From positions 1 through 43,576 of IMG/VR virus record IMGVR_UViG_3300044819_000036: a stretch of 43,576 nucleotides of DNA. One strand, written 5' to 3'. Source of the stretch: a virus. How positions within the stretch are numbered: position 1 is the first letter of the stretch; every line of letters begins with the position of its first letter. Under the pieces are notes generated by a model that saw only the letters and a list, made by a program, of their open reading frames with translations, had not been told where the DNA came from and made no database searches. Made by a program: the position numbers and the translations under genes. Shown piece after piece: positions 1-43,576 of this stretch.

Positions 1-127
1 GCAAGTCCACGTCATCGGACTTCAGGAGACGACGATCATGAAAGAACTCGACGACTTGACCGCCCAGGTGAAGGCCAACACGGACGCCGAGGCCTCCGCC
101 ATCGCGCTCATCAACGGCATCGCCGCA
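1..127. repeat. Terminal direct repeat, copy 1
   Basis: These 127 bases are identical to 43450-43576. Joining the copies gives a 43,449-bp circle and restores one continuous small gene across the junction. A repeat of exactly 127 bases equals a common maximum k-mer of de Bruijn assemblers, so it is more likely the overlap of a circular assembly than a physical terminal repeat. Confidence 0.95.
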
Positions 128-241
128 CGGATCGCGGCCGCCGGCACCGACCCCGCGGCGCTGCAGGCGCTGACGGACTCGCTCAAGGCGAGCAGCGACA
201 GCCTCGCGGCGGCCGTGGTCGCCAACACGCCGGCCGCCTAG
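38..241 (+). CDS. Small helical phage protein (3' part of a junction-spanning gene)
   Basis: From the ATG at 38 it encodes 67 residues, rich in Ala, Asp and Ser, with heptad-like hydrophobic spacing that suggests a coiled coil. The same frame is open back to base 2. In the circular genome it continues upstream to a GTG at 43394, adding 31 residues with a second amphipathic helix. The ATG has its own AGGAG about 8 bases upstream, so both a long (98-residue) and a short (67-residue) form are possible. It lies between the head-closure gene and the HK97 gp10-like gene, so a virion or assembly role is possible. The function is not known to me. Confidence 0.75.
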   Translation: MKELDDLTAQVKANTDAEASAIALINGIAARIAAAGTDPAALQALTDSLKASSDSLAAAVVANTPAA

Positions 242-244
242 TCG

Positions 245-664
245 ATGGCCAACCGCTTCGTCTTCACCGGTCTCGAGGAGCTGAAGGCGGAGCTGCGCAC
301 GTTGCCGGCGGATCTGACGGCGGAGGCCTCACACATCGTGGAAGCCGCGGCGAATGGCGCCGCGGCCACCATCAAAGCGAGCTATCCGCCGGGCGAGCTG
401 CAGGACAGCCTGAGCGTGCAGGTCTCGGTGTCGGGCTTTGCGGCCGGTGCGGTCGTGAAGAACACATCGAAGCTCGCGTCGATCTACGAAAACGGGACCG
501 AGGCGCGCCACTACACGACGGTTCACGGCGTGCGTCATGAGACCGGGCGGATGCCGCCGAAGAACGTGTTCATCCCGACGATGCAGCGGAAGCGCGCGCA
601 GATGTACGACCAGCTTGCGGATCTCCTCGTCTCCCACGGCCTGGCGGTGTCGGGCCGTGCGTAA
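245..664 (+). CDS. HK97 gp10-like head-tail/tail component
   Basis: The 139-residue product has the size and character of the HK97-gp10 family: an N-terminal helical part (LEELKAELRTLP), a central beta region (GELQDSLSV, AGAVVKNTSKLASIYENGTE), then a conserved 'MPPKNVFIPTMQRKR' segment and a C-terminal helix. Members act at the head-tail connector or tail-completion stage in siphoviruses. The gene begins just after the junction gene and overlaps the next gene by 8 bp, inside the expected connector block. The family assignment is by recognition of motifs and synteny. Confidence 0.85.
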   Translation: MANRFVFTGLEELKAELRTLPADLTAEASHIVEAAANGAAATIKASYPPGELQDSLSVQVSVSGFAAGAVVKNTSKLASIYENGTEARHYTTVHGVRHETGRMPPKNVFIPTMQRKRAQMYDQLADLLVSHGLAVSGRA

Positions 665-1127
665 CAGTGCGATCACGAGTGCGCTCATCAACGCGTTGCT
701 GGCCGACGCGGCGCTGATGGCGCTGACGCCGGACGGCGTGTTCTTCAGCGTGGCCGGCGCGTCGATGGCCAATGGCGGGAGTGCGAAACGCTTCGTGATC
801 GTCGCGCTGATCGTCGGCGTCCAGGTGCGCATGTTCGAAGGGCGCGCGTTCAACGAAGTGCTCTACCTCGTCGAAGCGCGGATCCTCGCGAGCAGCGGCA
901 CGAACGCGCCGGCGGTGGCGCACGACGCGGCGGCGCGCATCGACGCGATCCTGGATCCCCAACCGCCGCTCCCGCCGGCGACGCTCACGATTCCCGGCTT
1001 CACCCTGAAGGCGCTCTATCAGGAAGAGCCGACCGAAGACATCGAGTTCGACGAGGCCGACACGGCGATTCAGTGGATCCGCAACGGCGGCCGGTATCGC
1101 CTCTGGGCGGCGCCGATCGCCGCGTAA
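657..1127 (+). CDS. Putative tail completion (tail terminator) protein
   Basis: The GTG at 657 is the best start. It sits inside the end of the gp10-like gene, and earlier in-frame starts would overlap that gene much more. The 156-residue product has an N-terminal helix (SAITSALINALLADAAL), a central beta segment (FVIVALIVGVQVRMFEG) and a C-terminal strand block (TAIQWIRNGGRYRLWA). This order resembles tail-completion proteins that cap the tail tube between the gp10-like and major tail protein genes. The call rests mainly on position. Confidence 0.65.
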   Translation: MRNSAITSALINALLADAALMALTPDGVFFSVAGASMANGGSAKRFVIVALIVGVQVRMFEGRAFNEVLYLVEARILASSGTNAPAVAHDAAARIDAILDPQPPLPPATLTIPGFTLKALYQEEPTEDIEFDEADTAIQWIRNGGRYRLWAAPIAA

Positions 1128-1155
1128 ACGTAGAGCAGAAGAAGGAACAGACCCC

Positions 1156-1887
1156 ATGGACACCGAACTCCACCACGGCCAGTACGGCCAGGTCCGCATC
1201 GATCCCACCGGCGTCGGCGGCCCGGACGGCACCAACGAGGTGCAGAGCGTCACGCTGACGGGCACTCCCGCCGGCGGCACGTTCACCTTGACGTTCGACG
1301 GCCTCACGACCGCGCCGATCGCGTTCAATGCCACGGCGGCCGCGGTGCAGGCGGCGCTCCTCGCCCTGGCCAGCCTGGCGACCGGCGATGTCGTCGTGAC
1401 CGGGTCCGCCGGCGGTCCGTACACGCTGTCGTTCGGCGGCGACTTCTCGGAAGAGGACGTCGCGACCTTGACCGGATCGGCCGCGGGGCTGACCGGCGGC
1501 ACAACCCCGGCGGTCGTGATCGCCACGCCGACCCCGGGCGTCGTCGGTGCCCTCGAGATCGTCAGCGCGCTCGACGCATGGGCGTACAGCGCGAAACGCG
1601 ACCGCGTCGACGTGACGTGCTTCGGCGACAAGAACAAGCGCAAGGTGCTCGGCCTGCCCGACATCAGCGGGACGCTCAGCGGCTTCTTCAATTCCGCCGA
1701 CCCCGTGATCTTCGACGTGTCGGACAGCTCGATTGCCGCGCTGTTGCGGCTCATCCCGAACCGGCTCGAGCCGGACCACTACTTCCAAGGGCTGGCGTAC
1801 GCGGACGCGTCGATCAAGGTCGATGCGAAGGGCGCCGTCTCAGTCGACGGCACGTGGGACGCGGCCGGCGACTGGACCCGGCAGTAA
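1156..1887 (+). CDS. Major tail (tube) protein with inserted Ig-like domain
   Basis: 243 residues. The ends of the protein (MDTELHHGQYGQVRID and 'ALDAWAYSAKRDRVDVTCFGD...NKRKVLGLPDISGTLSG') look like a siphovirus tail-tube subunit. Residues about 27-124 form an inserted beta-rich domain (EVQSVTLTG, GGTFTLTFDGLTTAPIAFNA, AAAVQAAL, VVVTGSAGGPYTLSFGG) of the kind repeated in many phage structural proteins. It is followed by the tail-assembly chaperone genes, as expected. The inserted domain would project from the tube surface if the fold is as inferred. Confidence 0.85.
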   Translation: MDTELHHGQYGQVRIDPTGVGGPDGTNEVQSVTLTGTPAGGTFTLTFDGLTTAPIAFNATAAAVQAALLALASLATGDVVVTGSAGGPYTLSFGGDFSEEDVATLTGSAAGLTGGTTPAVVIATPTPGVVGALEIVSALDAWAYSAKRDRVDVTCFGDKNKRKVLGLPDISGTLSGFFNSADPVIFDVSDSSIAALLRLIPNRLEPDHYFQGLAYADASIKVDAKGAVSVDGTWDAAGDWTRQ

Positions 1888-1891
1888 CGCC

Positions 1892-2197
1892 ATGCCCCGC
1901 GCGCTGCGGCGGGCCGATCGGGCGCGTCCCGGTCGGCCGGTCACCGTCACCGGCGTGCAGGGCTCGCTCCGGTGGGGCTATCACGTCGCCGCCTCGATTC
2001 GGGATTGGACGATCACCCGCACCGCGCGGACGTCGACGCTGACCGGCGGCGTCGCGTCGGTCGATCGCTTTCGCACCACGCAACGCCCGCTCTATTTCGT
2101 CGCACTCATTCAAGGGGGCGCCTGGCAATGGCCGGTCGTCCGTCTCGAGATCAACGACCGCACCGTCCGAGCCGAGCTCGGGCCCCAGGAGACGTAG
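1892..2197 (+). CDS. Conserved tail-region protein of unknown function
   Basis: 101 residues from the ATG at 1892, five bases after the tail-tube stop. The product is basic at the N-terminus, then shows beta-strand-rich sequence (PVTVTGVQGSLRWGYHV, RPLYFVALIQGGAWQWPVVRLEI). The next gene's ATG follows its stop directly. No Shine-Dalgarno site is obvious, so translation is probably coupled to the upstream gene. The position between tail tube and chaperone suggests a minor tail or assembly role. I do not recognise the family. Confidence 0.65.
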   Translation: MPRALRRADRARPGRPVTVTGVQGSLRWGYHVAASIRDWTITRTARTSTLTGGVASVDRFRTTQRPLYFVALIQGGAWQWPVVRLEINDRTVRAELGPQET

Positions 2198-2563
2198 ATG
2201 GACTCACGCGTGGTGCAACCCGACTCGTGCCGGCTCCCGTTGTCGGCGGGGGACTGGATCCTCGTCAAGAAACGGCTGAGCGCGGGCGAGAACAAGCGCA
2301 TGGTCCAGCGCGGATCCGTCGACCTGGTCGAGGCGGGCACGGCGAAGATCCTCGCGTATCTCCTCGACTGGTCGGTCACGGACCCGGCGGGCAAGCCGAT
2401 CGTCATCCGCGACGAGCCGGACAGCGTCAAGGAAGCGGCCATCGATTCGATCGACCCTGACAGCTACGGCGAAATCCTGCGGGCGATCGAAGCGCACGAG
2501 ACCGCGATGCGCACGGAGCGCGACGCCCAAAAAAAGATCCCGGCTGGCGGAACGACATCGTGA
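2198..2563 (+). CDS. Tail assembly chaperone, short form (gpG-like)
   Basis: The 121-residue zero-frame product ends at the TGA at 2561-2563. It lies directly upstream of the tape-measure gene, where lambda G and its analogues sit. Its tail is helical (DSYGEILRAIEAHETAMRTE). Near its end is a classic A AAA AAG slippery heptamer that would divert some ribosomes into the -1 frame and give the longer form. Such proteins coat the tape measure during tail assembly and are not in the virion (established for lambda gpG/gpGT). Confidence 0.85.
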   Translation: MDSRVVQPDSCRLPLSAGDWILVKKRLSAGENKRMVQRGSVDLVEAGTAKILAYLLDWSVTDPAGKPIVIRDEPDSVKEAAIDSIDPDSYGEILRAIEAHETAMRTERDAQKKIPAGGTTS

Positions 2564-2715
2564 CCACCCTCCTCATCGCCCGCGCCTGCAACCAGTCCTT
2601 CGACTGGGTCCGAGGGCTCGAGGAAGACGTGTATCAGGTGATCGTCGACGAACTCGTGAAACAGAAGGTGCTCGAGCACATCACGCTGGCACCGCAGCCG
2701 GAACCCGACGCGTAA
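2198..2715 (+). CDS. Tail assembly chaperone, -1 frameshift form (gpGT-like)
   Basis: If the ribosome slips back one base at 2530-2536, translation continues from 2536 in the -1 frame to the TAA at 2713-2715. The fusion is 172 residues, 113 from the first frame and 59 from the second. The added part starts DPGWRNDIVTTLLIARAC and is a typical 'T' domain: WRND, then FDWVRGLEEDVYQVIVDEL. No independent Shine-Dalgarno site was seen for the GTG at 2560, which supports expression by frameshift. The layout matches lambda G/GT. Confidence 0.85.
2530..2536 (+). promoter_or_regulatory. Programmed -1 ribosomal frameshift slippery site
   Basis: In the reading frame that starts at 2198 the bases read A AAA AAG (end of CAA, then AAA, AAG), the same heptamer as in E. 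coli dnaX. A -1 slip joins the two halves of the chaperone coding region 27 bases before the zero-frame stop. A GC-rich stretch follows (CCCGGCTGGCGG), but no clear stimulatory stem was worked out. Confidence 0.88.
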
Positions 2716-2719
2716 CCCG

Positions 2720-5068
2720 ATGCCTCTGAGTGGACAGCTCCTCGCGGACTTCACCTCGTTTACCCAAGCGAGCGCGGACGCGACTGTCTCATTGACGTCC
2801 TTCGAAACCGGGGCGGACAAGGTCACCAGCGCGCTCGATCGCGCGTCGAACGGCCTCAGCGGCACGAAGCTGATCCAGAACGCGACGCTGATGGCGGAAG
2901 CCGTCGACCGCGTCGGCGGCGTGTCGACGCTGACGACGGCGGAACTGGCGAAGGTCTCCGCGCAAGCGCAAGAGGCTGCCGAGAAGCTGACCGCGCTGGG
3001 GCAGGACGTCCCGCCGAAGATTCAGGCGATTGCCGACGCGGGCAAGAACGTGAGCACGGGCCTCACGGACATGCTGCCGAACATCAGCGGCGTGGCGGCG
3101 GCGTTCGGCGTCGCGTTCTCGATCAACGCCGCGGTGGGCTTTTTCAACACCGTCACCGAGGGCGCGCGCAGCCTGCAGATCCTCTCACTCCAAACCCAAA
3201 CCAGTACCGACGAACTCCAGATCCTCGCCGCCGCCACGAAGGAATTCGGCGTGGACCAGGACCAGCTCGGGCGCGCGATCTTCCAACTCGGTCAACGCAT
3301 CGCGGGCGGCGACGACTCCGTCGTGACGGGCCTCGCGCTGATGGGCCTGAAGCTGCAGGACGTCGAGAACCTGCACGGGGCGGACCTGTTCTTGACCGTC
3401 GAGCGCGCGGCCGGCACGTTGAACGGCACGATCCGCGACACGGCGGAGGCGGACTTGTTCGGCGCGAAGCTCGGCTCGTCGCTCGGCGCGCTCTCGAAGG
3501 GGATCGACGAGGCGTACGACAAGGCCGGCAAGCTCAATACGCGAATGAGCAAAGAATCGATCGACGCCGCCGCCGACTACGCGAAGGCCATCGACCAGAT
3601 GGGGATCAACATCAAGGCGACGGCAACCAACGCGATCGGGTCGTTCGCGATGACGGCGAACGGCCTCAAGGCGCTCAAGGACTCCGGCGTGAGTGACTTC
3701 GCGATCTTTTCCGCCATGTGGAAGGACGGGGCGCAGTTGTTGACCGACAACGGCAGCGCGGCCACGAACCTCGCGAAGTTGTTCGACGACATGAATCAGA
3801 AAGCTATCGCGGGCACGAAGGCCGCCACCGATAACGCGGGCGCGCACGCGACGGTCGTCGCCGTCCTCACGAAAGAACAGGAGGCCGAGCAGTTCATGGC
3901 GACGCTGCGCGCCAACAATTCCGTCACGCTGACGGCGCAGCAGATCAAGAACCTCGACGAACTGAAGGCGACCGACGAGCTCAACGCCAAGACCGCCGAA
4001 GGGATCGGCGTGAACGCCGCGCAGTTGAAGGTGTACCTGTCCGGCCTGACGGCGACGGCCGACGCCGCCCGCATCCTGGCGGAAGTCGAGGCGGAAGCGA
4101 GCGCCGCCGCCCTGGCGGGGTACACCGCGCGCGTGGCCGGCCTCGCGGCCGTCGCCAAGGCGAGCCTCGCGGCGTACAGCACTGATGGGCAGATCGCGGC
4201 CCTCCAGGCGCTCGACGCCGCCGAGCAGCTCGAAGCCGTCAACGCCGAACATTTCGCGACCGATGCCGTGGCGCGCGCGAAGATTCGCACCGACGCCGAG
4301 AAGGCCCACCAGGCGCTGACCACCGAAATCGCCGCGCTGCGGCAAAAGGAACTGGCGCTCACGAATGCCGGCGTCGTCGAAGCGCTGACGACGCAGACCG
4401 CGTACAACAACTCGATCGGGCTCGACTCGTCCGGCGCGGTCAAGATTGCCGTGACGGCGCTCGACACACTGAACGACCGACTGAAGGTCATCGCGGCCTC
4501 GCACACGACGGAAGAGGCGAAGGTCATCGAGGTGACGGCCGCGTACCGCGACTATGACACGGCGAACCTCGCCGCGGCGGTGGCCCAAGACAAGGTCAAT
4601 TTCGGCGTCGCCGCGGTGCCGGGGCTCGCGACTGCGGCCAGTGCCTCACTCAAGGGACTGACGACGTCGTACTACGCGGCCGCAGATGCGGCCATCGCGC
4701 TGACGATTGCCGCGAGTAATGGCCTCGTGTCGGTGACGGGCACGCGCGCGCCGACCATCTCGGATCCGGGCTTCTCCTCGTCCACGATCGGCCAGATCTC
4801 GAGCGGCGGGCTGCATCCGCTGCGGGCCGCTGGCGGGCCGGTCAGCGCCGGGACGACGTACATGGTCGGGGAAAAAGGCCCGGAGCTCTACACGGCCGGC
4901 GCCAACGGGTTCATCACGCCGAATGGCGGCGGCGGCACGACCGTCCTCGCGACGCTCAATCTCTCAGCGCTCACCCCGGGCGACGCGCGCGTGAACGAAG
5001 CCCTGCGGCAATACGTGGAAGCGCTCATCACCACCGCCCTCGGGAACCGCGTGCATCTCGGCAACTAA
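2720..5068 (+). CDS. Tail tape measure protein
   Basis: 782 residues, mostly helical and Ala-rich, with a hydrophobic stretch at about 115-140 (NISGVAAAFGVAFSINAA). The C-terminal motif 'AAGGPVSAGTTYMVGEKGPE' is typical of phage tape-measure proteins. It follows the G/GT chaperone directly. Tape-measure length sets tail length; at about 0.15 nm per residue (general rule) this gives a tail of roughly 115-120 nm. The long Ala/Asp-rich coiled-coil middle supports the call. Confidence 0.93.
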   Translation: MPLSGQLLADFTSFTQASADATVSLTSFETGADKVTSALDRASNGLSGTKLIQNATLMAEAVDRVGGVSTLTTAELAKVSAQAQEAAEKLTALGQDVPPKIQAIADAGKNVSTGLTDMLPNISGVAAAFGVAFSINAAVGFFNTVTEGARSLQILSLQTQTSTDELQILAAATKEFGVDQDQLGRAIFQLGQRIAGGDDSVVTGLALMGLKLQDVENLHGADLFLTVERAAGTLNGTIRDTAEADLFGAKLGSSLGALSKGIDEAYDKAGKLNTRMSKESIDAAADYAKAIDQMGINIKATATNAIGSFAMTANGLKALKDSGVSDFAIFSAMWKDGAQLLTDNGSAATNLAKLFDDMNQKAIAGTKAATDNAGAHATVVAVLTKEQEAEQFMATLRANNSVTLTAQQIKNLDELKATDELNAKTAEGIGVNAAQLKVYLSGLTATADAARILAEVEAEASAAALAGYTARVAGLAAVAKASLAAYSTDGQIAALQALDAAEQLEAVNAEHFATDAVARAKIRTDAEKAHQALTTEIAALRQKELALTNAGVVEALTTQTAYNNSIGLDSSGAVKIAVTALDTLNDRLKVIAASHTTEEAKVIEVTAAYRDYDTANLAAAVAQDKVNFGVAAVPGLATAASASLKGLTTSYYAAADAAIALTIAASNGLVSVTGTRAPTISDPGFSSSTIGQISSGGLHPLRAAGGPVSAGTTYMVGEKGPELYTAGANGFITPNGGGGTTVLATLNLSALTPGDARVNEALRQYVEALITTALGNRVHLGN

Positions 5069-5079
5069 AAGGCACCGCC

Positions 5080-5586
5080 ATGATCCGATCCTTCCTCTTC
5101 GGCAGCCTCTTCAATCGCCTCGCCGCGTCGCCCGATGGCTTGCTGTGGGGCACCGCGCAGGCGTCGGATTTCCTCGAGAACATGATCATCGATTGGATCT
5201 TCCGCACGCGCACGCCGGCGAAGCCAGCCGCGCTGTATGTGGCGCTCTTCACGGCCGCGCCGTCCGATAGCGGCGGCGGCACGGAGGTCACGGGCGGATC
5301 GTACGCACGCGTCGCGCTGAATCCACTCGACACGAACTGGAACGCGACGCAGGGCGGCACCACCGGCAACAGTTCGGGCACCGGCGGCGCGACAGCGAAC
5401 GCGGTCGCGATCACGTACCCCGGGCCGACGGGGAACTGGGGCACCGTCACGCACTTCGGGATCTTCGACGCGATCACGGGCGGCAATCTGTTGATCTGGG
5501 ATGCGCTCACCGCGTCGCGCGTCATCAATAGCGGCGATCCGGCGCCGGCGTTCTCGATCGGTGGGATCGCCATCACGCTCGGGTAA
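5080..5586 (+). CDS. Conserved tail/fibre-associated structural protein
   Basis: 168 residues. The central part (KPAALYVALFTAAPSDSGGG, TEVTGGSYARVAL) and the end (GNWGTVTHFGIFDAITGGNL, 'LLIWDALTASRVINSGDPAP') match a beta-rich protein family frequent in siphovirus tail regions. The gene lies between the tape measure and tail-tip genes. The N-terminal 45 residues look helical and may attach it to the tail. I recognise the family pattern but not a defined biochemical function; a tail-fibre or receptor-side role is inferred. Confidence 0.75.
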   Translation: MIRSFLFGSLFNRLAASPDGLLWGTAQASDFLENMIIDWIFRTRTPAKPAALYVALFTAAPSDSGGGTEVTGGSYARVALNPLDTNWNATQGGTTGNSSGTGGATANAVAITYPGPTGNWGTVTHFGIFDAITGGNLLIWDALTASRVINSGDPAPAFSIGGIAITLG

Positions 5587-5597
5587 CAGGAGCACAC

Positions 5598-5858
5598 ATG
5601 GCTGCAATGGGGACGCCCGACCGGACGCTCGTCGGCGCGAACTTTCAATTCGATACGTCACTCGCGCGTGAGGCGTTCGGCACGCTCTCGAAGGCCGACG
5701 TCCAAGCGGCCGTCGCCGCCGTCGATGACTGGATTGTCGCGAACGCGGCGGCGTTCAACACGGCACTCCCGACCGCGGCGCGCAACGCCCTGACGGCCGC
5801 GCAGAAGGCGCGGTTGTTCTCGTACGTCGTCGCGCGGCGCTATGTGGTGGGAGCGTAA
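5598..5858 (+). CDS. Small helical tail-region protein
   Basis: 86 residues with an AGGAG-type Shine-Dalgarno site (ACAGGAGCACAC) before the ATG. The sequence is helical and Ala-rich (LSKADVQAAVAAVDDWIVAN, AARNALTAAQKARLFSYVVA). Similar short proteins occur beside tail-fibre genes in many siphoviruses, but I know no function. Spacing of 11 and 3 bases to its neighbours suggests one operon. Confidence 0.7.
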   Translation: MAAMGTPDRTLVGANFQFDTSLAREAFGTLSKADVQAAVAAVDDWIVANAAAFNTALPTAARNALTAAQKARLFSYVVARRYVVGA

Positions 5859-5861
5859 TTT

Positions 5862-6494
5862 ATGGAACCCCTGATTCTCCGGCCCTCGCGCGACCTGTGG
5901 GTGCCGCGTGGCCGGATCGCCGACGTGCCCGTCTTCGATCGGGCACTGGCCGCCGATGAGATTCGGCGCCTGGCGCGACTGCCGCATTATCTCGACGGAG
6001 ATCGTGCGTCCGGCGACACCCTCGCGATCTTCAAGCCGCAGCAGAACGAACCGCCCGCGACGGTGTACGCGACGCTGAACGTGCGGAACGGGCATCTCGT
6101 GCTCGAGTTCGACACGACGACGCAGTGGGCCGCGATCTTTGCCGGTCGGATGCCGCGCAACTACGCAGGCGGCAACTTCGTGGTGTCGCTGACGTGGATG
6201 GCCGCGAGCGCCACGAGCGGGACCGGCGGGTGGGATGTCACGTTCGAACGCGACAACGGCACGGCCGACGTCGCGGCGGACCATTGGGCGACCGCGCAAA
6301 CCGTGACGGCCACGACGGTGCCAGGCGCGACGGGCACCCTGATCGTCACCACGGTCACGATCACGGCGGGCGCGGCGGGCACGGCCTCGATTGCCGCCGG
6401 CGACGATTTCCGCATCCGGATCCGGCGCGACGTCGCGAACGACAACGCGGCGGGCAATCTGCAACTCGTCAGCGTCGAAATCAAAGAAGCCTAA
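5862..6494 (+). CDS. Jelly-roll structural protein, tail fibre accessory
   Basis: 210 residues. The N-terminal segment carries 'VFDRALAADEIRRLARLP', the helix that typically ends LamG/concanavalin-like repeats. The remainder is a beta-sandwich-like domain (PATVYATLNVRNGHLVLEFD, AGRMPRNYAGGNFVVSLTW, DDFRIRIRRDVAND) seen in many phage structural proteins. It is probably a virion or tail-tip decoration with carbohydrate-binding potential. The next gene begins with a complete LamG domain, so the two may form one adhesion module. Confidence 0.7.
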   Translation: MEPLILRPSRDLWVPRGRIADVPVFDRALAADEIRRLARLPHYLDGDRASGDTLAIFKPQQNEPPATVYATLNVRNGHLVLEFDTTTQWAAIFAGRMPRNYAGGNFVVSLTWMAASATSGTGGWDVTFERDNGTADVAADHWATAQTVTATTVPGATGTLIVTTVTITAGAAGTASIAAGDDFRIRIRRDVANDNAAGNLQLVSVEIKEA

Positions 6495-6497
6495 TCC

Positions 6498-9400
6498 GTG
6501 GCGCGTACGTTTGTCGGAGGTTCGTCGCAGTATCTCCACGCGGCCGCACCTGCGGTCACGGTACGACCGTTGACGATGGCGTGTTGGACGCGTCCGAATA
6601 GCCCGGCCGCCAACGCGACGATGATGTCGGTCATGGCGCCAGCATCGTCGCATGGCTGGTACCTGCGCACCGACGGCGCGAGCCACGTTCGCGCGCAAGA
6701 ATTTGACGGCGCCTCGGCCGACTCGGTCTCGGCGGCCACGATTGGCAACGGATCTTGGTCGCACGTCGCGGGCACTTTCAACGCCACCACGAATTTTGTT
6801 TATCTGAACGGCGTGCAGGCGACCGGCGCTGCCGCGCGTACGGCCCCGGTATCGGTCAGCGACACCTACCTCGGCGCAGAAGGCGCCGTCGGGAACTATT
6901 GGTCGGGCGATCTTGCCGAGTGCGCGATCTGGAACGTCGCGCTCACCGCTGCCGACGTGGCGGCGCTCGCGCTCGGCGTCTCACCGTTGTTCGTGCGGCC
7001 CGACGCGCTCATCGCGTACTGGCCGGTCTCGGGCCAGTACGCGCCCGAGCCGAGCGTCATGCTCGCGGCGGCGGCGCTGACCGTGACGGGCGCGACGCCG
7101 GCGGCGCACCCGCGCATGTTCACGCCGAGCGGACCGCAGGAGTTCAAAACCGCCCACGCGACCGCGGCGGTGCTCACGGCCGCGTCCTCGTTCGGCGTGT
7201 CCGTGACCGCGAACCTCACGGCGCCGGTCAGGTTCCAGGCGGCGGCCTCGTTCGGCGTCACCGTCAACCCGAGCGCGGCGGCGCCGACCATCGGATCGAC
7301 GGGCGAGCCAAACAACTGGTTCGGGTCGGTCTTCGATGGCGGCACGCAAGCGCCGTATCCGTTCGCGAACGGCGAAGGCACGCGCACCTGGTGGTGGACG
7401 TCCGTTGATGGGTCTGGCGTCGAGTCGCCGCTCAGCCTGCCTCTGACCCGCACCGTGCCGAGCTCGGGCGGGCCATTTGCGGCGTCGATCGTGTTCCCAC
7501 TCGGGCCGGGCGGCACCGCCTCGCGCAACCTCTATCGTTCGCTGCCGAACGGGCGGGTCCCGTTCCTGGTTGGGACGTTCGCGAACAACACGAGCACGAC
7601 GTTCAACGATCACGTGGCGGATGGCAGTCTCGGCGCCGCGGCCCCGACGGCGCCGACCGGCGCGACGCTCAGCAGCGCGGCGCAATTCGCGGCGGCGCCG
7701 GGCGTGCGCGTGTCCGTCACCGCGAATCTGACGCACGTCGGGGCCACACTGTCGGCCTCAGTGGGGTTCGGGTTCAGCACAACGGCGACGATCCGCCCGT
7801 ACGTGCGGCCGGTCGATGGCCCGATCGTCATCACCGTCAACGGCGTCGTCCGCACGAACGACGTCCTCGAGAACAGTCTCTCGATCCACGATCCCGAGAA
7901 TCAGCCCAAGACGTGCAGCTTCGTCACGCGCGCCGCGATGCCGGGGACTGCGAAGATCGTCGTGTCGCGGGGGACGTTCATTCTCTTCGCGGGCTCGATC
8001 ACGAGCGTGCAGCAGACCTACGCCGCCGCGGTCACCAACACGCAGTGGAACATCGGCGCGATCAATCACAATTTCCTGCTGCGCCGGCGGCGGCCGATCG
8101 CGTCCTACACGAACGAGCCCGCGGACCTCGTCATCCTCGACCTGATGGCGCACAACAGCAGCGGGTTCACGACGGATTACGTCGAGCCGAACCTGCCGCC
8201 GGTGACCATCGCGTTCAACGGCTCGCAGGACCTGGCCGCCTGCATCGCCACCGTCATGGGCATGATCGGCGGCGCCTCGTTTCTCGACGATCGCGCGCTC
8301 CACGCCTTCATCACCGACTCCGGCAGCTCGACGCCCGACGCGCTCGACGGCACCGGGACGCTGCAGCTCACGCCGGCGATCGTGGCGTCGATCGACTGGG
8401 CGCAGATCCGCACGCAAGACTTGATCAAGGGCGCGGCGACGCAGGTATCGGCCGACGTCCTGGCGGGGGAGTCGATCCTGCCGCTCGACGCCGTGGATCC
8501 CTACCTCGATAGCGGCGGCCAGGTGTTCCTCGAACCCTCGAGCGTGGTGGCGTATACCGGGCGACAAGCGAGCGTCGCCGGCTCGTTCGTCGGGCCGGGC
8601 GTGACGCCGAGCACGGCGCCGACCGTCACGCCGGCGACAGGCAGCGGCCTCGGGATCGGCTTCTACGGTTATGCGGTCGTCGATCGCACCGCGGCGGGGC
8701 CGACGCGGCCGGGACCGGTCGCCGTCGTGCAGACCTTGGGCGCGGTGACGATTCCGGATCCGACCGTGGCACCCACGGCCTCGGCGGACAGCTACTACGG
8801 CAATCTGAGCGGCACCGGTCCCAACTTCAACGCGACCGGCCACGAGCCGCACATCAGCGACACGGTGCAGTACGCCTATCGATGGAGTACGTCGGCGAAT
8901 CCATCCGACCTGACGTTTGGGACGAATCTCAGCCCAGCGAGTCCATCGATCACCGTGCCAGCGGCCGGCATCGACTCGTACGGGTTCACCTCGGCGGCGA
9001 TCCTCAACGTGGCGGTCCCGCCGAACGCCGACCCGCGCATTCCCTACATCCATATCTTCCGCAAGCGCAACGGCGGCGCGTGGCTGTTTCTCAACGTGGC
9101 GATTCAAGGGAGCGGCGCGAACGGCTGGGCGATCCAGGACGGCCTCGCCGACGGGACGCTGACGCTGCCCGTCGCGAACGCCGTCGTCGCCGCGCAGCAG
9201 CAGGTCACCGTGGACGACATCGCGCTCGGCGCGAGTCCGACGACGTCGCGCGACGTGTATCGCACCGTCGCGCAAACGACGGCCGCCGCCGCGTTGACGG
9301 CGCAACTCAAGCTGCTGACCAACGTCGCGAACAACACGAGTACGGGCCCGTACACCGATAGCACCGCCGATGGATCGCTCGGTGTGAATGCGCCGACGTC

Positions 9401-10505
9401 GGACACCTCGGGTATTACGCAGCCGTCCGGGCAAGTGCTGCCGGGCGCGGTCGCGATCCCGACCGCGGGCGCGGGGTTCGCGTCGCCCGGCGGCGGGTGG
9501 GTGGTCGTCGGGTCGCAGGCGATCCGCTACGCCGGCCTGACCGGGAACATGCTCACCGGGATTCCACCGATCGGCCCTGGGTCGATCGAGTCGCCGATCA
9601 ACTACAACGCGACGATCACCGCCCTGCCCGCGCTGACCGGCTGCACGAATGTCCCGGCGGCGCTGAAAGGCACCGCGGCGCGGCTGTACGTCGTGCGCGA
9701 CAACCTCGCGGCGCAGATCGCGCTGGCCGCGATCGAGGACGCAAGGCCCCTCGCACCAGGCCTCGCGGCCCCGACGTTCACGCCCGTGTACACGGTTGAT
9801 CCGACGAACCCCGGCAGCGGCAACAACGGGCCGCGCTATGCGATCGGTGACAGCGTGGCGTACGTCTACACCTACAGCGCGGCGGTGAGCCTCTCTGATG
9901 TCAGCCAACTCTCGGCTGCGAGCGCGAGCACTGGCGCGCACACCGTCGCGCAGCAACTCGGCGGCTCGGCACCCTTCACGCAGCCGCACTTTGTGCAGGT
10001 GCAGCACACGACGGACCCCGCCGTGAAATGGATTCAGGGGTGGATCTCGGTGAATGGCGGGCCGTTCTATTTTTCAGCGGGCGCGAGCGTCGCGAACAAC
10101 GGCACGACGGGTACCACCCAACTGTCGCCGCAACCAACGACGGGCGGGCTGTTTGACACACGTCTCAGCGGTAATAGCGACGGCATTCACCAGGGCTACA
10201 TCGACGATCCGGATCTCCTGACCGTCCAGGCCTGCAACGCCGCCGGCGACAAGGACCTGGCCGACTTCGGCGGCGCACAACCGACCCTGACCTATCCGAC
10301 CCGCGACATGAAGACGGGCAGCGGCAAACCGCTCGCGGTGAATCTGCCGACGGTCCCGCCGATCGTGATGACCCTGCGGATCGTCGACGTGACGATCTCG
10401 AGCCTCTGGCTCACCGACGCCGGCCCGATGTACAGCTGTAAGGCCGCACTCACGAGCTTCACGTTCCAAGATTTCCTCGCGCAGATTGTGGAAGGCCGGC
10501 TGTGA
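6498..10505 (+). CDS. Large tail-tip/baseplate hub protein with N-terminal LamG domain
   Basis: 1335 residues from a GTG. Residues about 1-170 look like a concanavalin/LamG domain (FVGGSSQYLHAAAPAVTVRP, SWSHVAGTFNATTNFVYLNG, YWSGDLAECAIWNVALTAAD). Several fibronectin/Ig-like linkers follow (SGGPFAASIVFPLGPGGTAS, ASRNLYRSLPNG). A region at about 430-640 (PIVITVNGVVRTNDVLENSL, NTQWNIGAINHNFLLRRRR) resembles tail-tip hub proteins of siphoviruses. The C-terminus again looks hub-like (DDPDLLTVQACNAAGDKDLA). It probably combines host recognition with the distal tail hub. Confidence 0.75.
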   Translation: MARTFVGGSSQYLHAAAPAVTVRPLTMACWTRPNSPAANATMMSVMAPASSHGWYLRTDGASHVRAQEFDGASADSVSAATIGNGSWSHVAGTFNATTNFVYLNGVQATGAAARTAPVSVSDTYLGAEGAVGNYWSGDLAECAIWNVALTAADVAALALGVSPLFVRPDALIAYWPVSGQYAPEPSVMLAAAALTVTGATPAAHPRMFTPSGPQEFKTAHATAAVLTAASSFGVSVTANLTAPVRFQAAASFGVTVNPSAAAPTIGSTGEPNNWFGSVFDGGTQAPYPFANGEGTRTWWWTSVDGSGVESPLSLPLTRTVPSSGGPFAASIVFPLGPGGTASRNLYRSLPNGRVPFLVGTFANNTSTTFNDHVADGSLGAAAPTAPTGATLSSAAQFAAAPGVRVSVTANLTHVGATLSASVGFGFSTTATIRPYVRPVDGPIVITVNGVVRTNDVLENSLSIHDPENQPKTCSFVTRAAMPGTAKIVVSRGTFILFAGSITSVQQTYAAAVTNTQWNIGAINHNFLLRRRRPIASYTNEPADLVILDLMAHNSSGFTTDYVEPNLPPVTIAFNGSQDLAACIATVMGMIGGASFLDDRALHAFITDSGSSTPDALDGTGTLQLTPAIVASIDWAQIRTQDLIKGAATQVSADVLAGESILPLDAVDPYLDSGGQVFLEPSSVVAYTGRQASVAGSFVGPGVTPSTAPTVTPATGSGLGIGFYGYAVVDRTAAGPTRPGPVAVVQTLGAVTIPDPTVAPTASADSYYGNLSGTGPNFNATGHEPHISDTVQYAYRWSTSANPSDLTFGTNLSPASPSITVPAAGIDSYGFTSAAILNVAVPPNADPRIPYIHIFRKRNGGAWLFLNVAIQGSGANGWAIQDGLADGTLTLPVANAVVAAQQQVTVDDIALGASPTTSRDVYRTVAQTTAAAALTAQLKLLTNVANNTSTGPYTDSTADGSLGVNAPTSDTSGITQPSGQVLPGAVAIPTAGAGFASPGGGWVVVGSQAIRYAGLTGNMLTGIPPIGPGSIESPINYNATITALPALTGCTNVPAALKGTAARLYVVRDNLAAQIALAAIEDARPLAPGLAAPTFTPVYTVDPTNPGSGNNGPRYAIGDSVAYVYTYSAAVSLSDVSQLSAASASTGAHTVAQQLGGSAPFTQPHFVQVQHTTDPAVKWIQGWISVNGGPFYFSAGASVANNGTTGTTQLSPQPTTGGLFDTRLSGNSDGIHQGYIDDPDLLTVQACNAAGDKDLADFGGAQPTLTYPTRDMKTGSGKPLAVNLPTVPPIVMTLRIVDVTISSLWLTDAGPMYSCKAALTSFTFQDFLAQIVEGRL

Positions 10506-10816
10506 CGGCCGGGGCCATTCTCGCGGTGTCGGCGGCCGTGCTGAGCCTGACGCAGCTGTGTAAGTGGTCGTTCCTGCCCGATAAGGCTGGGCCGATCGCG
10601 GTGCTCGGATTCTCGCTCGCTGGCGTGCTCCTGTACGTCTGGACGCTGGGGCCGTTTCTCCGCACGGAGGCCTTCAGCTACTTCGCGGCGTGGATGTCGG
10701 TGGCGCTGACGGCATCGGGCACGTACGGCTTCTCACGCGCGAGTGGCGAGGCGTTGACCCGCTTGACGACGCCGCCGAGTAGTGGCGCTGGATCGGAACC
10801 TACGGGGAAGTCATGA
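10502..10816 (+). CDS. Small membrane protein, candidate holin
   Basis: 104 residues. The GTG at 10502 overlaps the stop of the tail-tip gene by 4 bp. Three hydrophobic segments are visible at about 3-20, 30-48 (PIAVLGFSLAGVLLYVWTLG) and 57-73, followed by a polar tail. Its size and place, just before other membrane proteins and a SleB-like hydrolase about 2.2 kb downstream, suit a holin that releases the lytic enzyme through the inner membrane. No family-defining motif was seen. Confidence 0.55.
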   Translation: MTAGAILAVSAAVLSLTQLCKWSFLPDKAGPIAVLGFSLAGVLLYVWTLGPFLRTEAFSYFAAWMSVALTASGTYGFSRASGEALTRLTTPPSSGAGSEPTGKS

Positions 10817-11619
10817 AGCCGAGACCGCACGCGAAGCACCCGGGTCGGGGCCTGCCCGTCGACGCCGGCGGCGGGCCGACGGTCGACCCGACCCAGAACG
10901 TGAAGGATCTGAGCGAGGCGTCCAACATCCGTCAGGACGACCTGCGCGACCTCACGAAGGAACTCTTCGACGCGAAGATCGACAGTCTGCGCCGGGACAT
11001 GAAGGCGGCCAGCCGGCTCGCGAAGCTCCGCGCGACGCACCAGCGTGAACTCGATCACGCGGAGTCCGATCGCCTCAATTCGATCCGGCAGGTGGACCGC
11101 GAAGAAGTCGCCAAGACGGCGGCCACCAACCAAACCGCCACGACCGCGCTCGCGAATCAGACGTCGGTCTTGGCGGAGACGCTCCGGACGCAGGTCGGAA
11201 CGGTCGCCGCGGCCGCCGAGGCGCGCGCCGCCGCGGTCGCCAACGCCGCGGAAAATCGCCTGAGCCAATTTTCGGCCGACGTGATCAAGCGGCTCTCTGC
11301 GCTCGAGCTGTCGTCCTCGGAAGGGAAAGGCAAGCAGACGGTCGCGGATCCGCAGATGGAACGCCTCTCCGCGCTGGTCGAGACGCTCGCGCGGGCGCAG
11401 GCCACCGGGACCGGGAAGGGCGAAGGTATCAATCTCGCGTGGGTCGCGCTGCTCGGTGCCGTGTCCTTGATCGTCGGCCTCATCACGATCGGCGGGTTTG
11501 TGTTTCTCGCGACGCGCGCGACGCCGGCTGGCGCGGCGCCCCAAGTGATCATGGTGCCCGCGCCCGTCATCGCGCCCCCGACACAAACCACCACGACGAC
11601 GATCCCCGCCGTGCGGTAA
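10813..11619 (+). CDS. Coiled-coil protein with C-terminal membrane anchor
   Basis: 268 residues, ATG overlapping the upstream stop. After a Pro/Gly-rich start (1-27) come 'VKDLSEASNIRQDDLRDLTK' and a long charged coiled coil to about 165. An 'EGKGKQTVADPQ' motif at about 170-181 precedes a transmembrane helix at about 209-233 (WVALLGAVSLIVGLITIGGF) and a Pro/Thr-rich tail. I have seen this architecture in other phage lysis regions. It may sit in the inner membrane and help lysis, but the role is unproven. Confidence 0.7.
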   Translation: MKPRPHAKHPGRGLPVDAGGGPTVDPTQNVKDLSEASNIRQDDLRDLTKELFDAKIDSLRRDMKAASRLAKLRATHQRELDHAESDRLNSIRQVDREEVAKTAATNQTATTALANQTSVLAETLRTQVGTVAAAAEARAAAVANAAENRLSQFSADVIKRLSALELSSSEGKGKQTVADPQMERLSALVETLARAQATGTGKGEGINLAWVALLGAVSLIVGLITIGGFVFLATRATPAGAAPQVIMVPAPVIAPPTQTTTTTIPAVR

Positions 11620-11630
11620 AGGACCCTGTC

Positions 11631-11966
11631 ATGAAGCCAATCCTCTCGCTCCTGGCCGCCGCGCTCCTCTCGACGGCGTGCCTCGTGACGCCGAAACCCG
11701 CGCCGCCGCCGGTGGCCGCGCTCCGTCCGATGGCCGTCCACACCTGCGTCGCCGGCGCGAGCGTCTGGCTCGACGGTGCGGGCGTGCCCGCGCTGCGCGA
11801 CACCGCCGACGCGAACGGGAACGTCACGTTCCTGAAATTCCCGGCGACGATCGCCGTGTTCAATCTGCACGCGACGGCGCCGGGGATGCCCGAGTACGGC
11901 GTCGTGCTGACCACAATCCCGAGCACGGACCCGTTGATCATCCTCCTGGGAGCCTGTACCAAATGA
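11631..11966 (+). CDS. Putative lipoprotein with small beta-domain
   Basis: 111 residues from the ATG at 11631. It starts with a short signal peptide (MKPILSLLAAALLSTAC) whose Cys at 17 could be lipidated, although Ser at -3 is off the lipobox consensus. After a Pro-rich linker, 'VAGASVWLDGAGVPALRDTA' and the following strands resemble the carboxypeptidase-regulatory (prealbumin-like) fold. It overlaps the next gene by 4 bp. An outer-membrane lysis or superinfection role is possible but only inferred. Confidence 0.6.
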   Translation: MKPILSLLAAALLSTACLVTPKPAPPPVAALRPMAVHTCVAGASVWLDGAGVPALRDTADANGNVTFLKFPATIAVFNLHATAPGMPEYGVVLTTIPSTDPLIILLGACTK

Positions 11967-13015
11967 CCGAGATCCTCCATGCGCCAGGCTGGCTGCCGGA
12001 TGCTCCGCCACCTCCGCCCACTCCGCCGGCCATCACACTGCCGCCGCCGCCGACGCGCGACCAGGTGTGTGGTGTCCGCATCGGTTTCCAAGGGCTGACG
12101 GCCGTCACCGCGCAGTACGGCACCTTCCCGATGTTCGGCCCCGAGACCACGACGCTCGACGATGCGGACCTCGACGCGTATTGCGCGGAGATCCTCGCGC
12201 AGGGGTTCACGCACGGCGAGATCGCGGTCTCGTGGCAGTACGCCGAGCCGGGGTTTCTGATGCCGGTCCCAGGCCGCGATCTCTCGCAGGACCTGCCCGA
12301 GCTCGTGCGCCGTGTGACGCGGATGTTGACCGTCGGGAAGCTGACCGCGGTCGGGGTGTTCCTCGCCGGCGACGGGCGATCCTTGCCGCCAAATCCCGAC
12401 GGGTCGTACCCGTACAACGATCCCGTCGGTCACACCTACGGCTACGAGTGGCTACTGGCGAACCTGCCGCGCATCGTCGCGGGGTTCCAGCAGGCGCCGG
12501 CCGGCGACCTCACGAAGTACGTGTTCTTCTGCCCGGGCTATGACGGCGTGTTCTACGGCTGGGGCGATCCACCCGGTCAACCCGACCAGCAGCCGGCGCG
12601 CATCCGGGCGTTCGGCGCGTTGTTTCGACAGGTCTGTCCGCTGGGGCATCTCGCGCTCGAGCACGACATCGGCCACATCCCGACGGGTGAAGGCGTCGGC
12701 GATTGGGCACCGGGTGGCACGTGCGCCGACTACGACATCGTGCTGAGTGAATTTCCGAACTGGCCGGAGACCGGCGATCCGGTGTGGCAAGTCGCCGGGC
12801 GCCTGGTGCCGACGTACACGCGGCCGCCGGATCAGCCCGCCGGTGATGATCCGTCGCCGCCGCACTATCTGACGGCCGGTTCGGCGCGCGGACCGACCTT
12901 CGCGGTGGCCTACGAGTACGCGACCTACGTGTGGACGCGCGGGCGGGTGAGTCTCGCGGACATGCAGAAAGCGCGGGCGTATTACAAGGCGCTCGGCTAT
13001 CGGTGGGTGTGCTGA
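11963..13015 (+). CDS. Conserved phage protein, possible glycoside-hydrolase-like fold
   Basis: 350 residues. A Pro-rich N-terminus (DAPPPPPTPPAITLPPPP) is followed by a globular domain with alternating strands and helices (CGVRIGFQGLTA, GEIAVSWQYAEPGFLMPVPG, LALEHDIGHIPTGEG, YDIVLSEFPNWPE). The aromatic and acidic residues at strand ends recall TIM-barrel hydrolases, but no catalytic pair can be assigned with certainty. It lies between a lipoprotein gene and the SleB-like hydrolase and overlaps both. A cell-surface polysaccharide activity is a guess from the fold impression. Confidence 0.5.
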   Translation: MTEILHAPGWLPDAPPPPPTPPAITLPPPPTRDQVCGVRIGFQGLTAVTAQYGTFPMFGPETTTLDDADLDAYCAEILAQGFTHGEIAVSWQYAEPGFLMPVPGRDLSQDLPELVRRVTRMLTVGKLTAVGVFLAGDGRSLPPNPDGSYPYNDPVGHTYGYEWLLANLPRIVAGFQQAPAGDLTKYVFFCPGYDGVFYGWGDPPGQPDQQPARIRAFGALFRQVCPLGHLALEHDIGHIPTGEGVGDWAPGGTCADYDIVLSEFPNWPETGDPVWQVAGRLVPTYTRPPDQPAGDDPSPPHYLTAGSARGPTFAVAYEYATYVWTRGRVSLADMQKARAYYKALGYRWVC

Positions 13016-13545
13016 TGACGCCGGACGCGATCCTCGCCGCGCTCTCCGACCGGCAAACGCTCGCGTGCACGGCCTGGGCGGAAGCGCGGAAGGTCCCACG
13101 CGGCGATCACAGCCCGGTCGAAGAACTGATCGCCGTCATGGTCGTCGTCCGCAATCGGCTGCCGCACTTCGCACAGTGGCGCGCGTCCGTCGCGACGTAC
13201 AAGGCGATCTGCCTCGCGCCCTCGCAGTTCAGCTGTTGGAACCCGAACAGCGGCGGCCCGGGCTCGAATCACGACGCGCTGATGGTGCAGGCGGGCCTCC
13301 TGGTCGACGGCGCCGCGCTGGTCGATCGCCTGTCCTTACTGCCGGTCGGACTCGATCCGGAGCTGCGGGAATGTTTGTATCTCGCGGATGGCGTGATCAT
13401 CGGCGAACTGCGCGATCGGACGGACGGCGCGAACAGCTATTGGGCGCCGGCGGCCATGCTGCCGGTCGGCCGCGTGCCGGCCGCGGCGGTGGGGAAGGCG
13501 CACCTCTTGATCGGCGATCAGTATTTCTTCGTGGACCCCGTATGA
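13015..13545 (+). CDS. SleB-like cell wall hydrolase (candidate endolysin)
   Basis: 176 residues; the ATG overlaps the previous stop by one base. The conserved Hydrolase_2/SleB pattern is visible: 'ACTAWAEARK' with the likely catalytic Glu23, then 'VEELIAVMVVVRNRLP', 'TYKAICLAPSQFSCWNPNSG' and an aromatic 'NSYW'. SleB enzymes are lytic transglycosylases that cut the glycan strand of peptidoglycan. No signal peptide is seen, so export would depend on a holin. It is the best lysis-enzyme candidate in the genome. Confidence 0.8.
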   Translation: MTPDAILAALSDRQTLACTAWAEARKVPRGDHSPVEELIAVMVVVRNRLPHFAQWRASVATYKAICLAPSQFSCWNPNSGGPGSNHDALMVQAGLLVDGAALVDRLSLLPVGLDPELRECLYLADGVIIGELRDRTDGANSYWAPAAMLPVGRVPAAAVGKAHLLIGDQYFFVDPV

Positions 13546-13892
13546 CCTGGCAACCCACGGATCCGACGCACGACCGCGCGCCCATCGTCCGCGGCGTCTG
13601 CACGATCCCGCCGCCCGGCTGGCGCTGCACGCGCGGCCGCGGTCACGACGGCCCGTGCGCCGCCTGGCCCGACGGTACGCGCGACGTGCCGGACCGACCT
13701 GACGCGGCGCTCGATCCCGGCAGTCCCGACGATCCGCACCTGACGCCGCTCGCGATGCTGACGGTCGCGCTGCTCGTGCTGTGGCTCGGCGGCGTCAGTC
13801 TCGGGCTCGGCGGTTCGACGATCCATCTCGTGCTCGTCGTCGTGCTCGTGCTCGTCTGGATCCAGGTGCGGCAGCGCAGGACCGACGTATGA
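13542..13892 (+). CDS. Membrane protein with cysteine-rich N-terminus
   Basis: 116 residues, overlapping the endolysin gene by 4 bp. The N-terminal part holds 'CTIPPPGWRCTRGRGHDGPC', a Cys/His pattern common in small phage proteins, and could bind a metal. Two adjacent hydrophobic helices at about 69-86 and 91-108 end the protein before a short basic tail (RQRRTDV). Its position beside the lysis enzyme allows a second holin or holin regulator, which is inference. Confidence 0.6.
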   Translation: MTWQPTDPTHDRAPIVRGVCTIPPPGWRCTRGRGHDGPCAAWPDGTRDVPDRPDAALDPGSPDDPHLTPLAMLTVALLVLWLGGVSLGLGGSTIHLVLVVVLVLVWIQVRQRRTDV

Positions 13893-14164
13893 ACACCTGG
13901 CGCTTCGTCCCACGGCCGGAGACGCGCACGGAGAAAACAGCGCGCACGCGCGACGAGGCGACCGACGCGGCGTACGGCCGCGCGACGCAGTCAGGAGGGG
14001 CGGCCACCATGGGGATCCTCGAAACGCTCGTCATCATCTTTCTGGTGTTGTGGATCATCGGCGAGCTCACGGTGGGCGGCACGCTGGTGAATCTGCTGCT
14101 GTTCGTCGCCGGCCTGCTCGTGCTCGTGCGACTGCTGCTCGGCAAACATGGCGATGGGCGTTGA
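13889..14164 (+). CDS. Small membrane protein with two possible starts
   Basis: From the ATG at 13889, which overlaps the upstream stop, the product is 91 residues. An internal in-frame ATG at 14009 has a very strong Shine-Dalgarno site (AGGAGGGG) and would give a 51-residue protein. The short form is essentially two hydrophobic helices (LETLVIIFLVLWIIGELTVG and 'LVNLLLFVAGLLVLVRLLLG') and resembles lmo0937-type mini membrane proteins. A dual start that yields two membrane topologies is a known holin/antiholin trick, but this is inferred here. Confidence 0.6.
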   Translation: MNTWRFVPRPETRTEKTARTRDEATDAAYGRATQSGGAATMGILETLVIIFLVLWIIGELTVGGTLVNLLLFVAGLLVLVRLLLGKHGDGR

Positions 14165-14166
14165 CG

Positions 14167-14499
14167 ATGGACATCACCTCGATCGACCACGTCACGGAGA
14201 ACGACGGCCTCTCGCTCGTCGTCGGCTACCTCGACGCGCTGAATCACCCGCCGATGGGCACGCCGCTGCGCCGGCTCGTGGCGATCATCCCCGAATACGA
14301 CGCCCGCGGGATCATGCAGCGACTCGACTGTGTCACCGTCCTGGCGTCGGCGCCGTTCGAAGGCCCGACCAGCGCGGAGGCGGAAATCAGGGAAGGCGCC
14401 GCGCAGATCACCGCGGAACGCCGACGCCAGCACGCCGCGGCGATCGCCAAGCTCGACGCCGAGACCATCACCATCACGACGACCAAGGAGCACCCATGA
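14167..14499 (+). CDS. Unknown 110-residue protein
   Basis: The ATG is three bases after the preceding stop, and the 3' end overlaps the next gene by 4 bp. The product is soluble, mixed alpha/beta (LRRLVAIIPEYDARGIMQRL), with a charged helical C-terminal half and a Thr/Ile-rich end (ETITITTTKEHP). No motif or membrane segment is seen. It is clearly part of the same late operon. Confidence 0.6.
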   Translation: MDITSIDHVTENDGLSLVVGYLDALNHPPMGTPLRRLVAIIPEYDARGIMQRLDCVTVLASAPFEGPTSAEAEIREGAAQITAERRRQHAAAIAKLDAETITITTTKEHP

Positions 14500-14969
14500 A
14501 GCACTACTTCGGCACGTTTATTCCGCTGAGCGTCATGCTCGTCCTCGCGCTGACCTTCGCGGGCGGCGCGCTGACTGCGGAAACCGGCTGCGCGGCTCAT
14601 CTCTCGCCGAAGGTCACGATCGACGTCGCCGATCGCACCGCGTACGCCGCCCTCCGTCTCTTCGACACGGACGAAGAGGCCGCCTATCACGCGAAGCTGA
14701 TCACGCCCGCGCAGCATCAGGCGATCTCCGCGAAATTGAGCCAGCTCTATCAGGGCGTCATCGACGTGGCCAACATCGGGATCAATCTGCCCACCGGCGG
14801 CACGCTGAGCGCGGCGGACCTGGTGAAGATCAATGGCCTCGCGCTGAGCGTGACGGATCTCGCGACCCTGATCGCCCCGTCCGTCGGCGCCGCGCTCCAA
14901 GCCGACTATGCGGCGTTCCAGACCAAAGTGAGCGCCCTGATCAACGCGGTGAAAGGACTCCCGTCATGA
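14496..14969 (+). CDS. Exported or membrane-anchored helical protein
   Basis: 157 residues. An N-terminal hydrophobic segment (FIPLSVMLVLALTFAGGALT, about 8-27) followed by 'AETGCAAH' could be a signal peptide, with Cys32 a possible but non-canonical lipid site. The rest is helical (YAALRLFDTDEEAAYHAKLI, HQAISAKLSQLYQGVIDVAN). It overlaps both neighbours by 4 bp. A periplasmic role near lysis is plausible; I do not recognise the family. Confidence 0.6.
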   Translation: MKHYFGTFIPLSVMLVLALTFAGGALTAETGCAAHLSPKVTIDVADRTAYAALRLFDTDEEAAYHAKLITPAQHQAISAKLSQLYQGVIDVANIGINLPTGGTLSAADLVKINGLALSVTDLATLIAPSVGAALQADYAAFQTKVSALINAVKGLPS

Positions 14970-15178
14970 ACCTCGCGTCCGTGCTCGCCTTCATTCAGGC
15001 ACTCGCGCCACTCGTCGCCCCGACCGAACTGACGATCGAAAGCATTGTCGCGTCCATCAAAGCCGCGGGCGGCATGACCGGTCCGGCGGCCGACGCGGAC
15101 CTGACCGCGCTCGTAACTGAAGCGCTGGCGGCCAAGCAGGCGCGCGATCTCGCCGCCGCTGGCGGGGATCCGCAGTAG
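14966..15178 (+). CDS. Small helical protein, unknown
   Basis: 70 residues, overlapping the gene before it by 4 bp. The sequence is Ala-rich and helical, with a moderately hydrophobic start (NLASVLAFIQALAPLVAP) and ends AAAGGDPQ. It could associate with membranes, but the hydrophobicity is too weak for a confident transmembrane call. It sits between an exported protein and a DUF1353 gene. Confidence 0.55.
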   Translation: MNLASVLAFIQALAPLVAPTELTIESIVASIKAAGGMTGPAADADLTALVTEALAAKQARDLAAAGGDPQ

Positions 15179-15181
15179 GCC

Positions 15182-15640
15182 ATGCCAGAACGCTTCGACA
15201 TCGGCGAGACGCCGATCGATGACACGCCGAATCCGATCGAACGGGTGGGCACGCCGGTCCCGTTGTGGCTGTCGACGTTCCTGACGCCGCTCGAGGTGAC
15301 GCCGCTCGACGACGGACGGACCTGGCGGATCGACGAGACGTTCGACTATGAGTCGGTGGTGCTCGGCCGGATCATCACCGTGCAGGCGGGCGAGGTGACC
15401 GACTTCGCCTCGATCCCGAGGGCGTTCTATCCGATCTTCCTGCCGACGGGCCCGTACGCGCGCGCGGCGGGGCTCCATGACCATCTCTATCGCGCGAAAG
15501 GTGAAGCGACGAGAGCGCAGGCGGACGCCGTGTTCCTCGAAGCGATGACGACGCTGGGCGTGAATCGCGTCACGCGCCAGATCCTGTACCGCGGCGTGCG
15601 GTGGTTCGGTGGGTCCAGCTACAAGGGCGGGCTCGGTTAG
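15182..15640 (+). CDS. DUF1353 family protein
   Basis: 152 residues with the conserved DUF1353 core: 'EVTDFASIPRAFYPIFLP', then 'AAGLHDHLYRAKGEATRAQA' and 'DAVFLEAMTTLGV'. The family is common in the lysis region of tailed phages and its biochemical role is unknown. This is the last gene of the late operon. Its TAG at 15638-15640 overlaps the stop of the convergent leftward operon, and no intrinsic terminator separates them. Confidence 0.85.
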   Translation: MPERFDIGETPIDDTPNPIERVGTPVPLWLSTFLTPLEVTPLDDGRTWRIDETFDYESVVLGRIITVQAGEVTDFASIPRAFYPIFLPTGPYARAAGLHDHLYRAKGEATRAQADAVFLEAMTTLGVNRVTRQILYRGVRWFGGSSYKGGLG

Positions 15641-15855
15641 CGGTCTAAGCGCCGGAGCGCGCGATCGAAAATCTTGATGTAGGTATCACCGTGTTCGAGC
15701 ACGTCGAGCGCGTCGAGCTTTGCTATGTCCGCGGCGCCGCGGGCGTTCCAGACGAGACGGAGCTGCTCGGCGATGGCCGCGCGAGATGCGCCGAACGGCG
15801 CGTGGATGACGACGAGGCGATCGGCGATCTGTTCGAAGTCGGGGGACTCAGGCAT
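15637..15855 (-). CDS. 72-residue protein, paralogue A
   Basis: The last gene of the leftward operon. It shares its start (MPESPDFE.IA), centre (IAEQLRLVWNARGAAD) and final LDR with the gene at 16560-16778, which has the same length. The shared core is nearly identical in DNA (47 bases, one mismatch), so the copies arose by recent duplication. The sequence looks helical with no membrane segment. The function is unknown to me. Confidence 0.65.
   Translation of the reverse strand: MPESPDFEQIADRLVVIHAPFGASRAAIAEQLRLVWNARGAADIAKLDALDVLEHGDTYIKIFDRALRRLDR
15728..15774. repeat. Duplicated 47-bp segment, copy 1
   Basis: Matches 16666-16712 with one mismatch (CCAGACG versus CCAAACG). It encodes the IAEQLRLVWNARGAAD core of the two 72-residue paralogues on the minus strand. 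Confidence 0.92.
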
Positions 15856-16267
15856 CGCGGGTTCCCTTGATCGCGGCGGCCTTGTAGCGGCGCGCGAATT
15901 CTTCCGGCGTGACCGGCTCGCCATTGATCCGATAGCGGCGCAGGCCCGGGATGTGCTGCCGTGTGTCGTCGGCGGTGTAGCGGGGCTCGACGTGGTCGCC
16001 GCACTGGCGGCATTCGAGGTGCCCGACGTCGTGCGGTTCGTCGTCGCCGTCCCAGAACTCTTCGCCATCCTTCACCCAGACGAGCGACGGTGTCTCATAT
16101 CGCGCGCTGGGGTCGTAGGACACGGCGGGTGTCCCATCGACGTACCAGCGGTGCTCGTGGCCGTGCGCGTCGACGTGTCGCCACGTCGGATCCGGCCGGT
16201 GCAGGCTCGTCACGTCAACGAGGTCGCACTGCATCTCAAACACGTCCGGGCCGACGTGCGCGATCAT
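15848..16267 (-). CDS. Conserved phage protein with CxxC motif
   Basis: 139 residues from the ATG at 16267. Motifs include 'LVDVTSLHRPDPTWRHVDAH', 'GHEHRWYVDG', 'HLECRQCGDHVEPRYTAD' and 'HIPGLRRYRINGEPVTPEEF'. The CRQC pair plus nearby His could bind zinc, although only one CxxC is seen. The pattern is familiar from environmental and actinobacterial phages, where it is annotated as hypothetical. It overlaps the genes on both sides, so it belongs to the leftward operon. Confidence 0.72.
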   Translation of the reverse strand: MIAHVGPDVFEMQCDLVDVTSLHRPDPTWRHVDAHGHEHRWYVDGTPAVSYDPSARYETPSLVWVKDGEEFWDGDDEPHDVGHLECRQCGDHVEPRYTADDTRQHIPGLRRYRINGEPVTPEEFARRYKAAAIKGTRDA

Positions 16268-16500
16268 CCCTTCGACGCCTTCGCGTGCTTCTTCTTCGTG
16301 CGGGCGGCTGCCGCAGCTTTCGATTGGAGCGGCCACACCCACGGACGATCGCCCGCTTCGAGTCCAAGGTCGGGACGCGAGACATCCGGCGCGGATCGCA
16401 ACGGCTTTCGGCATCGCGCGCAGAGTGGATCGACCGTCAGCTTGAGATGGTCGATCGTCCCATTAACCAGCGGGTTCTTGCAAGCGCAGAACTCAGGCAT
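16264..16500 (-). CDS. Small zinc-ribbon-like protein with shared basic tail
   Basis: 78 residues. Four Cys (CACKNP near the start, then 'DPLCARCRKPL') suggest a small metal-binding ribbon. The C-terminus 'SKAAAAARTKKKHAKASKG' is almost the same as the tails of three neighbouring products. It overlaps the downstream 139-residue gene and the upstream 18-codon frame. Nucleic-acid binding is plausible from the Cys pairs and lysine-rich tail, but is inferred. Confidence 0.65.
   Translation of the reverse strand: MPEFCACKNPLVNGTIDHLKLTVDPLCARCRKPLRSAPDVSRPDLGLEAGDRPWVWPLQSKAAAAARTKKKHAKASKG
16283..16304. repeat. Shared tail-coding repeat, copy a
   Basis: On the minus strand this encodes the RTKKKHA core at the C-terminus of the 78-residue protein. 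Related copies lie at 16507-16530, 16948-16969 and 17193-17214. Copies a and b also match for a further stretch encoding the preceding Ala run. Confidence 0.8.
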
Positions 16501-16549
16501 CGCGGGCTTTCTTCTTCTTCGTGCGGGCGGCTGCTGCGGCTTTGGTCAT
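16493..16549 (-). CDS. 18-residue basic mini-ORF
   Basis: ATG at 16549, stop at 16493-16495. The predicted peptide is MTKAAAAARTKKKKARDA. It is essentially the shared tail alone, with its own ATG, and its stop overlaps the start of the next gene. It begins 11 bases after the stop of paralogue B. It may be a translated leader, a free form of the tail, or a remnant of a deleted gene that once carried the tail. Confidence 0.4.
   Translation of the reverse strand: MTKAAAAARTKKKKARDA
16507..16530. repeat. Shared tail-coding repeat, copy b
   Basis: Encodes the ARTKKKK part of the mini-ORF. With the flanking Ala codons it matches copy a over about 33 bases with two differences. Confidence 0.8.
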
Positions 16550-16559
16550 CGGTCGTTGG

Positions 16560-16778
16560 TCATCGGTCCAAGCCCTGGATCGCCTCGTCGAAGTGCCGCC
16601 CGAGGCCTGAGCCGACGATCTCGCCGGCCACGAGTTGCTTCGTGCGCAGACGTATGATCGACGCGTCCGCGGCGCCGCGGGCGTTCCAAACGAGACGGAG
16701 CTGCTCGGCGATCATTCCGACGTACTGCGGCGGCACCATCGACTCGGCGATCGATTCGAAGTCGGGGGACTCAGGCAT
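16560..16778 (-). CDS. 72-residue protein, paralogue B
   Basis: Same length as the gene at 15637-15855. Both start MPESPDFE, share IAEQLRLVWNARGAAD and end LDR, while the segments between differ (for example LVAGEIVGSGLGRHFDE here). The divergence is confined to blocks, which suggests duplication followed by segmental exchange. Its ATG directly follows the stop of the 49-residue membrane protein gene. Function unknown. Confidence 0.65.
   Translation of the reverse strand: MPESPDFESIAESMVPPQYVGMIAEQLRLVWNARGAADASIIRLRTKQLVAGEIVGSGLGRHFDEAIQGLDR
16666..16712. repeat. Duplicated 47-bp segment, copy 2
   Basis: Matches 15728-15774 with one mismatch; encodes the conserved core of paralogue B. Confidence 0.92.
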
Positions 16779-16928
16779 CTAGCCCTTCAGAACAAGGATG
16801 ACGGTCAACACGAGGACAATGGCCGTCATGAGCGCGATGCACCAGGTCAACCGCCGGATTGTGCGGCTGTCGTCTACTAACTTGCGGAGCTCGGCGGTGC
16901 CTGGCCCAGCGAACACAGATTCAGCCAT
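16779..16928 (-). CDS. 49-residue single-span membrane protein
   Basis: ATG at 16926-16928, TAG at 16779-16781. The first 28 residues are polar (ELRKLVDDSRTIRRLTW), then one hydrophobic helix runs to the end (IALMTAIVLVLTVILVLKG). It fits exactly between its neighbours, with its start abutting the stop of the 84-residue gene. It is small but has a coherent membrane topology and good context. Function unknown. Confidence 0.6.
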   Translation of the reverse strand: MAESVFAGPGTAELRKLVDDSRTIRRLTWCIALMTAIVLVLTVILVLKG

Positions 16929-17183
16929 CTAGTCCTGCGCTTTCTTCGCGTGCTTCTTCTTCGTGCGGGGCGCGCGGTCCATGTGGTCCAACACCTCCCG
17001 GCCGTTCCGGCAGCGGCTCGCGAGTTGACAGAGCAGGTCATGGGCGAGCGGGCCGCCGTCCCGTTCCACGACGAGCGCGAGGGCCAACATCTCCGGTTCG
17101 GTCGGTGTGACTTCTCCGGCGTCGATCGCGCGACACAGCCCGTTCACGGCATCGCGGATGCGGATGATGCGCTCCAGGCTCAT
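16929..17183 (-). CDS. 84-residue helical protein with shared basic tail
   Basis: Helical N-terminal part (LERIIRIRDAVNGLCRAIDA, EPEMLALALVVERDGGPL) ending in 'RAPRTKKKHAKKAQD'. The body is unrelated to the other tail-bearing proteins, so only the tail is shared. It overlaps the upstream KGG-like gene by 4 bp. A partner- or DNA-binding role for the tail is inferred. Confidence 0.65.
   Translation of the reverse strand: MSLERIIRIRDAVNGLCRAIDAGEVTPTEPEMLALALVVERDGGPLAHDLLCQLASRCRNGREVLDHMDRAPRTKKKHAKKAQD
16948..16969. repeat. Shared tail-coding repeat, copy c
   Basis: Encodes the RTKKKHA core at the end of the 84-residue protein; nearly identical to copies a and d. Confidence 0.8.
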
Positions 17184-17365
17184 AGCTTCTTCGCGTGCTT
17201 CTTCTTCGTGCGGGCGAGGGCAGCCGCCTGGCTGGCTTTGGTGGCGCGGGCTTTCCGTTCAGCCGGGGAGAGGAGCGCCGCCGCGCGCTTGCCGCCGATC
17301 TTCCCGCCCTTCGCGCCTTGCTCACGGAAGTAATCGAGTACGGCGTCCGGGAGTCGCTTCTTCAT
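17180..17365 (-). CDS. KGG-like basic protein with shared tail
   Basis: 61 residues from the ATG at 17365. The segment 'YFREQGAKGGKIGGKRAAAL' followed by 'SPAERKARATKASQAA' resembles short phage proteins with Gly-Gly-Lys repeats that alternate with basic helices. It ends ALARTKKKHAKKL, the shared tail. The strong positive charge suggests nucleic-acid binding. It overlaps both neighbours by 4 bp, so it is translated with the DUF2442 gene. Confidence 0.65.
   Translation of the reverse strand: MKKRLPDAVLDYFREQGAKGGKIGGKRAAALLSPAERKARATKASQAAALARTKKKHAKKL
17193..17214. repeat. Shared tail-coding repeat, copy d
   Basis: Encodes RTKKKHA at the end of the KGG-like protein. The 22-base core is the same as copy a. 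Confidence 0.8.
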
Positions 17366-17664
17366 ACGTGTTTGCCAGCGGGTTGCGGTTTGAGCAGATT
17401 CCCGTCGGCGTCGACGCCCCAGATCAACACGTCGGGATCGATGTCGACGCCGTTTGGCCACGTTGGCGTCGCCCACGGTTCGTCCGGCAACCGCACCTGC
17501 GCGAAATACGCCGGGTCCAGCCAGGGACGGAAGACGTTGTCAGGCGAGGCGTCCGGCCCCGGCACCAGGTGGCTGAGGTCGCGTTCGACGACTCGGCCAT
17601 CTGAAAGCCCCAAGCGAAGCCGATAGCCGGGCAGCGGCTCCACGCTCGTGATCTGCACGTCCAT
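17362..17664 (-). CDS. DUF2442 protein
   Basis: 100 residues with the DUF2442 layout: 'LPGYRLRLGLSDGRVVERDL' early, then 'VFRPWLDPAYFAQVRLP' and a terminal 'PNGVDIDPDVLIWG'. A GGAG Shine-Dalgarno site lies about 8 bases before the ATG. It follows a DUF4160 gene by 3 bases. The two families are often adjacent in bacterial genomes, which has led to the idea that they form a toxin-antitoxin-like pair. That function is not established by this sequence. Confidence 0.82.
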   Translation of the reverse strand: MDVQITSVEPLPGYRLRLGLSDGRVVERDLSHLVPGPDASPDNVFRPWLDPAYFAQVRLPDEPWATPTWPNGVDIDPDVLIWGVDADGNLLKPQPAGKHV

Positions 17665-17667
17665 GTT

Positions 17668-17928
17668 CTACTCCAGTGGCGCGATCGGCAGCAGCGGCCG
17701 ATACTCGCGCGCGAACGTCCAGTCCGCCCGCAGTTCGGTCTGATGCATGAGCGCCCATTCCACCACGTTGAGATGTTGACGCTTCGGCAGCGAACCCGCG
17801 AGTAGCCCGAGCGAGTCGATCGCAAACGTCGCCGCGTGCTCGCCGTAGTAGGCGTGAAAATGGGGCAGGGCGTGATCGTCCCAATACATCTTGATCACGA
17901 TTCCGTAGAAGCGGCTAATCTCGGGCAC
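17668..17928 (-). CDS. DUF4160 protein, leaderless start
   Basis: 86 residues from the GTG at 17928, which matches the usual family start (PEISRFYGIVIKMYWDDHAL). 'PHFHAYYGEHAATFAIDSLG' is the conserved core. An earlier TTG at 17964 lies inside the promoter -35 box and is unlikely. The -10 box TATAAT ends only 7 bases before the GTG, so the mRNA probably begins at or next to the start codon. It heads the leftward operon and pairs with DUF2442 as a possible two-component toxin-antitoxin-like unit (inferred). Confidence 0.8.
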   Translation of the reverse strand: MPEISRFYGIVIKMYWDDHALPHFHAYYGEHAATFAIDSLGLLAGSLPKRQHLNVVEWALMHQTELRADWTFAREYRPLLPIAPLE

Positions 17929-17935
17929 TGGAAGA

Positions 17936-17964
17936 ATTATAGTCCTTGACCTGTAGGGGGTCAA
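17936..17964 (-). promoter_or_regulatory. Leftward sigma70-type promoter
   Basis: On the minus strand: -35 TTGACC (17964-17959), a 17-base spacer, -10 TATAAT (17941-17936). This is near-perfect for sigma70. It drives the DUF4160-led operon. Confidence 0.85.
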
Positions 17965-17966
17965 GG
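17944..17966. promoter_or_regulatory. Perfect palindromic operator shared by divergent promoters
   Basis: CCTTGACC, 7 bases, GGTCAAGG: an 8-bp perfect inverted repeat. Each arm contains the -35 box of one of the two divergent promoters, so a dimeric regulator here would block both. A further GGTCAAG half-site lies in the rightward leader near 18053. Confidence 0.82.
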
Positions 17967-17974
17967 TGTATTAT
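17946..17974 (+). promoter_or_regulatory. Rightward sigma70-type promoter
   Basis: -35 TTGACC (17946-17951), a 17-base spacer, -10 TATTAT (17969-17974). It would start transcription near 17981 and give a leader of about 130 bases before the first rightward gene at 18113. It overlaps the leftward promoter, so the two are mutually exclusive. Confidence 0.75.
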
Positions 17975-18112
17975 CAGGGAGTCGAAGAAAGAAGCGGCGC
18001 CGCCCGGTGTGTCTAGCACCGAACGACGCCTGACCCGTCAACCAGGTAAGTGGTCAAGCGGGCTGCCAGATTCTAACTGGGAGCCACGCCACCCGGCGAA
18101 AGCAGGCTCTCC

Positions 18113-18343
18113 ATGACCGTTCCGTCCCTCGATCCCCGCGCTGAGATCGCCCGCCTCACCGACAGTAAGCCCCCGTCCACGATGACGACCGCCGCACACG
18201 ATGTGATCGTGCTCGGTCCCGATCAACTCCTAAAGGTCTGCGCGTGGTGCCTGAGCGCCAAGCGCCTGGCGGAGCTGCACCTCGTGTATCGGTGTTCGGA
18301 CGGGATCTGCCCGAGCTGCAGCGCCGCGATCGAGGTGGCGTGA
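18113..18343 (+). CDS. Small zinc-binding protein
   Basis: 76 residues, the first gene of the rightward early operon. The C-terminal half carries CAWC and 'CSDGICPSC', four or five Cys spaced like a zinc ribbon or treble clef. The N-terminal part has no known motif. Small zinc-finger proteins are common among early phage genes and may bind DNA or host proteins. Its stop overlaps the start of the next gene (TGATG). Confidence 0.65.
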   Translation: MTVPSLDPRAEIARLTDSKPPSTMTTAAHDVIVLGPDQLLKVCAWCLSAKRLAELHLVYRCSDGICPSCSAAIEVA

Positions 18344-18477
18344 TGTACCTGCTGCATTGCACGGACGCCTCCGGCTTCAGCCAGACCCTGACGTTCACGT
18401 CCGCGTTCGCGCGTGGGCTCGCGTTGATCAGTCTCGCCGCACAACCCGTCACGCTGCGATTGGAGGATCGATCATGA
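18343..18477 (+). CDS. 44-residue small protein
   Basis: The ATG overlaps the previous stop by one base and the stop overlaps the next ATG by 4 bp. The product (MYLLHCTDASGFSQTLTFTS, then 'AFARGLALISLAAQPVTLRL') looks like a small beta-alpha-beta unit. No family is recognised. Exact coupling to both neighbours is the main evidence that it is real. Confidence 0.55.
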   Translation: MYLLHCTDASGFSQTLTFTSAFARGLALISLAAQPVTLRLEDRS

Positions 18478-18905
18478 GATACGACCCACCCGACGACGAC
18501 GCGTACGACCTCAAGTACGACGGCACGGCGTGTGAGGACTGCGGCCGGCCCTCGGTCGCGTGGCTCTGTGAGAGCTGCAGCGATGCGCGCGAGTCCTGGG
18601 CGGCAGCGACGGCGATCCGCATGTCTCAGACGTCTCAGACACGCCCCGCCGTCATCGAGGTTGCGCTCGTGCCGACGGCGAGCAGTAAAAACTTGCTCGG
18701 CCCCGTCGTCGAGGTGGCGCTCGTGCCCCGGTCCCAGATCGATCAGCTCACGGCGGCGATCGCGGACCTTGAGCGCGACCTCGCGACGCTGGTGGCGATC
18801 AAGCAGGCCCGTCACCCGATCGCCGAGGCGGATGCGCGGTTCCTGAAGCGCATGGCGAAAGCGATCTTGACGACGGACTTCTCGAAAGTGCGGGACGTCG
18901 CATGA
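18474..18905 (+). CDS. Zinc-ribbon protein with Ser/Gln/Thr repeat
   Basis: 143 residues after an AGGAT-type Shine-Dalgarno site. Near the start, 'CEDCGRPSVAWLCESC' is a two-CxxC zinc ribbon. Then 'MSQTSQTRP' is coded by two 9-base TCTCAGACx repeats (18624-18641). The C-terminal half is helical (ADLERDLATLVAIKQA, ADARFLKRMAKAILTTDF). The overall form suggests a nucleic-acid or partner-binding adaptor, role unknown. Confidence 0.62.
   Translation: MRYDPPDDDAYDLKYDGTACEDCGRPSVAWLCESCSDARESWAAATAIRMSQTSQTRPAVIEVALVPTASSKNLLGPVVEVALVPRSQIDQLTAAIADLERDLATLVAIKQARHPIAEADARFLKRMAKAILTTDFSKVRDVA
18624..18641. repeat. Two 9-bp TCTCAGACx repeats
   Basis: TCTCAGACG followed by TCTCAGACA. The TCTCAGA core is the same as in the two repeat clusters inside the double-HTH gene at 28463-29047. 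Confidence 0.75.
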
Positions 18906-19330
18906 CGCCGCTCGATCGGCTCCTCACCCTCGAAGAGGCCCGGCTTAAGCCGAGCGCGACGCCGAAAGACGCACTCGAAACGAAGCTCGATCGCGCGATC
19001 GACAACAAAGCCGCCCGCCTCTTGGACGCCAAGCAACTCCGCGCCTGGGCGCGCGAGGTCAAGGCACTGGATCACTGGAAAGACCGGAAGACGGGTCGCC
19101 GCGTCCTGAGCACGCTGAACCTCGATCCCGATCGCGCGGAGGCCCACCACGTCGTCGGCAAGGACGATTGGGCCGTGCGCTACGACGTGCGCAACGGCAT
19201 CACACTGAGCCTCGCGACCCACCTCGCCGTCGAAACGGGGAAGCTGCGCATTGAGGGCACGGTGTTCTTCACGGTCCGTGGGCAGCGCTACATCAACGCG
19301 CGGGAGCCGGTGATCTTCGTGCGGCTGTAG
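18902..19330 (+). CDS. HNH-type endonuclease
   Basis: 142 residues. The C-terminal half contains 'DRAEAHHVVGKDDWAVRYDV', 'RNGITLSLATHLAVE' and later 'INAREPVIFVRL', which fit an HNH/beta-beta-alpha-metal nuclease: an HH pair, then Asn, then a downstream His. The N-terminal part is charged and helical. The enzyme could act in recombination or host DNA degradation. It overlaps the previous gene by 4 bp and is the last gene before the regulatory gap. Confidence 0.72.
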   Translation: MTPLDRLLTLEEARLKPSATPKDALETKLDRAIDNKAARLLDAKQLRAWAREVKALDHWKDRKTGRRVLSTLNLDPDRAEAHHVVGKDDWAVRYDVRNGITLSLATHLAVETGKLRIEGTVFFTVRGQRYINAREPVIFVRL

Positions 19331-19519
19331 AGTGTTGGTCACGTGATTCCGAGCCCCCGTTTCGGGTCGGTTGGTGTCGGCTCGCGTCGGTGAGAAACGG
19401 CGAAACGCTGAGGAAAATCCGCAAACTGTTGATTTTAGGCCTGTTCTGAATCCCGCGGTCGGGCAACTGTCAGGAATGTAGAGACTTAACAAGGCGTACA
19501 TAATACTACACACGCGTGA
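19331..19519. other. Non-coding gap upstream of the repressor
   Basis: No gene seen. It holds a small CCCG-TTT-CGGG hairpin, three GTCGG repeats about 10 bases apart near 19365-19390, and an AT-richer end. 'GTTCTGAATCCCGC' near 19442 faintly resembles a tRNA 3' end but does not fold. It is one possible place for an attachment site. Confidence 0.4.
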
Positions 19520-19549
19520 TTGACAACTGCACGTAGCGTGCAGTAATCT
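19520..19549 (+). promoter_or_regulatory. Repressor promoter
   Basis: TTGACA at 19520-19525, an 18-base spacer, TAATCT at 19544-19549. The GTG of the HTH gene begins 7 bases after the -10 box, so the transcript is probably leaderless, like lambda cI from PRM. Confidence 0.78.
19527..19543. promoter_or_regulatory. Palindromic operator in the repressor promoter
   Basis: CTGCACG-TAG-CGTGCAG, a perfect 7-bp inverted repeat that fills the spacer between the -35 and -10 boxes. A third half-site, CTGCACG, lies at 19548-19554 over the -10/start region. The likely ligand is the Cro/CI-like protein encoded next, giving autorepression. Confidence 0.8.
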
Positions 19550-19556
19550 GCACGCC

Positions 19557-19757
19557 GTGAACAAATTAAAGAAGGCGCGCAACGATGCGGAGTTGAGCCA
19601 GAGCGAGCTGGCGCGACTCGTTGAGGTTCCCCAGGCCACGATCTCCGCGCTGGAAAACGACCGGATCAAGCGGCCCTCTCACGACCTCGTCACGCGTATT
19701 TGCCGCGCGCTGCGCCGCAAGCCCGAAGATATCTTCCCGGTGGCGATGGCGTCATGA
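19557..19757 (+). CDS. Cro/CI-type HTH repressor
   Basis: 66 residues from GTG. It is a single XRE-family helix-turn-helix: 'KARNDAELSQSELARLVEVP' then 'QATISALENDRIKRPSHDLV' and 'ICRALRRKPEDIFPV'. It has no C-terminal dimerisation or peptidase domain, so it is Cro-like in size. It lies directly after an operator-bearing promoter and overlaps an excisionase-like gene. It probably controls its own operon and perhaps the lysis/lysogeny choice. Confidence 0.87.
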   Translation: MNKLKKARNDAELSQSELARLVEVPQATISALENDRIKRPSHDLVTRICRALRRKPEDIFPVAMAS

Positions 19758-19957
19758 GCCTCGACTCCGTCTGGATGAACGCGAAGACGGCCGCGGCGTA
19801 CCTCGACATCCAAGGCAAAGAGCCGGGCGAAGCGTTCCGGGTGTGGGCGAAGCGTCACGGCGTGCCGACCGCCCGACGCGGATCCCGCGTGCTCTATCAC
19901 CGCGCGGACATCGATCGCGCGATCGGTGCGGCGCATCTCCATCGGAAGACGGCGTAG
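19754..19957 (+). CDS. Excisionase-like DNA-binding protein
   Basis: 67 residues, ATG overlapping the repressor stop. 'WMNAKTAAAYLDIQGKEPGE' followed by 'GVPTARRGSRVLYHRADIDR' is the winged MerR/Xis type of helix-turn-helix used by recombination directionality factors and small regulators. Its position directly before the serine recombinase suggests it steers excision, but a purely regulatory role is also possible. Confidence 0.75.
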   Translation: MSLDSVWMNAKTAAAYLDIQGKEPGEAFRVWAKRHGVPTARRGSRVLYHRADIDRAIGAAHLHRKTA

Positions 19958-19971
19958 GTAGGAAACGCGAA

Positions 19972-20003
19972 GGGCCGCGAGTGGTCGAGAACACCCGCGG
20001 CCC
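19972..20003. terminator. GC-rich hairpin after the excisionase-like gene
   Basis: GGGCCGCG, 16 bases, CGCGGCCC: a perfect 8-bp stem. No U-tract follows, so it may be a weak terminator, an mRNA-stabilising hairpin, or part of a recombination site. Confidence 0.5.
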
Positions 20004-20048
20004 CCAGGCGGCCACACGGCCAGTAGACGGACAGGAGCCGTCTCAGCC

Positions 20049-20147
20049 ATGCGCGAACAAATTGTAACGCGTACCCCACCAGTGGCGTACGCGGTGGGGT
20101 CGAGCAAGCCCAACGCTACATCTTGTGACGTCGAGGCGGCGCGATGA
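20049..20147 (+). CDS. Possible 32-residue leader ORF before the recombinase
   Basis: ATG at 20049, stop TGA at 20145-20147, overlapping the recombinase ATG by 4 bp. The peptide starts MREQIVTRTPPVAYAVG. An AGGAG lies about 12 bases upstream, which is rather far. The overlap suggests translational coupling, but the sequence also contains the 20073-20100 palindrome, so the frame could be incidental. Confidence 0.35.
   Translation: MREQIVTRTPPVAYAVGSSKPNATSCDVEAAR
20073..20100. other. Perfect inverted repeat; candidate recombination site
   Basis: ACCCCACC, 12 bases, GGTGGGGT: perfect 8-bp arms just upstream of the serine recombinase gene. Serine integrase attP sites and resolvase sites contain imperfect inverted repeats beside the enzyme gene, so this is a candidate attP core. 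It could also be an RNA hairpin. Confidence 0.45.
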
Positions 20148-20950
20148 AAACTCACCAGACTCGACCGTCCGGTGACATCACAAACCGCCCGTACGCTATC
20201 GGCTACGTGCGCGTGTCTACAGAACAGCAAGCGGAGTCCGGTTTAGGGCTGGAGGCGCAGCGGGCCAGCATCACAGCCGCGGCGGCGCGGCTCGGGCTGG
20301 AACTGCGTCGGGTATACGAGGACGCCGCGATCTCGGGGTCGCTCTCGATCGCGCAGCGGCCGATTCTCATGCTGGCGGTCAGCTCGCTCCGGCGTGGGGA
20401 CGTGCTGCTCGTCGCGAAACGGGATAGGCTGGCGCGCTCGATGTTCGCAGTCATGGTCATCGAACAGGACATCGAGAAGCACGGCGCGCGGATCGTCTCA
20501 GCGGCCGGCGAAGGCACCGACAACGACAATCCTGACAGCGTGTTCTTCCGCGGCATCATCGACCTGGCCGCGCAGTACGAACGCTCGATCGGCCGCGCGC
20601 GGACCAAGAACGCTCTGGCCGCGAAGCGCGCGAAAGGGGACCGCTCCGGCGAATTGCCGTTCGGGTTTCAGTTGGCCGCGGACGCCGATCGGGTCCACGC
20701 GCGCGGCTGTCACACGCATGGGATCTCCGTGGCGTCGTGTCCCTGCGGCGGCCGCGTGGTGCAGCTCGAACCCGCGCCCATCGAACAGCGCATCGTCGCG
20801 CGCATCGATGAACTACACGCCGAAGGCTACACCGTCCGGCAGATCGCTGACGACTTGAACCGGCATGGCTGGACGACACGGAAGGGCACAGCGTGGCGGT
20901 TTGAGTATGTCGCGCGGACCCTGCGGCGGACGGTGGGATCAAGCGTATGA
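20144..20950 (+). CDS. Serine recombinase (candidate integrase)
   Basis: 268 residues. The N-terminal resolvase domain has 'AIGYVRVSTEQQAESGLGLE' with the nucleophile Ser25 and Arg23, then 'DVLLVAKRDRLARSMFAVMV' and the long helix region 'AQYERSIGRARTKNALAAKR'. A Cys-containing insert (HARGCHTHGISVASCPCGG) precedes a C-terminal HTH-like part (LHAEGYTVRQIADDLNRHGW). It is shorter than large serine integrases (usually 450 or more residues), closer to invertase/resolvase size with a recombinase domain. It may integrate the phage, resolve multimers or invert DNA. Confidence 0.88.
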   Translation: MKTHQTRPSGDITNRPYAIGYVRVSTEQQAESGLGLEAQRASITAAAARLGLELRRVYEDAAISGSLSIAQRPILMLAVSSLRRGDVLLVAKRDRLARSMFAVMVIEQDIEKHGARIVSAAGEGTDNDNPDSVFFRGIIDLAAQYERSIGRARTKNALAAKRAKGDRSGELPFGFQLAADADRVHARGCHTHGISVASCPCGGRVVQLEPAPIEQRIVARIDELHAEGYTVRQIADDLNRHGWTTRKGTAWRFEYVARTLRRTVGSSV

Positions 20951-21189
20951 CCCTCGACACCTCTCGCCTGCGCGCCGTCGTCGACGAGACGTTTCCCAAT
21001 GTGAAATCGCGGCTCGTGACCCTGATTCGCATCGGCGCGGGCGACGTGCGGACCGCGATCAAGGTCTCGGACAAGCGCGAGTTATTGGCGACACTGGAAA
21101 CTGACGACACCTTGCTCGCCGTCTGGACCGGTCAGTATTCGTCGGACCGCGTGCCGGCTGAGTACCTCGCGCGGTGGAAAAAGGCATGA
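20947..21189 (+). CDS. Unknown 80-residue protein
   Basis: Overlaps the recombinase stop by 4 bp. Soluble and mixed (LRAVVDETFPNVKSRLVTLI, TAIKVSDKRELLATLETDDT, ends YLARWKKA). No known motif. It starts a run of tightly coupled small genes. Confidence 0.6.
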   Translation: MTLDTSRLRAVVDETFPNVKSRLVTLIRIGAGDVRTAIKVSDKRELLATLETDDTLLAVWTGQYSSDRVPAEYLARWKKA

Positions 21190-21512
21190 GCAAAGCCCTC
21201 GGCCTCATCGCGTCAATCAATGGCCTCCACCATCGCGGCGTGGTAAACGAGGACGAACTCGGCCACGTGTGTGACGAGCTGCTCGGCGCCGACGTGCCGC
21301 TGACGCTTGATCACCTGGTGCGGATCTTCGGGGTCGGGCCGATCTACCACCTCCTGACGTTGCACGATGAGACGGCGCGGCAACTGGTCCGAGAAGCGCG
21401 CGACATCCTGATGAACCCCGAGACGCAGGTGAACATCCGCGACTGGGTGAAGAGTGCGGAGTTGGTGGTCGGCCCGGTGAAGGCGATCCAGCGCGAGGCG
21501 GTGCAGGACTGA
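21186..21512 (+). CDS. Unknown 108-residue helical protein
   Basis: ATG overlaps the previous stop. Helical (NEDELGHVCDELLGADVPLT, 'RQLVREARDILMNPETQVNI'). No domain recognised. Same operon. Confidence 0.6.
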   Translation: MSKALGLIASINGLHHRGVVNEDELGHVCDELLGADVPLTLDHLVRIFGVGPIYHLLTLHDETARQLVREARDILMNPETQVNIRDWVKSAELVVGPVKAIQREAVQD

Positions 21513-21513
21513 C

Positions 21514-21612
21514 ATGACGATCCGGGTGCCGCTCAAGTACGGGTTGGTCGCGATCCTGATCTCGGATGAACCGGATCCGCCGGCGCCGGTCCCGGTGAGG
21601 CGCGACGGATGA
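21514..21612 (+). CDS. 32-residue small ORF
   Basis: ATG one base after the previous stop. The product starts MTIRVPLKYGLVAILISDEP and ends in Pro-rich PAPVPVRRDG. Its TGA overlaps the next ATG by 4 bp. No function can be given. Confidence 0.45.
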   Translation: MTIRVPLKYGLVAILISDEPDPPAPVPVRRDG

Positions 21613-21758
21613 AGCTGGTCGGGATCGCGGCGGGGCTTGTCGGCGCGATCGTGATCGGGGGCTGGCTCACGCGGCGCTGGTGGCAGTGGAAACAGCCGCA
21701 GACGATCGCAATCGACCGGAAGCGGTACGCCGAGATGCTCGATGACGAGAGGCACTGA
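21609..21758 (+). CDS. 49-residue membrane protein
   Basis: An N-terminal helix (VGIAAGLVGAIVIGGWL) is followed by a basic/aromatic stop (TRRWWQWKQ) and a polar tail. A single-span inner-membrane protein with its C-terminus inside is predicted. It is coupled to the upstream small ORF. Function unknown. Confidence 0.58.
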   Translation: MKLVGIAAGLVGAIVIGGWLTRRWWQWKQPQTIAIDRKRYAEMLDDERH

Positions 21759-21760
21759 GG

Positions 21761-22207
21761 ATGAACGACGCGCAGAAAACGGCGCTCGACTTTCACTGTC
21801 GACTCGCGACAGAGACGGCGCACCCGCGGTTCGGGCGCGTGCGGGGCGCGTTCACGGTCGTCGTGACCGTCAACAGCGGGTACGAGTGACTGGAGGCGGG
21901 ATTTGGCGGGCCGGTCTGGCACGCCTCAGTCAGTGCGCGGGGGTGGCGTGTCTCGACGGCGCGGCTGTTCGACGTGGCGTGTCTCGCGCTCGTTGGGGTC
22001 GGCGACGCGGCGCTCGGCGAATGGCGAGAGATCGGCGACGTCGCGGTCCATGTGCGGCGGCGGTTGACGGCGGCGGAAATGCGCTACGCGGGGATCGCGG
22101 CGGTCGTCGACGTGCGGGGCACGGACGAATTCACGCGACGGGTTCAGCGGATGCGGCCATTCCTACCGCCCGCGATGCGAGGGATGCCAGACGCGGCGCT
22201 GCCGTGA
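21761..22207 (+). pseudogene. Gene split by one in-frame TGA (nonsense or readthrough)
   Basis: One frame runs from the ATG at 21761 to the TGA at 22205-22207, with a single TGA at 21887-21889 (codon 43). The first part encodes MNDAQKTALDFHCRLATETA to 'VVVTVNSGYE'. The second part continues 'LEAGFGGPVWHASVSARGWR', 'VRRRLTAAEMRYAGIAAVVD' and 'PPAMRGMPDAALP'. No good start lies just after the stop; the first alternative is a GTG at 21974 without a Shine-Dalgarno site. The halves read as one protein, so this is a recent nonsense mutation, an assembly error or leaky readthrough (context UGA-C). Confidence 0.7.
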
Positions 22208-22223
22208 ACGAGGTGATGGGAAA

Positions 22224-22538
22224 TTGGCTGACCCGCTCGTGACGTACTTCGCGCTGTATCGGGCTCTCGAAGCTGGCCCCGTCGACGACGACGAGGGCGT
22301 CAGCGCCGTCTGTGTCGGGCTGTTCACGGACTTCGAAGAGGCGATCGTTGTCGCGCGCGAGAACTTGGCAGAGGGTTATTCGATTTCGATCGACCTCGGC
22401 GTTATGACACAGACCGAGTGGGACGCGATCGAAGAAGTGCCCGACGATTTCCATGTGCGGGCGACGGGTGAACCACCGGCCGCCGACGCGTCCGATCCCC
22501 ATGTCGATAGCACGGGAAATCCGTCCACGCGCGTCTAG
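22224..22538 (+). CDS. Acidic 104-residue protein
   Basis: The TTG at 22224 has a GAGGTGA Shine-Dalgarno site about 7 bases upstream, which decides the start. The sequence is acidic (DDDEGVSAVCVGLFTDFEEA, TEWDAIEEVPDDFHVR), with a Ser/Pro-rich end. It resembles small early phage proteins that bind host enzymes, but there is no specific motif. Confidence 0.58.
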   Translation: MADPLVTYFALYRALEAGPVDDDEGVSAVCVGLFTDFEEAIVVARENLAEGYSISIDLGVMTQTEWDAIEEVPDDFHVRATGEPPAADASDPHVDSTGNPSTRV

Positions 22539-22546
22539 GAATTGTC

Positions 22547-22663
22547 ATGGCCCTTGAGGACGACGAACCCGACGAAGGCGAGTTAGACGACGACGACAGT
22601 GACCTCGACGACGAGGACGACGACGAGGAGAGCGACGACGACGATCTCGACGACGGTTTGTAA
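22547..22663 (+). CDS. 38-residue hyper-acidic protein
   Basis: ATG at 22547 with an AGGAA upstream, TAA at 22661. About 70% of residues are Asp or Glu (for example DDDDSDLDDEDDDEE). Highly acidic small phage proteins sometimes mimic DNA and block host DNA-binding proteins. That role is inferred from composition only; a low-complexity tail with no function is also possible. Confidence 0.5.
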   Translation: MALEDDEPDEGELDDDDSDLDDEDDDEESDDDDLDDGL

Positions 22664-23020
22664 GGGGGTCCGCGCGGCCGTAGAGGGGACAACACGGCCG
22701 CGACTGACTCAGGGTTCGAACTTCTAACTTAGGTACGTGAAAGGCGAGTGACGGTCCACTAGTGACCCCGGTGTGAAAGCTGATCCCAGCAGCGGCCTCA
22801 AATTCTGAATTGGTGGATGTCGGGACCACCCGGCGGGAGAACGTCTTGGCAGGCGTCCGCGCGGGTGATCCCTCCTCTCAGGAGTGCCGTCGTCGATGCC
22901 CGATCGTACAAAAGATGGAGCGCGTTTTTCAAGCGCTCGTGTCGCTCAATCGACCTCATCGCGTCACTTTTTACGCCCGGTCGTCGGTGGTGTCTGGATT
23001 CGCGTCGCTCGGAGCGGGCG
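22664..23020. other. 357-bp non-coding region before the replication genes
   Basis: No convincing gene; frames here show no normal codon use. It contains a perfect hairpin (22673-22702), a short CTCCT/AGGAG stem near 22875, a GATCGTAC element near 22904 that recurs inside the initiator gene (23401, 23593), and a GAGCGC/GCGCTC hairpin near 22918-22939. Leader, regulatory or origin-flanking functions are possible. Confidence 0.5.
22673..22702. terminator. 9-bp perfect hairpin, possible terminator
   Basis: CGCGGCCGT, 12 bases, ACGGCCGCG, beginning 10 bases after the acidic-protein stop. No U-run follows. It may end the upstream operon or protect its 3' end. Confidence 0.5.
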
Positions 23021-24124
23021 ATGAACCGCGACGCCGAGGCCTGGGCCGACACCTTCACGCACCCGCGCGTCAATGAGGCGGCGCACGAAGTGCTCAAAGC
23101 CATCGCGCGCTGCATTCCGGAGGGCGAGACGACGACACCACTGATCGGGATGGGCGCGATCGCGCGGGAAGCCCACGTCAACCGCCGCACGGTCTGGACC
23201 TGGCTGCCGGTCTTCGTTGAGATCGGCGCCGTGCGCGTGGTTGATGGCGGGCAGGGAAGGCCGGCGCGCTACACCCTCGTCCACGTCGCCGGCGCCGACC
23301 CGATCACGGCCGTCCCGTTGCCGCTCCGCGCGGACCTGCAGGCGGTGCGGCCGCGGCCCGTGTTGCCGCTGCCGTTGTTCGACGAGCCGTCATCGACGCC
23401 GATCGTACGATCAGAGAGCGAAGAACTTGTGATCCGACCCACGGCGCCGATCACAAGTTACACAAGTTGGGCCGCGCGCACGATCACAAGGATCACAAGT
23501 TACACAAGTTGGCCGTTACAACTGGTCTCGATCGTGCGGCGAGTTGTCTCCGAGACGATCACAAGGATCACAAGGATCACAAGTACGCGGCCGATCGTAC
23601 GAACAGCGGGCGAAGAACTTGTGATCCGTACTTGTGATCCTTGTGATCCGCCGCGCGCGATCGACGCGGTGCTTACTACTGCGCGCGACGTACCACCACT
23701 TAAAGAAACTACTACCACCACCGCGCCACCAGGCGACCCGCCGCGGCCGCGCGCCGTCGAATCGCCGCCGTGTCGCTGGTTGGGGACGAAACACGCGTGG
23801 TGCGTCGGGCGCTTTCACGTGCCGAGGGATTTTCACGACGAGGAGCGCCGTAAGTGGCCCCGACAGCCCGGCGAGACGGATGCGGACCTGGACGAACAGT
23901 TGTTCGCCCACTATGCCGCGGTGTTCGCCGCGGTCCCAGAGACGGCCGACCTGCGACGGTTCAAGAACGAATTCGAAATTTGTCGCGCGTACTTGCGCGT
24001 CCAGTCGCCGGAAGCCACACCGAAGTCCCGGGCACCGACGCGTGAGACCCGGCCGCCGATTCCTGACAACGACCTGTTCGCGCGCGCGGCCGAAGAACGC
24101 CGCCAACGCTACGGAGGATCCTGA
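23021..24124 (+). CDS. Replication initiator with internal origin (lambda O-like)
   Basis: 367 residues from the ATG at 23021. The N-terminus is a winged helix: 'AAHEVLKAIARCIPEGETTT', 'IGMGAIAREAHVNRRTVWTW', 'GAVRVVDGGQGRPARYTLVH'. Residues about 135-210 are an odd repeat region (ITSYTSW, TITRITSYTSW, TITRITRITS) coded by 9-bp iterons. The C-terminal part is globular (CRWLGTKHAWCVGRFHVPRD, 'DLRRFKNEFEICRAYLRV'). A DnaC-like loader follows by 2 bases. The same arrangement, initiator with the origin inside its gene then helicase loader, is known from lambda O-P. Confidence 0.78.
   Translation: MNRDAEAWADTFTHPRVNEAAHEVLKAIARCIPEGETTTPLIGMGAIAREAHVNRRTVWTWLPVFVEIGAVRVVDGGQGRPARYTLVHVAGADPITAVPLPLRADLQAVRPRPVLPLPLFDEPSSTPIVRSESEELVIRPTAPITSYTSWAARTITRITSYTSWPLQLVSIVRRVVSETITRITRITSTRPIVRTAGEELVIRTCDPCDPPRAIDAVLTTARDVPPLKETTTTTAPPGDPPRPRAVESPPCRWLGTKHAWCVGRFHVPRDFHDEERRKWPRQPGETDADLDEQLFAHYAAVFAAVPETADLRRFKNEFEICRAYLRVQSPEATPKSRAPTRETRPPIPDNDLFARAAEERRQRYGGS
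23426..23648. repeat. Iteron array; candidate replication origin
   Basis: Six exact GATCACAAG (23449, 23482, 23491, 23557, 23566, 23575), four inverted CTTGTGATC (23426, 23618, 23631, 23640) and two variants TTACACAAG (23458, 23500). Some are tandem without gaps. A perfect palindrome GATCGTACGATC lies at 23401-23412 and a related GATCGTAC at 23593-23600. The array sits within the initiator gene and distorts its protein, as expected of selected DNA sites. Confidence 0.83.
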
Positions 24125-24126
24125 CG

Positions 24127-24999
24127 ATGCCCGCCGAGACGGAACGCTGCGCCTACTGCGACAACTACGGGTACGAACGACGCTGGATTCCGTACCGGAA
24201 CCCGACCGTCAAGGACTGCCGCTGCCGTGTCGCCAGCCGGAAGGCCGCGCGGATCGCGGCCGCCAACATCCCGGTGAAGTATGCACACGCCACGTTCGAC
24301 TCGTTCCGCGCCTACAACGCCAACCTGGTCGAGGCCCGACGCGTCGCGCAGTTCTGGGCGGAGAGCTATCCGCTGCTGCCGCAGCGCGCGGATGACACGA
24401 CCGGGCGCGGGCTCGTGCTGAGTGGCGCGGCGGGCGTCGGGAAAACCCATCTCGCCGCGGTGCTCCTGCGGGAGGCGATCGCGCGCACGGGGTGCTGGGG
24501 CCTGTTCTCCACGACGAAGGATCTCCTGTGGAAGATTCGGCAAAGCTACAACGCCACGAAACAGGCGACGGAAGCGGACATCCTGCAGCCGGTCATGCGG
24601 TGTGATCTCCTCGTGCTCGACGACCTTGGGGAAGAACGCGTCACGGACTGGGTCGCGGAAACCATGAACCTCATCGTCAACACGCGCTACAACGAGCAGC
24701 GCCCGATCGTCTGCACGACGAACTACGCGGACATCGACGACCCGACAGAGGTCAACGGGCTCGAATGTCGGATCGGGTTTCGGATGCGGTCCCGGCTGCA
24801 CGAGATGTGTGAGTTTGTCGAGATGGAAGGCGCCAGCTATCGCGACTTGCCGCCGAACGGGACCGACCAGGACCTCCGACGCCTGGCGAAGACGACCCGG
24901 AAGCACGCCCCGGTTCGCGCGCAACATCGGCGCGCGCCAGGCGCGCAGGACGGCGCCGGTGATCTGAAGTGGCCCGGCGGGAAAGGCGGCAACACGTGA
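24127..24999 (+). CDS. DnaC-like helicase loader ATPase
   Basis: 290 residues. N-terminal Cys cluster (CAYC at 8-11 and CRC at 31-33) could bind zinc. The AAA+ core has Walker A GAAGVGKT (100-107) and Walker B LLVLDDLG (161-168, Asp165-Asp166), plus sensor-like 'VCTTNYADIDD' and Arg-rich 'CRIGFRMRSRLHEMCEF'. It follows the initiator by two bases. DnaC/lambda P-type proteins load the host DnaB helicase at the origin. Its C-terminal tail is basic and low complexity. Confidence 0.9.
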   Translation: MPAETERCAYCDNYGYERRWIPYRNPTVKDCRCRVASRKAARIAAANIPVKYAHATFDSFRAYNANLVEARRVAQFWAESYPLLPQRADDTTGRGLVLSGAAGVGKTHLAAVLLREAIARTGCWGLFSTTKDLLWKIRQSYNATKQATEADILQPVMRCDLLVLDDLGEERVTDWVAETMNLIVNTRYNEQRPIVCTTNYADIDDPTEVNGLECRIGFRMRSRLHEMCEFVEMEGASYRDLPPNGTDQDLRRLAKTTRKHAPVRAQHRRAPGAQDGAGDLKWPGGKGGNT

Positions 25000-25235
25000 G
25001 GGCTCGATCTGACGACAAGGAACGCCTCGCGCCGCGGCCCGCGACGCTGCCGGAGATCGTCGCGTGCCTGGCCCGCCAAATCGCGGAGGGCTTCACGCCC
25101 GTCGTCGACGACATGGCTACACACCCGAATCGGAACGCGATTGACCGCGCGGAAATGCAACGGCTCGCGGACCTCTGTGACGCGCGCCACTTCCCGGTCG
25201 AAGCGGCGCGGATCCGTCGATGGCTGGCGGCATGA
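24996..25235 (+). CDS. 79-residue unknown protein
   Basis: A GTG at 24996 overlapping the loader's stop is the best start. Helical and Arg-rich (LPEIVACLARQIAEGFTPVV, 'RAEMQRLADLCDARHFPVEA'). No domain recognised. It overlaps the following small gene by 4 bp. Confidence 0.6.
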   Translation: MRARSDDKERLAPRPATLPEIVACLARQIAEGFTPVVDDMATHPNRNAIDRAEMQRLADLCDARHFPVEAARIRRWLAA

Positions 25236-25399
25236 GCCGCGCCGCGCGCTACCTGTGCGTGCACTTGTCCCCGATGCGTCAGACCTGGCGCGAGGGGGAT
25301 CACGTCGTCGTGCGGGAATTACCGGCGCGGCTGCTGTGTGTGTCGGTGCCGTGGATCCGTCGGGTACGTCGTCGGAAGATGCCGAGGAAATCCCGATGA
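25232..25399 (+). CDS. 55-residue basic small protein
   Basis: ATG overlaps the upstream stop and the stop overlaps the next ATG. Sequence MSRAARYLCVHLSPMRQTWR, 'DHVVVRELPARLLCVSVPW', then a very basic end (RRVRRRKMPRKSR). Nucleic-acid binding is possible; the family is unknown. Confidence 0.5.
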   Translation: MSRAARYLCVHLSPMRQTWREGDHVVVRELPARLLCVSVPWIRRVRRRKMPRKSR

Positions 25400-26307
25400 G
25401 CAATCACACCGCGATCGAGTGGACCGACGCGACGTGGAACCCGACGACGGGCTGCACGAAAATCTCGCCCGGGTGTGCTCACTGCTACATCGAGCGAACG
25501 CCGGCGTTTCGCATTCCCGGCAATCGGTTCGTCCACGGCAAGACGGACATCGCGATCTTTCACGACCGGCTCGACCAACCGCTGCACTGGCGGAAGCCGC
25601 GGCGCGTCTTCGTCAACAGCCTGAGCGATCTGTTTCACGACGACATCAGCGACGCGTTCATCGGCCAGGTGTTCGATGTGATGGCGCAGGCGGTTCGCCA
25701 CACGTTTCAGCTCCTCACCAAACGACCGGAGCGGATGCGCGCGCTCGTGCCGACGTTCGCGGCGCGCCACACGGCACGCGATGGGTCCGGCTGGCCGCTG
25801 CCGAATGTCTGGCTTGGCGTCAGCGTGGAGAACCAGCATTTCGCCAACGAGCGGATCCCGTTGCTGCTAAAGACACCGGCGGTCGTGCGGTTCATCAGCG
25901 CGGAACCGTTGCTCGAGCACGTGGACCTCGACAACGGCGAGACGTCCTGGCTGACCTGCACCCCCCACAACCAACGGCGGGAGGGCGGCGACTGCTGCAT
26001 GACGCACCTCGAGGACGGCGACCGACATTTCCGCGGCATCGACTGGGTGATCGTCGGCGGTGAGAGCGGCCCGAAGTCACGGCCGTTCAACATCGAATGG
26101 GCGCGCTCGCTCATCGCGGAGTGTCAGCGAGCCGGCGTCCCGTGCTTCGTGAAGCAGCTCGGCGCGAATCGAATCATGAAGGCCTCCGACTTGGTGGGCC
26201 GCGCGCCGATCGGTAAAGCCGACGAACCCGCAGCGTGGCCAGAGGATCTCCGCGTCCGCGAGTGGCCGGAATGCGGAGAGACGTGGGAGCTGCCGAGTGT
26301 CGAGTAA
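25396..26307 (+). CDS. DUF5131 (phage Gp37/Gp68-like) protein
   Basis: 303 residues. The family hallmark is clear at the N-terminus: 'IEWTDATWNPTTGCTKISPG' then CAHCY, with a radical-SAM-like Cys arrangement, followed by 'RRVFVNSLSDLFHDDISDAF', 'FQLLTKRPERM', 'NVWLGVSVENQHFANERI' and 'DWVIVGGESGPKSRPF'. The family is frequent in phages and its reaction is unknown. A radical-SAM-like TIM barrel is inferred from motifs. It overlaps the next gene by 11 bp. Confidence 0.88.
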   Translation: MSNHTAIEWTDATWNPTTGCTKISPGCAHCYIERTPAFRIPGNRFVHGKTDIAIFHDRLDQPLHWRKPRRVFVNSLSDLFHDDISDAFIGQVFDVMAQAVRHTFQLLTKRPERMRALVPTFAARHTARDGSGWPLPNVWLGVSVENQHFANERIPLLLKTPAVVRFISAEPLLEHVDLDNGETSWLTCTPHNQRREGGDCCMTHLEDGDRHFRGIDWVIVGGESGPKSRPFNIEWARSLIAECQRAGVPCFVKQLGANRIMKASDLVGRAPIGKADEPAAWPEDLRVREWPECGETWELPSVE

Positions 26308-28099
26308 AGCGCTGCACCTGGCGAAGGGCCTCGTGCTGCCGGCCGACGCCGTCACGCAAACCTTCGCGATCTTCGGCAAGCGCGGGTCCGGCAAGACAAA
26401 CGGCGCGACCGTGCTCGTCGAAGAGCTGCTCAAGGTGCACCTGCCGGTCGTCATCCTGGATCCGGTCGATGCCTGGTGGGGGCTGAAAGCGAGCTTCGAC
26501 GGGAAGGGACCCGGGTTTCCGATCTACGTCTTCGGCGGGCCGCACGGCGATCTCCCGCTCGAGCCCAGCGCCGGCGCCCTCATCGCCGACGTCGTCGCGC
26601 ACGAACGGCTGCCGATGATCCTGTCGATGAAGACGTGGGGCGTCGCCGAACGCGCGCGGTTCGTCACGGACTTCGCGAAGCGGCTGCTACAGGTGAACAC
26701 CGAGCCCGTGATGATGGTGCTCGAGGAAGCCGACGCGTTCATCCCGCAGCGACCGGCGAAGGGCGAAGAGGCGATGCTCGGCGCGATGGACCGCCTGGTG
26801 CGCTGGGGCCGGGGCAGCGGCGTCGGCTGCACGATCATCACCCAGCGATCGGCCAAGGTGAACAAGGACGTCACGACCCAGGCCGAGACCCTCATCGCGT
26901 TCCGCACGACCGGCCCGCAGGACCGCGACGCCATCGACGGCTGGATCAAGCATCACGCCGGCGACGAGCGCCGCGAAGAGGTGCTCTCGACCTTGCCCGC
27001 CCTGGCGACGGGCACCGCCTGGGTGTGGAGTCCCGAGTGGCTCGAGTTCTTCGGTCAGGCCAAATTCCGCCGGCGGGCGACGTTCGATTCCGCGGCGACG
27101 CCGAAGGTCGGACAGAAGGTGCGGCCGCCGAAGCAACTCGCCGCGGTCGACCTCGAGCAGCTCAGGACCCAGATGGCCGAGACGGTCGAGAAGGCCAAGG
27201 CGGAGGATCCGCGCGAGCTGAAGAAGACGATCGCCGATCTGAAAAAGCAGGTGGCCGCTAAGCAGCCGGCGCCGATGCCGCCGCCGAAGCCGACACGCGT
27301 CGAGATCCCCGTCCTCAAGGAAGGGCAGTTGAAGCGGCTCGAGAAGATTTACGAGCGTATGTTGGCGGAGGCCGAGAAGCACGGCGCCGCGATGTCGCTG
27401 CTGTGGAACCACCAGGCCGAGGAAGCGAAGGCGCTGCTCGACGTGCTCCGCAGCATCGCCGGCGTGCCGAAACCGACCGCGCGAGTTCTCCCCCATGAGC
27501 AACATCCACATCACCATCGTGATCAGGTTCAACGATCTCGCGCGCCTCAGCCCAGCGCAGCAGCACGCGGTGATGATGGGCGTGGCGCGCGTCCTCGCCG
27601 CGGCCGAGACGCCGAGTCAAACGGCGCCGGCGAGCTAAGCCGGATGCACCGGGCGATGTTGACCGCGCTGGCGCAGCATCCCGAGGGCCTGACGAAGAAA
27701 CAGATCCTCATCCACACGAGCTACTCGTCGAACGGCGCCACGTCGGCCGCGTTCGCCGACTTCGTGCGGGAAGGCTACGCGGACGCGCATCGACCAGGCG
27801 CGCTCCGGATCACGCCGCTCGGGCTCTCCACGCTCGGCGCCTACGAGCCGCTCCCGGTCGGCGACGACCTCCGCGAATTTCTCCTGACCGGCGATCGGTT
27901 GAGTGTCATGGAGCGCGTGATCCTCGCGGAGATCTGCCGCTCGTATCCGGGCGACCTGACGAAGGGCGAGATCCTCGAGGCGGCGAAGTATTCGTCGAAC
28001 GGGGCGACGAGCGCCACGTTCGCGAAGTTGGTCGCACTCGGGTACGCCGTGTCGGCCGGACCTGGTCGGCTGAAAGCCGCGGAGGAATTGTTCTCATGA
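26297..28099 (+). CDS. HerA/FtsK-like ATPase with tandem winged helices
   Basis: 600 residues from GTG. Walker A GKRGSGKT (27-34), Walker B VMMVLEEAD (138-146), then 'GRGSGVGCTIITQRSAKVNK' typical of HerA/VirB4 ATPases. A charged coiled coil follows (about 285-395). At the end are two similar winged-helix units (GLTKKQILIHTSYSSNGATS and DLTKGEILEAAKYSSNGATS). Residues about 398-448 are His/Arg/Pro-rich with atypical codon use because another frame looks coding there. Such ATPases move or process DNA; the role in this phage may be replication, recombination or packaging support. Confidence 0.78.
   Translation: MSSKALHLAKGLVLPADAVTQTFAIFGKRGSGKTNGATVLVEELLKVHLPVVILDPVDAWWGLKASFDGKGPGFPIYVFGGPHGDLPLEPSAGALIADVVAHERLPMILSMKTWGVAERARFVTDFAKRLLQVNTEPVMMVLEEADAFIPQRPAKGEEAMLGAMDRLVRWGRGSGVGCTIITQRSAKVNKDVTTQAETLIAFRTTGPQDRDAIDGWIKHHAGDERREEVLSTLPALATGTAWVWSPEWLEFFGQAKFRRRATFDSAATPKVGQKVRPPKQLAAVDLEQLRTQMAETVEKAKAEDPRELKKTIADLKKQVAAKQPAPMPPPKPTRVEIPVLKEGQLKRLEKIYERMLAEAEKHGAAMSLLWNHQAEEAKALLDVLRSIAGVPKPTARVLPHEQHPHHHRDQVQRSRAPQPSAAARGDDGRGARPRRGRDAESNGAGELSRMHRAMLTALAQHPEGLTKKQILIHTSYSSNGATSAAFADFVREGYADAHRPGALRITPLGLSTLGAYEPLPVGDDLREFLLTGDRLSVMERVILAEICRSYPGDLTKGEILEAAKYSSNGATSATFAKLVALGYAVSAGPGRLKAAEELFS
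27495..27638 (+). CDS. Embedded 47-residue frame inside the ATPase gene
   Basis: ATG at 27495, TAA at 27636-27638, in the +1 frame relative to the ATPase. The product starts MSNIHITIVIRFNDLARLSP and continues 'AQQHAVMMGVARVLAAAETP'. By eye its third codon positions are about 94% G/C, as in neighbouring genes, while the ATPase frame here drops to about 50%. So this frame is probably the truly selected one. It may be a separate overlapped gene or the sign of a frameshift in the ATPase gene. Confidence 0.55.
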   Translation: MSNIHITIVIRFNDLARLSPAQQHAVMMGVARVLAAAETPSQTAPAS

Positions 28100-28269
28100 C
28101 TCGCGAACAGATCACCGAAGGCCTGGAACTACTCGTGCTGCAGCTCGCGAACGGCGAGTCCCACCTGCCAAAGGGTTGGACGCCGCACGAATGGGCGTAC
28201 CTCAAAGGCGTCGCCTCGCACGCCATCTTGCAGGTTCGGGATCGGCTCGTGGTGGTGGCCGCGCAATGA
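28096..28269 (+). CDS. 57-residue helical protein
   Basis: ATG overlaps the ATPase stop. Helical (EGLELLVLQLANGES, 'TPHEWAYLKGVASHAILQVR'). No family recognised. It is coupled to the next gene by a 4-bp overlap. Confidence 0.55.
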   Translation: MTREQITEGLELLVLQLANGESHLPKGWTPHEWAYLKGVASHAILQVRDRLVVVAAQ

Positions 28270-28466
28270 CGCTCGAGGACTTTCTCGAGTTCGTCCGACG
28301 CGGACGGGCCGCGCAAGCCGCGGTCGACGCGATCGTCCGGCCGTCGATCACCTGTCCGGTGTGTCAGCGCGTCAGCTACAACCCGAATGACGTCGCGCAG
28401 CAGTACTGCGGCTTCTGCCATCGCTTCCACATGGATCACTTGTCGGCTGCAGAGAAAAATTCATGA
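28266..28466 (+). CDS. Small zinc-finger protein
   Basis: 66 residues. A helical start (LEDFLEFVRRGRAAQAAV) is followed by CPVC and CGFC 18 residues apart with nearby His (CGFCHRFHMDH), a rubredoxin-like zinc knuckle. It is probably a small adaptor or DNA-binding protein. Overlaps both neighbours by 4 bp. Confidence 0.62.
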   Translation: MTLEDFLEFVRRGRAAQAAVDAIVRPSITCPVCQRVSYNPNDVAQQYCGFCHRFHMDHLSAAEKNS

Positions 28467-29047
28467 ACCACGACGTTCCACGTACCACGTCTCAGAACTC
28501 TGAGACCTCTGAGAACTCTCAGAACTCCGACTACAGCACCTGGCTCACGAAACAGCAGGCCGCGGACACGATCGGCGTCTCGACCAAAACGATCGAACAG
28601 TTCGCCAAGGACGGCAAAATCCAGCAAGCCGCCTGGCGGCCCCAGGGTCGCGGCGCCGAAAAAGCCGTCTACCACCCTGACGACGTGGCGCGCATCGCCG
28701 CGGAGCGCCGCCCTGGCCCTCAGGCGTTCGTTTTACCGGCCGGTGTGACCCCCCCTGTCAACGGGAATGGCCACCAGACCGGTATCAGGCCTCTCACCCC
28801 GCTCACGGGCGCGCCGTCCGGCGAGGACGTCCTGCGCCTGGTGTTCGCGGCGGCCTTACAGCGGCTGACGTCTGAGAACCCTGAGACTTCTGAGAACTCT
28901 CAGAAGCTGTTCCTCACGATCCCGGAGGCGGCCGTCGTGTCCGGCTTCAGCCAGGCGTACTTGCGGCGGAAGTGTCAGGACGGTTGGACCGGGGCGATCA
29001 AGGACGGGGCGTGGAAGATTCGACGGAAGGATCTCGAGGCGCTGTGA
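28463..29047 (+). CDS. Protein with two excisionase-type HTH domains
   Basis: 194 residues. Domain 1 (about 25-80): 'WLTKQQAADTIGVSTKTIEQ' then 'VYHPDDVARIAAERR'. Domain 2 (about 148-194): 'FLTIPEAAVVSGFSQAYLRR' then 'DGAWKIRRKDLEAL'. The linkers before each domain are Ser/Asn/Glu-rich (SQNSETSENSQNS; SENPETSENSQ), each coded by four 9-bp repeats that form palindromes. A regulator or partition-like protein that binds sites in its own gene is one reading. Confidence 0.7.
   Translation: MNHDVPRTTSQNSETSENSQNSDYSTWLTKQQAADTIGVSTKTIEQFAKDGKIQQAAWRPQGRGAEKAVYHPDDVARIAAERRPGPQAFVLPAGVTPPVNGNGHQTGIRPLTPLTGAPSGEDVLRLVFAAALQRLTSENPETSENSQKLFLTIPEAAVVSGFSQAYLRRKCQDGWTGAIKDGAWKIRRKDLEAL
28490..28525. 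repeat. Four 9-bp TCTSAGAxC repeats, cluster 1
   Basis: TCTCAGAAC, TCTGAGACC, TCTGAGAAC, TCTCAGAAC. Because TCTCAGA and TCTGAGA are reverse complements, units 1-2 (28490-28505) and 3-4 (28508-28523) form 7-bp-arm palindromes with 2-base centres. Confidence 0.82.
28871..28906. repeat. Four 9-bp TCTSAGAxC repeats, cluster 2
   Basis: TCTGAGAAC, CCTGAGACT, TCTGAGAAC, TCTCAGAAG. Bases 28889-28904 are the same 16-bp palindrome as 28508-28523. Confidence 0.82.
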
Positions 29048-29280
29048 TGTGTGAGCGCGTGGCGATCCCCGGTGGCGGCGTGGCGATTGTCTGCGGCGTG
29101 CGCCGACGTCGAAAGCGCTGCACGCATTGCCGGGACTGGGCCGAGTACGAATGCGACACCTGCGACGTGCCGCTCTGTCGACGTTGTCGGATTCACGTAC
29201 CGCCGGATCAGGACTACTGCCGGGTGCATCGGGCAGAGGCGCGCGAGGCGGCTAGCGCGTTGCGAGGAGAGCAGGGCTAA
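29047..29280 (+). CDS. Cys-rich zinc-binding protein
   Basis: 77 residues from the ATG at 29047, overlapping the previous stop by one base. CTHC, 'CDTCDVPLCRRC' and a late CRVH give a treble-clef/B-box-like Cys/His set. It is basic before the fingers (GVRRRRKR). Nucleic-acid or protein binding is likely; identity unknown. Confidence 0.62.
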   Translation: MCERVAIPGGGVAIVCGVRRRRKRCTHCRDWAEYECDTCDVPLCRRCRIHVPPDQDYCRVHRAEAREAASALRGEQG

Positions 29281-29612
29281 TGCCGACACAGGACGGACTG
29301 ACCGAACCGGAGATCCTCGTCAACGGTCGCGCGTTGACCTTCGCTGAAAGCATGGCCGTGCGCGTCGCGATCGGCAACTTTCGGATCACCCTCACTGATC
29401 GAAAGATACGCCGCGGCATCGGCGAGCGGCTGGCGAGCAACTACGATCACCACCTCGCCAACGTCGAGCGGACGATGCTCGCCACCCAACCCCCGAACGC
29501 GTTCCATGTCCACCTCGACGCGTGCCGGCAGTGCCGCGACCATCCGCTCGATCTGTGTACGATCGGCGCCGGCCTATTGCGGGCGGCCGTCGATGCGAGT
29601 GACCGACCATGA
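29280..29612 (+). CDS. Unknown 110-residue protein
   Basis: ATG shares one base with the previous stop. Helical N-terminal half (LTFAESMAVRVAIGNFRITL), then 'HLDACRQCRDHPLDLCTIG' with three Cys and two His that might bind metal. Overlaps the next gene by 4 bp. Confidence 0.6.
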   Translation: MPTQDGLTEPEILVNGRALTFAESMAVRVAIGNFRITLTDRKIRRGIGERLASNYDHHLANVERTMLATQPPNAFHVHLDACRQCRDHPLDLCTIGAGLLRAAVDASDRP

Positions 29613-29854
29613 TCGATATCGGCGACCTGGCCAACGAACTTCAGGCGCGTGGGCCGATGGAGCTCACGTTGCGGCCACAGACCGTGCTGCAGTTGGTCGG
29701 GATGCTGCAGCTCGCCATGCGGCATCCCCAGCTCGGCACGATCAATCGGTCCACCGCGGTGACGTTTATTGCCGGCGCGCGCGCGTACTTCGCCGACGCG
29801 CCGACGGTGCTCGCGGTGCTCGATGCCGGCGACGATCCGAGTCAGGACCGATGA
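29609..29854 (+). CDS. Unknown 81-residue protein
   Basis: Helical (LRPQTVLQLVGMLQLAMRHP, 'STAVTFIAGARAYFADAPTV'). Similar short proteins occur in early regions of other siphoviruses. No function known. Coupled to both neighbours. Confidence 0.6.
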   Translation: MIDIGDLANELQARGPMELTLRPQTVLQLVGMLQLAMRHPQLGTINRSTAVTFIAGARAYFADAPTVLAVLDAGDDPSQDR

Positions 29855-30159
29855 CTGAGCGCCTCGACTACCGCCGGCATCTCCGTCAGCGCCTGGGCGA
29901 GAGCCACGTGCCGCCCGCCCTCCACGACGGCCTGACGGAGTACTTCGCCGACCGGCGCCAGGTCGGCAGCTTCCTGACCGCGGTCCTCGAAAACAATTTC
30001 AGTGAGGCCTGCCTGCGTGCGGACAGCTACAACCGCCTCTATCTCGCGCAGCTCGCGAAGTTTCTGATCAGCTACTGCCCGTCGTATGCGTGGGGATCCC
30101 CGACCAAGGTCGCCGCGTGGCTCACGGATCCGGCGCCGGTGCCCGAGGTGTTCGAATGA
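29851..30159 (+). CDS. Unknown 102-residue protein
   Basis: ATG at 29851 overlaps the previous stop. 'VPPALHDGLTEYFADRRQVG' and 'SFLTAVLENNFSEACLRAD' resemble a short conserved phage protein family. Soluble, mostly helical. The role is not known. Confidence 0.62.
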   Translation: MTERLDYRRHLRQRLGESHVPPALHDGLTEYFADRRQVGSFLTAVLENNFSEACLRADSYNRLYLAQLAKFLISYCPSYAWGSPTKVAAWLTDPAPVPEVFE

Positions 30160-30464
30160 AGAAGACTCAGGCGCGCGGAGGAACCTCGGAGATGCGCGCA
30201 GGCCTCCAGTCCTCCGCATCGAAACGCGAGGTCATCACGCCGGTGTTCGTGTGGCTCGCGTTCACACCGTGCGGCTGTCTCGTCGGCGCGTGCAAATACC
30301 CCGACGACCACCAGACCGACGCCAAACTGCTGGCGTGGCTGCACGACGGGCTCACGGTGCGCCGCGTGACCTTTGACGACTGGCGCGCGACCTATCTCGC
30401 GGTGTTCCTACAGGACTGTCCACACGAAGAACCCGCGTCCACACATGCGGTAGATCCCCAATGA
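30156..30464 (+). CDS. Unknown 102-residue protein with Cys
   Basis: ATG at 30156. Basic start, then a compact beta/alpha core (VFVWLAFTPCGCLVGACKYP, 'VRRVTFDDWRATYLAVFLQD'). CGC and C residues could bind metal. No family recognised. Confidence 0.58.
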   Translation: MKKTQARGGTSEMRAGLQSSASKREVITPVFVWLAFTPCGCLVGACKYPDDHQTDAKLLAWLHDGLTVRRVTFDDWRATYLAVFLQDCPHEEPASTHAVDPQ

Positions 30465-30685
30465 GCCGCTGGCTCGCGCAAGTCCTCCACGTCCAGGAGC
30501 TCCTCGGTCCCCACGCCGTGGTCTACGAACAGGCCCACGACTGGATCATCGCGATCGTGAAGAACCCGGCCACCGGTCCCCCGTACGATCTCGAGTACTT
30601 CGGCGCCGGAGAGACCTTCGACGCGGCCTACACGCAGGCGTCGCGCGCGGCGGCCAAGATCAAGAAGCCAACAAGGACACCATGA
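30461..30685 (+). CDS. Unknown 74-residue protein
   Basis: Overlaps neighbours by 4 bp on both sides. Sequence 'EQAHDWIIAIVKNPATGPPY' and 'AYTQASRAAAKIKKPTRTP' is mixed beta/helical with a basic end. No known motif. Confidence 0.58.
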   Translation: MSRWLAQVLHVQELLGPHAVVYEQAHDWIIAIVKNPATGPPYDLEYFGAGETFDAAYTQASRAAAKIKKPTRTP

Positions 30686-30996
30686 CAGATGACACACGTC
30701 GCCGGTCCGCGGACTATAGCCTCTGGTTTTCTGTTGTGCTGAACGCCGCGGTCGGTGCAAACGCCATCCGGCGTGGGTTCATCGGGTCAGGGAGTCTCAG
30801 TCTGACGCTCGCGGCGCTCTGCCTCGTGTTGTCGTGGGGATTCGCGCGGCTCGCGCAGCTCCTCGACGCGCAAATCGACCAGGCGCAAGCGAACGCCGCC
30901 GCCGCGAAGTTGTCGTACGAGGAATTCCAGCGGCAGATCGCCGACGGCCGCGTCGCGTTCGAGGTCCACGGGCAGTCCACGGATCGCGTTCAGTGA
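30682..30996 (+). CDS. Membrane-anchored coiled-coil protein
   Basis: 104 residues. One or two hydrophobic helices at about 13-28 and 36-56 (SLSLTLAALCLVLSWGFARL), then a polar amphipathic helix (DAQIDQAQANAAAAKLSYEE). It probably sits in the inner membrane with a cytoplasmic coiled coil. The function is unknown; the gene is coupled to both neighbours. Confidence 0.6.
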   Translation: MTDDTRRRSADYSLWFSVVLNAAVGANAIRRGFIGSGSLSLTLAALCLVLSWGFARLAQLLDAQIDQAQANAAAAKLSYEEFQRQIADGRVAFEVHGQSTDRVQ

Positions 30997-31187
30997 CGAA
31001 GAAGAAAACCCCGGCTCGGACACGTCTCAGCCTCGGCCATCGTCACAACCCGTGGCGATCCACCGCGCCGTCGCCCGCGGAACTGCTGCTCAAAGCGATC
31101 GCGTCCCTCCAGATCGCCCAGCAGGCCCTGCTCGATCTCGCGCAACTGGAGGAGACGGCGCGGAGTCGTCGGCCTCCGCTTCGCTGA
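30993..31187 (+). CDS. 64-residue basic/helical protein
   Basis: GTG at 30993 overlaps the stop before it. Basic start (VTKKKTPARTRLSLGHRHNP) and a helical middle (AELLLKAIASLQIAQQALLD). Last gene of the rightward early run; it faces the convergent leftward operon 56 bases away, with no clear terminator. Confidence 0.55.
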   Translation: MTKKKTPARTRLSLGHRHNPWRSTAPSPAELLLKAIASLQIAQQALLDLAQLEETARSRRPPLR

Positions 31188-31243
31188 CCCGGGGAAAGTC
31201 AGCGAGCCCAGCGCGGATTCCGACGGACGCCCGCGCCGGAGCG

Positions 31244-31516
31244 TCAGGCCGCGAACGCCCGCGGCGGCTTGAACCACTTCGCCGCGCGTTTCGTGTACCG
31301 CCGCGGCAAGGGCGGCGGACCAGTCCACACCACCCGATCAGGCACCACGGAGGACACGGAGCTCGCGGGTTCGGGCGGTTCAACCGGCTCACGCGCCCGT
31401 TGCGCCCCGAATTTCACCAACCCGCGGTAGAACTCGATCGCGTGCTGGTGACAGACGCGTCCGCCAGGAATCGCGCATTCGGCCGGCTGACCGCAGAAGA
31501 GACACGATCGGTTCAT
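31244..31516 (-). CDS. Zinc-finger-like protein (leftward)
   Basis: 90 residues. CLFC near the N-terminus, then C and 'CHQHAIEF' give a four-ligand Cys/His set like a treble clef. The C-terminal part is Pro/Arg-rich (PPPLPRRYTKRAAKWFKPP). Last gene of the second leftward operon, overlapping the upstream gene by 4 bp. Confidence 0.6.
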   Translation of the reverse strand: MNRSCLFCGQPAECAIPGGRVCHQHAIEFYRGLVKFGAQRAREPVEPPEPASSVSSVVPDRVVWTGPPPLPRRYTKRAAKWFKPPRAFAA

Positions 31517-31755
31517 GGCGTGAATCGCTCGCGCCAGTTCACCTTTTGCTCGAACCCGAAGACGCCGCCGCCGTGCAGTACATCGGCATCGGCCGGCCAG
31601 TCTCGCTGCACCGACGCCGTGATCTCACACGCCGCGTGACAGTGGCCGTCCGGACTTCGGAAGCGGACGAACAGCGGGACGCCGACGAGCAGCCGCAGAC
31701 GATCCCGGAAACGAAGCACTGGCCGCGCCGTCAAATGCCAATCAGCCATCCTCAT
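31513..31755 (-). CDS. Unknown 80-residue protein (leftward)
   Basis: The ATG at 31755 overlaps the upstream stop; a second ATG at 31749 is also possible. 'WHLTARPVLRFRDRLRLLVG' followed by 'VPLFVRFRSPDGHCHAACEI' suggests a small beta-rich domain. Function unknown. Confidence 0.6.
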   Translation of the reverse strand: MRMADWHLTARPVLRFRDRLRLLVGVPLFVRFRSPDGHCHAACEITASVQRDWPADADVLHGGGVFGFEQKVNWRERFTP

Positions 31756-31952
31756 CGCCCTCGCACCAGATAGACCAGATCCTGCAGCAGTTCGCGCCAG
31801 GTCTCGTGGGTGCGCGCCCGGACGATCAGCCAGCGATTGCGGACCGGGAAGCGGATGACCTCGCGCCGGTGCGCCGCGCGGCCGATCTCGAGATTCGTCG
31901 CGATCGTCCGCCGAAGGTCGTCCGAGAGCGGGATCCGCTGAACCTTCATCAT
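31752..31952 (-). CDS. Unknown 66-residue protein (leftward)
   Basis: The start at 31952 (ATG ATG) overlaps the stop of the upstream 22-codon gene and is preferred to a TTG at 31991 that would cut into that gene. The product has 'IPLSDDLRRTIATNLEIGRA' and 'NRWLIVRARTHETWRELLQD', basic and helical. No family recognised. Confidence 0.55.
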   Translation of the reverse strand: MMKVQRIPLSDDLRRTIATNLEIGRAAHRREVIRFPVRNRWLIVRARTHETWRELLQDLVYLVRGR

Positions 31953-32017
31953 CGTCGTTTCCGGCAGTTCGGACAGCCGCGGCCCTGACAAAACGCGCAG
32001 GGCAACCTCCGCGTCAT
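31949..32017 (-). CDS. 22-residue zinc-knuckle micro-protein
   Basis: ATG at 32017, TGA at 31949-31951. The peptide contains CAFCQGRGCPNC, the CxxCxGxGCxxC form of a DnaJ-like zinc knuckle, between two basic ends. Both ends overlap neighbours by the 4-bp ATGA device. Perfect coupling and four well-spaced Cys make it credible despite its size. Confidence 0.55.
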   Translation of the reverse strand: MTRRLPCAFCQGRGCPNCRKRR

Positions 32018-32358
32018 CGCGGGTCCACTTCCAACAGCGTCGCCTGCAGCCCGCAGTCGCAGTCGCCGGCCGATTCGACGCGCGCGCACGTCGGGAGGTG
32101 ATTCGTCCATCGACTGAGCCGCACGATCGCGTGGTGCACGGCCTCCGGATTCAGAATCACGATCTGCGCGTCAGGCAGCCGGGCGATCACCGTGGCGCGG
32201 TGTCCGTACGACGGCTGCAGTTCCACCGACGTCGGCGCGTCGACGCTCGATCGCACGACCACGCCCTTCAGCAAGGCACTGATGTCGTCCCCGTCGAGCC
32301 GTACGATCGAGCCGCTGCCGGTCGGCGCGAGATCCATCGTGAACGTGCGCTCGCTCAT
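32014..32358 (-). CDS. Unknown 114-residue protein (leftward)
   Basis: Beta-rich (SERTFTMDLAPTGSGSIVRL, 'DISALLKGVVVRSSVDAPTS', HRATVIARLPDAQIVIL) with late Cys (CARVESAGDCDCG). No domain recognised. It overlaps the micro-protein gene and starts directly after the HTH gene's stop. Confidence 0.6.
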   Translation of the reverse strand: MSERTFTMDLAPTGSGSIVRLDGDDISALLKGVVVRSSVDAPTSVELQPSYGHRATVIARLPDAQIVILNPEAVHHAIVRLSRWTNHLPTCARVESAGDCDCGLQATLLEVDPR

Positions 32359-32562
32359 CTACGTGTCCTGCTCGCTGGCCACGCGCTGCGCCTCAATGAA
32401 CGCCTCGAGGTCCGTGGGCTTGATCCGGTACCGCTTGCCTAACCGCACGACCGGGATCTTCTTCGCGCGGATGAGCCGACGCACGTACTCCTCGCTGACA
32501 CTCAATAGATGAGCGACCCGCGGCACTTCGAGGAGATGGTCCAACGTCGGCAGCGGCATCAT
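32359..32562 (-). CDS. Excisionase-like HTH protein (leftward)
   Basis: 67 residues. 'VPRVAHLLSVSEEYVRRLIR' and 'IPVVRLGKRYRIKPTDLEAF' make a typical MerR/Xis winged helix. It heads the second leftward operon and may regulate it or act as a recombination directionality factor. No clear promoter could be matched upstream. Confidence 0.78.
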   Translation of the reverse strand: MMPLPTLDHLLEVPRVAHLLSVSEEYVRRLIRAKKIPVVRLGKRYRIKPTDLEAFIEAQRVASEQDT

Positions 32563-32863
32563 GGTGCGCTTGGGAATGGTGCATCGTATCGACGCGCTTT
32601 TCCGGATCGCTGTTCACAATTAGACACGCGTCCGTGCTACTAGCCGCACCGACCGCGTGATCGGCGCGCCGTTCAGGACCAGACTCGGGTATCGGCGCGC
32701 TCAATCCTGATCGCGTCGCCGTTCCAACCACCTCAAGGGATCCCGCTGTATGCGGAGAGCCGTCAGCACGATCGATGCGCTCTCCCGCCTCCGCTACATC
32801 CTGATGATCGATGGCATCCGGCTGCTCGAGGATCGAACCCGACCCGTGGAGTTGGGTGTACTG
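32563..32863. other. 301-bp divergent intergenic region
   Basis: It lies between the leftward HTH gene and the rightward 119-residue gene. No gene with good codon use was found. A weak plus-strand promoter (TTCACA, 19 bases, TACTAG near 32612) is possible. Near 32826-32842 the minus strand has a tRNA-like T-arm (TTCGATC loop), but no full tRNA folds. Confidence 0.4.
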
Positions 32864-33223
32864 ATGAAGCTCACCGATCTGCATCCGCAGTTCATCGGCG
32901 CTGGTGGTCCGGGCATTTACAACGCCGACATGACGCCGGCGACGCCGCGCACCGGCATCGGTCTGATGTTCGACTGCCCGAAGTGCCCCGCGTACCCAGC
33001 CGAGCACGAAGACGAGCGACACGAACGGCATTTCATCCAGTTCGCCAACCCGCTCGATGGCGGACCACCGTTCGAGGCGAACCGTCCGATGTGGACGCGC
33101 GTTGGCGACACGTTCGAGACGCTGCAGTTGTCGCCGAGCATTCTTAGTGATCCCGCGAAAGGCGGCTGCGGCTGGCATGGCTACATCGGTCTGACGATTC
33201 CAGGTGAGGTCACGACATGCTGA
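32864..33223 (+). CDS. Conserved phage protein with GCGWHGxI motif
   Basis: 119 residues from the ATG at 32864, which matches the usual start (MKLTDLHPQFIGAGGPGIYN). Motifs 'GLMFDCPKCP', 'HFIQFANPLDGGPP', 'GDTFETLQLSPSI' and 'GCGWHGYI' resemble DUF6527-type proteins of phages. Cys residues in CPKC and near GCGWH may bind metal. Function unknown. Its stop overlaps the small gene that follows. Confidence 0.7.
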   Translation: MKLTDLHPQFIGAGGPGIYNADMTPATPRTGIGLMFDCPKCPAYPAEHEDERHERHFIQFANPLDGGPPFEANRPMWTRVGDTFETLQLSPSILSDPAKGGCGWHGYIGLTIPGEVTTC

Positions 33224-33330
33224 CGATCACACCTACGCGGACTCGCGACGCGATAGATCCCCATGCCCAACCGCACGCCTGGCTGACCACGCGCGTCACC
33301 GCATCGTCGTCTTCTCAGAGTACCCACTGA
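33217..33330 (+). CDS. 37-residue small ORF
   Basis: ATG inside the end of the previous gene, TGA just before the HNH gene. The peptide (MLTITPTRTRDAIDPHAQPH) has no motif. It may only bridge translation from the upstream gene to the HNH gene. Confidence 0.35.
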   Translation: MLTITPTRTRDAIDPHAQPHAWLTTRVTASSSSQSTH

Positions 33331-33331
33331 T

Positions 33332-33679
33332 ATGGCCTCTGCCCAGTGGACGAAGAACGCCGGACCCACGACGCGCATCCGCGGCCGCGAGCTGCAGCGT
33401 CGACGCGCGCTCCTCTTTGCGCAGTACCCGATGTGTGTGCTGTGCCCACTCCGCGGTACGCACAACCGCTCAACGATCCGCGACCACATCATCCCGCTCG
33501 GCGAAGGCGGGACCGAGGACGAGGACAACATCCAAGCGATCTGCATCGACTGCTCCGACATCAAGACGGAAGAGGAGTCGAAGCGCGGCGTACGCCGATC
33601 AGAAATGACGCCGCGATTCAGAAAGAGCGCGACGCCGCGCGACGCACACAACCGCTTCACGCCGAGACGTCGCATGTGA
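33332..33679 (+). CDS. HNH endonuclease next to the terminase genes
   Basis: 115 residues. CVLC, 'RDHIIPLGEGGTEDEDNIQA' and ICIDC are the Cys-Cys/HNH core: two CxxC zinc pairs around the DH...N motif. In cos-type siphoviruses such as HK97 an HNH protein sits just upstream of the small terminase and assists DNA cleavage at packaging. The same position here supports that role. Confidence 0.87.
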   Translation: MASAQWTKNAGPTTRIRGRELQRRRALLFAQYPMCVLCPLRGTHNRSTIRDHIIPLGEGGTEDEDNIQAICIDCSDIKTEEESKRGVRRSEMTPRFRKSATPRDAHNRFTPRRRM

Positions 33680-33681
33680 CC

Positions 33682-33741
33682 GGGGGGGATCGCAAAAGTC
33701 TAGAGATTTTCGACGCGCGCGGAAACCGGATGGGGTTCCCG
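33682..33741. other. Candidate cos / packaging region
   Basis: Between the HNH and small terminase genes: a run of seven G (33682-33688) then ATCGCAAAAGTCTAGAGATT, followed by a hairpin with 8-base arms (33720-33727 and 33734-33741, one mismatch, 6-base loop). G-rich cohesive ends next to terS are common in cos phages. No terminal overhang can be proven from a circular assembly. Confidence 0.4.
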
Positions 33742-33782
33742 TGAAAAATCGCGCTTTCAAAAGTTCGGTGAATTGAGGAGCT

Positions 33783-34358
33783 ATGGGCGGCCGAGGTAGC
33801 GGCGGACGGCGCATCGGATCGGGGCAAAAGGGGAAATCTGCGCTCGAGCACGCGATCGGCGGCGGGAAACGCGGCCGAAAGCCGGGCGACGAGACCGCGG
33901 TCGCGGCCGTGGAGACCTTCGGCCCGCCGGCGGAGCTCCAGGGCACACCGAAGCAACTCGCGACGCTCGTCGCCGAACTGGTGTTCCTCCATGAGCACGT
34001 CGGGCCCGGTGATCCGAACCCGCAGATCGCCGAGATCCAGGCCAAGGTCGACGAACTCACGGCCCGTGCGCTCGCGTTGGCGATTTGGCACGAGCTCGCG
34101 CCGCATGCCTTCGCCGCGCGGACGCTGACGCCGGCGACGACGGCCGCGTTCGTGATGTTGTGCCGCGGCGTCGTCGCGGAGCGCGCCCTGTCGGCGTCGC
34201 CGGCGACGGCGTCCGGACCGAATCACCGCGGGATGATGCAGCGCATCGCTACCTGGATGAAGGACTTCAACGTCGCGCCGTTCGGGAAACCGATGTACGA
34301 GGCGGAACCGGCCGGCCCTATAAATCCGCTCGATCGGTTCACGAAGACGCGCGCATGA
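33783..34358 (+). CDS. terS: Terminase small subunit
   Basis: 191 residues with a strong Shine-Dalgarno site (GAGGAG). A Gly/Lys/Arg-rich start (MGGRGSGGRRIGSGQKGKSA) precedes a helical body (QLATLVAELVFLHEHVGPGD, 'IAEIQAKVDELTARALALAI'). It sits between the HNH gene and the large terminase, the standard terS position in HK97-like phages. It would recognise the packaging site and recruit TerL. Its 3' end overlaps the opposite-strand HNH gene by 20 bp. Confidence 0.8.
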   Translation: MGGRGSGGRRIGSGQKGKSALEHAIGGGKRGRKPGDETAVAAVETFGPPAELQGTPKQLATLVAELVFLHEHVGPGDPNPQIAEIQAKVDELTARALALAIWHELAPHAFAARTLTPATTAAFVMLCRGVVAERALSASPATASGPNHRGMMQRIATWMKDFNVAPFGKPMYEAEPAGPINPLDRFTKTRA

Positions 34359-35085
34359 CGACGAACTTGTTCTTTTTTGTGACGTTCTCGACGTGGGTCA
34401 GGACCTGCAAATTCCCTTCGACGTGCAGCCCGCACACCGTCGTGCCTTGTAAGGGGTAGATGTGGTCAACGTCGTGTTGAATGCCGGTCTCTCGCGTGAG
34501 GCGCGCTGCCTCGATGTAGAAGGCTTTGATCGCGCCGACGTCAGCCCACGCGGGCATCGCCTGCTTTTTTATGGCGTACCGCTTCGCCTCGATCGCGTTT
34601 CTGACTCCGTGGTTCGCCGTACGCCACGCCTTGTTCAATGCGCGGTAGTGATCGGGACGCGCCGCGCGAGCTGCGCGCGTGTTCGCGAGCACCTTGTCGG
34701 GGTTCGCCAGCCGCCACGCCTTATTGGCCGCGCGAACCCACTCCGGATTAGCAGCACGCCACGCTTTGCACAACGCGCGCTCTTTTTCAGGATTCGCAGC
34801 GTAGGCTTTCGCTCGGTATCCGCGGCTCTGCGCGCGCAGGGTTTCGCGATGAGCGTCCCGCCAAGCCTTCATCTCCGTCGGGTGCTCAGCGCGAGCTCGA
34901 TAGGCCGCGTTGTACGCGCGCATGTAGTTCGGATGCAGCGCGATCCAGGCTTGGTGTCGCGCCCGCAATCGGTCTCGATTCGCGGCGCGGTACTTCATGT
35001 CGGCCCTCTTTTGTCTTGCGCGCTTCAGGGCTTGTCGTTCGGCGGTCGTCCGTTTTCGCCGCGGGGTAGACTTCGGATCAGCCAT
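34339..35085 (-). CDS. Opposite-strand HNH endonuclease (homing-type)
   Basis: 248 residues from the ATG at 35085. The C-terminal nuclease has 'IQHDVDHIYPLQGTTVCGLH' and 'VEGNLQVLTHVENVTKKNKF', the common phage HNH signature. The first 160 residues are about six loose repeats of about 22 residues (AYNAAYRARAEHP, KAWRAANPEWVRAANKAWRL, ANPDKV) that could bind DNA. It splits the terS-terL pair on the other strand, as free-standing homing endonucleases do. Confidence 0.85.
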   Translation of the reverse strand: MADPKSTPRRKRTTAERQALKRARQKRADMKYRAANRDRLRARHQAWIALHPNYMRAYNAAYRARAEHPTEMKAWRDAHRETLRAQSRGYRAKAYAANPEKERALCKAWRAANPEWVRAANKAWRLANPDKVLANTRAARAARPDHYRALNKAWRTANHGVRNAIEAKRYAIKKQAMPAWADVGAIKAFYIEAARLTRETGIQHDVDHIYPLQGTTVCGLHVEGNLQVLTHVENVTKKNKFVVMRASS

Positions 35086-35183
35086 GCGGGCGCGACCTCT
35101 GATCGCGAGCGTGTGGTGAGGAGCCGATGGTCGCTGAACACGTCCACCGGCTCCGTTAATTGTACTGCAGCGGAGCCGGTCGC

Positions 35184-37106
35184 GTGCTGAAGGCACCAGC
35201 GCTCGACCCTGTGACGGACTACGCGACGAAGGTGATCGCCGGCACGATCCTCGCGGGTCGCCTCGTGAAGCTCGCCTGCGCTCGGCACCTTGACGACGTC
35301 GCGCGGCAGGACGAAAAGGGACTCCTGTGGCGGCCCGACGAGGCCCAGGAGGCGATCGATTTCTTCGCCCAGTGTCTGACGCTCCCCGAAGAGACCGACT
35401 CGGACGAGGACGAGGAAGACGCCGGCGACGTGATGCCGGAAGCCGGGACGCCGTTCATCCTCTCGCCGTTCCAAGCCTTCATCGTTGGAAGTCTCTTCGG
35501 ATTTTTCGCCATCAAGGTCAGTAAGAAAACCGGCGCGCGGCGCGTGCGTCAACGCTTTCGGATCGCCTTTTTCCAGGGCGGCAAGGGCTGCGGCAAGACG
35601 CCGCTCGGCGCCGGGATCCTGATCTACATGTTGGTGCGCCGCGGTGTCCGCGGGGCGCAATTGTTCTGCGCCGGCGCGATGAAGGATCAGGCCCTCATCC
35701 CGTTCGCTGACTGTCTGAAGATGGTGCACGCGTCGAAGGAGTTGACGGAACTCATCACCGAAACTGGCAACAACCTCGCGGTGAAGGCCACGGGGTCGTT
35801 CATCCGGCCGATCTCGTCGGACTCGCGCAGCCAATCCGGCAAGCGTGTGCAGGGCGCGGTCATCGAAGAATTGCACGAGCACCCGAACGGCGTGCTCGTT
35901 CGGAAGATGGTCGCCGGCATCAAGGGCCGGCCGAATGCGCTGATCTTCCTGCCCACCAACACGGGCTTCGATCGCGAGTCGGTCTGCTATCAGTACTACG
36001 ACTATTCCTGCCAGATTCTCGAGGGCACGCTGGTCAACGAGACGTGGTTTGCTTTCGTCTGCAGCTTGGATCCGTGCGAGAAATGCCGCGCGGAGGGGAA
36101 GCGGCAGCCGTCGGACGACTGCCCGGACTGTGATGACTGGAAGACCGAAGGGCCGCACTGGCTGAAGGCGAATCCGAATCTGGGTGTGTCGATTCCGTGG
36201 GAGTACCTGCGCGATCAGGTGCGCACTGGGATCGACATGTCGGGCGATCGCAACGACGTCCGCCGGCTGAATTTCTGCCAGTGGACGGATCAGCGCACCG
36301 TCTTCATCACCGCGGAGGCCTGGGCCGCGTGCACGACGACGCTGACGCGCGCGGCGTTCCTGGCCTCGCTCGAGGGCCGCGAGTGCTTCCTCGGCATCGA
36401 CCTCTCCGACAAGATCGATCTGTCGTCGGTCGTGGCGACATTCCCGAGGGCGATCGCGCGCCCAGCATTGGAAGAGGCCGCGTCCGGCGACAGCCACGAC
36501 GTCCACGCGCCCGACGCCGGCGACGTGGCTGTCGACGCTGATCGCCCGACGCTCGACTGCGCGGTCGACGTGCTCCCGTACTTCTGGATGCCGCGGTTGA
36601 CGCTCGCCCGGCGTGCCCAGGAGGACAAGATCCCGTACCCAGACTGGGAGAAGGCCGAGTGGATCACCACCTGGCCGGGCGCCATCATCGACCACGACGC
36701 CATCTTCCTGTTCATCGTCGACGTCCTCGCGAAGCGGTACCGGATTCGGGGCATCGGCATCGACAACGCCGGCGCCTCGGGCCTGGTCAACAAACTCAAG
36801 CGGCAGTTCGGCGACGAGTTCGTGCAGGAGATCCCGCAGAGTTTCATGCGGCTCTCCGAACCGACCAAGCTCCTCGAAGCGCTCGTCGTCAGCGGCAACC
36901 TGACGCACGACGGCAACCCCTGCGAGGCCTGGTGTTTGGCCAACATGGGCATCGAAGAGAACGCCTGGCGGGAGATCCGCCCGATCAAGCTGACTCAGCG
37001 GAAGCGGATCGACGGCGGCGTCGCGCTCATCGATGGGCTCGAGCGGCTGGGCGCGACCGAGGACGAGGACGAACCAGGCGACGGTCCGCTCGTGGTGGCG
37101 GCATGA
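35184..37106 (+). CDS. terL: Terminase large subunit
   Basis: 640 residues. The GTG at 35184 has GGAG 8 bases upstream and is preferred to a TTG at 35160. ATPase: Walker A GGKGCGKTP (132-140), Walker B AVIEELHEH (225-233). Nuclease: 'FLGIDLSDKIDLSSVVATFP' with the first catalytic Asp, and a later 'RIRGIGIDNAGASGLV'. A CxxC pair (CEKCRAEGKRQPSDDCPDC) lies between the domains. It packages DNA into proheads and cuts it. Overlaps the next gene by 4 bp. Confidence 0.95.
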   Translation: MLKAPALDPVTDYATKVIAGTILAGRLVKLACARHLDDVARQDEKGLLWRPDEAQEAIDFFAQCLTLPEETDSDEDEEDAGDVMPEAGTPFILSPFQAFIVGSLFGFFAIKVSKKTGARRVRQRFRIAFFQGGKGCGKTPLGAGILIYMLVRRGVRGAQLFCAGAMKDQALIPFADCLKMVHASKELTELITETGNNLAVKATGSFIRPISSDSRSQSGKRVQGAVIEELHEHPNGVLVRKMVAGIKGRPNALIFLPTNTGFDRESVCYQYYDYSCQILEGTLVNETWFAFVCSLDPCEKCRAEGKRQPSDDCPDCDDWKTEGPHWLKANPNLGVSIPWEYLRDQVRTGIDMSGDRNDVRRLNFCQWTDQRTVFITAEAWAACTTTLTRAAFLASLEGRECFLGIDLSDKIDLSSVVATFPRAIARPALEEAASGDSHDVHAPDAGDVAVDADRPTLDCAVDVLPYFWMPRLTLARRAQEDKIPYPDWEKAEWITTWPGAIIDHDAIFLFIVDVLAKRYRIRGIGIDNAGASGLVNKLKRQFGDEFVQEIPQSFMRLSEPTKLLEALVVSGNLTHDGNPCEAWCLANMGIEENAWREIRPIKLTQRKRIDGGVALIDGLERLGATEDEDEPGDGPLVVAA

Positions 37107-37294
37107 AGCGCACGCATCCGGGCCGTCCGCGCGTCGACGACGACGATACGTCGGTCGAAGTCGGCGTGACGCTGCCGGCGAAGCAGTACGACGCGTACTC
37201 GCGGCGGGCGCAGCACCGCACGCGCACGGAAGGCAAGAACGTCACCGTGCCCGAGATCATCCGGCGTGAGCTGAAGACCCGCCGCGTCGAATAA
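37103..37294 (+). CDS. Small RHH-like protein
   Basis: 63 residues. A basic, acidic-interrupted start (KRTHPGRPRVDDDDTSV), then 'EVGVTLPAKQYDAYSRRAQH' and 'VTVPEIIRRELKTRR', a strand-helix-helix order like ribbon-helix-helix DNA-binding proteins. It lies between terminase and portal, so it may regulate late genes. Confidence 0.6.
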   Translation: MKRTHPGRPRVDDDDTSVEVGVTLPAKQYDAYSRRAQHRTRTEGKNVTVPEIIRRELKTRRVE

Positions 37295-37377
37295 ACATCG
37301 ACAAATGCACCCTCGACGCGACGACGTTCCACACTGCCACGTGTGGCGTCCTCCCGGCCTTCGAGCGGTTGTATGTA

Positions 37378-37608
37378 ATGCGCTGGCTCTGCTGGTGGCG
37401 TCCGCCGTGCCTGCTGCAGCGGGTCATCGTGAATTTCACGCACGACTCGACGGAAGCGATCGAGGGCGTGCTCTTCGCGTGCAACTGGGGCGGCTGGCTG
37501 ACCCTCAAGGATTGCTCGCCGCTCAAGGCCGGCCAGGTGCCGACGAAGATCCCGGGCGACGTCGTCGTGCATCGCTCGAGAATCGCGTTCCTGCAGGTGC
37601 TCCCGTGA
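37378..37608 (+). CDS. Small conserved pre-portal protein
   Basis: 76 residues from the ATG at 37378; an ATG at 37369 is also in frame. After a Trp/Arg-rich start comes 'VIVNFTHDSTEAIEGVLFAC', 'GGWLTLKDCSPLKAG' and 'IPGDVVVHRSRIAFLQVLP'. I recognise this as a short family found before portal genes in siphoviruses. The beta-rich core may be a virion or assembly factor. It overlaps the portal gene by 4 bp. Confidence 0.7.
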   Translation: MRWLCWWRPPCLLQRVIVNFTHDSTEAIEGVLFACNWGGWLTLKDCSPLKAGQVPTKIPGDVVVHRSRIAFLQVLP

Positions 37609-39092
37609 TCGTGCGGACCTTCGACGGGCTGCAGGCGCTGACGACGCCGACGATGCCGCGCTGGTCCCCGTCCGCGGGCGGCTCGGTCAACCTCTACGAC
37701 TACCGGCATACCTACTTCGAGATTTACCGGACGCAGCCGAACGTGCGGATCTGTGTCGACTTTCTCGCCCGCAACGTCGCGGACGTCGCGCCGCAAGCCT
37801 TCCGCCGCGTCTCGGACACCGACCGCGTGCGCCTCGCCGATCACGATCTCATCACCTGGCTCGATCACCCGAACCCGGCGACCGTGCGGTTTCGCCTCGT
37901 CGAGGATCTCATCACCGACCTCGGAATCTACTACCGCGCGTTCCTGTTGAAAGTGCGCTACGTCGGCGCCGACGGCCGCGACGCGATCGGGCTCGTGCGG
38001 CTGCCGCCCGACGAGACACAGGCTCTGCCAGAGGGGGCGCTGCTGCCGCAGTACTTCCGCTGGACCGTGAACGGCCGGTTCCGGGACTTCGCGCCGTCCG
38101 AGATCGTGCACTTCGCCGGCTACAAGCTCGGGATCTCGCCGCTCGAGACGCTGCGCCGGATCCTCGCCGAAGAACACGCCGCCGGGGAGTATCGCGAGCA
38201 CTTCTGGCGCCACGGCGCCCGGGTGCCCGGCGTCGTGACGCGGCCCGCGACCGCGAAGCGGTACACCCAGGAACGGGCCGACGAGTGGCGGGAGGGCTGG
38301 CGGGCCGCCTACGGCGGCGCCGGCGGCGAGGACGTCGTCCTGCTCCAGGAGGGCGAAACGTTTCAGCAGACGACGCAGAGCGCGAAGGACTCCGAGTACA
38401 CCGTCGGCGGGAAGCTGCGGCGCGAAATCTGCGCGTCCGTCTACCAGATCCCCCAGCCGTTTGTCGGCATCCTCGATCACGCGACGTTCAGCAACATCCG
38501 TGAGCAGCACAAGAACCTCTACCAGGATTGCCTCGGGCCGTGGTTCGAATGGCTGCGCCAGGAGATCCACCGGCAACTGCTCGTCGAGTGCGAGGACCAG
38601 GCGCACGTGTACCTCGAGTTCAACATCGACAAGAAGCTCGCGGGCACGCCGGAAGAGCGCGCGGCCTCGATCTACCTGTCGACGGGCCGGCCGTGGCGCA
38701 CGGTCAGTGAAGCGCGCGCGCTCGAGAACTTGCCGCATCTCGACGATCCCACCCTCGACGAGGTCGCGCAGCAGCAGGGCGGCCCCGCGACGAACACGGC
38801 GCCCGCCGAACCGCCCGCGAAGGGCATGACGCGGACCGATGGCGGCGACGGGACCGACAGCACTGACGCGATTACCGTGACGCCGATCCTGCAGGCGCAT
38901 CGGACGCGCCAAACCGCCCGCCTGAACAAACTGCCCGCGGCGGAGCGCCCCGCGGCCTTCTTCGCCGACTTCGATCGCTGGAACCGCGAGCTCGCGGCCG
39001 ACCTGACGCCCCTGCTCGGCGCCGACCAGGCTGCGCGGGTCGCGATCCAGGCCAACGTCCGGACGTTTGACGCGCTGGAGACCGCCGCATGA
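37605..39092 (+). CDS. Portal protein (HK97 type)
   Basis: 495 residues from the GTG at 37605, which overlaps the upstream stop. HK97-portal features: 'NVRICVDFLARNVADVAPQA', 'DHDLITWLDHPNPATVRFRL', 'EIVHFAGYKLGISPLETLRR', 'KLRREICASVYQIPQPFVGI' and 'STGRPWRTVSEARALENLPH'. Portals form the dodecameric DNA channel at one head vertex. It is followed by protease and capsid genes in the usual order. Confidence 0.93.
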   Translation: MIVRTFDGLQALTTPTMPRWSPSAGGSVNLYDYRHTYFEIYRTQPNVRICVDFLARNVADVAPQAFRRVSDTDRVRLADHDLITWLDHPNPATVRFRLVEDLITDLGIYYRAFLLKVRYVGADGRDAIGLVRLPPDETQALPEGALLPQYFRWTVNGRFRDFAPSEIVHFAGYKLGISPLETLRRILAEEHAAGEYREHFWRHGARVPGVVTRPATAKRYTQERADEWREGWRAAYGGAGGEDVVLLQEGETFQQTTQSAKDSEYTVGGKLRREICASVYQIPQPFVGILDHATFSNIREQHKNLYQDCLGPWFEWLRQEIHRQLLVECEDQAHVYLEFNIDKKLAGTPEERAASIYLSTGRPWRTVSEARALENLPHLDDPTLDEVAQQQGGPATNTAPAEPPAKGMTRTDGGDGTDSTDAITVTPILQAHRTRQTARLNKLPAAERPAAFFADFDRWNRELAADLTPLLGADQAARVAIQANVRTFDALETAA

Positions 39093-40084
39093 AGCCCGAA
39101 CGCTACGCCCACGTCCTCAGCTTCGCGCTGTCGCATCCGTGGGCCGTGCAGCCCGAGATGATGCCGGTGATCGCGGGGATCCTCGCGCGGCACATCGCCG
39201 GCGTCGATTCGAGCGCCGAGATCGCGGCCGCGCTCGTAAATCGGAAGAACCTGCCGCAACCCACGGTCGGGAGCGTCGCGATCATCCCGATCTACGGCTG
39301 CATCGCGCCCCGCATGAACCTGTTCTCGGAGTACTCGGGCGGGACGACGTTCGAGAAGCTGACCAACCAGCTCCATCAGGCGATGGCCAACGCCGACGTC
39401 AAGACGATCGTCCTCGACGTCGACTCACCCGGCGGCAGCGTCGCCGGCTGCGCCGAATTCACGGCCGAAGTGATGAAGGCGCGCGTCAAGAAACCGATCA
39501 TCGCGCAGGCGCAGTTCACGATGGCCTCGGCCGCGTACTATCTCGCGTCTGCGGCGACCGAAATTGTGGCGGCGCCGTCGGCCTTCACGGGCTCGATCGG
39601 CGTGTATTGGATGCACGACGACCTCTCGGAAGCGTTGGCGCTCCTCGGCATCAAGCGGACGTTCATCTCCGCCGGCGACGGCAAACTCGACGGCAACGAG
39701 ACCGAACCCTTGAGCCCCGCGGCGGCCGCGCGCCGGAAGCAGATCGTCGACACGATGTACGGCGCGTTTGTCGATCAGGTGGTGAACGGCCGCGGCAAGG
39801 GCATGACACCCGAGCGGGTCCGGACCGACTGGAAGGCCTACGTCTACGGGTCCACCGACGCCCAGTCGATCGGCATGGTCGACCGCGTCGCCACGCTCAA
39901 CGACACCCTCACGCGCTTGCTGACCGATTCGACGAATCCCGCGGACCAGCGCGCGCTCGCCACCCTCTCGACGCCCGACGCCACCGACCAGGAGCCGCCC
40001 ATCGCGGCCACGTCGCAGGAGCGGACGGCTGACCTCGCCTGGCAGAACCGTATCGACGCGGAGCTGCAGACCCTGACCCTCTGA
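39089..40084 (+). CDS. S49-type (SppA-like) prohead protease
   Basis: 331 residues. 'VKTIVLDVDSPGGSVAGCAE' carries the SPGG oxyanion motif; 'QFTMASAAYYLASAATEIVA' holds the nucleophile Ser147; 'FTGSIGVYWMHDDL' and 'TFISAGDGKLDGNE' follow, the latter with a candidate Lys general base. These enzymes cleave the capsid precursor N-terminus during head maturation. Located between portal and major capsid genes, as expected. Confidence 0.92.
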   Translation: MKPERYAHVLSFALSHPWAVQPEMMPVIAGILARHIAGVDSSAEIAAALVNRKNLPQPTVGSVAIIPIYGCIAPRMNLFSEYSGGTTFEKLTNQLHQAMANADVKTIVLDVDSPGGSVAGCAEFTAEVMKARVKKPIIAQAQFTMASAAYYLASAATEIVAAPSAFTGSIGVYWMHDDLSEALALLGIKRTFISAGDGKLDGNETEPLSPAAAARRKQIVDTMYGAFVDQVVNGRGKGMTPERVRTDWKAYVYGSTDAQSIGMVDRVATLNDTLTRLLTDSTNPADQRALATLSTPDATDQEPPIAATSQERTADLAWQNRIDAELQTLTL

Positions 40085-40096
40085 CGGAGATTCATC

Positions 40097-41680
40097 ATGA
40101 CCGGCTCCAGTATTCCGATCTTCCTCATCGCCCTCATCGTCGCGATCGCCAACGCCCCGACCAACATTTACGACGTCCACGCGTGGAACGTCGGCATCGG
40201 TGAAGGGGAACCGTGGCGGCAGAAGCTGTCCGGCCTCAAGACTCGCGTCACCCGCGGCTTCGCGCGTCTCGTCGCCTTCCTGTGGCCGCATCGCCAGCAG
40301 ATCGCCGCGATCACGTGCGCGCTCCTCGTGCTGCTGCTCGCGCCGCATACCGCGCACGCGCACAGCTTCACCGCCGTCGGCGTGGCCGGCACCCTCGCCC
40401 AGCTCGAAACCGACCTCCGCGCCAAGCAGGCGGAAATCCAGACCTTGATCGAAACCCAGATGCGCGCCTGCGAGGCGCACGTCGTCACGCCGGCGTCGGC
40501 CGACGGCAAAACTGCCGCGGTCACCGGGCGCCTGCGCACCGACGAAGAAAAAGCGGCCGTTCAGACCCTCCTCAACGAAGGCAAGGCGATCCGCGCGCGC
40601 ATCGACGGCATGATGGGCGACGCGAACCTCCTGGCCGAGATCGAGCGCCTGACCGCCGGGATGATCGCGCAGGGGAAAACCCCGACGACCGGTCGATCGG
40701 GCGCGCGCGAGACGCGCTCCATGGGGCAGCAGTTCATCGAAGATCCCGCGCTCCGCGCCTTCCTCAAGGCCGGCGGCCACCAGGTCCAGCAGGGCGTGAT
40801 GTTCACGTCGCCGGCCGTGGACCTGCAGGCCACCCTCCTCGACACGTCGTCGGGCGAAGGCGGGCCGCTCATCGTGCCGGACTATCGGCCCGGCGTCATC
40901 ATGATCGGCCTGCGACGCACCGTCGTCGCCGATCTCATCGCGCCCGGCACGACCACGAGCAACGCGATCATCTACATGAAGGAGCTCGCCGAGACCAACG
41001 CGGCCGCGGCCGTGGCGGAAGGCATCGCGAAGCCCGAATCGGCACTGTCCTTCGTCCAGGCGACGGACCCGGTCACGAAAATCGCGACGTGGATCCCGGT
41101 CACGACGGAGATGCTCGAGGACTACGAGGCCATGCAGTCGCTCATCGACGCGCGGCTGCGGATGTTCCTGAGCCTCGCCGAAGAGGATCAGCTCCTCAAC
41201 GGCAACGGCACCGCGCCGAACATGCGCGGCATCAACAACCGCACCGCGCTCGCGGCGGCCATCGCGCGCGGCACGGACAGCAACATGGACGCGGTCATGA
41301 AGCAGATCTCGGCCATCGCGACCAACGCGTTCATCCAGCCGGACGGGTTCGTCATGAACCCGACGAACTGGCTGACCATCCAGCTCGCGAAAAACGCCAA
41401 CGGCAACTACATGGGCTCGGGCCCGTGGGCGGGGCCGCAACAGCCGATGCTCTGGGGCATCCCCGGCGCGATCACCCCGGCTGAACCGGCGGGCACGGCG
41501 CTCGTGGGCGCGTTCGCGACGTGCGCGCAGTTCTTCCGCAAGGGCGGCGTGAAAGCCGCGATGAGCAACAGCCACCTCGACTTCTTCACCACGAACAAGG
41601 TCGCGATGCTCGTCGAAGAGCGCGGCGCGCTCTGCGTCTACCGCGAAGCGGCGTTCGGCAAGGTCACCGGCCTCGCGTAA
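40097..41680 (+). CDS. Major capsid protein (HK97 fold) with hydrophobic N-terminal extension
   Basis: 527 residues. From about 97 a delta-type scaffold helix (TLAQLETDLRAKQAEIQTLI, 'EEKAAVQTLLNEGKAIRARI') precedes an HK97-fold body (GGPLIVPDYRPGVIMIGLRR, 'ESALSFVQATDPVTKIATWI', 'AEEDQLLNGNGTAPNMRGIN', 'DGFVMNPTNWLTIQLAKNA'). The first 95 residues are unusual: hydrophobic segments at 6-20 (IPIFLIALIVAIANA) and 68-83 (AAITCALLVLLLAP) then HTAHAHS, like a signal peptide. The extension is probably removed by the upstream protease or made from a different start. Confidence 0.9.
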   Translation: MTGSSIPIFLIALIVAIANAPTNIYDVHAWNVGIGEGEPWRQKLSGLKTRVTRGFARLVAFLWPHRQQIAAITCALLVLLLAPHTAHAHSFTAVGVAGTLAQLETDLRAKQAEIQTLIETQMRACEAHVVTPASADGKTAAVTGRLRTDEEKAAVQTLLNEGKAIRARIDGMMGDANLLAEIERLTAGMIAQGKTPTTGRSGARETRSMGQQFIEDPALRAFLKAGGHQVQQGVMFTSPAVDLQATLLDTSSGEGGPLIVPDYRPGVIMIGLRRTVVADLIAPGTTTSNAIIYMKELAETNAAAAVAEGIAKPESALSFVQATDPVTKIATWIPVTTEMLEDYEAMQSLIDARLRMFLSLAEEDQLLNGNGTAPNMRGINNRTALAAAIARGTDSNMDAVMKQISAIATNAFIQPDGFVMNPTNWLTIQLAKNANGNYMGSGPWAGPQQPMLWGIPGAITPAEPAGTALVGAFATCAQFFRKGGVKAAMSNSHLDFFTTNKVAMLVEERGALCVYREAAFGKVTGLA

Positions 41681-41706
41681 GCGCGACGTCGACGACGGCA
41701 GTTCTG

Positions 41707-41740
41707 GCCGCGGCGTGAGGGGCATCCTTCACGTCGCGGC
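41707..41740. terminator. Strong hairpin between capsid and decoration genes
   Basis: GCCGCGGCGTGA pairs with TCACGTCGCGGC (one G-U), and the loop can pair further to leave GCAT. A TTTT lies 8 bases later (GTCCTCGCTTTT). It may partly terminate, or stabilise the abundant capsid mRNA. Confidence 0.7.
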
Positions 41741-41767
41741 GTCCTCGCTTTTCAGGGAGAGATCGAC

Positions 41768-42115
41768 ATGCCGCGATGGAACAGCGTCAAGAATCAGTAC
41801 GAGCGTGGCGAGGACATCGCCGCGTATACGGCGGACGGCGCGATCGCCGTCACGGACGGCGTCCACGAGCTCGCGAAAACGAGCGCCGGCGCCTTCACCC
41901 TCGCGCCGCCGGCCGCCGGCGACGATGGGATGCTGCTCAGCATCACCGCGAAAACCGCGTTCGCGCATACCGTCACGATCACGGAAGGCCTCGGCGGCAA
42001 GGGCGCGAGCTTCGACGTGATCAGCTTCGCCGCCGTCGGCGACACGATCACGCTGCGCGCGGTCAACCTGCACTGGGTGCCGGTCGGCGCGCCGTACGGG
42101 GCGACGATCGCGTAA
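41768..42115 (+). CDS. Head decoration / stabilisation protein
   Basis: 115 residues with a GGGAGAG Shine-Dalgarno site. Beta-rich sequence (DGVHELAKTSAGAFTLAPPA, 'DGMLLSITAKTAFAHTVTIT', 'GDTITLRAVNLHWVPVG') resembles small capsid-decorating or fibre-like proteins found just after major capsid genes. It probably binds the outside of the head. The family name is not certain. Confidence 0.68.
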   Translation: MPRWNSVKNQYERGEDIAAYTADGAIAVTDGVHELAKTSAGAFTLAPPAAGDDGMLLSITAKTAFAHTVTITEGLGGKGASFDVISFAAVGDTITLRAVNLHWVPVGAPYGATIA

Positions 42116-42119
42116 GTCC

Positions 42120-42374
42120 ATGACCCTACCTGATCCTGGCCCCTGCCTCGTCTGCGGCGCCGCCCACTGCACGTGTGGCGGCGCGCAGGCGGTCGTGATT
42201 CCGCAGCTACCGGCCCGAGACGCCGCGGCGCGGACGTCGTCGGATCCGCGGCTGGGAACACTGGCTGCCCCGGCTGGTGATGGCGCGGAGGCCGGCGACT
42301 CCGCGCCGCCGCTCGGTGACGATCAACCCGTCTCGACGGATACGTATCGCGGGAAGAAGAAGCGGGCGCACTGA
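42120..42374 (+). CDS. Small Cys/His protein
   Basis: 84 residues. CLVC and 'CGAAHCTC' at the start could bind zinc. The rest is Ala/Asp/Pro-rich and disordered, with a basic end (TYRGKKKRAH). Short proteins of this type often lie between capsid and connector genes. Function unknown. Confidence 0.58.
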   Translation: MTLPDPGPCLVCGAAHCTCGGAQAVVIPQLPARDAAARTSSDPRLGTLAAPAGDGAEAGDSAPPLGDDQPVSTDTYRGKKKRAH

Positions 42375-42375
42375 A

Positions 42376-43041
42376 ATGGGCACGTTTATGCAGCCCCCGT
42401 TCTGGTCGCTCGGACCGCGGGCCTACGCCATCGCGCCGCACGCGGTCTCGATCCTGGTGACGCCGCCGGCGCTCGAGCCGCTGACGCTCGAGCAAGGCAA
42501 GCTGCGCGCCGGCCTCGACTGGGTCGCCGGCGATCCGCGGGATGACCTGATGGTCGGGTTCATCGCGGCCGCACGATCGAAAGTCGAGCAAGACACCGGC
42601 TTGGCGCTGCTCACGCAGACGCGCGACGTGTATCTCGACTCGGTGCAGCAGCGCACGATCGCGTTGCCGTCGCAATCGCGGCCGCTGCAGGACGTGACCT
42701 CCATCAAATCGACGGACACGTCCGGCGCCGTCAACACGCTCGACCCGGCGAATTACGTGGTCGATCTCTCGAGCGGGCGGATCGGCCTGGCCGTCGCCGG
42801 CGTCTGGCCGACCGACCTGCGCTATTTCCAGCCGTGGGTGATCCGGATCGTGTCGGGCTACGTCGACGTCGCCGCCCTGACGGCAGCGGCGCCTGGCCTG
42901 GTGCACGCGGTTGGGCTCATGACGGCGCACTACGCGACGGTCGGGCGGGACATCGCCGCCGTCGAGCGCGTGTCCGGCATCGAAGTGCCGTTTGGGTACG
43001 AGGACGCGATCGCGCCGTACAAGCTCGTGGTGGTGGCCTGA
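42376..43041 (+). CDS. Head-tail connector protein (gp6-like)
   Basis: 221 residues from the ATG at 42376. 'EPLTLEQGKLRAGLDWVAGD', 'LMVGFIAAARSKVEQDTGLA' and 'LLTQTRDVYLD' form the helical/beta core of phage gp6-like connectors, and 'YFQPWVIRIVSGYVD' and the C-terminal 'MTAHYATVGRDI' also fit. These proteins attach to the portal and form the first ring of the neck. Confidence 0.87.
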   Translation: MGTFMQPPFWSLGPRAYAIAPHAVSILVTPPALEPLTLEQGKLRAGLDWVAGDPRDDLMVGFIAAARSKVEQDTGLALLTQTRDVYLDSVQQRTIALPSQSRPLQDVTSIKSTDTSGAVNTLDPANYVVDLSSGRIGLAVAGVWPTDLRYFQPWVIRIVSGYVDVAALTAAAPGLVHAVGLMTAHYATVGRDIAAVERVSGIEVPFGYEDAIAPYKLVVVA

Positions 43042-43397
43042 TGGGCGCCGTCGGCCCGACCACCGCCATCGCCGATCGCCCGCATCGGGTGACGCTCCAG
43101 AATCCCGGGCCCGCCGTGCCGGACGGAGACGGAGGCTACGCGCAAAGCTGGATCGACCTGGCCCCGCCGGCGCTCTCCGCGAAGATCGCGCCGGCGACCG
43201 CGCGGGATCTCGAGAAAGTGGCGGCCGGCACGGTGCTGTCGACGGCGTCGCACATCGTGACGATGCCGTATCACCCGCAGGTGACGACGAAGACGCGGAT
43301 TCTCTTCAACGGCCGCGTGTTTAACGTGACGGGCGTCGCGACCCCCGATGAAGGCGGCGTCGAAACGATCGCGATCTGCGCGGAGGTCGTCGCGTGA
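43041..43397 (+). CDS. Head closure / head-tail joining protein
   Basis: 118 residues; the ATG shares one base with the previous stop. 'IADRPHRVTLQNPGPAVPDG', 'DGGYAQSWIDLAPPALSAKI' and 'TKTRILFNGRVFNVTGVA' match the small beta-barrel head-closure family (SPP1 gp16/HK97 gp7-like). It closes the neck after packaging. Its end contains a GGAGGT that serves the next gene. Confidence 0.85.
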   Translation: MGAVGPTTAIADRPHRVTLQNPGPAVPDGDGGYAQSWIDLAPPALSAKIAPATARDLEKVAAGTVLSTASHIVTMPYHPQVTTKTRILFNGRVFNVTGVATPDEGGVETIAICAEVVA

Positions 43398-43576
43398 ACC
43401 ATGCGCATCAGCTCGACCGCATCGAGCGGAAACTCGATCAACTACTGCAGCAAGTCCACGTCATCGGACTTCAGGAGACGACGATCATGAAAGAACTCGA
43501 CGACTTGACCGCCCAGGTGAAGGCCAACACGGACGCCGAGGCCTCCGCCATCGCGCTCATCAACGGCATCGCCGCA
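43394..43576 (+). CDS. Small helical protein, 5' part of the junction-spanning gene
   Basis: The GTG at 43394 overlaps the previous stop and has a perfect GGAGGT 6 bases upstream. The first 31 residues (VNHAHQLDRIERKLDQLLQQ, then VHVIGLQETTI) form an amphipathic helix that leads in frame into the ATG at 43487. In the circle the frame continues at bases 1-241, for 98 residues in all. It is cut off at the window end. Confidence 0.72.
   Translation, partial: MNHAHQLDRIERKLDQLLQQVHVIGLQETTIMKELDDLTAQVKANTDAEASAIALINGIAA
43450..43576. repeat. Terminal direct repeat, copy 2
   Basis: Identical to bases 1-127; it closes the circle. Confidence 0.95.

Follow-up and report, generated by a model that had tools for sequence, protein, structure and literature searches.

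The 39 bp at positions 17936-17974 of an IMG/VR virus record carry two near-consensus divergent promoters that overlap each other on one perfect palindrome; the record, analysed at its whole length of 43,576 bp, is called the window here. On balance this stretch is probably a divergent control region whose promoters exclude each other and share a motif, through which a phage-coded regulator would damp both, and the toxin-antitoxin pair on its left would be cargo.

Two promoters and one palindrome

The first-pass annotation had described divergent, overlapping TTGACC promoters with 17-base spacers and TATAAT and TATTAT boxes at 17936-17974, built on a perfect 8-bp inverted repeat at 17944-17966. 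Direct reading of the sequence bore out the promoters base for base and the arms letter by letter, the coordinates being exact to the base. The site holds the following features.

17946-17974, plus strand: rightward (early) promoter, TTGACC (17946-17951), 17-nt spacer, TATTAT (17969-17974); by direct reading and scoring, its position relative to the leader RNA being kept in relatives
17936-17964, minus strand: leftward promoter, TTGACC (17964-17959), 17-nt spacer, TATAAT (17941-17936), leaderless start predicted at 17928/17929; by direct reading and scoring, with the same spacing from -10 box to start codon in relatives
17944-17951, no strand: left arm of the palindrome, CCTTGACC; by direct reading and inverted-repeat scan
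17959-17966, no strand: right arm of the palindrome, GGTCAAGG; by direct reading and inverted-repeat scan
17955-17966, plus strand: AGGGGGTCAAGG, whose AGGGGGT part lies at the same place of the rightward promoter in L153, L154, L160, L165 and L136

The two arms are fully complementary and enclose the centre TGTAGGG. Each -35 box sits in the spacer of the opposite promoter, and with near-consensus boxes, spacers within 16-18 nt, opposite strands and shared DNA the two qualify as an overlapping divergent sigma-70 pair. The leftward -10 box is followed by 7 nt (TCTTCCA) and then by the GTG of the DUF4160 gene at 17928-17926, a spacing which predicts a start at or beside the GTG. The predicted starts, at about 17928 on the left and 17981 on the right, are some 52 bp apart.

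Sigma-70 rules were assumed, a promoter-like site being one that matches the consensus at 10 or more of 12 positions and has a spacer of 16-18 nt. Only two such sites exist in the 43,576 bp, both of them in the overlapping pair, against a shuffle mean of 0.3, and a divergent overlapping pair of such quality appeared in none of 300 dinucleotide-preserving shuffles. The palindrome by itself is ordinary in the record, since perfect 8-bp inverted repeats with a gap of 3-12 nt number 22 in its whole length as compared to about 25 expected. It should be noted here that the palindrome and the promoters are not independent, as the -35 hexamers supply six of the eight arm bases. An inverted repeat of 6 bp results from two facing TTGACC boxes by themselves, so that the outer two base pairs alone are extra evidence for an operator, and these would match by chance with a probability of about 0.07.

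Leader RNA, layout and motif in related phages

Flanking the site are these features.

17992-18112, plus strand: structured leader RNA of the rightward transcript (alignment and folding; covariance model, 114.9 bits)
18113-18343, plus strand: small VCAWC-motif protein, first rightward gene, with a homologue after the leader in L135
18902-19330, plus strand: HNH-endonuclease-like protein, with 63-68% identity to its counterparts in the relatives used as anchors of the comparison
17668-17928, minus strand: DUF4160 protein with GTG start, a DhiT-like toxin (Pfam PF13711, E 2e-19; NCBIfam NF048015 toxin_DhiT, 79.5 bits, cut-off 100)
17362-17664, minus strand: DUF2442 protein, putative antitoxin without a helix-turn-helix (HTH) domain (Pfam PF10387, E 3e-8; alignment with HTH-bearing relatives)
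17180-17365, minus strand: small basic protein MKKRLPDAV..., candidate regulator and first leftward gene here in the relatives that carry a homologue

Thirteen related phages were found. The protein at 18902-19330 as query led to L134, L135 and L136, and the leader sequence to L149, L153, L154, L156, L160, L163, L164, L165, L166, L180 and L183; these are metagenomic contigs and not fully independent. The set for genome searches comprised 13 records, without L180 and L183 but including G002, a relative by its terminase. As a scan query the protein of 435 aa at 22817-24124 gave no relatives, and at DNA level the stretch 15.5-23.4 kb gave no match among INPHARED phages. G002, whose large terminase is about 73% identical, was rejected as a counterpart, since the equivalent stretch contains neither DUF4160 nor a palindrome that matches. 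Its leftward operon has helicase-like genes in place of the toxin-antitoxin pair, and at L016:12540-12605 the end of its integrase gene abuts a sequence like a tRNA 3' end, which is perhaps an attachment site.

A rightward early promoter had been proposed from the sequence and this part stood; what had been missed is the conserved structured leader at the start of its transcript, a feature of at least 14 phages. In an alignment of 14 leaders RNAalifold predicted 14 pairs, 5 of them with compensatory changes, and the position of the leader suggests that it has a role in early transcription. An Rfam search of 17992-18112 returned no family at gathering score, just sub-threshold, chance-like matches. 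The covariance model also gave weaker matches of 28-49 bits in a second phage group (L182, L185, L186, L188, L191, L194-L196, L198), where a related hairpin leader lies mostly ahead of a ATGGCTTA-type start; a weak resemblance to Rfam RF00043 is confined to L186 (30.5 bits against a cut-off of 55). Within the window the minus strand has a second, weak match of 20 bits at 35041-35158; a TACAAT -10-like box precedes it and an HNH-like gene follows closely.

Promoters of the relatives were assigned by score, those of L160 and L149 partly by eye. The rightward promoter and the structured leader are kept in most of the leader-bearing phages at a similar distance from each other; L164 has a weak rightward promoter only, and in L149 the nearest strong promoter pair is about 260-290 nt upstream of the leader. 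On the other side, the leftward -10 box lies 6-9 nt before the start codon in the window and in L134, L135, L149, L153, L154, L156, L160, L165/L173, L166, L180 and L183. Because this spacing recurs, leaderless leftward starts look like a habit of the family, and the earlier proposal of a leaderless leftward transcript gains support from nearly all of the leader-bearing relatives. The interlocked geometry of the -35 boxes is seen also in L149, L153, L135 and, weakly, L160; elsewhere in the set the two promoters stand back to back or are separated by as much as about 100 bp.

Conservation of the palindrome as the one operator of the region, for which a search of related phages had been suggested, did not hold. 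An exact copy exists in no other fetched locus, though L149 keeps TTGAC-N9-GTCAA, and the relatives carry other motifs: CTACGC-N5-GCGTAG, TACGGC-type palindromes, GGTTAGGTTA and AGGGGGT. A presumed operator sequence that changes while the two-promoter layout is kept points to a switch region. A scan with the pattern AWWATA-N4-TTGAC-N9-GTCAA-N4-TATWWT, which tells nothing on conservation of the positions searched, matched 26 viral contigs with about 1 expected by chance on a rough hand calculation. Most of the matches belong to one low-GC, marine-type and apparently unrelated phage group (L108-L133) in which the site is intergenic, often with one gene 30-33 nt from the site and the other starting 6 nt past the -10 box.

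The spacer of a leftward promoter resembles that of the rightward promoter in the same phage more than those of other phages (permutation p = 2e-5 over 13 phages). Overlap forces part of this likeness, as each spacer then holds the complement of the other -35 box, and the fair test is therefore given by the eight phages with separate promoters, where the effect persists (exact p = 0.00012). In the window GGTCAAGG stands 2 nt upstream of the -10 box in both promoters, where the overlap itself again accounts for part of the match. That non-overlapping promoter pairs, too, share a motif peculiar to their phage next to the -10 box makes a regulator common to both promoters likely. The idea of coordinated control is supported in this form, each related phage having its own motif in its two promoters, and is not supported in the form of one conserved palindrome.

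These data bear on the alternative that there is no operator at all, the palindrome being made by facing consensus -35 boxes and regulation being by polymerase competition alone. The shared arm bases, the modest odds against the outer two pairs, the commonness of such repeats in the record and the absence of the exact palindrome from relatives are all in keeping with it, and in the marine-type phages TTGAC-N9-GTCAA has varying centres, as if promoter elements alone mattered. However, it would leave unexplained the motifs shared by non-overlapping pairs (exact p 1.2e-4) and the constant position of AGGGGGT in five relatives, and we regard it as possible but unlikely.

The AGGGGGT-type motif tracks the small basic protein: it is present in 6 of 7 phages with the protein and in 0 of 8 without it (Fisher p = 0.0014, uncorrected for relatedness), L180 and L183 among the latter having been scored by their leftward gene without a genome search. 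The protein is a further candidate regulator that had been missed; homologues occur in 6 of the 13 searched relatives (G006, G007, G008, G009, G011 and G014) with 57-81% identity. Phage autoregulators are usually HTH proteins. No HTH repressor gene lies beside the divergent promoters of the window, where the first leftward genes code for DUF4160, DUF2442 and the non-HTH basic protein; Pfam did not support the basic protein as an HTH protein, and its structure model is a two-helix hairpin with no HTH (pTM 0.39). An M(A/T)IA(D/E)E-like start is seen in the leftward gene of L134, L156, L166, L180 and L183, phages with palindromic motifs, and the copy tested, that of L134, matches HTH weakly.

The toxin-antitoxin pair and neighbouring elements

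The DUF4160 gene had been recognised earlier, with its start correctly placed; its identity as the toxin of a DhiTA-type pair with DUF2442 had been missed. The two genes are adjacent in the order of a DhiTA type II toxin-antitoxin system, and DUF2442 is the neighbour at all 95 DUF4160 loci examined, the window counted. As the NCBIfam score falls below the cut-off, the toxin is called DhiT-like. The DUF2442 protein profile matches PDB 2auw, and the closest plasmid matches are Thermus plasmid proteins, the nearest with 56% identity. A Thermus DUF4160/DUF2442 (PEM) pair stabilises plasmids (PMC12724237). Toxic action, its neutralisation and autorepression have been demonstrated only in the Dickeya and, in part, the Thermus relatives. 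DUF4160 was found in none of the 13 searched relatives. In the nearest relatives G008 (L153) and G011 (L160), which are without it and have large terminases 67-76% identical, the basic protein is the first leftward gene, directly at the promoter; the simplest reading is hence that the pair was inserted, in this phage only, between an existing leftward promoter and the basic-protein gene.

It could also be that the pair regulates itself through the palindrome as its operator, the early promoter being shut only incidentally. On the 100-bp dhiTA promoter region of Dickeya the antitoxin represses by about 50% and the three toxin-antitoxin complexes tested by 70-99% (PMC8198452), two Deinococcus plasmid relatives (L020, L021) have inverted repeats within leaderless promoters ahead of the toxin gene, and a subset of dhiT genes have a -10 box about 6 nt ahead of the start. 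But the Deinococcus antitoxins bear an HTH extension, which on alignment the DUF2442 protein of the window is without, and several of the 13 relatives that have no DUF4160 share the promoter layout. An upstream palindrome as a general feature of dhiT was rejected: inverted repeats are not enriched over 76 toxin-first loci, 4 of which have p<0.05 as compared to 3.8 expected. Such an operator is for these reasons quite improbable here. Less probable again is that the toxin-antitoxin complex, through its insertion under the leftward promoter, has taken over the switch and itself represses the early promoter of the phage; if true, losing the antitoxin would lift the control that one 39-bp site exerts on the toxin and on the early phage genes alike.

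The gene of the Cro-like protein lies 1.6 kb from the site and has a palindrome of its own, which agrees with the earlier statement that the operator of this protein is separate. At 19520-19559 the Cro-like gene has a similar design, TTGACA-18-TAATCT with the spacer palindrome CTGCACG-TAG-CGTGCAG and a GTG 7 nt past the -10 box. About 2 kb from the site, at 20144-20950, is a gene for a serine recombinase of the integrase type, and the phage is on this account probably temperate. That the inverted repeat is a recombination site of this nearby enzyme, or a terminator hairpin as a weak scan match at 17944-17966 could suggest, is hardly credible, since it lies exactly on two near-consensus promoters, a second exact copy was not found in the record, the stem is followed by the tail TGTATTAT with no T run, so that the GC-rich stem plus T run of an intrinsic terminator is not present, and terminator-like matches occur at shuffle level (8 vs 7.3).

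A probable control point and its known counterparts

In the reading preferred here, that of a divergent control region with a shared motif, the region would be the control point between a leftward accessory operon and the rightward early operon. Rightward transcription would produce the conserved leader RNA and then the early genes, and leftward transcription from the GTG of the toxin gene would give a leaderless mRNA. Transcription both ways has indirect support in the conserved leader and in the conserved place of the start codon. From the geometry, polymerase at one promoter would exclude the other promoter. A regulator coded by the phage, with the leftward operon as its likeliest source, would bind the putative site GGTCAAGG and damp both promoters together; the candidates are the downstream small basic protein or the toxin-antitoxin pair itself. 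The perfect palindrome would arise as two regulator sites coincide with two -35 boxes when the promoters overlap so closely, and the DhiTA-like pair would be cargo under a pre-existing leftward promoter.

The region provides a testable case of a phage packing two opposing decisions into 39 bp. It comes with a comparative set in which the layout is constant and the first leftward gene varies jointly with the sequence presumed to be the operator, which opens the question of how the specificity of phage immunity evolves; whether small non-HTH proteins or toxin-antitoxin pairs serve as phage regulators can also be asked. A conserved leader RNA without an Rfam entry has in addition been brought to light.

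A close parallel in arrangement is the E. coli bio operator, with face-to-face overlapping promoters and one operator for both directions; there, in contrast to the phage, the repressor is known to be BirA. The bio operator of BirA is 40 bp (PMC4382993). The tetA/tetR genes of Tn10 are likewise divergent, with overlapping promoters, operators between them and a dimeric repressor that shuts both ways (PMC4788846), but there the regulator is known and the tet operators are two in tandem, whereas here two inverted copies of GGTCAAGG coincide with the -35 boxes. The cI-cro regions of PY54 and lambda share with the window divergent phage promoters, one for a leftward leaderless gene, predicted as such in the window, and one for a rightward early gene, and they have palindromic operators, of which the palindrome of the window is a putative counterpart (PMC4488713). 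In PY54, however, the promoters and the operator are separate, whereas those of the window overlap within 39 bp, and its first leftward gene codes for a toxin and not, as in PY54 and lambda, for a repressor. DhiTA and the Thermus PEM pair have the same toxin-first order of a DUF4160 and then a DUF2442 gene (PMC12724237); the pair in the window differs in its phage promoter layout, which is present in relatives without the module, in an antitoxin without HTH and in a score that misses the DhiT cut-off. The bidirectional promoters of the Grainger group also read one short stretch in both directions from near-symmetric elements (PMC10268837), but those share a -10 box and have starts 7-25 bp apart, usually 18, whereas here the -35 boxes interlock and the predicted starts are about 52 bp apart, which sets the site outside that class.
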